A DNA stretch of 33,020 nt, from NCBI GenBank assembly GCA_016124805.1, contig WGND01000002.1:80594-113613 (forward strand). The letters are read 5' to 3'. A program made the translations under genes and the position numbers. The notes under the pieces were generated by a model. The model was given only the letters and a program-made list of their open reading frames with translations, was not told where the DNA came from and did no database searches. This stretch comes from Hyphomicrobiales bacterium. Lineage in GTDB: Bacteria; Pseudomonadota; Alphaproteobacteria; Parvibaculales; Parvibaculaceae. Position 1 is the first letter of the stretch, and each line of letters opens with the position of its first letter. Shown here piece by piece: positions 1 to 33,020 of this stretch.

Positions 1-1539
1 CTCTCGGCAGCGGGTCTCTATTTCACATGGGTCGGTGTCGGCGTCTGGGGCTTTCTCTTTGCCGCACAAGGCCTGCTGCTGATCGTGCTGCTTGCCGAGG
101 CTATCGAATTTGTCGAAGTGATCTGGACGCGTCACGGCGAACGCCATTTCGAACCCTTTGACAAAACGAAGGGTTATCCGGCCAACAAGGTCTCCATTCA
201 CGTGCCCATTCACAATGAGCCACCCGAGATGGTGCGTGAAACGCTGACCGCGCTCTCGAAGCTCGACTATCCGAATTTCGAAGTTCTCATTCTCGACAAC
301 AACACGGTCGACTCGGCTGTCTGGCAGCCGGTGCGCGATTATTGCGCCCAGCTTGGCGACCGCTTCCGTTTTTATCATCTGGAAAACTGGCCGGGCTTCA
401 AGGCAGGCGCCCTGAATTTCGGTCTGGAGCAGACGGCTGAAGATGCCGACATCATCGCCGTCATCGACAGCGACTATCAGGTCTCGCCTGACTGGCTGAA
501 AGTCATGGTGCCCTATTTCGAGAAGACCGATGTCGGCTTCGTGCAGTCGCCGCAGGATTATCGCGACCGCCACGAAAGCACCTTCAAGGACATGTGCTAC
601 TGGGAATATGCCGGCTTCTTCCATATCGGCATGGTGCAGCGGAACTATTTCAATGCCGTCATCCAGCACGGCACGATGACGCTTGTCCGCAAGGATGCCT
701 TGAAAAAGGTGAAGGGCTGGGCGGAATGGTGCATCTGTGAAGATGCCGAGCTTGGCATCAAGCTCTATCGAGCCGGCTATGATTCCGTCTATGTGAACCA
801 CTCCTTCGGGCGCGGCCTGACACCGGACAGCCTGTCGGGCTATATCAGCCAGCGCTTCCGCTGGGCCTATGGCGCGGTGCAGATTGTCAAACATCACTGG
901 CAGGCGCTGGCACCATGGTCGCGCAAGGGCGGTCTCACCGCTGCCCAGCGCTATTATTTCCTGGCCGGCTGGCTGCCCTGGTTTGCCGACGGGCTGGCAC
1001 TGATGTTTACAACGGCCAGTATAGGCGTATCGGCCTGGGCCCTTTATCAGCCCAATTCCGTGGCGCTTCCCGTTGCCGCCTTCCTGATCCCCACCATCGG
1101 CAGCTTCATCTTCAAATTCGTGCGGTCGCTCTGGCTTTATGCCGTGCGCATCAAGGACTGCAGCTTCATTGAAAGCCTCGGGGCCGGTGTTGCCGCGCTT
1201 GGCCTCACCCATACGGTTGCCAAGGCCATGCTCAACGGCATGATCACGACGAGCAAGCCATTCATCCGTACACCGAAATGTGAGGACAAACCGCCTCTGG
1301 CGGCAGCCTTCATTCAGGTGCGCGAGGAAGCCGTGATGCTGACCCTCCTTTGGGGGTTTGCCATCGCCTTCCTGCTGAGCCCGAGCTTTGCGGATTCCTC
1401 GTCAAGGCTTTGGGTGGCGGTGTTGATCGTGCAGTCGGTTCCCTATGCCGCTGCCGTGCTTCTGTCCTTCATCAATGTGCTGCCGTCTCTTTTCAAGAAT
1501 GATCCGCACAAGGAAAACGTGCTGGTGACCGCCGACTAA
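1..1539 (+). CDS. Membrane glycosyltransferase family 2, NdvB/cellulose-synthase-like (5' end cut by window)
   Basis: Processive-type inverting glycosyltransferase, expected to polymerise a beta-glucan or similar polysaccharide from a UDP-sugar at the inner membrane. The frame is open from base 1, so the N-terminus is missing; a GTG at 85 is an internal codon, because the 28 codons before it continue a hydrophobic segment. In fragment numbering the GT-A domain starts near residue 64 (KVSIHVPIHNEPP). The metal-binding DSD is at 156-158, the catalytic-base ED at 247-248 and the acceptor-binding QRFRW (QxxRW class) at 284-288. Several hydrophobic segments follow, so the layout is membrane, GT2, membrane. 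The motif set matches cellulose synthase, curdlan synthase and NdvB-type beta-glucan synthases. The exact polymer cannot be read from the fragment, and any N-terminal domain (for example a glycoside hydrolase) lies outside the window. Family call is firm; product is inferred. Confidence 0.85.
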   Translation, partial: LSAAGLYFTWVGVGVWGFLFAAQGLLLIVLLAEAIEFVEVIWTRHGERHFEPFDKTKGYPANKVSIHVPIHNEPPEMVRETLTALSKLDYPNFEVLILDNNTVDSAVWQPVRDYCAQLGDRFRFYHLENWPGFKAGALNFGLEQTAEDADIIAVIDSDYQVSPDWLKVMVPYFEKTDVGFVQSPQDYRDRHESTFKDMCYWEYAGFFHIGMVQRNYFNAVIQHGTMTLVRKDALKKVKGWAEWCICEDAELGIKLYRAGYDSVYVNHSFGRGLTPDSLSGYISQRFRWAYGAVQIVKHHWQALAPWSRKGGLTAAQRYYFLAGWLPWFADGLALMFTTASIGVSAWALYQPNSVALPVAAFLIPTIGSFIFKFVRSLWLYAVRIKDCSFIESLGAGVAALGLTHTVAKAMLNGMITTSKPFIRTPKCEDKPPLAAAFIQVREEAVMLTLLWGFAIAFLLSPSFADSSSRLWVAVLIVQSVPYAAAVLLSFINVLPSLFKNDPHKENVLVTAD

Positions 1540-1708
1540 GGCATGCGATCACATTGAGGCCATTATTCCGTCACGGCACCGACATGCTTGGGGTCATTTA
1601 GAGATATGGGAATTTCACCCTTGCTCTGACATGACGCTTCTGTAGGCTTGTTGCGTCTTGCAGATTTATTTCTGTACGGACATTTTGAAACAAATTCAGG
1701 AGTACGAC

Positions 1709-1927
1709 ATGACATTCCGAGGTGCTTTGCTTGCCACTTCCCTGCTACTCGCCGCCCCCGTTCTGGTTGCGTGCGACGATGACGGCCCGGCTGAACAAGC
1801 CGGCGAGAAGATGGACGACGCACTGAACACGAATGACAGCACGATGGAAAATGCCGGCGAGAAGATGGATGAAGCCGCCGACGACATGCATGACGCCATC
1901 GAAGATGTTGCGCCCGAAAAGGAATAA
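1709..1927 (+). CDS. Small acidic lipoprotein with internal 18-residue repeat
   Basis: A 72-residue protein. The ATG at 1709 is chosen because AGGAG (1698-1702) precedes it by 6 bases and the signal peptide then begins correctly. The signal sequence ends in a lipobox L19-V20-A21-C22, so Cys22 should be lipidated. Asp23 directly follows, a residue that in enterobacteria favours inner-membrane retention. The mature part is strongly acidic and contains two imperfect 18-residue copies starting AGEKMD; at DNA level a 17-base identity recurs at 1799-1815 and 1853-1869. The copies look like amphipathic helices. No family is recognised with confidence; entericidin-like small lipoproteins are the nearest idea. 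The next gene (DUF1328) lies 60 bases downstream on the same strand, so the two may be co-transcribed as a small envelope or stress unit. Confidence 0.7.
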   Translation: MTFRGALLATSLLLAAPVLVACDDDGPAEQAGEKMDDALNTNDSTMENAGEKMDEAADDMHDAIEDVAPEKE

Positions 1928-1987
1928 TTTTCCGGACGCCAGGCACATTGCTTTCGTTCCTCTGGTTTCAACTGAAAGGATAAAATC

Positions 1988-2164
1988 ATGCTTGGATGGG
2001 CTCTCACATTTCTCGTCATCGCCTTGATCGCGGCGGCATTCGGATTTGGCGGCATTGCTGCCGCCTCGGCCGGCATCGCCAAGATCGTGTTCTTTGTCTT
2101 CATTGTTCTGTTCCTGATCAGCCTGCTCGCCCGCGCCCTTCGCGGTCGTTCACCGCCGCTCTGA
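1988..2164 (+). CDS. DUF1328 (UPF0391) small membrane protein
   Basis: A 58-residue membrane protein. It starts [20 protein letters not shown], followed by a Gly/Ala-rich stretch and a second hydrophobic segment ending in a basic tail. This is the signature of the DUF1328/UPF0391 family (E. coli YtjA type), whose function is unknown; members are often linked to stress responses. Two transmembrane helices are expected. The ATG at 1988 is preceded by AAAGGA (1975-1980) at good spacing. It follows the small lipoprotein gene on the same strand and is closed by the terminator at 2192-2225. Confidence 0.9.
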
Positions 2165-2191
2165 GCATTCAAGACAATCCACAAAAGAAGA

Positions 2192-2225
2192 GGCGGCCCT
2201 GCATGATGCAGGGCCGCCCTTTTTT
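2192..2225. terminator. Strong intrinsic terminator, probably bidirectional
   Basis: A perfect 12-bp stem (2192-2203 with 2207-2218) closes a 3-base loop and is followed by CTTTTTT. On the other strand the stem is followed by a T-rich run (complement of 2181-2191). It therefore suits both the DUF1328 gene ending at 2164 on the plus strand and the acyl-CoA synthetase ending at 2243 on the minus strand. Confidence 0.9.
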
Positions 2226-2242
2226 CGGTTTGCAATTTTCAA

Positions 2243-3991
2243 TCAGGCCGCGTGCTGGGCGTATTGCTTCATGTCTTCGCGCAGTTCCGTTTTCAGGATT
2301 TTGCCGTTCGGGTTGCGCGGCAGAGGCTCATGACGGATCTCGATCTTGATCGGCACCTTGAAGCCTGCCAGCAGCTTGCGGACATGAGCCTGAAGTTCTT
2401 CTTCGGTCACTTCCTTGCCAGGGGCCACCTGCACCACCGCGCCGACTTCTTCGCCAAGCACCTTGTGGGGAATGCCAACCACGGCGGCATCCATCACGGC
2501 GTCATGAGAATAAAGCGCGCCTTCAACTTCGACACAGTAAATATTCTCGCCACCACGAATGAGCATGTCTTTCGCGCGGTCGAGAATATATACGAAACCT
2601 TCTTCATCCATGCGCACAAGATCACCTGAGTGAAACCAGCCATCGGTAAAAGCCGCGGCTGTGGCTTCCGGCTTATTCCAGTAGCCCTTCACGACATTGG
2701 GACCCTTGATCCACAATTCACCGATCTGGCCGACAGGCACATCCTTGCCGTTTTCATCAACAACACGAAGATCGGTCGTCGGTACGGCAGGGCCGGCACT
2801 TTCGGGACGGTTAACATAGTCTTCCGCCAGATTCTGCGTGGTGATGGCCGAGGTCTCTGTCAAGCCATAGCCGTTGGAGGGGTGTACCTTCGGGAACTGC
2901 TGCTTGATCCGCTTGACGAGATCAGCCGCGGAAGGCGCGCCGCCATAGCCGATTGATTCAACGCTGGAGGTGTCATATTTGGCAAAGTCCGGGCTCTCGA
3001 GCACCTGCCACACCATGGAGGGCACGCCGCCAAAGGCGGTGACCCTTTCTTCCTGGATGAGTTCAAGCGCGCGTTCGGGATCCCACTTGTGCATCAGTAT
3101 CAGGCGACCGCCGGTTGCGTAGTTCGGCACCAGAATGGAATGGCAGCCCGTGGCATGGAACATGGGCACCGAGAGCAGCATCACCCGTTGCGGCGCTTCT
3201 GGATCGGGCATGGGCGGCATTTCACCGCGACGCAGATAGGGGCGCGCCGCGCCAACGGCTGTGTTCATGAGATTGGTGCAGACATTGCGATGCGTGCCGA
3301 GCGCGCCCTTGGGCTTGCCGGTGGTGCCCGATGTATAAAGGATCGTCGCATCATCATCCGGCTGCAGGCCGGGATCGGGCAGCACGTCATCGGGCAGATT
3401 TTTATATTCGCCGGGCTCGCCGATCAGCGATTCAAGCGACTCGGCCACGCCCAGCGCATCCTCGGCTGTACGCGCCGCAACCAGTCCCGTCAGGGTCATT
3501 TCTGTCATGTGCGGGCGCAAGCGATCCAGACGTTCCTGATCGACCACCACAACACGCGAGCCGCTGTCATTGATCGCATAAACAAGTTCGGCGCCGGTGC
3601 CCCAGGCATTGATCGGCACAATCACCGCGCCAATGGCGACGGCGGCCCAGAAGGCAATCGACCATTCGGGGTAATTGCGCATGATTAGGGCCACGCGGTC
3701 ACCCTTCTTGACGCCATATTTGTCGAGGAAGACGCGGCCCAGCGCCGTGGCGGCGCGGTAATGGGCTTCATAATTCAGGCGCTCACCCTCATAAACGATG
3801 AAATCGCGCTGGTTCCAGGCCCGACCGAGGTCAAAAATGGCGCGCAGATGCGGCGGCGCATTTTTGTAAACACGGGTTGGAATGCCGCGAATATCAACGG
3901 TTTCCATTTCCAGGGGCGAACCGGCACCCGTCATCAACGCATGCGCGTCCTGAATGCTCATAGCGGGCCATTTGACCGCGGAATCTGTCAT
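2243..3991 (-). CDS. AMP-forming acyl-CoA synthetase (fatty-acid-CoA ligase family)
   Basis: Class I adenylate-forming enzyme of 582 residues that activates a carboxylic acid to its acyl-CoA through an acyl-AMP. Visible signatures are the phosphate-binding loop YTSGTTGKPKG (219-229), YGLTET (375-380), HSGDL (454-458), the hinge region DRAKDMLIRGGENI (471-484) and the catalytic lysine in NGK (Lys564). Length and motifs fit medium/long-chain fatty acid or branched-acid ligases (FadD-like); substrate cannot be fixed. The ATG at 3991 has GGGAGAG upstream. The glutathione S-transferase gene lies 128 bases upstream on the same strand, so both could be read together, ending at the terminator at 2192-2225. 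Confidence 0.92.
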   Translation of the reverse strand: MTDSAVKWPAMSIQDAHALMTGAGSPLEMETVDIRGIPTRVYKNAPPHLRAIFDLGRAWNQRDFIVYEGERLNYEAHYRAATALGRVFLDKYGVKKGDRVALIMRNYPEWSIAFWAAVAIGAVIVPINAWGTGAELVYAINDSGSRVVVVDQERLDRLRPHMTEMTLTGLVAARTAEDALGVAESLESLIGEPGEYKNLPDDVLPDPGLQPDDDATILYTSGTTGKPKGALGTHRNVCTNLMNTAVGAARPYLRRGEMPPMPDPEAPQRVMLLSVPMFHATGCHSILVPNYATGGRLILMHKWDPERALELIQEERVTAFGGVPSMVWQVLESPDFAKYDTSSVESIGYGGAPSAADLVKRIKQQFPKVHPSNGYGLTETSAITTQNLAEDYVNRPESAGPAVPTTDLRVVDENGKDVPVGQIGELWIKGPNVVKGYWNKPEATAAAFTDGWFHSGDLVRMDEEGFVYILDRAKDMLIRGGENIYCVEVEGALYSHDAVMDAAVVGIPHKVLGEEVGAVVQVAPGKEVTEEELQAHVRKLLAGFKVPIKIEIRHEPLPRNPNGKILKTELREDMKQYAQHAA

Positions 3992-4119
3992 AGATCTCTC
4001 CCATGCGACGTTTTGATTGCTGTTTTGTGCTCATCGGCGCTTGAGCTATCCAATACTCTTTTCAGCCCGGAATTTGAAGGGCTTGCAGGCGCGACATGTG
4101 CCGCGCCCGCCAGATGCTC

Positions 4120-4785
4120 TCAGAGGCCGAAACTCTTGAGCATTTCGCGCTCTTCGGCAAAGCAGGCCTCGAAACTGGGGCGGCTATGCATGGATTTCAC
4201 ATAACGCGTGAGGTTGGGATAGGCCGTTGCATCCGGGGCAAAACCGGCCAGCCCCAGATTGCCGAATTGTGTTGCGATGGCGATATCGGCCACCGTCAGA
4301 CTGTCGCCCACGATGAAATCGCGGCTGCCGATTTCCTTCTCCAGATAGTTGAAAAAACGCGGCATTTTCTCATTCATGATCTTTTCGGCCGTTTCGGTAT
4401 CGGGCTCCTTGCCCATGAGCCGGTTCACGATCATCGGGCGGAAAGTGCCCATGCCGATGGTATTTGCCATTTCGGAATCGGCATATTCCTCAAACCAGAG
4501 CGCCCGCCCATAGGCGAAGCTTTCCTTGGGATAGAGGGCAGGGTCAGGCTTCTTGCGCTCCAGATAGGCGCAGATGACGGAACTGTCGGGCAATGTCGCT
4601 TCCTTGCCCACTTCCTCGTCCCGCAGCACAGGGATGCGCTTGAGCGGCGAAATTTCCTCAAACCAGTCCGGCGCGGGAAAAATATTCACATTTTTCAATG
4701 TGTATTCGAGCCCCTTTTCCATCAGCGTTACGCGCACCTTGCGCACGAAAGGGGATAGCGGCGACCCGTATACCGTCAGACTCAT
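4120..4785 (-). CDS. Glutathione S-transferase family protein
   Basis: A 221-residue cytosolic GST-like protein. The N-terminal thioredoxin-fold half starts MSLTVYGSPLSPFVRK, with Ser8 or Ser11 as candidate glutathione-activating residue, the cis-proline in IPVL (Pro52) and the glutathione gamma-glutamyl-binding DSS at 67-69. The helical C-terminal half includes the N-capping box in SLTVADIA. The start has GGGAG seven bases upstream. The specific class is unclear and the substrate is unknown. It precedes the acyl-CoA synthetase on the same strand. Confidence 0.9.
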   Translation of the reverse strand: MSLTVYGSPLSPFVRKVRVTLMEKGLEYTLKNVNIFPAPDWFEEISPLKRIPVLRDEEVGKEATLPDSSVICAYLERKKPDPALYPKESFAYGRALWFEEYADSEMANTIGMGTFRPMIVNRLMGKEPDTETAEKIMNEKMPRFFNYLEKEIGSRDFIVGDSLTVADIAIATQFGNLGLAGFAPDATAYPNLTRYVKSMHSRPSFEACFAEEREMLKSFGL

Positions 4786-4897
4786 TGATAATCTCCCTGC
4801 CTCAAGCGGCTTTATTGTTGACGGTCAGAGAAGACCACCACAAGGCGGCGCTCGCAAGGGCATCCCGGCGAGGGGACATATGTTTGGGGGAAGAAGA

Positions 4898-4974
4898 TGG
4901 TACAGCCACCCCGGTTCGAACGGGGGACCTCTAGATCCACAATCTAGCGCTCTAACCAGCTGAGCTATGGCTGC
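4898..4974 (-). tRNA. tRNA-His (anticodon GTG)
   Basis: Cloverleaf read on the minus strand. The acceptor 5' strand GCAGCCA (4974-4968) pairs with TGGCTGT (4908-4902). The anticodon stem CTAGA/TCTAG encloses TTGTGGA with GTG at 4940-4938. The T arm is CCCCG/CGGGG with loop TTCGAAC. CCA is encoded at 4900-4898. Position 1 is G paired with U72, the discriminator is A73, and the base encoded before G1 is T, so the near-universal G-1 of tRNA-His is not encoded. This is the known alphaproteobacterial form. Confidence 0.97.
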
Positions 4975-5092
4975 ACAAATGTCCGGGCGGTGGCAGCTCC
5001 CAAAGGCCGCCTGTCAGACAGGGCCGGAACTTAATTCCACAAGCCCTCAAAAACAAGGTCGAATAACAGTCTTCTGACAGGGAGTTTGCCGC

Positions 5093-6472
5093 TCAGCCCG
5101 GCAGAAGCACATTGGCCACGAATATCGAAATCACGCCCAATGGCGCCACATAGCGGATGAGGAAGCGCCAGAAGGGAAACCAGACGGCTTTTTCCGCGCC
5201 CAGCGCCTTGGCCACCACCCCGCTGGAAAGCACCCAACCCGCAAAGACGGCCATGAGGAAGCCCACGCTCGGCATGACGATATTCGAGGTCGTGAAGTCG
5301 AATATATCAAAGAAGGTCTTGTCCTTCATCAGGCCGAGGCCTGCCAGCGGGTGAAACCCGGCCAGATGATTGAAGGAGAAGACCGTCAGAAAACCCAGAA
5401 GCCAGGCGCCAAAACCGATCAGGATGGAGAGCTTGACGCGAGAGAGGGTGAATTTTTCCTCCGCCCAGGCAACCGTTGGCTCAAGCAGCGAAATGCTTGA
5501 GGTGATGGCCGCCACTGAGAGAAGCGTAAAAAAGGCGATCCCGACAATGATGCCGCTACCCAGCGTGCCAAAGGCGATCGGGAGCGTCACAAAGGTCAGG
5601 CCCGGCCCGCTGCCCGGCTCCAGACCATAGGTGAAGACAAGCGGGAAAATGGCGATGCCGGCAAGAATCGCGACGCTGGTGTCGGCAATGGCGATGATGA
5701 TCGCCGAGGAACTGATCGACTCTTTCTCATCCACATAAGCGCCGTAGGTCATCATGGCGCCCAGCGCGACAGAGAGCGAGAAGAAGCCCTGCCCGATGGC
5801 CGCCAGCACCGTGCTGGGATGAATGTCCTGAAAACGGAAATCGAACATGAAGCGCAGCGCTTCGCCAAAGCCGGCTGTGGTGGTGGCATAAATGGCCATG
5901 CCGAGCAGAAGCAGGAAAAGCAGCGGCATCAGAATGACCACCGCCCGCTCAATACCGGCCTTCACGCCACCGGCCACGATAAATACCGTCACCGCCATGA
6001 AGATCGTATGCCAGGCGATCAGCGTTGCCGGGTCGGCAGTCAGATCGGCAAAGAGCGCGCCAGCCTGATCGCCGTTCATGCCGGCAAATACGCCCGTGGC
6101 GGCATAAGTCACGTAATGGATCGCCCAGCCGCCAATGACGCTGTAAAAAGAGAGAACGAAAAACGCGCCGACCGTGCCGCCCCAACCGATGATCGACCAC
6201 AGGCCAGATGCCCCATGGGCGCTGATCAACCGCCGCATCGACATGATGGGACTGGCCTTGCCCATGCGTCCCAGGAGAATTTCGGTGATGAGAATGGGTA
6301 GCGCAATCGCGATGATCGTGAGGATATAGACCAGAATGAAGGCGCCGCCACCATTCGCGCCTGCGAGATAGGGGAAACGCCAGATATTGCCAAGCCCCAC
6401 CGCACTGCCGATCGCCGCCATCAAAAACGCAAACCGCGATGACCAGATCGCGTGCCCCGAAACCGCCTGCAT
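5093..6472 (-). CDS. Sodium-dependent transporter, neurotransmitter:sodium symporter (SNF/NSS) family
   Basis: Inner-membrane secondary transporter of 459 residues that couples sodium entry to uptake of an amino acid or related solute. The first helix carries the family hallmark GSAVGLGNIWRFPYLAGANG (22-41), whose unwound centre binds sodium and substrate. About eleven hydrophobic segments follow. The ATG at 6472 is preferred because AGAGGGG (complement of 6479-6485) sits just upstream; the GTG nine codons further up at 6499 lacks a comparable site. Bacterial relatives include LeuT and TnaT, but substrate cannot be inferred here. It is divergent from the hydrolase at 6612, with 139 bases between them. 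Confidence 0.93.
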   Translation of the reverse strand: MQAVSGHAIWSSRFAFLMAAIGSAVGLGNIWRFPYLAGANGGGAFILVYILTIIAIALPILITEILLGRMGKASPIMSMRRLISAHGASGLWSIIGWGGTVGAFFVLSFYSVIGGWAIHYVTYAATGVFAGMNGDQAGALFADLTADPATLIAWHTIFMAVTVFIVAGGVKAGIERAVVILMPLLFLLLLGMAIYATTTAGFGEALRFMFDFRFQDIHPSTVLAAIGQGFFSLSVALGAMMTYGAYVDEKESISSSAIIIAIADTSVAILAGIAIFPLVFTYGLEPGSGPGLTFVTLPIAFGTLGSGIIVGIAFFTLLSVAAITSSISLLEPTVAWAEEKFTLSRVKLSILIGFGAWLLGFLTVFSFNHLAGFHPLAGLGLMKDKTFFDIFDFTTSNIVMPSVGFLMAVFAGWVLSSGVVAKALGAEKAVWFPFWRFLIRYVAPLGVISIFVANVLLPG

Positions 6473-6611
6473 GTGTCCGCCCCTCTTCAATGCCCTCACA
6501 GGGTAAGCAATTTTTCACCAACTGTCAGGCTTCGGGCCAAACTCTGCCCCAAATCAGGCCGTTTGGTCTATAATGAACCCAATCGCCATTCATAAGGCAT
6601 CAGGAGGATTC

Positions 6612-7556
6612 GTGACGCTTCAGGACATCCGCACCGAGACCATCGCGGCCAATAATCTTCATTTCGAAGTTGATATGTGCGGCGAAGGTGAAAAGCTCGC
6701 CCTCTTTCTGCATGGCTTTCCGGAGAGCAAATATTCCTGGCGCATGCAGATGCCGGTCCTGGCCAAGCTCGGCTACACGGCCTGGGCACCCGATCTGCGC
6801 GGCTATGGCCGCAGCTCGCGGCCCCTCGGCATCGAATCCTACAAGATCGATCATTTGATGGATGATGTGGCCGGCCTCATTGATGCCGCGCGCGCCAAGG
6901 GCATTACCGGGCCCATCACGCTCATCATGCATGACTGGGGCGGCATAATCGGCTGGAGCTTTGCCTTGCGCAAACTGCGCCCGCTGGAAAAAATCATTGT
7001 ACTGAACATTCCGCATCCCACCCTTTTTGTCCGGGGGTTGCGGAAGTTCGCGCAGTTCAAGCGCTCCTGGTACACAATGTTCTTCCAGATTCCCTGGCTG
7101 CCCGAAAAACTGCTCGGTGCCAATCATGCCGAAGGTATCGGCAAGGCCTTCACCAATATGGCCATCGACAAGAGCCGCTTTCCCGAAAGCGTAATCAAGG
7201 TCTATCGCGACAACGCCGCCCTGCCCGGTGCCCTGACGGCAATGATCAATTACTACCGTGCCGTTTTCCGCTTTGGCCGACCGCCGGAATGGGATAACCC
7301 GCCGCTCATTGAGGTACCCACATTGATGATCTGGGGCACGGAAGATACGGCCCTCGGCAAGGAACTGACCTATGGCACCGAGACTCTCGTGCCCGATCTG
7401 ACGCTCCGCTATCTTGATGGCGTGTCGCATTGGGTGCAGCAGGAAGCACCCGAAACGGTCAACGCCATGATCGAATGCTGGCTGACAGGACAGAAGGTAC
7501 CTGAGGCCGGCTATCAGGGCCGCCTCATTCACGACGCCGACATGAAGATCAGCTGA
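6612..7556 (+). CDS. Alpha/beta hydrolase, epoxide-hydrolase-like (Asp nucleophile)
   Basis: A 314-residue soluble alpha/beta hydrolase. The oxyanion motif HGFPES is at 34-39, the nucleophile Asp108 in HDWGG, the acidic residue in WGTED (Asp245 or Glu244) and the base His273 in GVSHW. Lid tyrosines Tyr154 and Tyr214/215 sit where epoxide hydrolases place their epoxide-activating pair. An Asp nucleophile plus these tyrosines favours epoxide hydrolase over esterase; a haloalkane dehalogenase or fluoroacetate dehalogenase is the alternative. The GTG at 6612 is chosen because AGGAGG (6602-6607) precedes it, although an in-frame ATG at 6573 exists. Its stop codon abuts the stop of the convergent acetoacetyl-CoA synthetase with no base between. 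Confidence 0.9.
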   Translation: MTLQDIRTETIAANNLHFEVDMCGEGEKLALFLHGFPESKYSWRMQMPVLAKLGYTAWAPDLRGYGRSSRPLGIESYKIDHLMDDVAGLIDAARAKGITGPITLIMHDWGGIIGWSFALRKLRPLEKIIVLNIPHPTLFVRGLRKFAQFKRSWYTMFFQIPWLPEKLLGANHAEGIGKAFTNMAIDKSRFPESVIKVYRDNAALPGALTAMINYYRAVFRFGRPPEWDNPPLIEVPTLMIWGTEDTALGKELTYGTETLVPDLTLRYLDGVSHWVQQEAPETVNAMIECWLTGQKVPEAGYQGRLIHDADMKIS

Positions 7557-9554
7557 TCAGGTCGCCAGTTCCGGCAGGTCCTTGAACAGTGCAAGCGCCT
7601 CCGGATTTGCCAGCGCTTCCTGATTTTTGATTTCGCGCCCATGCACGACATCGCGCACGGCAAGCTCGGTTATCTTGCCTGACTTGGTACGCGGAATATC
7701 GGCCACAGCCACGATCCTGGCCGGCACATGGCGCGGGCTGGCGCCCTGCCGGATGCGGGTGCGGATTTCCTTTTCGAGATCGGCATCAAGCATGTAGCCG
7801 GGCCGCATCACAACGAAGAGCACGACACGCACATCGCCCTGAAAATCCTGACCGATGGCGATGGCTTCCTGAATCTGCGGCAGTTGCTCAACCTGCGCAT
7901 AGATCTCCGCCGTGCCAATGCGGACGCCACCGGGATTGAGCGTCGCATCAGAGCGTCCATGAATGATGATGCCGTGATGGCTGGTGATCTCGGCGAAGTC
8001 GCCATGGCACCAGACGCCAGGGAAGCGCTCGAAATAGGCCGACTTGTATTTCTCGCCGTCGGGATCATTCCAGAAACCGATGGGCATGGAGGGGAAGGGT
8101 CTTGTGCAGACAAGCTCCCCCTTGCTCGCTTCACCCTGGCCGATCAGAAGCGGCTTGCCCTCCTCGTCCCAGACCTCGACGGCCATGCCGAGACCGGCGC
8201 ACTGGATTTCGCCGCGCCAGACCGGCAGCACCGGATTGCCAAGCACGAAGCAGGAGACAATGTCCGTGCCGCCGGAAATCGAAGCCAGCGCCACATCCGG
8301 CTTGATGCTCTCATAGACATAATCAAAGCTCTCGGCGACCAGCGGCGAGCCAGTCGAGAGGATCATGCGCATGGAGGAAAGATCATGCGTCTTGCGCGGC
8401 TCAAAGCCTGCCTTTTTCAGGCTGTCGATGAATTTGGCGGAGGTGCCGAAAATATTGATGCCGACCTTGTCGATATAGTCAAAGAGCACTGTCTCATGCG
8501 GGGCAAAGGGCGAACCGTCAAAGAGGCAGAGCGTGGCTTCCGCCGCCAGTCCCGACATCAACCAGTTCCACATCATCCAACCGCAGGTGGTGAAGTAGAA
8601 AAGTCTGTCGCCCGGCTTCACATCGGCATGCAGCTTGTGCTCCTTGAGATGCTGCAAAAGCGTACCGCCCGCCGAATGGACGATGCATTTGGGCACGCCC
8701 GTCGTCCCGCTCGAATACATGATGTAGAGCGGATGGGCGAAAGGCAGCGGCGTGAAGACAAGCTTGGCGACGGGGGCCCCGGCAAGCAGACTGTTCCAGT
8801 TCTCGGCCTTTGCAAGTGGCGGCATCTCATCATCGAGAAAGGGCACGATCACGACATGCTCCAGCGAGGGCAGCCCGGCAATGATCGCTTCCAGCTTCTC
8901 ATTCTCGCGCAGTGTCTTGCCGCTGTAGCGATAGCCATTGCAGGCAATCAGGACGCGCGGCTCGATCTGGCCAAAACGATCCAGCACGCCCTTGGAACCG
9001 AAATCGGGCGAGCAGGAGGAAAAGACGGCGCCGATGCTTGCCACTGCCAGCATGGCGATAACGGTGTGGGGGCAATTGGGCATGAAGGCGGCCACGCGGT
9101 CGCCGGGCTCAATGCCCCAGCCGCGCAGCACGGCGGCAAGTTTGGCCACCTGCGCCTCAAGCTCAATCCAGCTCATGGCCGGTGCCATGACCCCTTCATT
9201 ATTGAAATAGAGGGCGGGTTCATCGGCATGGGCCGTTTTGGCGCGACGCAGCAAATTTTCGGCAAAATTGAGCCGGGCCTCGGGAAAAAACCGCGCGCCG
9301 GGCATCTTCTCGCCATCGGCCAGCGCAACAGCCCCCTTCTCGCCGATCACGTCGGCATAGTCCCAGATATCGCTCCAGAATTCATCGGGATGGGCGACCG
9401 ACCAGGCATGAAGCCCTTCATAACTGGCAAATTCGAGCCCGTGGCGCGCCGAAAGAAAGGCCATGAAGGCCGTCATGTTGGAGGACGCAATCGCCTCGGG
9501 CGACGGACTCCAGAGGGGTTTATCGGCGTTTTCGGCAGGCTGGGATGATGTCAC
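7557..9554 (-). CDS. Acetoacetyl-CoA synthetase (acetoacetate-CoA ligase)
   Basis: Adenylate-forming enzyme of 665 residues that converts acetoacetate, ATP and CoA to acetoacetyl-CoA, feeding ketone bodies into polyhydroxybutyrate, leucine-degradation or lipid metabolism. It shows [10 protein letters not shown] (280-289), a SISGGTD motif, [27 protein letters not shown] and a C-terminal PRTKSGK with the catalytic lysine. The extra N-terminal ACAS-N region and the ending around [14 protein letters not shown] are typical of acetoacetyl-CoA rather than acetyl-CoA synthetases. A GTG at 9554 is chosen because GAAGGAG lies about eight bases upstream; the frame stays open to 9605. It is convergent with the hydrolase and likely monocistronic. 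Confidence 0.93.
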
Positions 9555-9621
9555 GGGGGCGCTCCTTCGCAGATGCACAAAGAGTAGAAGCGCACCCCGT
9601 TCCAATCAAGTGATCTTCCAA

Positions 9622-11421
9622 TCAGCCCGCCTCGGCCAGAAAATCGCTGACCCCGGCAAGCTGCATCGCGTGGAGATGACGGAAAAGACCGTCAGGTGCC
9701 GCCATCAGTTCCTCATGGCTGCCCTCCTCCACGATCCGGCCCTCCTTGAACACCAGCACGCGATCCATATGGCGGATGGTCGAGAAGCGATGGGCAATCA
9801 CCAGTGTGGTGCGGCCCTCCATCAGGCGCTGAATGGCATCCTGAATATAGGCTTCCGTCACGGAGTCGAGGCTGGAGGTCGCCTCATCGAGAATGAGGAT
9901 GGGCGAGTCCGCCAGAAAGGCGCGGGCCAGGGCCACACGCTGCCGCTCGCCGCCCGAGAGCTTCACCCCGCGTTCACCCACCAGCGTGTCATAGCCCTGC
10001 GCCAGCTTTTCGATGAAGAGGTCGGCATGGGCAAGCCGCGCCGCCTCCATCACCTGTTCACGGGTCGCATTGGGCCGCGCATAGGCGATGTTCTCACCGA
10101 TTGAGCGATGAAAGAGCACAGGCTCCTGCGGCACCAGCGCAATGGCCCGGCGGAGGCTTTCCGCACTCACCTGACGCGTGTCCTGACCGTCGATCTCGAT
10201 TGTGCCCTGATCGATCTCGTAAAGACGCTGGAGAAGCTTGACGAAGGTGGTCTTGCCGCTACCGGAGGGGCCGACCAGCGCGACGCGTTCGCCGGGTGCG
10301 ATATGGGCGCTGAAGTCGCGATAGATCGGGCCCTTGCCATTGGGATAGGCAAAGCTGACATTGCGCAGTGTGATCTCGCCGCCCTTGAGGACAAGCGAGG
10401 GCATGTCGTTGGCCTCGGCTTCTGCAATGCCCTGATCGGCATAGATGACGATATCCTCGATCTCATTTGCAGCCCGCTGCAGGTTCTGCATATGAAAGCC
10501 GATATCGCGCAGATAGCCGTTCATGAGCATGAAGCTCGTCATGGCATAAACGACGCCGCCCGTTGTCGCTTCCCCGTTCGACCAGGCCAGCAATACGAGA
10601 CCGATTAGCCCGCCCTGAATGGTAAGCATGACAAGTGCCTGCATCATCATGGTGAAGTCCATCGACCACCAGGACCAAAGGGCCTTGATCGCCCAGTCCG
10701 ACACGGACACGCGCAAACGGGCATCCTCACGCGCTTCCGAGCCGAAGGACTTGACCACGGCATTGCAGGTAATCGCGTCGGCAATGGCCCCGCCGACCTG
10801 CGAATCCGCGGCAACATGGCGACGGTTACGCGGCGAGACAACAGCGCGGATGAGCCATGCCGTGACGGCGACATAAAGCGCGATGCCGACGGCCACGAAG
10901 AGCCCGATCAGGGGCCAGTGCAGCGCGATGCTCACCGACACGCCGATCAGGACGCAGCAGGTGGGGAAAACGCCGATATAAAGCGTGTCACCTAGGCTGT
11001 CATAGGCCCACATGCCGCGCGTGATCTTGCGCACGGTTGCGCCTGCAAAGCTGTTGGAATGCCAGTCCGTGCTGAAGCGCTGCACCCGCTGGAAGGCTTC
11101 CGTCACAATGTCGCTCATGACATGGGAGGCCAGCCAGCCCCAGCCGAGCATCGCCAGACGGCGGGCTGCCTGAAAGCCGAGTGACTGGCCGACAAAGAGC
11201 GCCAGACCGATCAGCACCAGTCGCATATCAGATTCGCTGGGGGGATAGCTCGCCGCCGAGACCGTATCGACAAGCCTGCCTGCCACAATCGGAAAGGCGA
11301 GGTCGAAGCCGACAGAGACCAGCATCATCACCACCACATAGGTGACGATGCGCGGATAGCGTCGCCAATGGACAAACAGGAAACGGGCCAGACGGCTGAT
11401 TGTAATTTTTGACTTCATCAT
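9622..11421 (-). CDS. ABC exporter, fused permease and ATPase (type IV, MsbA/HlyB-like)
   Basis: Half-transporter of about 599 residues that should work as a homodimer exporting a lipid, peptide or drug. It has an N-terminal six-helix domain followed by a complete nucleotide-binding domain: Walker A GPSGSGKTT (384-392), Q-loop Gln432, signature LSGGE (488-492), Walker B ILILDE (508-513) and switch His544. The start is uncertain: the ATG at 11421, immediately followed by another ATG at 11418, gives the usual N-terminus, while the frame is open to a TTG at 11490. Neither has a strong Shine-Dalgarno. Upstream on the same strand lie a hairpin (11554-11571) and a candidate 19-residue leader ORF (11585-11644), so expression may be controlled post-transcriptionally. 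Substrate unknown. Confidence 0.9.
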   Translation of the reverse strand: MMKSKITISRLARFLFVHWRRYPRIVTYVVVMMLVSVGFDLAFPIVAGRLVDTVSAASYPPSESDMRLVLIGLALFVGQSLGFQAARRLAMLGWGWLASHVMSDIVTEAFQRVQRFSTDWHSNSFAGATVRKITRGMWAYDSLGDTLYIGVFPTCCVLIGVSVSIALHWPLIGLFVAVGIALYVAVTAWLIRAVVSPRNRRHVAADSQVGGAIADAITCNAVVKSFGSEAREDARLRVSVSDWAIKALWSWWSMDFTMMMQALVMLTIQGGLIGLVLLAWSNGEATTGGVVYAMTSFMLMNGYLRDIGFHMQNLQRAANEIEDIVIYADQGIAEAEANDMPSLVLKGGEITLRNVSFAYPNGKGPIYRDFSAHIAPGERVALVGPSGSGKTTFVKLLQRLYEIDQGTIEIDGQDTRQVSAESLRRAIALVPQEPVLFHRSIGENIAYARPNATREQVMEAARLAHADLFIEKLAQGYDTLVGERGVKLSGGERQRVALARAFLADSPILILDEATSSLDSVTEAYIQDAIQRLMEGRTTLVIAHRFSTIRHMDRVLVFKEGRIVEEGSHEELMAAPDGLFRHLHAMQLAGVSDFLAEAG

Positions 11422-11553
11422 TTTGACCACGACGATGACGCGCCGCAGACTCCCTTCATGCGCAGACGGATATATGCTGTCTGCCGACAACCGGGACGAT
11501 GAAGGATACGGAGAAGGCGTCAGAGGCGCCTCAAGCGTGATCGAACACGAAGA

Positions 11554-11571
11554 CCCGGCGATTTAACCGGG
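11554..11571 (-). promoter_or_regulatory. Hairpin between leader ORF and ABC exporter
   Basis: CCCGG (11554-11558) and CCGGG (11567-11571) enclose the 8-base loop CGATTTAA. On the minus strand this sits 13 bases after the leader ORF stop and about 130 bases before the exporter ATG. The 3' end of the leader ORF contains CCCGGG, which could pair with either arm, so alternative structures are possible. There is no T-run, so it is not a classical terminator. Confidence 0.35.
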
Positions 11572-11584
11572 CCAGGGGCTCAAT

Positions 11585-11644
11585 TCAGCCGCGACCCGGG
11601 AACGCTGTTACAACAGTCGATTTTGAAACACTCAATGCCGTCAT
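11585..11644 (-). CDS. Candidate 19-residue leader peptide upstream of the ABC exporter
   Basis: A short ORF, MTALSVSKSTVVTAFPGRG, with a very good ribosome site (AGAGGAG ending six bases before the ATG at 11644). It lies on the same strand as the ABC exporter, 163 bases upstream of the exporter ATG at 11421 (94 bases upstream of the TTG at 11490). It is the only plausible coding segment in the 529-base stretch 11422-11950. There is no hydrophobic segment and no run of one amino acid; it is rich in Ser, Thr and Val and ends Pro-Gly-Arg-Gly. The combination of strong initiation site, tiny ORF and downstream hairpin resembles attenuation or arrest leaders that control exporters. This is inference from layout; I recognise no named family. 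Confidence 0.4.
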   Translation of the reverse strand: MTALSVSKSTVVTAFPGRG

Positions 11645-11667
11645 AGGTCGCTCCTCTCAGTTTGCGG

Positions 11668-11689
11668 TGAAAAACTGCCTGCTTTTTCA
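11668..11689. promoter_or_regulatory. Inverted repeat, possible operator
   Basis: TGAAAAA (11668-11674) and TTTTTCA (11683-11689) form a perfect 7-bp inverted repeat around CTGCCTGC. It lies 24 bases upstream of the leader ORF start, where a dimeric repressor could sit. The rest of 11690-11950 up to the AsmA gene shows no gene and no firm promoter by eye. Confidence 0.3.
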
Positions 11690-11950
11690 AGCGGGCGCTG
11701 GAGCGGAAAATTACACACAGTTTGGGCTACGAAGAAAGTGCAACATTGAAAATCTGCGCCGAAAAGACATGCATTGTGGCTTTTCAGCATGATGGCGATG
11801 TTGTTTTGCCTCTTGGTTCCTGGCCTTTCGGCTTGTTAGAGTCCGACATGGCCAGCCAAAAAACGAGCCGGGTTCATCATCAGGCCATATTTCCGGACAA
11901 GAGTTGCGCCAGGATTTTCTGCCCATCCTTGGTTGCCAAAGGGGAAAACC

Positions 11951-14011
11951 ATGTCACGACTGATTGCGATTATTGCCGGTGTCATTCTTCTGCTTGTTGC
12001 CGCCGTCGTGGCCCTGCCCTTCATCATTCCGGCAGAAACCTACAAGCCGCGTCTGGTTGAACTGGTCAAAGCACAGACAGGCCGCGATCTTGCCATTGAC
12101 GGCCCCATCAGTTTTTCCTTTTTTCCGCAGATCGCACTCAATGTGAAGGATGCACGCTTCTCCAATGCCAGCTGGGGCAAGGACCCGGAAATGGTGGCCA
12201 TGAAGGAGCTGCGCGCCACGCTGAAAATCATGCCGCTTTTCCGTGGCGAGGTTGAAGTGGGCAGCTTCGTCCTCGTTGATCCCGTCATCCATCTCGAAGT
12301 GCGCCGCGACGGCACGCCCAACTGGCAGTTTACGCCACCCGCCTCTGCCGAAAGCGCCGCCCCTGCCGATGCGGGCGCTGACAGCAGCTCTGGCGACAAT
12401 GGCTATAGTGTGAAGCAGGTCCGCCTCGGTGATATTTCCATCAGCAATGGCACCGCCAGCTATAGCAATGCCCAGACGGGGGCGGCCTTCGCGCTTTCCG
12501 ACGTCAATGTCGATGTTTCCCTGCCCAGCCTTGATGATCAGCTCGCGGTCGATGGCTCTGCCGTCTGGCAGGGTGACAAGGTTGCCATCAACCTCACAGC
12601 CGACCGCCCGCGCGCCTTTATTGAAGGTGGCAAATCCAATGTCGACCTCGCCGTCAGCGCGCCCAAGGTAAATGCCAGCTACAAAGGTTCCATGCAGACA
12701 CTGGGCGGCGTTGCCTTTGGCGGTGATGTCGATCTGAGCGTGCCCTCTGTGCGTGACCTGGCCGGCTGGGTGGGCAGCCCCCTGCCTGCCGGTGACGGTT
12801 TCGGTCCGCTTTCCATCAAGGGCCATGCCGAAGGCACCGACAGCAACCAGCGCTTCTCCAAGGCACAGATTGCCTTTGACGGCATGAATGCCACCGGCGA
12901 CATGTCGGTCAACACCGCAGGCCGCCGACCCAGCATCAAGGGCCAGCTTGCCCTCGACAAGATCGATGTGAACACCTATCTCGGCAGCCCCTCAAGCGGT
13001 GGCGGTTCGGGTGGCGAGGGCAGCAGCGGCGGCAGCGGCAGTGCCGCCGGCTCAGGCTGGAGCGATGAGCCGATCGACATGTCGGGCCTCAAGGCCGTCG
13101 ATGCCGATCTTTCACTCAGCGCGGAAAAAATTCTCGCCCGCGATCTCACCATTGGTGCCAGCGCCCTGCGCCTGACGCTCAACAATGGCCTGCTGAAAGC
13201 CAATCTCAGCAAGCTATCGCTTTATGATGGAGCAGGCTCAGGCAATCTCACCCTGAACGGGGCGAGCGCGACGCCGCAGATGGCGGCGAGCTTCGCCATT
13301 AAAGGCGTCTCAGCCAATCCACTGCTCACCGATCTGGCCAAATTCAGCCGCCTTGAGGGCAAGAGCGCGATCAATTTCGATGTCACCTCGGCAGGCCGCA
13401 GCCAGCGGGCCATGGTTTCTGCGCTCAACGGCAAGGGCGCCATGACCTTCACCAATGGCAAGATCAAGGGCATCAACATTGCCGGTCTGGTGCGTAATGT
13501 TCTCGGTGCCTCGGCCACCGGCTGGCAGACAGGCGGCTCGCAGGATACCGACTTCTCCGAACTTGGCGGCACCTTCACCATCGCCAATGGCATTCTGAGC
13601 AATAATGATCTGAAAATGCTGTCGCCGCTTATCCGCATCACAGGTGCCGGCACCGTCAACATGCCCGCCCAGACGCTCAAATACCGCGTCCAGCCCAAGC
13701 TCGCCGCCACACTTGAGGGTCAGGGTGGCAGTGTCGATGCCAAAGGCATTGAGGTGCCGATCATCGTGGAAGGCCCCTGGTCGAGCCCGCGCTTCCGTCC
13801 CGATCTTGAATCCATGCTGAAAGACCCGCAAAGCACCATCGACACCATCAATACGCTCAAGAAGGATGGTGGCAAGGGTCTGATCAACAGCCTGCTGGGC
13901 AAGCCTTCCGGCGACGCCGCGCCCGCTGAAGGGGACGCTGCCACAACTGAGGAAACCGCCCCCAAGCAGGTCAAACCGGAAGATGTGCTGAAAGGCCTCT
14001 TTGGGCGCTAG
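11951..14011 (+). CDS. AsmA family protein
   Basis: A 686-residue envelope protein anchored by one N-terminal transmembrane helix (about residues 4-22) with a large periplasmic beta-rich body. The N-terminal region after the anchor (ETYKPRLVELVKAQTGRDLAIDGPISFSFFPQIALNVKD) is the standard AsmA opening, quoted here from residue 31 on as key residues Y33, P35, R36, T46, G47, R48, G54 and P61. A low-complexity Gly/Ser linker is encoded around 13000-13055. The last third matches the AsmA C-terminal domain. AsmA-like proteins are proposed bridge-type lipid carriers between inner and outer membrane. The ATG at 11951 has AAAGGGG just upstream. It shares four bases (CTAG) with the convergent cupin gene. 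Confidence 0.9.
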   Translation: MSRLIAIIAGVILLLVAAVVALPFIIPAETYKPRLVELVKAQTGRDLAIDGPISFSFFPQIALNVKDARFSNASWGKDPEMVAMKELRATLKIMPLFRGEVEVGSFVLVDPVIHLEVRRDGTPNWQFTPPASAESAAPADAGADSSSGDNGYSVKQVRLGDISISNGTASYSNAQTGAAFALSDVNVDVSLPSLDDQLAVDGSAVWQGDKVAINLTADRPRAFIEGGKSNVDLAVSAPKVNASYKGSMQTLGGVAFGGDVDLSVPSVRDLAGWVGSPLPAGDGFGPLSIKGHAEGTDSNQRFSKAQIAFDGMNATGDMSVNTAGRRPSIKGQLALDKIDVNTYLGSPSSGGGSGGEGSSGGSGSAAGSGWSDEPIDMSGLKAVDADLSLSAEKILARDLTIGASALRLTLNNGLLKANLSKLSLYDGAGSGNLTLNGASATPQMAASFAIKGVSANPLLTDLAKFSRLEGKSAINFDVTSAGRSQRAMVSALNGKGAMTFTNGKIKGINIAGLVRNVLGASATGWQTGGSQDTDFSELGGTFTIANGILSNNDLKMLSPLIRITGAGTVNMPAQTLKYRVQPKLAATLEGQGGSVDAKGIEVPIIVEGPWSSPRFRPDLESMLKDPQSTIDTINTLKKDGGKGLINSLLGKPSGDAAPAEGDAATTEETAPKQVKPEDVLKGLFGR

Positions 14012-14511
14012 ACCTTTTTGAGTTCGTCGAAGGTCACATATTCCTTGGCGCCATCAATGCGGTACTGGCGGTAGCGCAGCTTGGGATAGGTGCAGACATC
14101 GACAGGTGAGCGCGTGCCGCCCATCAGATAGACAAGATCTTCGCCGCTATCGGCCCTGTTGCGCATGACATGGGGTGGCGAATTGCGCGGAAAGGCCATG
14201 AAGTCGCCCTGCCCGACGGAAAGGATTTCGCCGCCGATTTCCGCCTCGCCCTGTCCGGAGAGAATCATCAGAAATTCCTCATCCTGCAGGTGATAGTGAT
14301 ATTCGGTGGTGTCGTGACCGGGCTCCACCCGTACCAGATGCACGCCGCAGTCCGTCAGACCCGCCAGATCGCCCAGCGAGCGCGTATGGCGCACTGCATT
14401 GGGATTATGCTGGTGAATGACCACATTTTCAGGCAATTGCGCGATCTTTGCCGCGCTCAGATAACAGTTGCCGGCCCCGTCTGTTTTGCCGCTTTGTTCA
14501 TCAATTGCCAT
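14008..14511 (-). CDS. Cupin-domain protein
   Basis: A 167-residue single-domain cupin. Motif 1 gives metal ligands His72, His74 and Glu78 (HYHLQDEE) and motif 2 gives His114 in PPHVMRN. The small beta-barrel with a complete metal site suggests either an enzyme or a sugar-binding protein; nothing decides which. The ATG at 14511 has AGGAG eight bases upstream, while the open frame reaches 14610. It is divergent from the small membrane protein at 14610, so the 98 bases between them should hold both promoters, and its stop overlaps the AsmA stop. Confidence 0.85.
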   Translation of the reverse strand: MAIDEQSGKTDGAGNCYLSAAKIAQLPENVVIHQHNPNAVRHTRSLGDLAGLTDCGVHLVRVEPGHDTTEYHYHLQDEEFLMILSGQGEAEIGGEILSVGQGDFMAFPRNSPPHVMRNRADSGEDLVYLMGGTRSPVDVCTYPKLRYRQYRIDGAKEYVTFDELKKV

Positions 14512-14609
14512 TTTCAGCTCTCCTGTGCCATTTCTGACTCTTTGTGTGGCAGGCTCTAGGCGTCTAGACTGGGTTGTCCGTGAATCGCCGGGAAGGGTGG
14601 GAACCCTCA

Positions 14610-14861
14610 ATGTTCCTCAGAAGCCTGTCAACGCTCATCAAATTCTTCATCGGGGCTGTCGCCATTGGCGCTCTGCTGAACGCGTTTGACATATCGGCCG
14701 CCGAGGTTCTGGCCGAGCTCGGCATGACGCCTGATCACATTCTTGCCTTTGTGCAGGATGGCATCAGCTGGGCCCTGCCCAATTTCATTCTGGGAGCGCT
14801 GGTTCTGATCCCGATATGGATCATCATTTTTCTGCTCAAGCCACCCGGTCTGGGGCGCTGA
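14610..14861 (+). CDS. Small two-helix membrane protein (possibly DUF6460)
   Basis: An 83-residue protein with an N-terminal hydrophobic helix (about 8-24), a short amphipathic middle containing AAEVLAELGMTPD, and a C-terminal helix (about 57-76) ending in KPPGLGR. The pattern of a conserved helix, a LGMTP-type loop and a second helix recalls the alphaproteobacterial family annotated DUF6460, but I am not certain of that label. GGAAGGG (14591-14597) serves the ATG at 14610. No function is known. Confidence 0.7.
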   Translation: MFLRSLSTLIKFFIGAVAIGALLNAFDISAAEVLAELGMTPDHILAFVQDGISWALPNFILGALVLIPIWIIIFLLKPPGLGR

Positions 14862-14957
14862 CGCCCATCTTGCAAGCGGCCTCAGGGGCGCTATGGTAGA
14901 GACATGTTCGAGACGCGATAACGCGCCGATGGAAAAAACACGCTCAGGAATTTTCAG

Positions 14958-15329
14958 ATGACGTCCACAGGTTTGCTCCGTGCAGCCATTTTTGCCAGCG
15001 TGATGAGCCTTCTGCCCGTCGCGGCCATGGCGGATGTGGGTGATGGGCTGATCGGGAACACCGTCATTCTGGCTGGTCCTGACGGCAACGTCACACGCAT
15101 CTATTATCAGGACGACAAGACGCTGGTCATTCGCGCCAATGACGGCACGCTTGCCATGGGGCAATGGCGGGTCAAGGACAAGTCCATCTGCACGCGCATG
15201 GGTGAAGGCGCGCCGGAAAACTGTACGCCTGAAATTGATGTGCCGCCGACTGCGGGCAGCTCGGGCGTCATTCCCGGCGAGAATAACAGCGAGATCAAAT
15301 GGTCCGTCATCGCGGGCAAAGGTTTCTAG
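14958..15329 (+). CDS. Exported protein of unknown function
   Basis: A 123-residue protein with a clear Sec signal peptide: positive start, hydrophobic core, then AMA before Asp26. The mature part (about 98 residues) has the look of a small beta-rich domain with strands such as RIYYQDDKTLVIRAND and MGQWRVKDKSIC. Its only two cysteines (in SICTRMGEGAPENC) are close enough for a disulfide in the periplasm. AGGA eight bases upstream supports the ATG. I do not recognise a family. It precedes the dehydrogenase gene by 57 bases and may share its transcript. Confidence 0.75.
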   Translation: MTSTGLLRAAIFASVMSLLPVAAMADVGDGLIGNTVILAGPDGNVTRIYYQDDKTLVIRANDGTLAMGQWRVKDKSICTRMGEGAPENCTPEIDVPPTAGSSGVIPGENNSEIKWSVIAGKGF

Positions 15330-15386
15330 CGCCGACGCCTCTTGGCGCGCGCTTCCGCATTCCAGCAAAAACCAGAGGATAAAGTC

Positions 15387-16181
15387 ATGGGACGTCTGAC
15401 AGGAAAATGCGCCGTCATCACCGGCGCAGGCAGCGGTATTGGCCGCGCGAGTGCTCTTCTTTTCGCCTCGGAAGGGGCAAAGATCGTGGCTGTGGATCTC
15501 ACTGAAGCCGCGATTGATGAAACAGCACAAATGGTGCGTGATGCCGGCGGCGAGATCACCTCGGTTGCGGCTGACGCCAGCGACGAGCCATCGGTCAAAG
15601 CTCTCATCGATCTCTGCATCAGCAAATATGGTGCGCTTGATGTTCTCTTTGCCAATGCCGGTATCAGCGGCGGTCTGGTGCCCATGGAGGAACAGACAGT
15701 CGAATATTGGGAACAGGTGCTGCGCGTCAATCTGATCGGTCCCTTCCTTGCCATCAAGCATGGTTCGCCTGCCATGGTGAAGCAGGGTCATGGCTCGATC
15801 ATCTGCACGGCCTCTGTCGCCGGCCTTCGCGCCAATGCCGGTGGCACGCCCTATAGCGCCAGCAAGGCGGGCGTCATCAGTCTTGTCCAGACAAGCGCCA
15901 ATTCGCTTTACGGCACGGGGGTACGCGTCAATGCGATCTGCCCAGGCCTGATCGAGACCGGCATGACCAAGCCGATTTTCGACGGGGCGCGCGCCCGCAA
16001 TGTCGAAAGCAAGATCGGCCAGCTCAATCCGCTCGCCCGCTATGGTGTCCCCGTTGAGATCGCCAATATGGCGCTTTTCCTGGCCAGCGATGAGGCGTCC
16101 TATGTGAATGGCCAGGCGATGGCGGTGGATGGCGGGCTTTCGAGCTCCCTGCCCTTCGCGCCGAGCCGCCGCGGCGCCTGA
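15387..16181 (+). CDS. Short-chain dehydrogenase/reductase (SDR), NAD-type
   Basis: A 264-residue classical SDR oxidoreductase. The cofactor loop TGAGSGIG is at 12-19, and Asp37 at the end of the second strand indicates a preference for NAD(H). NAG is at 90-92, Asn115, and the catalytic Ser143, Tyr156 and Lys160 (YSASK) are present. The C-terminal end includes [12 protein letters not shown], usual for this superfamily. Substrate unknown; candidates are hydroxyacyl, sterol or alicyclic alcohols. The ATG at 15387 follows AGAGGA (15374-15379). Confidence 0.92.
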
Positions 16182-16209
16182 ACCACCCGCCATCGCACCA
16201 ACCGGAACG

Positions 16210-16479
16210 CTAGAGCGCCGCGCTGATGCTCGTCGATGCACCCGCATTGACAAGCGTTGCGCGCAGCTTGCACGGGCCCAGCGCAAAGGCAGCCACGCCT
16301 TTGTCGGTGAGCGTGACAGCAGCCCCCACATCAAACCAGATGCTGCCATCCGGGCTTGCCTCCAGCTTGATGGTGGCGCCGTCGAAGGTACCCCAGACCC
16401 AGAAGGTGCCGGTGCCGCCTGACCAGTCCAAACTGTCGGAACTGCTATTGGTGCTTCGATCACTGAGTAGTTTTGCCAT
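16210..16479 (-). CDS. Small unknown protein, phage-structural-like composition
   Basis: An 89-residue protein with no signal or membrane segment. The sequence is rich in Gly, Ser, Thr and Trp with alternating hydrophobic residues (GTFWVWGTFDGATIKLEASP), which predicts a beta-sandwich. Segments like this occur in small phage virion or tail-associated proteins, and no other phage gene is present nearby. GGGAGAG precedes the ATG at 16479. It is convergent with the dehydrogenase, with 28 bases between. Coding is supported by the ribosome site and a clean frame; function is not known. Confidence 0.6.
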   Translation of the reverse strand: MAKLLSDRSTNSSSDSLDWSGGTGTFWVWGTFDGATIKLEASPDGSIWFDVGAAVTLTDKGVAAFALGPCKLRATLVNAGASTSISAAL

Positions 16480-16541
16480 GTGTCTCTCCCTTGACTGCCG
16501 TCCCATTGACGACGGGCAAGACTGACTCATGGGCATGCGGG

Positions 16542-16568
16542 CGGGGATAAGCACGCGCCTTATCCCCG
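16542..16568. terminator. Perfect 10-bp hairpin after the TPR-type gene
   Basis: CGGGGATAAG (16542-16551) and CTTATCCCCG (16559-16568) form a perfect stem with a 7-base loop, ending 11 bases beyond the stop codon of the minus-strand gene at 16579. No T-run follows on either strand, so it may protect the mRNA 3' end or act as a Rho-dependent-style end rather than as a classical intrinsic terminator. Confidence 0.55.
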
Positions 16569-16578
16569 AAAGGCTGAT

Positions 16579-17817
16579 TCAGCCTTTGCGGGCATGCAGA
16601 TTCCAGAGCACGGCGAGATCATAGAATTTCGAGCTCTTCTCGGCGCGGGCAAAGGCCTTGGCCGCATCCGCCTTGCGACCTGTCGCCAGCAGGGATTCCC
16701 CCTGATGAATCAGCACCAGCGTCTTGTCGCTCAAGCCGCCCTGCTTCAGTGCCTCGGCATAGAGAGGGAGCGCCTTGTCGTGCATGCCGTAAGAGGCATA
16801 GGCCTCGGCAAGTTCCGCCTTTTCATCAGCCGTGGCAGCGGTCTTTGCGAGCATCGGCCTGTCATCTGCCGCCTGCTTCTCCGCCATCTTCAGAAGCCGC
16901 GTTTCGCGGCCCTTGTTTTCGCCACCCAGCGTGCCGTTCTGCATGCCGGTTTTCATCAGGCTTTCGGCTTCCCCCGGCAGACCCAGCTGGATCGCCAACT
17001 GGCCCATCTCGATATAGGCAGGTGATCCTGAAAGCATGCCGCGCGCCAGTTTCAATTTTCCAAATTCATAGCTTGTGCGAGAGGCATTGCCTGCCTTGCG
17101 CGAAACAAGCGTGACAAGGTCGGACCAGTATTTGTCAGAAGGATAATAATTCACCAGCTGCAGCAGCGCCTGCTTCTGGCCGTTGTAATCCTTCAACTGG
17201 AAGGCGCTTGCGAGCGCGATCTGAAGCACCGCCTCGTCGGGCCGCTTGCCCGCTTTCGTGTTCTGGCGAACCAGCGCCTGGGCGGCATCACGCGCCGCGG
17301 GGTAATCCTTGGAGAGGTAATAGGACTGCGCGATCAGCGTCTGCATGGCGCTGTCGGGGCCGAGCGCCTTTTGGTAGCGCTGGGCGGCGGCAATCGTCTC
17401 GCTGTAGTTGCGGGCCTGATAATAGAGCGTGGCAATGGTCTGCATGCGCTGGGCACGTTCGCCCGCAGGAGCCTTGCCGGTGGCGAGCGCCTTCTCATAG
17501 GCCTTGGCCGCTGCGCTGCTATTGCCCAGCTGACCGTTCAGATAGGCCTGAAAGTCATAGACCACGAAAGCCTCATAGGGGGTCTTGCCGGAAATTGCTT
17601 CAGCCTTGTTCACCTCTTGCAGGGCCTTGGCATATTTGCCTGATTTGGCGAGGTTCTGTGCGGCCTGAAGGGGTGCGCCCACCTTGGGTCCGATGGTCTC
17701 GGCAGCCTGCGCGCCGGTCGTGCCAGCAAGAAAGGCCGCGGGCGTGAAGGCCAGCAACAGGCCGCTCAGCAGCGAGAATTTGATGGCGAAGCGGGACATC
17801 TGACGCAACAAACTCAT
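16579..17817 (-). CDS. Exported tetratricopeptide-type repeat protein
   Basis: A 412-residue protein with a Sec signal peptide (hydrophobic core around 15-35, cleavage likely after GAQA before AETIG). The remainder is alpha-helical repeat: successive blocks such as KYAKALQEVNKAEAI, SSAAAKAYEKALATG, NYSETIAAAQRYQKAL and KDYPAARDAAQALV fit TPR-like helix pairs. Such proteins are periplasmic scaffolds for envelope assembly or regulation. The ATG at 17817 follows GAGGAAAGG; the frame is open to 17898 but the longer version would bury the signal peptide. It is probably monocistronic, with a hairpin after its stop. Confidence 0.8.
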   Translation of the reverse strand: MSLLRQMSRFAIKFSLLSGLLLAFTPAAFLAGTTGAQAAETIGPKVGAPLQAAQNLAKSGKYAKALQEVNKAEAISGKTPYEAFVVYDFQAYLNGQLGNSSAAAKAYEKALATGKAPAGERAQRMQTIATLYYQARNYSETIAAAQRYQKALGPDSAMQTLIAQSYYLSKDYPAARDAAQALVRQNTKAGKRPDEAVLQIALASAFQLKDYNGQKQALLQLVNYYPSDKYWSDLVTLVSRKAGNASRTSYEFGKLKLARGMLSGSPAYIEMGQLAIQLGLPGEAESLMKTGMQNGTLGGENKGRETRLLKMAEKQAADDRPMLAKTAATADEKAELAEAYASYGMHDKALPLYAEALKQGGLSDKTLVLIHQGESLLATGRKADAAKAFARAEKSSKFYDLAVLWNLHARKG

Positions 17818-17951
17818 GATAACGAACCTTTCCTCAAGCACTCTAACCAGCCGCGATATTGATGATAGCGCCATCATATTGAGACAAGACGGGGCCATGT
17901 TAAAGCCCCCTCGCCGGGTCGCTCATGCACGGGCGCGTCATAAAACAGAGG

Positions 17952-17986
17952 AAAAACTGCCCAAGGCCTTAGTTTGAGGACTGGGC
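17952..17986 (-). terminator. Possible terminator of the glycan cluster
   Basis: On the minus strand GCCCA (17986-17982) pairs with TGGGC (17963-17959) and is followed by AGTTTTT (17958-17952), directly downstream of the last glycosyltransferase gene. The loop is long (18 bases), so strength is uncertain. Confidence 0.4.
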
Positions 17987-17993
17987 TGCTCTG

Positions 17994-18725
17994 TCAAAGG
18001 GGATAAAAGCCGATCCGCTCGACCGTTGTTCTCACCCCTTCAAGCGTCATCAGCCATTCGATTTCTGCACGTGACGGCGTGCGACATTCGCCGGGTGGCT
18101 CCATGCCTGCGTAATCGAAATGATGCTTCCATTGCGTTTCGTAGCCAACTGTCCGCTGGTCAACAAATTTGAACCGTCGATTGCCACTGCGTCGCAGAAA
18201 ACTTAAGAAAATCCGGTCGCCAATGTAGGCGACCTTTCTGGGAATCTTCGGCCAGAAATCCAGCGCGTCAAAAGATGATTTCGACAAGATCAAACAATTC
18301 GTATCCACATGGGCCAGGTTATTTTCATCAGTGTCATAGGCGCCTGGCAAATGCCTGCCATTCACATCATAAAAAGAGCGTTTGGTGCAGAGGACATCGC
18401 ATTGCGCCAGATGCGGCAGCAGACTCTCAAGATGTTCCGGCATAAAAAAATTATCCGCATCCAGATAACAGGCCGCGTCATAAATATCGGCGTTTCGAAT
18501 GAGAATGCCCGCAATGCCACGCGGCGTATTGCCGGAATCGGCGCTGCCGACGGGGAGGATGATATGCTTGGCATCAAAGGTTTCGACGAGGCTTGATGGA
18601 TGCCCGTCAGCGACAAAATAGTGATCAATCTCGATGCTCTGGCTCTGCTGCTTGACGCTCTCATAACAGCGTTTGAGCTGAAACTCGGATTCCTTGAAAT
18701 AAGGCGTAATCACTGCAACTTTCAT
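17994..18725 (-). CDS. Family 2-type glycosyltransferase
   Basis: A 243-residue cytosolic GT-A protein. It opens MKVAVITPYFKESEFQLKRCYESV, summarised here by key residues T7, P8, Y9, E12, R19 and C20, the nucleotide-sugar-binding strand of family 2. The DADN metal motif is at 89-92 and a later YIGDR may carry the catalytic acid region. No membrane helix, so it should add a single sugar to a lipid-linked or protein-linked glycan. It is the last gene of the minus-strand glycan cluster. AGAGG lies upstream of the ATG. Donor and acceptor unknown. Confidence 0.8.
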   Translation of the reverse strand: MKVAVITPYFKESEFQLKRCYESVKQQSQSIEIDHYFVADGHPSSLVETFDAKHIILPVGSADSGNTPRGIAGILIRNADIYDAACYLDADNFFMPEHLESLLPHLAQCDVLCTKRSFYDVNGRHLPGAYDTDENNLAHVDTNCLILSKSSFDALDFWPKIPRKVAYIGDRIFLSFLRRSGNRRFKFVDQRTVGYETQWKHHFDYAGMEPPGECRTPSRAEIEWLMTLEGVRTTVERIGFYPL

Positions 18726-18931
18726 GCTCTTGCCTCTTTAAGTTTCGCATCCGGTCCTGGCGGGCCGTCTGACTCATGTTGCCGTGAGTTCCTGAATTTC
18801 GCTTGCCGGATTTGGCGCTGCAGGTCCTTCAATTCAGAGGTGGGCAATTTTGGGGCGGGTTATATAAGATGTCCATGATATTCGAGTCTCAAAATGCCCG
18901 AGCCCGATCACCCATGTATCGCACAGCCGGT

Positions 18932-19678
18932 TCACCGCCAGAGACCCAGACTGGAGAGGACGTCGATCTTGTCCTGGCATGTTTTCGGGGCCAGCGGGTG
19001 GCACACAATGACGTTGTCATGCATCTCCTCAACCAAGCGCGGAAATAAATGATGCGGCAGGATTGCGACCGAGGGAATTGTGCCCTCGCGTGACCGGATG
19101 ACGTCACGCGAAGCCCTGATTTCCTTGTTGCGGTACGAAAGGGTGTAAGGGGCGTCGACGTCCCAACTGATCCCCGCCTGATCGAGCAAGCGGTTGATGG
19201 TGATCTGGTCATCCTTGTCTATTGCAACCTGCCGCTCGACGATGTGGAAGAAGTCGCGCACAGCCGCAGTGTTTGCCAGATAGAAAAACCCGCAACACAA
19301 AACAATTCCCTGACGCTGATGCACGTCCGGCGGCCATATTGTCCCCTGAGAGAAAACCATATCTGTCCGGCACGCTGCCAGAGCCGGAAGGGGGTCGCGC
19401 AGCCAGACGGCATCGACATCGGAATGAATGAGGCTTAGACCTTCTGCGAGCATTTCGTTCAGCACCCGGATTCTGTGTTGCCACAGCAGGGCGCGCCGCC
19501 GGGGATCACATGGCCGATAAAGCACCAGCTCCGACGGGAAGGCGTCGCGCGTCGCGGTATCCAGAGCGACGATCCTGATGCGCGCAGCGATACCCAATGC
19601 GTTGAACGCTGCAAGCCAGTTCAGGCCAATCGGGATATAGTCTTCACTGACAAAAGTGACGACCGTGGGTGAATTCAT
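18932..19678 (-). CDS. Nucleotide-diphospho-sugar transferase (PF03407-type)
   Basis: A 248-residue GT-A-fold transferase. The central motif HSDVDAVWLRDP has its DVD metal site at 87-89 and matches the nucleotide-diphospho-sugar transferase family that includes plant RRA/RGXT-type enzymes. The start is uncertain: the ATG at 19678 is used here; an in-frame TTG at 19699 adds seven residues, and neither has a strong ribosome site. It lies between the sulfotransferase and the family 2 transferase in one direction, with 60 and 206 bases between genes. The 206-base gap (18726-18931) shows no further gene. Likely transfers a sugar within the same glycan. Confidence 0.75.
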   Translation of the reverse strand: MNSPTVVTFVSEDYIPIGLNWLAAFNALGIAARIRIVALDTATRDAFPSELVLYRPCDPRRRALLWQHRIRVLNEMLAEGLSLIHSDVDAVWLRDPLPALAACRTDMVFSQGTIWPPDVHQRQGIVLCCGFFYLANTAAVRDFFHIVERQVAIDKDDQITINRLLDQAGISWDVDAPYTLSYRNKEIRASRDVIRSREGTIPSVAILPHHLFPRLVEEMHDNVIVCHPLAPKTCQDKIDVLSSLGLWR

Positions 19679-19738
19679 TTCATTATCAGCTTCAGCCAAT
19701 GATCACATCCCAGCCAGACGATTGAAATTTGACGTCAT

Positions 19739-20674
19739 TCAATTTTCAGACCCGGCAAAAAGCAAACCGCTCTGATCTTGCTCCTTCAATGCTGTGGCAG
19801 CCGCGTGAAAGGCGTCCGCCTCATTTCGAAGAAATGCGGTGATGGACTCGCTCTGGCTGACAAAAGGATCAGACCGGGCTTGAAAGACATTTTGTTTATT
19901 GATGCGGAAATCTTCCACGCGCTGTCTGGCATCGGCCGGCAATTGAGGCGCTATCTGTTCGAGTACATCCAGCACGGCTTGCGGCGTCTCGCTATATCGA
20001 ACCACTTTGTAGTCTTGCGGATTGTCCTGAATGGCCTTGGCCCATTTTTGGGCAAAGCCCAGAAGATAGGGCAGGACCTTCAGCATCCATGCCCGAAGTT
20101 CCTTCCGGGTGTGCGATACCCCCTCGTCATCGATGATACGGTAGGCTGACTTTATGACACGACGATCGTGCGTGTAATCAATCTTGCGCTGCGTGATCCC
20201 GTGGCGCTTGAGCAGATCACGCTGGAAAAACAAGACACGCAGGGCCCACCATGATGTCAGCAGATACACGGGGTCCCGCAGAAGAATGAGGCGACGGACC
20301 GCGCCTTTTGCTGGAAACACGGGATCTGCCAAATCGAAGTCATGCGATTTTATCATGCGAAGATGGAGAATGTCCTGCTGCTCGATGGCATAGCCCGTCA
20401 CGGCGCATGGCATCTGTCTGCAGCAGCCGGGCTCATTATACCATTCGCAAAAGCTGAACTGCTTCTGCAGCAAAGTTTCAAAGCTGTTGCGCATGAAATG
20501 CAGGCCTGTTCGCGGCAGCGATTTCACATCGAGATATATGAAGCGCGCCGCGTGGTCGGGATCGAGACTGCGATAGGTCGCATATGCCCGGTGACAAAAT
20601 TTCGGGTTCAGCAGGATCTCTTCAGAAAGATCACCCTCTTGTGGCAGGCTGTCCCGGGTCACGTGGCGACGCAT
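19739..20674 (-). CDS. Sulfotransferase family protein (PAPS-dependent)
   Basis: A 311-residue protein with the layout of a carbohydrate or small-molecule sulfotransferase. KSLPRTGLHFMRN (51-63) fits the 5'-phosphosulfate loop, KSHDF (109-113) fits the KxH catalytic segment, and RRLILLRDPVYLLTSW (127-142) fits the 3'-phosphate-binding strand with RDP. It would move sulfate from PAPS to a sugar hydroxyl. Start choice is open: the ATG at 20674 overlaps the upstream epimerase gene by 16 bases, whereas a GTG at 20662 overlaps its TGA in the classical GTGA form. Either way the pair is translationally coupled, tying sulfation to the product of the epimerase pathway. Confidence 0.78.
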   Translation of the reverse strand: MRRHVTRDSLPQEGDLSEEILLNPKFCHRAYATYRSLDPDHAARFIYLDVKSLPRTGLHFMRNSFETLLQKQFSFCEWYNEPGCCRQMPCAVTGYAIEQQDILHLRMIKSHDFDLADPVFPAKGAVRRLILLRDPVYLLTSWWALRVLFFQRDLLKRHGITQRKIDYTHDRRVIKSAYRIIDDEGVSHTRKELRAWMLKVLPYLLGFAQKWAKAIQDNPQDYKVVRYSETPQAVLDVLEQIAPQLPADARQRVEDFRINKQNVFQARSDPFVSQSESITAFLRNEADAFHAAATALKEQDQSGLLFAGSEN

Positions 20675-21663
20675 CCGGCACTGTCTGGCAGGTTGTGCTT
20701 GCGTTTCAACTGGCTGTCGATCCACGCATAGGTTTTGGATATGCCCTGATGTAACGGCAGCTCGGGTGCCCACCCCAGCATCTGCCTGATCAGCCTGTTG
20801 TCCGAATTTCGCCCGCGCACGCCTTCCGGTCCGGGGATGTTCTCGATCACAATATCTTTCCCCGAAATCTCGCTGATCATTTGCGCGAGATGATTGATCG
20901 AAATCATCTCCTCCGAGCCGATATTCACCGGGCCTTCAAAATCGGACCTTAAAAGCCTGACGGTGCCTTCGATACACTCATCGATAAACAGAAATGATCG
21001 GGTCTGCTTGCCATCGCCCCAGACCTGAATCTGACCGCCGGGCGCTGCGGCGGCTATCTTGCGGCACAAGGCAGCGGGTGCTTTTTCCTTGCCGCCTTCC
21101 CAGGATCCCTCCGGCCCGAAAATATTGTGGTAGCGGGCGATCCGGCATTCCATCCCGTGATTGCGATTATAGGCAAGATAGAGCCGTTCGGAAAAAAGCT
21201 TTTCCCAGCCATATTCACTGTCGGGATTGGCGGGATAAGCACTGGACTCGGTGCAATTCGGATTGTCGGGGTCCAGCTGGTTATGCACGGGATAGACGCA
21301 GGCCGATGAGGAATAGAACACACGCTTGATATCGCGTTTGTGGCAGGCGTCGAGAACATTCAAATTGATCAGTGCCGAATTATGCATGACGTTGGCATCA
21401 TTTTCGCCGGTAAAAATATAGCCGGCACCGCCCATATCCGCGGCGAGCTGATACACCTCGTCAAAGCGATGATCGATGATTTTCGAGACGAATTGCTGGT
21501 CACGCAGATCGCCAATGACAAAGTCGTCTGCCAGTGTTTCGGCATGCTCATTGAACTTGATATCAACACCCCGCACCCAGAAGCCTTCGCTCTTCAGGCG
21601 CTTGACCAGATGCCCCCCAATGAAACCGCCCGCACCGCAAACAAGTGCTTCTTTCGTAGCCAT
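20659..21663 (-). CDS. NAD-dependent epimerase, GDP-mannose 3,5-epimerase-like
   Basis: An extended SDR of 334 residues. It shows GAGGFIG (10-16), an NEH segment, AADMGGAGYI (75-84), SSSACVYP (118-125, with Cys122), Tyr151 and Lys155 (YxxxK), GGKEKAPAALCRK (190-202, with Lys194), QTRSFLFIDECIEG and GPEGVRGRNSDN. Nearly every one of these blocks is characteristic of plant-type GDP-mannose 3,5-epimerase, including the catalytic Cys and Lys pair, rather than of generic UDP-glucose epimerases. The product would be GDP-L-galactose and/or GDP-L-gulose. It is coupled to the sulfotransferase downstream and lies 95 bases after the GT-B transferase, so it probably supplies the donor sugar for this cluster. 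Confidence 0.88.
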   Translation of the reverse strand: MATKEALVCGAGGFIGGHLVKRLKSEGFWVRGVDIKFNEHAETLADDFVIGDLRDQQFVSKIIDHRFDEVYQLAADMGGAGYIFTGENDANVMHNSALINLNVLDACHKRDIKRVFYSSSACVYPVHNQLDPDNPNCTESSAYPANPDSEYGWEKLFSERLYLAYNRNHGMECRIARYHNIFGPEGSWEGGKEKAPAALCRKIAAAAPGGQIQVWGDGKQTRSFLFIDECIEGTVRLLRSDFEGPVNIGSEEMISINHLAQMISEISGKDIVIENIPGPEGVRGRNSDNRLIRQMLGWAPELPLHQGISKTYAWIDSQLKRKHNLPDSAGCVAT

Positions 21664-21758
21664 TTCAATTCTCCGGTTCCTATTCTGGCGGGCGGTGCTT
21701 TTCTGATCTTAGAAAATAATGCGGGCTTGTTGAAAAAAATTATGGAGAAAAGGCAGAT

Positions 21759-22862
21759 TTATATGCCCGCGTCGCCCAGCATGCCGGCCACGAACTGGCG
21801 GGGCCCATAGCGATCCTTCCAGCGCAAAGAGGTTTCGAAGGCGGCCTGAGCGATTTGTGGAAATTTGAGGCGCGCCTCCTCAACGGCCGCGAGAATCCAT
21901 TCTTCACTGTCCACCGCGAACTGCGTTCCGGCACCGGTCCGGTCAACCCATCGCCCGGGAATCGTATCAAACGGGACAACAGCGGGGATGCCGCTCGCGA
22001 GAGCGTCCAGCAGGATGCCTGACCCCCTCTTGCGATATTTTTCCTGGCTGTAGGGCAATACCACCAAATCACATTTGGCGATCTCGGGTGCGAGATCATC
22101 AACAAAGCCGATCACCGTTGCGCCCGTTTGGCCGATACCGGTCAGCTGCTGCTGGCTGTCATGAATGACGACCTGATACCCCTGCGCCATCAGTTTGGTG
22201 GCGAGAGGCAGAATCATTGAAACGCCCTTCACGGCTCTTTGCTGGCCGAAAAACCCGATTGTCTTGAGCGCCTTTTTAGGGGCTGCAATCGGCGCGCCCT
22301 CATAGAAGTGAGGAAACAGCTCAAACACACCATCCGCTGTCAATGGCAAATAGTCATAACGCTGATCAGGCTCCATCGCCCCGATCCGCAGGCGCGTGTT
22401 TGAGCGCTTGGCCGCCAGCAAGGCATGCCGCCACCACATCGCACCATTCTGCTGCTCGCCTATGTTGACGGGCATTTGCACACAGCCCGCGACCAGCGCA
22501 TCCCCGCTGATACCGGCGCAGGCATTGACTTCCGATGCCATGATTGTTGGCCACAGCCAGACGTCGGCCTCAGCTGTGGACCGGATGTCGGCGGCCAGAA
22601 GATGACTTTGCTGATTGTAACCAATCAGCTCGCCCGCATAGGGGTCGAGCCTGCGTGTATCGGCATAGGGTCGCACCCGGAACAGTGGCGTGATATCCGC
22701 GATTGACCCGAAGGCGCTCAGCACGTCTTGAGAGGCAGCCTCCTGCGCGTAAACGCGAACGCTGTGACCCTGGCCTGACAGCACGCGTGCGACCTTGAGA
22801 TCGAGGTCCAGATGATGCCCTGCAACATTTTGCAGAGCGGGATCCATCAGGTTGATACGCAT
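21759..22862 (-). CDS. GT-B-fold glycosyltransferase (GT4-like)
   Basis: A 367-residue protein from the ATG at 22862 (MRINLMDPALQNVAGHH), which matches how related transferases start; a TTG/ATG at 22898/22895 would add 12 or 11 residues. The N-terminal half is the acceptor domain. The C-terminal half has KTIGFFGQQRAVKG at its beginning, then DLVVLPYSQEKYRKRGSGILLDALASGIPAVVP, summarised as the usual donor-binding helix region with a Gly-Ser in place of one acidic residue. No membrane helix. It is the first gene of the cluster, 168 bases downstream of tRNA-Phe on the same strand. Donor could be the GDP-sugar made by the next gene, which is inference. Confidence 0.8.
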   Translation of the reverse strand: MRINLMDPALQNVAGHHLDLDLKVARVLSGQGHSVRVYAQEAASQDVLSAFGSIADITPLFRVRPYADTRRLDPYAGELIGYNQQSHLLAADIRSTAEADVWLWPTIMASEVNACAGISGDALVAGCVQMPVNIGEQQNGAMWWRHALLAAKRSNTRLRIGAMEPDQRYDYLPLTADGVFELFPHFYEGAPIAAPKKALKTIGFFGQQRAVKGVSMILPLATKLMAQGYQVVIHDSQQQLTGIGQTGATVIGFVDDLAPEIAKCDLVVLPYSQEKYRKRGSGILLDALASGIPAVVPFDTIPGRWVDRTGAGTQFAVDSEEWILAAVEEARLKFPQIAQAAFETSLRWKDRYGPRQFVAGMLGDAGI

Positions 22863-23030
22863 TCCAAATCCATAAATTGCTGATGCCTTGTGCATCAATC
22901 ATAGGTGGAAAGGCCCTTAAGCCCCAACCGGAAGAGCTTAGAACAGACAAAGTCCATCATGGGGAAAATGGGCCGAACTTCTTAAGGTGTTTTGGATTTT
23001 TCCGAATGTCGCGGGACGCAGACAGGAGAA

Positions 23031-23106
23031 TGGTGCCCAGGGGCGGGATCGAACCACCGACACTGCGATTTTCAGTCGCATGCTCTACCAACTGAGCTAC
23101 CTGGGC
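23031..23106 (-). tRNA. tRNA-Phe (anticodon GAA)
   Basis: Minus-strand cloverleaf. The acceptor GCCCAGG pairs with CCTGGGC, the anticodon stem TGCGA/TCGCA encloses CTGAAAA, and the T loop is TTCGATC. Discriminator A and encoded CCA are at 23034-23031. It sits between yacG and the glycan cluster. Confidence 0.97.
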
Positions 23107-23218
23107 GGAAGCGCCGGAATCAGTCGCTATGGCGCGATTTCCGGAGAGGTGGGCGGGTTATAAGAGATTGGCGGTGGCCTGTCCATCCCCTCTCGTCCTC
23201 CAATTGAGTGAATAAATC

Positions 23219-23240
23219 GAAGGGGTTAACCCTCCCCTTC
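23219..23240 (-). terminator. Hairpin overlapping the yacG stop
   Basis: GAAGGGG (minus-strand reading of 23240-23234) pairs with CCCCTTC (23225-23219) around an 8-base loop that includes the yacG stop codon, and is followed by GATTTATT. A weak intrinsic terminator is plausible here, before tRNA-Phe. Confidence 0.4.
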
Positions 23241-23468
23241 CTCGCCATCGCCGAATGGCCCGCGGCCGGAGCCTTCCGAGCCCTCCTCCCACTCATCCTC
23301 GGCCTCGACGGCGGGAATGGCATAGGCGCCCTTCAGCCAGCGGTTGAGGTCCACATCGGCGCAATGGCGCGAGCAGAAGGGATGATAGGCCGGCGTCGAT
23401 TTCTTGGCGCAGATGGGACAGGGCCGCGCGGGACGCAACGGCACAACATTATCCTTGCCCCCGCTCAT
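23226..23468 (-). CDS. yacG: DNA gyrase inhibitor YacG
   Basis: An 80-residue zinc-finger protein. Cys17, Cys20, Cys32 and Cys36 form the CPIC...CSRHC zinc site, followed by the family block ADVDLNRWLKGAYAIP. YacG binds GyrB and blocks DNA binding in E. coli. The C-terminal tail here is very acidic (WEEGSEGSG...GDGEEGEG). Its ATG overlaps the RNase G stop by four bases (ATGA), so the two are coupled, as is common in alphaproteobacteria. Confidence 0.93.
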   Translation of the reverse strand: MSGGKDNVVPLRPARPCPICAKKSTPAYHPFCSRHCADVDLNRWLKGAYAIPAVEAEDEWEEGSEGSGRGPFGDGEEGEG

Positions 23469-24985
23469 GCTTCCGGCCCCACATCAAGGCGCTCGCGCGG
23501 AAAACCGGGCGCGGGCACCAGTTCAAAACTGGCCGATGTTTTCTGGCGCAGGCGATCCAGCAGAAAGGGATTACCGCGCTCAAGCCAGTCGATCACGTCG
23601 GGTGCGGCGCGCGCCATGATGCGGCGGCCCGGCGTCTGCGCCGCCTCGCGGATGATGGCGCGCATCAGGTCATTGGCCATGGTGGCGCAGGTTTTATAGC
23701 GCGGGCGGCCATGGGCATAGGCCGGTTCCGTCAGCAGCTTGTTCAGCGGGTCGCGCACGCGTTTGCGGGTCATTTCCACAAGACCGAATTCGGACATTTC
23801 CGAAATCTGGGTCGGCACGCGATCCTCTTCGCAACCTTCGCGCAAGGTGGTGACGACTTTCTCGATATTGGCCGGGTCATTCATATGGATGAAGTCGATG
23901 ACAATGAGACCGCCAATGCCGCGCAGGCGTAGCTGATGGACGATGGCATGGGCCGCTTCCAGATTGATGCGCGCACTGGTGTCTTCCAGACCGGTGGCGG
24001 ATGTATAGCGCCCGGAATTCACATCAATGGCGGTGAGCGCCTCGGTATTCTCAATCGTGATCCAGCCCCCCGAAGCCAGTTCCACGCGCGGATTGAGCGC
24101 GGTTTCGATGGCCTCCTCGACATCATATTTGTCGAAAAGCGCGCCCGGCCCGTTAAAATGTTCCAGCGCTTCCAGACGTTCGGGCATGGCACGGCGGCAA
24201 TAGCGCTGCGCTTCAACAAAGGCATCGGCATCATCAATGATGACGCGCGAGGTCTTCGCGCTCACATAGTCGCGCATGGTGCGGGCCACAGGATCGAGAT
24301 CGTGGAAGACGACATGCGGGGGCGTTGAGCGCTTTTCGATTTCGCGGACCTTGCGCCATTCCTCGGCAAGGTAGCGGGCATCGGCTGCAATATCATCGGG
24401 TGTGGCCGTTGTCGCCGCCGTGCGCACGATGAAGCCCGCCGGTTCGCCCGTGACGCCCAGCGCCGAAAGACGAGTGGCAATTTCTTCGACAAGTTTCGTC
24501 AGGCGTTCGCGATCGGCTTCATCTTCGATGCGGCGCGACAGCGCGACGCCGGATTTATTGGGCACCAGCACAAGCAGGCGACCGGGAATGGTGACATTGG
24601 CCGAAATGCGCGCGCCCTTGTCGCCAATCGGATCCTTCACCGCCTGCACAAGAATGGACTGGCCTTCATGGACGCAACTGCTGATCGGGGGCAGTTCGCC
24701 TTCGGCCATTTCCTGCAATTCACTCAGGCAGCGGGCTTCGCGGGCACCCAGAAAACCGGCGCGTTCCAGACCGATATCCACAAAGGCGGCCTGCATGCCC
24801 GCCAGCACGCGCTGCACGCGACCCAGATAAATATTGCTGATGATGGAATGGCCTGCGCGCCCGGAGCGCTCCAGCACAGCGTCTTCAGTCGTGCGCTCCA
24901 GCAGGAACTCGACAGTGACCCCGTCTTCGACAACTGCAACGCGGATCTCCCCCGGACCCACATTGATGAGCACTTCTTCGGACAT
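23465..24985 (-). CDS. rng: Ribonuclease E/G family protein (RNase G-like), lacking zinc-link cysteines
   Basis: A 506-residue endoribonuclease for rRNA maturation and mRNA decay. The S1-like region (about 45-125, with NIYLGRVQRVLAGMQAAFVDIG) leads into the RNase H-like and DNase I-like catalytic parts. Both metal-binding aspartates are present: Asp321 in AIDVNSGR and Asp364 in IVIDFIHM. The CPxC zinc-link that joins protomers in RNase E/G is not visible; in its expected place (about 418-433) the sequence reads LTEPAYAHGRPRYKT. The small C-terminal domain is short and there is no RNase E scaffold tail. The ATG follows TAGGGA. The leader contains two stem-loops. It is coupled to yacG. Confidence 0.9.
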   Translation of the reverse strand: MSEEVLINVGPGEIRVAVVEDGVTVEFLLERTTEDAVLERSGRAGHSIISNIYLGRVQRVLAGMQAAFVDIGLERAGFLGAREARCLSELQEMAEGELPPISSCVHEGQSILVQAVKDPIGDKGARISANVTIPGRLLVLVPNKSGVALSRRIEDEADRERLTKLVEEIATRLSALGVTGEPAGFIVRTAATTATPDDIAADARYLAEEWRKVREIEKRSTPPHVVFHDLDPVARTMRDYVSAKTSRVIIDDADAFVEAQRYCRRAMPERLEALEHFNGPGALFDKYDVEEAIETALNPRVELASGGWITIENTEALTAIDVNSGRYTSATGLEDTSARINLEAAHAIVHQLRLRGIGGLIVIDFIHMNDPANIEKVVTTLREGCEEDRVPTQISEMSEFGLVEMTRKRVRDPLNKLLTEPAYAHGRPRYKTCATMANDLMRAIIREAAQTPGRRIMARAAPDVIDWLERGNPFLLDRLRQKTSASFELVPAPGFPRERLDVGPEA

Positions 24986-24997
24986 GCATTCCCTATC

Positions 24998-25039
24998 GAG
25001 CCGTCAGGCTCAAGGCCGTGCCGCTGCATCCTCCATGCA
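24998..25039 (-). promoter_or_regulatory. Two stem-loops in the RNase G gene leader
   Basis: A GAGCC/GGCTC stem with a 4-base loop spans 24998-25011, ending 12 bases before the start codon. A TGCAT/ATGCA stem at 25025-25039 shows GGAGG in its loop on the transcript. RNase E genes are known to autoregulate through leader hairpins in E. coli; a similar role here is inference. Confidence 0.35.
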
Positions 25040-25087
25040 ATGACACCTGCCTCCTGTTTTCAATATCAATGCGTAATCCTAGCACTG

Positions 25088-25684
25088 TTATTTCGCGCGG
25101 GGATAGAGAGGGAAGCCCAGACCGCCCAGAAGGGCTGATGTTTCATAGAGTGGCAGGCCGACAACGCCGGAATAGGAGCCCGTCAACTGTCGGATGAAGG
25201 CGCCTGCATGACCCTGTATGGCATAGCCACCCGCCTTGCCCTGCCATTCGCCGCTCGCCAGATAGGCGGCGATCTCCTCACGCGAGAGCGATTTGAAAAT
25301 CACGCGGCTGATGGAAAGGCGCGCGGCGTGCCTGTCGCCATGAATGAGATGCACGGCTGTATAAACGCGGTGGGCGCGGCCGGAAAGAAGTTCGAGACAG
25401 TGGCGGGCTTCCTCCGGCGTTTCCGCCTTGGGCAGAATGCGGCGGCCGGCAGCCACCACCGTATCGGCGGCCAGCACATAGGCATCACGCGCATCTGCCG
25501 CGATGGCTTGCGCTTTTTCGCGCGCCAGTCTTTCGGCATGGGGTCGTGGCTCTTCGCCCTTCAGGGGATTTTCGTCAATATCAGCCGCCAGCACCGCATC
25601 CGGTTCCAGCCCCATTTGGCCGAGCAGCGCCAGACGACGCGGCGAGGCACTGGCCAGAATGAGACGGGGCGCGGCCTGCGTCAC
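25088..25684 (-). CDS. maf: Maf-like nucleotide pyrophosphatase (septum formation inhibitor family)
   Basis: A 198-residue housekeeping enzyme that hydrolyses non-canonical or excess nucleoside triphosphates (dTTP/UTP type in most YhdE-like members). It has SASPRR (12-17), the [15 protein letters not shown] segment, and ADTVV with catalytic Asp74. GTG start at 25684 overlaps the TGA of infA (GTGA), so it is translationally coupled to infA. This infA-maf order is typical of alphaproteobacteria. Confidence 0.93.
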
Positions 25685-25899
25685 TTGAAGCGGTAGGTGA
25701 TCCGGCCCTTGCTCAGATCATAGGGGGTCATTTCGACCAGCACCTTGTCACCCGCGAGAACGCGAATGCGGTTCTTGCGCATCTTGCCGGCTGTGTGGGC
25801 GATGATTTCGTGTTCGTTTTCAAGCTTCACGCGGAATGTCGCGTTGGGCAGCAATTCGACGACGACGCCCGGAAATTCGAGCAGTTCTTCCTTAGACAT
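25681..25899 (-). CDS. infA: Translation initiation factor IF-1
   Basis: A 72-residue S1/OB-fold protein, the universal IF-1 that occupies the ribosomal A site during initiation. The sequence [18 protein letters not shown] and the ending [13 protein letters not shown] are diagnostic. AAGGA precedes the ATG at 25899; the frame is open further upstream but IF-1 length is fixed. First gene after the terminator at 25944-25988, so it has its own promoter in 25900-25943 or is read through. Confidence 0.98.
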
Positions 25900-25943
25900 C
25901 CATATTCCTTTGAGATTTGGCCGGAAGATTGACCACAAAGCAG

Positions 25944-25988
25944 GGCGAAAAGCAAGAACCCGGCATCCCCCCAAGGGGATGAACCGGG
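25944..25988 (-). terminator. Intrinsic terminator after the SIMPL-domain gene
   Basis: On the minus strand CCCGG (25988-25984), a 2-base bulge, CATCCCC (25981-25975), a 4-base loop, GGGGATG (25970-25964) and CCGGG (25963-25959) form a long stem. It is followed by TTCTTGCTTTT (25958-25948). It separates the gene ending at 26022 from infA. Confidence 0.7.
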
Positions 25989-26021
25989 CGCAACTGCTTG
26001 AAAAAGAAGGGGTTAGCCCTC

Positions 26022-26750
26022 TCAATCGGCCAAAAGATACTCGATTGTGCTCACAACACGAACGGTTTTGTTGATCTGCTCGGATTCCTGGGCGCCCGGC
26101 GTCGCATCACGAGGCTGGATTTCAAACTGCCCCTGATAGGCGCGGCGAATGCCTGCCAGATGAGAGTCGGAATCAGCGGCAAATGTATTGGCCGCCTCGC
26201 GCGCGCGCTTGGTCGCCTCCTCGATCATTTCCGGCTTGAGCGCGGCAATGCCGGTGAAAAGATAGGAGGGGCGGATCGGTCCATATTCATTGGACAGGAC
26301 AACACCCTGATCAATCAGCTGGCTGACGGCACGGTTGGCGGCAGCCACCTTGTCGACATCGGTCGAGCGCAGCACGATCTGCTGGGCGATGATGAAGCGG
26401 CTCTGCACCGGCCCGGAATTATAGGCCTGGGCCAGACGGTCGGTGACCTGCGGGGCCTGAATCTCGATATCGGCGTCGGCAAAGCCCTGCTCTTTCAGAA
26501 AAGCCATCACGGCATCGGCATTGCCCTTGATCTGGGCCTGTGTGGTGGTGAGCTCGTCACCCGTGGCAACGAAACGCAGCGCCCAAAGTGCCAGATCGGC
26601 TTTGACTTCGCGTTCGCTCAGGCCCTTGACCGAGACGGAGCGGTCGCCGAGACGGGCTTTGACAAACCCCTGGCCGACGAGAAAACCGCCAGCCGCAATG
26701 CCCACCCCCAGCAGCAGGGCCCCGATAATATTCAATGGACTGGAACTCAT
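26022..26750 (-). CDS. SIMPL domain-containing (DUF541) exported protein
   Basis: A 242-residue protein with an N-terminal signal anchor (about residues 6-28: [21 protein letters not shown]). The SIMPL/DUF541 domain follows, starting [19 protein letters not shown] and ending with [15 protein letters not shown]. Members are periplasmic or outer-membrane proteins of poorly known role; some affect oxidative-stress resistance. GGGGAGAG precedes the ATG. It lies 84 bases downstream of the phosphatase gene on the same strand and is closed by a good terminator. Confidence 0.88.
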
Positions 26751-26834
26751 CTTGTTCTCTCCCCTTTGGCCTCAGACGCCATGTTGATCTTGAAACGGAG
26801 TATAAACCCGAATTAAGACAAATAAGGGGCGAGA

Positions 26835-27290
26835 TCAGGCCGAAGCTGTGTGATCGGCGCCGAAACGCTTCTTGATCAGGGCGGCAATTTCATCCCGCAG
26901 GGCGCGATATTTTGCCAGACGCGACTCGCGCGTCCCCTCGCCGCCGCCATAGGAGCCAGGATCGGTTGTCGGCCAATATTCCACGTCAATGGAGGTGGCG
27001 CGCGCCAGATCTTCGGCACAGGCAAGCGCTTCGGGCGTCAGCGCGATGACGACATCGAAAGAGCTATCCTGCAGCTCATCAAAACTTTTCGGGCGATGAT
27101 GAGACAGATCAATGCCCATTTCCTGCATCACGGCGGTGGCGAAAGCATCCTGTTCGCCGACTTCCACGCCGCATGAATCGACATAGATATGACTGCCATA
27201 GAAATGTTTCACCAGTGCCTCGGCCATGGGCGAGCGGATGGCGTTCAGATTGCACGCAAAAAGCACGGATGTGGGATTACTAAGCGTCAC
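26835..27290 (-). CDS. Low-molecular-weight protein-tyrosine-phosphatase-like protein
   Basis: A 151-residue LMW-PTP/arsenate-reductase superfamily protein. The phosphate loop CNLNAIRS gives CX5R with nucleophile Cys13 and Arg19, and the general acid is Asp110 in TTDPGS. The second loop cysteine of classical LMW-PTPs is Ile18 here, so the usual redox switch is absent. It starts with GTG at 27290 after GGAG and lies 15 bases after the UPF0262 stop, so the two are co-transcribed, a conserved pairing in alphaproteobacteria. Substrate unknown. Confidence 0.88.
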   Translation of the reverse strand: MTLSNPTSVLFACNLNAIRSPMAEALVKHFYGSHIYVDSCGVEVGEQDAFATAVMQEMGIDLSHHRPKSFDELQDSSFDVVIALTPEALACAEDLARATSIDVEYWPTTDPGSYGGGEGTRESRLAKYRALRDEIAALIKKRFGADHTASA

Positions 27291-27305
27291 GATGGTCTCC
27301 GCACT

Positions 27306-27794
27306 TCAGCCCTTGATATGCAAAACGCAGATCAGTGTGAACAGGCGGCGGGCTGTGTCGAAATCCATGTCTATCTTGCCTTCAAGACGATCTTTCAACA
27401 GTTGTGACCCTTCATTGTGAAGACCCCGGCGCCCCATATCGATAGCTTCGATCTGCGCCGGAGCCGCCGTCTTGATGGCGTCGTAATAGCTTTCGCAGAT
27501 CATGAAGTAGTCCTTGATGATGCGACGAAAGGGCGACAGGGACAGCATGACCTTGCCATGGGCAACATCACCCTCAAGGCGGATATCGAAAACCAGCCGG
27601 TTTTCCTCAATCGCCAGATGCAGCACATAGGGACCGCCGGGGCTGCCCTGCGGCACGAAATGATTTTCTTCCAGCAGGTCGAAAATGGCGACCTTGCGCT
27701 CATGCTCGACATCCGGGCTGCGGCGCACGACCGTGCTCTCATCCAGGATGAGATTGGCAATGCGATAGGTCTGCCCGTCTTCAGGGGCGTCCAT
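27306..27794 (-). CDS. UPF0262 family protein
   Basis: A 162-residue protein recognised by [25 protein letters not shown] and [20 protein letters not shown], blocks of the alphaproteobacterial UPF0262 family. No signal or membrane segment. Function unknown. The conserved place between hisD and the LMW phosphatase is kept here. Confidence 0.93.
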
Positions 27795-27887
27795 TGGTTC
27801 CGCTTTCTGCTGCAGCCATGTGGTCTGGCGACACTCTAAGCCGATTTGCGCCTGTAAATCGAGCCTAGAGGCGTGAGGGGGCGTGAT

Positions 27888-29183
27888 CTATTTGTTGAGG
27901 CGAATGGAGACCGACCGGCCATGGGCATCGAGCCCTTCGGCGGTGGCAAGGGCGAGCGCAGCCGGGCCGATGGCGGCAAGGGAAGCGGCATCGCAGCGCA
28001 CCAGCGAGGTCCGCTTCATGAAATCGAGCACGGACAGTCCCGAGGAAAAGCGGGCGCTGCGGGCGGTGGGCAGCACATGATTGGTGCCGGCCACATAGTC
28101 GCCGATGGCCTCGGGCGTGTAACGCCCCAGAAAAATTGCCCCGGCATTGGAAATGCGCGCGGCCATGGGTTCGGGGTCTTCGAGTGCGATCTCGAGATGC
28201 TCAGGCGCCAGCGCATCGACCAGCGCAATGGCATCCTCAAGCCTGGCCACCAGAATGATGGCGCCAAAATCAGCCCAGCTCTGCGTCGCTGTCGTTTCGC
28301 GCGGCAGCATTTTCAACTGGCGTTCGACGGCAGCTTCCACCGCATCGGCAAAGCCTGCATCATCGGTGATGAGGATGCTCTGCGAGGAGACATCATGCTC
28401 GGCCTGGCTCAGGAGATCGGCGGCGATCCAGTCCGGATCATTGTCGCGATCGGCCACAACGAGAATTTCAGAAGGCCCCGCAATCATGTCGATGCCGACA
28501 GTGCCGAAGACCTGACGCTTGGCGGCAGCCACCCAGGCATTGCCGGGGCCGACGATCTTGTCAACGGGTGCAATGGTGGCCGTGCCATAGGCAAGGGCTG
28601 CGACGGCCTGCGCGCCGCCCACACGATAAACCTCGTCCACACCGGCCAGACGCGCAGCCGCCAGCACCAGCGGATTGACGACACCATCAGGCGTCGGCAC
28701 CACCATGACGAGACGCTTCACGCCCGCGACCTTGGCTGGCAACGCATTCATGAGAACGGAACTTGGATAATTTGCCGTGCCGCCGGGCACATAGAGACCG
28801 GCTGCGGCAACTGGCGTCCAGCGATGGCCGAGTTCGACACCAGCCTCATCCCTGTAGCGGGCATCTTCCGGCTTCTGTTTGGCATGATAGGCGCGGATAC
28901 GGTCGGCCGCGAGACGAAGGGCGCCCAGCGTGTCGGCATCGCATTCGGCTGTCGCCGCATCAAGATCAGCATCTGAAATGCGCAATGTCTCGGCGGTGAG
29001 CGATGGCAGGCGGTCAAATTTGCGCGTCAGTTCCACCAGCGCCTCGTCGCCACGGGCCCGCACATCGGCAATGATCGCCGTCACCGTATCATTGACGTCA
29101 ACGGAGGCTTCGCGCTTGCCGGTGAGCAGCGCGGCAAATGCCGTCTTGAAATTCTTGTCAGAAGCGTCGAGGCGGAGGGCCAT
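27888..29183 (-). CDS. hisD: Histidinol dehydrogenase
   Basis: A 431-residue zinc enzyme for the last two steps of histidine synthesis (L-histidinol to L-histidine with two NAD). It shows YVPGGTANYPSSVLMN, zinc ligands Gln260 and His263 in SQAEHD, the catalytic Glu328-His329 in APEHLEI, and a C-terminal GTNHVLPT region. Full family length. It starts six bases after the DUF2948 stop, so the two genes are one transcript. Confidence 0.97.
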   Translation of the reverse strand: MALRLDASDKNFKTAFAALLTGKREASVDVNDTVTAIIADVRARGDEALVELTRKFDRLPSLTAETLRISDADLDAATAECDADTLGALRLAADRIRAYHAKQKPEDARYRDEAGVELGHRWTPVAAAGLYVPGGTANYPSSVLMNALPAKVAGVKRLVMVVPTPDGVVNPLVLAAARLAGVDEVYRVGGAQAVAALAYGTATIAPVDKIVGPGNAWVAAAKRQVFGTVGIDMIAGPSEILVVADRDNDPDWIAADLLSQAEHDVSSQSILITDDAGFADAVEAAVERQLKMLPRETTATQSWADFGAIILVARLEDAIALVDALAPEHLEIALEDPEPMAARISNAGAIFLGRYTPEAIGDYVAGTNHVLPTARSARFSSGLSVLDFMKRTSLVRCDAASLAAIGPAALALATAEGLDAHGRSVSIRLNK

Positions 29184-29189
29184 ATTGAT

Positions 29190-29630
29190 TTACTCGTCGA
29201 GGCGGTGGTCAGGCAGGTTCGGCGTCACCCAGGTCAGGTCCATATCACTCAAATGGACCTCAAGGGCCTCCACCTCAAGTCTGATTTCGGCCCCACCCGA
29301 AAAAGACAGGGTCACGAGACCGGACGGGGCCTCCAGTTCGGCAAAACTGATGGCCAGCAGATTGACCACGCCATCGGGCCGGTCCTGCGCAATGCCGCGG
29401 GTCTGGACCTTCAGCACATTGTCGAAATGCAGGCCACTGCGCACCCGCGCATGACCATGGCTGCGGGCGCCACCTTCGCCTTCCCAGACAAAGCGGTTCA
29501 TCACCATGGCAAAGCGGCGCGTGGAGGGCAGCCAGGCAATATCGCGCACCAGCGTCACCGCATCCTGAAGATGGGCGGAGATGATGTCGAGATCGTCGCT
29601 GTCTTCAGCCAGCAGGCGCAGCTTTGTCAT
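29190..29630 (-). CDS. DUF2948 family protein
   Basis: A 146-residue soluble protein. LRLLAEDSDDLDIISAHLQDAV and RRFAMVMNRFVWE are the family opening, and it ends with DMDLTWVTPNLPDHRLDE. DUF2948 is nearly restricted to alphaproteobacteria and usually sits between murA and hisD, as here (36 and 6 bases away). No function is known. Confidence 0.92.
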   Translation of the reverse strand: MTKLRLLAEDSDDLDIISAHLQDAVTLVRDIAWLPSTRRFAMVMNRFVWEGEGGARSHGHARVRSGLHFDNVLKVQTRGIAQDRPDGVVNLLAISFAELEAPSGLVTLSFSGGAEIRLEVEALEVHLSDMDLTWVTPNLPDHRLDE

Positions 29631-29666
29631 TGAAGTGATGGTTCCCCTGTTTCAGACGTTCGTGTT

Positions 29667-30938
29667 TCAGGCTTTTTCGCGCCAGATCTCGGCACCGCAG
29701 GCGCTGAGCTTGGCTTCGATGCGCTCAAAGCCGCGATCGAGATGATAGACGCGATTGATGATTGTTTCGCCCTCGGCGGCAAGGGCAGCAATGATGAGCG
29801 CGGCAGAGGCGCGCAGATCGCTTGCCATGACGGGGGCGCCTTTGAGCACCTCCACACCGCGCACCAGCGCCTTGTCGCCATGCAGCGAAATATCGGCACC
29901 GAAGCGGGCCAGCTCCTGCACATGCATGAATCGGTTTTCAAAAATCGTCTCGGTGATTTCGGACTCGCCTTCCGCCATGGTCATCAGCGCCATGAACTGG
30001 GCCTGCAGATCGGTCGGGAAGCCGGGGAAAACCTGTGTGACAACATCGGTTGCCTGCAGCCGCGCGCCATTGCGCATGACACGGACCGAGCCTTGCGGCG
30101 TTTCAACTTCGGCCCCGGCAGCGCGCAGCACGGAAAGAGCGGCCTCGAAGGTTTCGCCTTCAACGCCTTCCAGCGTGACATCGCCCCCCGTCATGGCGGC
30201 GGCAATGGCATAGGTGCCCGCTTCGATGCGGTCAGCAATCACGTTATAGGTCGCGCCATGCAGCTTCTCGACGCCCTCGATACGCAGGGTCGAGGTGCCG
30301 ATGCCGGTGATCTTCGCGCCCATCGCCACGAGGCAATGGGCAAGATCGGTAACTTCGGGCTCGCGGGCGGCATTTTCCAGCACGGTTTCGCCATCGGCCA
30401 GCGTTGCTGCCATCATCAGTGTATGCGTGGCCCCGACCGAGACCATGGGCGAGCGGATGACCGCGCCTTTGAGGCCGCCCGGCGCATTGGCCACGACATA
30501 GCCATCCACGAGATCGATCTCGGCGCCCATTTTCTGGAGGCCCTTGATATAGAGGTCCACAGGGCGGGCACCGATGGCGCAGCCCCCGGGCAGCGAGACG
30601 CGCGCATAATGGCAGCGCGTCAGCAGGGGCCCGAGCACCCAGAAGCTTGCCCGAATCTGCGACACGATTTCATAGGGTGCGGTGGTGGAAAGGATTTCCG
30701 GCGTGGTCAGTGTCAGCGTGTCGGCGTGATCGTCGGAGGCACGCGTGATGACCGTGCCGAGCACCCCCAGCAGCTTGGTGAGCGTGCGAATGTCGGTGAG
30801 GCGGGGCACATTGCCAAGGCGCAAGGGCTCCCCGGTCAGCAGGGCTGCCGTGAGCAGCGGCAAAGCGGCATTTTTGGCGCCGCTGATCTGGATCGAACCG
30901 TTGAGGCGATTGCCGCCGCGAATGTGAATTGTGTCCAT
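29667..30938 (-). CDS. murA: UDP-N-acetylglucosamine 1-carboxyvinyltransferase
   Basis: A 423-residue cytosolic enzyme for the first committed step of peptidoglycan synthesis (enolpyruvyl transfer from PEP to UDP-GlcNAc). Lys22 in SGAKNAALP and the catalytic Cys120 in [13 protein letters not shown] are present; the cysteine predicts fosfomycin sensitivity of the enzyme. The ATG at 30938 has only AGGA about 13 bases upstream, and a 3 x 14 bp tandem repeat begins 15 bases upstream of it. First gene of the murA-DUF2948-hisD run. Confidence 0.97.
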
Positions 30939-30952
30939 GGTGTCCGGGCTTT

Positions 30953-30994
30953 CCTGCCGCTTTGGGCCTGCCGCTTTGGGCCTGCCGCTTTGGG
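30953..30994. repeat. 3 x 14 bp perfect tandem repeat in the murA leader
   Basis: CCTGCCGCTTTGGG occurs three times back to back (30953-30966, 30967-30980, 30981-30994) without mismatch. Read on the minus strand it is upstream of murA, and the weak AGGA of murA lies at its edge. A non-coding unit of 14 bp can change copy number by slippage. Confidence 0.95.
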
Positions 30995-31077
30995 AGCTCT
31001 CATCTGCCCCAAGTCTGGCGTGTTATAGAGGAAGGGGCGAGACCGGGAAACCCGTTGCCGCCCTGCCCGGCAGGATC

Positions 31078-31098
31078 AGGCCCCTTTGGGGTCTTTTT
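31078..31098 (+). terminator. Terminator-like hairpin on the plus strand
   Basis: AGGCCCC (31078-31084), loop TTT and GGGGTCT (31088-31094) followed by TTTT. It points along the plus strand where no annotated gene ends; it could stop antisense transcription into the small basic protein gene. Confidence 0.4.
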
Positions 31099-31114
31099 CA
31101 GGCGCTGCCGTGTC

Positions 31115-31321
31115 TCAATCGCGATCTTCGGCCTTTTTGCCCTCTTCCTTGCGGCCCTCTTCCTTGCGACCGCGGGTCTGGGCTTTGCGCTTTTTCAGGT
31201 TTTCGCGCAGGGCTTCGGCCAGACGGGCAGCCTTTTCGCGGGCTTCACGGGTCTGGGCAGCGCGATCAGGCCCCTGAGCATGTTTTTTGAACTTCATGTC
31301 GGTCGTCTTGGGGCTGCTCAT
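31115..31321 (-). CDS. Small, highly charged Lys/Arg/Glu-rich protein
   Basis: A 68-residue soluble protein, helical and possibly coiled-coil (AREKAARLAEALRENLKKRKAQTRGRK), ending in a repeated RKEEG segment. The repeat is a 15-bp tandem duplication (31140-31154 and 31155-31169 on the plus strand). Small proteins with the REAR...LAEALRENLKRRKAQ pattern occur beside murA in other alphaproteobacteria, which supports coding. Function unknown. Stop is 176 bases upstream of murA. Confidence 0.75.
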   Translation of the reverse strand: MSSPKTTDMKFKKHAQGPDRAAQTREAREKAARLAEALRENLKKRKAQTRGRKEEGRKEEGKKAEDRD

Positions 31322-31544
31322 GGCGCATTTCTCTCATTCAGGGCATTCGCGGGCAATTGTGATGAGATTTAGGGTCGCCACGCGCATTCCGTCAATAAGG
31401 GATTGAGAAGAGAGGCAATTTGGCGGCTCTGCCCCGCATTGACGGCTTGCACCATGGGGAGGGCTGTGGCAACTTCCGCCCGCTCGCGAGAGGCCAATGG
31501 CCTTCCCGTCTGATCAGACCCCGAGCCGGGCCGAACGCCCCGAT

Positions 31545-31619
<75 letters not shown>

Positions 31620-31782
31620 TTTTCTGTAGACATTATCAAGAAATCACTAAATGGCGCTTCTTTGATGCCATATCTTGTAAACTCATGACCCGTAATTCAA
31701 AGGCCATATTTCTTGAAGTACAGTATTGATTCAGAAAATTTCATGATGAATTTCGACAACTGAAAAATTATTTGAGCAAAAC

Positions 31783-32268
31783 ATGCCACTTAGATTTTTA
31801 ATTGAAATTTTTACTGCATTAGCTGCTTTTTGGGGGGCAGGCCTTAGTACTTATTTGGCTTGGAAAAACTGGCAGCTCACTCGCCCTGAAGTTCGGCTGG
31901 AAATATCAAATGCTGACCCCAACCGATTGAAACTGTTTGTAACCAATCGATCTTCGGAGAGCATAATTGTGGAATCTGTAAGAGCCGCCAAGGACAATAT
32001 ATGCGATGTCCGCGCCATTTACCCTGAGAACGACACCACGCTTAGAACTATTCGTCGTGTTGTTGGTGGAGATGATCGATTTCATCTGCGTTGTGATCCT
32101 GGAGAACAAGTCTCGATAGAAATATTAGTGGAGCAGGAAAACTTCTTTTCACTATCAGTGAATGTTGGTTGGTATTTCGAAACAAGGAGACTTCGTGAGC
32201 ACCGAACGGTTAGGGCTCGTTGGTCTATTGATGACATCAGCATGCGACGCCGAGCAATTCAAGAATGA
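31783..32268 (+). CDS. Unknown membrane-anchored protein of the tRNA-Thr insertion
   Basis: A 161-residue protein with one N-terminal transmembrane helix (about residues 5-26, FLIEIFTALAAFWGAGLSTYL as key hydrophobic stretch) and then a soluble part that looks beta-rich (VRLEISNADPNRLKLFVTN, SIIVESVRAAK). Only two cysteines, no catalytic motif recognised. Codon use is AT-rich, unlike every neighbour. The ATG at 31783 has no clear Shine-Dalgarno, so translation may be weak or start elsewhere. It is the only gene of the element; cargo such as defence, exclusion or toxin-type function is possible but not shown. Confidence 0.6.
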   Translation: MPLRFLIEIFTALAAFWGAGLSTYLAWKNWQLTRPEVRLEISNADPNRLKLFVTNRSSESIIVESVRAAKDNICDVRAIYPENDTTLRTIRRVVGGDDRFHLRCDPGEQVSIEILVEQENFFSLSVNVGWYFETRRLREHRTVRARWSIDDISMRRRAIQE

Positions 32269-32321
32269 GCGCTAACGTGGTGAACAACACAAGAAGATGT
32301 GCGCCCCATTCTTCCGGCATC

Positions 32322-32349
32322 CAATCCTCTCCAACAGCACCATTTTCTG
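32322..32349 (+). repeat. Right direct repeat (att-like)
   Basis: A second, perfect 28-base copy of 31599-31626, lying 41 bases before the start of the RNA methyltransferase gene. No tRNA sequence precedes it, so it marks the far junction of the insertion. Confidence 0.97.
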
Positions 32350-32356
32350 CGACAAT

Positions 32357-32387
32357 GGCTCGCGACCACCCTTTTTCCTCGTGAGCC
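32357..32387 (+). promoter_or_regulatory. Hairpin covering the start region of the RNA methyltransferase gene
   Basis: GGCTCGCGA (32357-32365) pairs with TCGTGAGCC (32379-32387), nine pairs with one G-T, around a 13-base loop with CTTTTT. Its 3' arm ends three bases before the ATG at 32391 and includes the only GAG that could bind the ribosome, so it may limit initiation or end tRNA-Thr transcripts. Confidence 0.35.
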
Positions 32388-32390
32388 CTG

Positions 32391-33020
32391 ATGTCCCAGC
32401 CCTCTTCCTTTCTACGCGTGATCGAGAGCCCGCAAAATCCCCATGCGCGGATTTGGCTGGCGCTGGATGACGGGCGCGGGCTGAAGAAGCACAAGCGTTT
32501 CCTCCTGTCGGGTCGCAAAAGCGTGCCCGAAGCGCTGCGTGAGCGGCCGGGCATGTTTGAATCCCTGCTGGTGACGCGGCCTGAGGATATTGAGGGCTGG
32601 GCGCTGCCCGAGGGGCTTGATGTGTTCCGGCTGTCGACGCCGCTTTTCCAATCGCTTGACCACGCGGGCACAGGCTTTCCGCTGCTGGTGGGGCGGGTGC
32701 CGGAACTGGTGCGGGCCGATCTTGCCACGCCACCGCAGGGGCTGGAACTTATCTGCGCGCTCGGGGACCCGGCCAATCTCGGCGCGCTGATGCGCAGTGC
32801 GGCGGCCTTTGGCGTCTCACGCGTGATCCTGATGGAAGATGCCGCGCACCCCTTCCACCCCAAGGCGATGCGGGCCGGTGCCAATGCGCAATTTGCCCTG
32901 CGGCTGGAGCGCGGCCCCGGCTGGGACATGCTCGGCGCGGCGGCGGGCCCCATTTTCGCGCTGGATGGCGCGGGTGAAAATCTCGATGGCTTTGCCTTTC
33001 CGGCTTCGATGCGGTTGATC
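32391..33020 (+). CDS. TrmH-family (SPOUT) RNA methyltransferase, 3' end cut by window
   Basis: The first 210 codons of a SpoU/TrmH-type 2'-O-ribose methyltransferase acting on tRNA or rRNA with S-adenosylmethionine. The N-terminal part (about 1-105) is a substrate-binding domain with LLSGRKSVPEAL, as in RlmB/TsnR relatives. SPOUT motif 1, NLGALMRSAAAFGV (129-142, Asn129 and Arg135), opens the catalytic knot domain, and motifs 2 and 3 lie beyond the window. The frame is open to the last base. Before the insertion it would have followed tRNA-Thr by about 70 bases. Confidence 0.88.
   Translation, partial: MSQPSSFLRVIESPQNPHARIWLALDDGRGLKKHKRFLLSGRKSVPEALRERPGMFESLLVTRPEDIEGWALPEGLDVFRLSTPLFQSLDHAGTGFPLLVGRVPELVRADLATPPQGLELICALGDPANLGALMRSAAAFGVSRVILMEDAAHPFHPKAMRAGANAQFALRLERGPGWDMLGAAAGPIFALDGAGENLDGFAFPASMRLI

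What the first reader, a model, noticed from the sequence alone, without database searches (positions are those of the whole stretch)
31599..32349. Minimal tRNA-Thr-integrated element flanked by perfect 28-bp repeats, no integrase
Seen: the tRNA-Thr 3' end plus 7 bases is repeated exactly 723 bp downstream, the flanks of both copies differ, and the DNA between is AT-rich with one ORF. Known: integrases of islands and satellites use tRNA 3' ends and leave such repeats. Inference: this is one of the smallest possible integrative units, carrying a single cargo gene and depending on a recombinase elsewhere, or it is a remnant.
Basis: partly seen in the sequence, partly recalled or inferred. Interest (0 to 1): 0.8.

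Follow-up and report, generated by a model that had tools for sequence, protein, structure and literature searches.

The report
Single-gene insertion at a tRNA-Thr gene
A short stretch of foreign-looking DNA with one unknown gene sits between two identical copies of the end of a tRNA gene, the usual scar of an integrated mobile element, but no enzyme to move it was found in it; such tiny passengers are known elsewhere, and relatives carry other genes at the same spot.

Summary
In detail: 28 bp (last 21 nt of tRNA-Thr(GGT) plus 7 flanking nt) recur exactly 723 bp downstream. The DNA between is 42% GC (window about 59%) and holds one 161-codon orphan ORF; no recombinase was recognised. The ORF is absent from 39 of 39 family relatives, and in 22 same-genus genomes (Parvibaculum, inferred) the tRNA-Thr to trmH spacer varies from about 0.1 to 6.8 kb. 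G002 has a different 1.76-kb single-ORF insertion 12 bp after the tRNA. G036, of a sister genus, is a close parallel: a 47-bp exact repeat of the same tRNA 3' part around 1.2 kb of AT-richer DNA with one other orphan ORF and no tyrosine integrase found on that contig. Eleven viral contigs carry the 3' half of this tRNA outside any tRNA called there; the seven neighbouring ORFs scanned are all tyrosine integrases. So site-specific insertion is likely (about 0.85). Whether the unit moves in trans or is the remnant of a larger element is open; I lean to trans. Additive islands of 330 bp-42 kb beside repeats of a tRNA 3' end are published: a new member of a known kind.

The parts
31545..31619 (+). 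tRNA-Thr (anticodon GGT), intact, ends in CCA; host of the attachment site
   Evidence: ARAGORN; Rfam RF00005
31599..31626 (+). Repeat copy 1 (tRNA-proximal att): last 21 nt of the tRNA (from the T-loop) + TTTTCTG
   Evidence: exact repeat
31627..31782 (.). AT-rich non-coding left end of the insert (GC 0.32)
   Evidence: no promoter-like or terminator-like site found in 31500-32450
31783..32268 (+). Single cargo ORF, 161 aa, orphan; hydrophobic N-terminal helix (possible membrane anchor, just under a usual threshold), then predicted strands at low confidence
   Evidence: no significant hit in Pfam, PADLOC, PHROGs, NCBIfam; AF2 mean pLDDT 53; hydropathy maximum 1.55 at residue 3; GC1/2/3 = 0.53/0.44/0.36
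32269..32321 (.). Non-coding right end of the insert (GC 0.55)
32322..32349 (+). Repeat copy 2 (distal att), identical to copy 1
   Evidence: exact repeat
32391..33020 (+). Context: TrmH/SpoU-family RNA methyltransferase (cut by the contig end), right neighbour of the site in 22 same-genus loci
   Evidence: Pfam PF00588 8.6e-11; synteny
29667..30938 (-). Context: MurA-like gene (EPSP-synthase family), left neighbour of the site in 22 same-genus loci
   Evidence: Pfam PF00275 2.3e-108; synteny

Best explanation
A tyrosine integrase inserted a roughly 0.7-kb DNA circle carrying one gene into the 3' end of the tRNA-Thr(GGT) gene, restoring the tRNA and leaving the displaced host 3' end as the distal 28-bp copy. 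No recombinase was recognised in the insert, so entry and any exit would depend on an integrase supplied in trans, for example by a temperate phage or island that uses the same tRNA. It is a single-gene passenger in a variable site between tRNA-Thr and trmH. Shown: the repeat, unusual composition, absence of the ORF from relatives, variability of the site, a parallel case in G036, and viral contigs with integrases beside this tRNA end. Inferred: integrase action (about 0.85), movement in trans, and any function of the gene.
For: Exact repeat at a tRNA 3' end. Low GC. ORF in 0 of 39 family relatives, 0 of 384 other class genomes drawn, no significant hit among 397 other phylum genomes drawn or in plasmids, phages, viral and named genome collections (the last two scans reach close relatives only). 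tRNA-trmH spacer varies in 22 of 23 same-genus loci fetched (the 23rd contig ends first). G002: 1.76-kb single-ORF insertion at +12 after the tRNA relative to G012 and G021. G024: imperfect 35-nt repeat of the tRNA end at +269 around a tiny gene. G036: 47-bp exact repeat, 1203 bp between, one main ORF, paired 8-9-mers at 11-bp spacing right of copy 1 and on both sides of copy 2, none of the 5 PF00589 matches of that genome on that contig. Viral contigs: 11 of 17 with the exact 21-mer carry it as a 3' part where no tRNA is called; ORFs beside 7 of these 11 were scanned and 7 of 7 are PF00589. No recombinase family among 72 ORFs from relatives' spacers.
Against: No arm-type pairs were found in the window's insert. 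The arm reading of the G036 pairs rests on geometry only: the same exact pair occurs in 26 viral contigs, none with this tRNA end, and a nearby integrase was found in only 1 of 26 (L229; 43 ORFs from 25 contigs scanned; others match Thy1 or T7-like phage genes). The viral and G036 blocks start in the anticodon arm, whereas the window's starts in the T-loop and runs 7 nt past CCA, which none of the 17 viral matches does (0-3 nt): these integrases are probably not the one that acted here. The 26-mer with flank and the G036 core 23-mer have no exact viral match. No integrase for this site was found in the own genome. G002 has no second repeat. No near relative with a clean empty site was found. 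Much spacer variation in other Parvibaculum is ordinary genes (beta-lactamase family, YhhN).
Confidence: 0.47

Rival explanations
1. Remnant: a larger prophage or island integrated at tRNA-Thr by its own integrase, then internal deletion removed the integrase and the rest, leaving both att copies and one gene.
For: A usual fate of islands (established knowledge). In G036, phage-like genes (tail protein; phrog_1544) lie just beyond the distal repeat. No arm sites were found in the window's insert. A 6.7-kb stretch beside a partial tRNA-Thr copy without integrase nearby was read as a remnant in Haloquadratum (PMC3119063, passage read).
Against: The one ORF is intact and fills most of the insert; no integrase or phage family was recognised in it; the two att copies are identical; G036 shows the same single-gene layout.
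Confidence: 0.38
2. Not a recombinase: foreign DNA was captured during break repair or transposition and the 28-bp repeat is a fill-in duplication of the target.
For: No recombinase and no arm sites were found; G002 shows an insertion at nearly the same place without repeats.
Against: The duplicated block is the tRNA 3' end, where integrases act; 28 bp is long for a target duplication (recalled); G036 repeats the pattern at the same tRNA with 47 bp.
Confidence: 0.1
3. Assembly or binning artefact joining unrelated DNA at a short repeat near the contig end.
For: The contig ends 671 bp after the second copy; the genome is in 20 contigs.
Against: A 28-bp repeat is shorter than common read lengths (established knowledge); trmH follows in the gene order shared by the genus; completeness 99.76, contamination 0.07.
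Confidence: 0.03

Closest known systems
Additive flexible genomic island (fGI-2) of Ca. [quoted passage not shown] passages read)
   Same: Direct repeats of a tRNA 3' end; size range includes very small units (330 bp-42 kb, 1-63 CDS); 79-80% of proteins of unknown function; variable content
   Different: There many strains are compared and the repeats come in varying number; here one pair of copies, one gene, one genome, tRNA-Thr, Alphaproteobacteria
Tycheposons (as described in passages of PMC10872708; the original paper was not read)
   Same: tRNA-adjacent cargo DNA
   Different: Described as 4-200 kbp cargo carriers; the Methylophilaceae ones hold a tyrosine recombinase; none found here
Viral contigs with a tRNA-Thr(GGT) 3'-half next to integrases (L212-L221, L226)
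   Same: Same tRNA end; tyrosine integrases in the 7 neighbouring ORFs scanned
   Different: Phage-like contigs; block reaches into the anticodon arm and stops 0-1 nt after CCA, unlike the window's T-loop to +7 block
Haloquadratum walsbyi 6.7-kb region beside a partial tRNA-Thr1 copy (PMC3119063; passage read)
   Same: Partial tRNA-Thr copy, hypothetical genes between, no integrase nearby
   Different: Archaeal, imperfect copy (5 mismatches over 57 nt), many pseudogenes, read by its authors as a remnant

Membership tests
Additive flexible genomic island (tRNA-repeat type) | Direct repeat of the tRNA 3' end at the insert | tested here: met
   28/28 exact
Additive flexible genomic island (tRNA-repeat type) | Variable content at the same site between relatives | tested here: met
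   22 same-genus spacers differ in length; ORF absent in 39 of 39 family relatives; part of the content is ordinary chromosomal genes. Relatives are other species, not strains
Additive flexible genomic island (tRNA-repeat type) | Growth of the island by successive insertions at the same site | tested here: inconclusive
   Only one unit here; G036 has phage-like genes and a further repeat pair beyond its distal tRNA copy
Autonomous integrative element / genomic island with integrase | Own integrase gene inside the element | tested here: not met
   One main ORF, no significant Pfam match
Autonomous integrative element / genomic island with integrase | att core with arm-type sites | tested here: inconclusive
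   No 9-mer pair (8 of 9 matching, spacing 9-13) near the ends of the insert; other arm designs are not excluded
Tycheposon | Tyrosine recombinase and 4-200 kb of cargo | tested here: not met
   0.7 kb, no recombinase found; definition as quoted in PMC10872708
Phage satellite | Satellite regulatory or packaging genes | tested here: not met
   No PHROG match of the one ORF
Trans-mobilised element | Excision by a helper integrase | not testable with these tools
   Needs reads or PCR for a 723-bp circle

The most novel reading that the evidence does not exclude
Parvibaculaceae carry a population of recombinase-free, single-gene circles that share the attachment end of tRNA-Thr and are moved by whatever phage integrase recognises it, a gene-cassette system that uses a tRNA gene in place of an integron site. 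The window's 723-bp unit and the 1250-bp unit of G036 would be two members with unrelated cargo.
Probability: 0.22. Interest if true: 0.65.

Novelty: new member of a known kind. Interest (0 to 1): 0.37.

Why it matters
If moved in trans, units this small would let single genes without known relatives spread on borrowed phage machinery, and island finders that look for an integrase would miss them. The locus gives a defined test: a 723-bp circle and a predicted empty site. If it is a remnant, it is an ordinary scar of past integration, useful mainly as a mark of a variable tRNA-Thr site.

Tried and rejected
Intron in tRNA-Thr of G017 (my note): the split match is a run of N in the assembly; rejected. 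An 18-bp match of the repeat beside an integrase match on C12 lies inside that ORF, XerC-like by its neighbours (name recalled); taken as chance. A 16-bp match in L079 was only printed. CAAGAA as an arm motif of the window's insert: 4 copies, but a 6-mer with 3 or more copies in the non-coding flanks is usual in shuffles; rejected. TTGGACACG pair as a general mark of integrase arms: 26 viral contigs have it, 0 with this tRNA end, 1 with an integrase among the nearby ORFs scanned; this counts against that general reading, and for this I moved my odds from 0.50 to 0.47 (trans), 0.35 to 0.38 (remnant) and 0.25 to 0.22 (novel case). Weak phylum hits of the ORF (18 other genomes at E 0.004-0.1 of 398 searched): three looked at (L193-L195); they fall opposite a response-regulator-like ORF, across stop codons, or inside an unrelated ORF; 15 were not looked at. 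Fold search was not run because the model is poor. A 26-nt degenerate repeat in G012 at +3381 lies at the end of a 1.75-kb insertion bounded by imperfect repeats (93% over 81 bp); weak, not used. The trmH scan of named genomes gave 80 loci; tRNA-Thr upstream of trmH was found in 19 of the 77 examined (L113-L189), with spacers equal to ones already seen in the unnamed set and no new one; L190-L192 were not examined. The Pfam scan of spacer ORFs used 72 ORFs of 85 aa or more from a greedy choice in 22 genomes; shorter ORFs were dropped. The PF00589 list for the genus was cut by the tool; no listed place falls in a tRNA-Thr to trmH spacer.

Full report
What is there. The window is G000:C1:80594-113613 of a 3.21-Mb genome in 20 contigs. 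tRNA-Thr(GGT) lies at 31545-31619. Its last 21 nt plus TTTTCTG form a 28-bp block that recurs exactly at 32322-32349, 723 bp on. The bases beyond the block differ on both sides. Between the copies lie 695 bp with GC 0.424, lower than each of 617 other 695-bp stretches sampled in the window (0.495-0.649, mean 0.587). One main ORF, 31783-32268, encodes 161 aa. Its codon-position GC (0.53/0.44/0.36) fits an AT-richer donor (inference), and an open frame of its length is rare in resampled DNA of the same make-up (11 of 2000).

The gene. No significant Pfam, PADLOC, PHROGs or NCBIfam match (one Pfam line at E 0.21, far under its cut-off). It is absent from 39 of 39 other family genomes (one search repeats the same set) and 384 of 384 other class genomes drawn. 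Among 397 other phylum genomes drawn, 18 had matches at E 0.004-0.1, of which the three looked at are taken as chance. No match in plasmids, phages, viral contigs or named genomes. The insert's DNA has no relative in plasmids or phages. The single-sequence model is poor (mean pLDDT 53): a helix over residues 3-32, then strands. The N-terminal stretch is hydrophobic (19-residue mean 1.55), so a membrane anchor is plausible but not shown.

The site in relatives. Named contigs of the same lengths as unnamed ones place the genus as Parvibaculum (inference). In one search, 23 of 26 same-genus genomes had a tRNA-Thr match. In 22 of the 23 loci fetched, a MurA-like gene, tRNA-Thr and trmH stand in the same order; the contig of the 23rd ends too early. 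The distance from tRNA-Thr to the start of the BLAST match in trmH runs from 116 bp (G003; its trmH starts at 97 bp) to 6763 bp (G004). In the window it is 771 bp, or 48 bp without the insert. The spacers hold various genes, often a beta-lactamase-family hydrolase and a YhhN protein, so much of the variation is ordinary gene content. No recombinase family was seen among 72 ORFs scanned.

Comparable insertions. G002 differs from G012 and G021 by about 1.76 kb starting 12 bp after tRNA-Thr, with one 504-aa ORF of no known family and no second repeat. G024 has a 35-nt, 91% repeat of its tRNA end at +269 around a tiny gene that five other Parvibaculum genomes also carry. The best parallel is G036 of a sister genus (L202): a 47-bp exact repeat of the tRNA-Thr 3' part 1250 bp downstream, 1203 bp between (GC 0.495) and one main ORF of 264 aa with two hydrophobic segments and no Pfam or PHROG match. 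Pairs of 8-9-mers at 11-bp spacing lie right of copy 1 (1725/1736), left of copy 2 (2745/2756) and right of copy 2 (2965/2976). A stricter form of the pair occurs nowhere else in the 2.07 Mb held at that time (overlapping G036 loci counted as one). They look like integrase arm sites by position, but the viral scan does not back this as a general rule: of 26 viral contigs with the exact pair, none has this tRNA end and one has an integrase among the nearby ORFs scanned. None of the five PF00589 matches of G036 is on this contig. Beyond copy 2 lie a tail-protein-like ORF and a phrog_1544 ORF, so phage-like DNA abuts the unit. Of the 11 loci from other genera of the family that were checked for a repeat of the tRNA end in the next 6 kb (or to the contig end), only G036 gave a strong one.

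Who could move it. The own genome has eight PF00589 matches. The stretches around all eight contain no copy of the 28-mer and one tRNA gene, tRNA-Ala. Serine integrases were not searched for. In viral contigs the exact 26-mer with flank is absent, as is a 23-nt G036 core, but the 21-nt tRNA end occurs in 17. In 6 it is part of a called tRNA-Thr; in 11 it is a 3' part with no tRNA called there. ORFs beside 7 of these 11 were scanned and all seven are tyrosine integrases. Their shared block reaches 27-30 nt further into the tRNA (one mismatch allowed), to the anticodon arm, and stops 0-1 nt after CCA, like that of G036. The window's block begins in the T-loop and runs 7 nt past CCA, so a different integrase or crossover position is needed. 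That tRNA-targeting integrases differ in where in the tRNA they cross over is recalled, not looked up.

Judgement. Integration at the tRNA 3' end by a site-specific recombinase is the best reading (about 0.85). That the unit is a recombinase-free passenger moved in trans is my preferred mechanism (0.47): intact single gene, identical att copies, no recognised phage or integrase debris, and a like unit in G036. A remnant left by internal deletion is close behind (0.38), since the window's insert shows no arm sites and G036 has phage-like genes next door. Target duplication during break repair (0.1) and artefact (0.03) remain. The first two odds were 0.50 and 0.35 before the viral check of the arm-like pair.

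Known or new. Published additive islands beside repeats of the last 20 nt of tRNA-Lys range from 330 bp and 1 CDS upward, with 79-80% unknown proteins (PMC10872708, passages). The present unit is therefore a new member of a known kind. A search for integrase, tRNA-Thr and Parvibaculum together gave 0 papers; the listed parts showed no paper on this locus, though most hits of the wider searches were not listed.

Noticed in passing
L106 (own genome, C19:1633-1719, tRNA-Ser(TGA)): 18-bp exact repeat of the tRNA-Ser 3' end about 128 bp downstream, beyond a hairpin-like sequence: a second possible tRNA scar in this genome.
   Followed up: partly
L202:1549-5204 (G036, sister genus): 47-bp exact tRNA-Thr repeat around a single-ORF unit without a recognised integrase, with paired 9-mers, next to phage-like genes; clearer than the window's own case.
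   Followed up: yes
L202:12148-13919 (G036): A reverse-transcriptase-family ORF (PF00078) beside an ORF that looks like a nucleotidyltransferase-HEPN fusion (second name recalled, not tested): possible defence pair.
   Followed up: no
L050:2152-3186 (G006): Low-GC3 345-aa ORF with weak TIR and nucleoside deoxyribosyltransferase matches in the tRNA-Thr to trmH spacer.
   Followed up: partly
L035 (G012), about 1.75 kb between +1658 and +3406 after tRNA-Thr: Insertion with a transglycosylase-domain ORF between imperfect direct repeats (93% over 81 bp) at the 3' end of the beta-lactamase-family gene; neither of its two ORFs scanned is a recombinase.
   Followed up: partly
L211, L225, L227 against L222-L224 (viral contigs with tRNA arrays): A 361-aa ORF lies just after tRNA-Thr in three contigs (next tRNA, Arg, about 1.1 kb on), where the other three have tRNA-Arg about 11 bp after tRNA-Thr: an insertion at a tRNA-Thr end inside phage tRNA arrays.
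   Followed up: no
L229:1364-2640 (viral contig): Two TTGGACACG pairs in a row within about 45 bp of a tyrosine integrase ORF; in other viral contigs with the pair, nearby ORFs often match Thy1 or T7-like genes.
   Followed up: no
window 30953-30994: 14-bp tandem repeat (CCTGCCGCTTTGGG) upstream of the MurA-like gene; the only other exactly repeated 28-mer in the window.
   Followed up: no
L042, about 90-240 bp after tRNA-Thr (G024; also G005, G009, G017, G023, G025): Very small ORF with a signal-like start and an HGGGCRKSSPPGQCCHMDN..HCH ending after tRNA-Thr in six Parvibaculum genomes.
   Followed up: no
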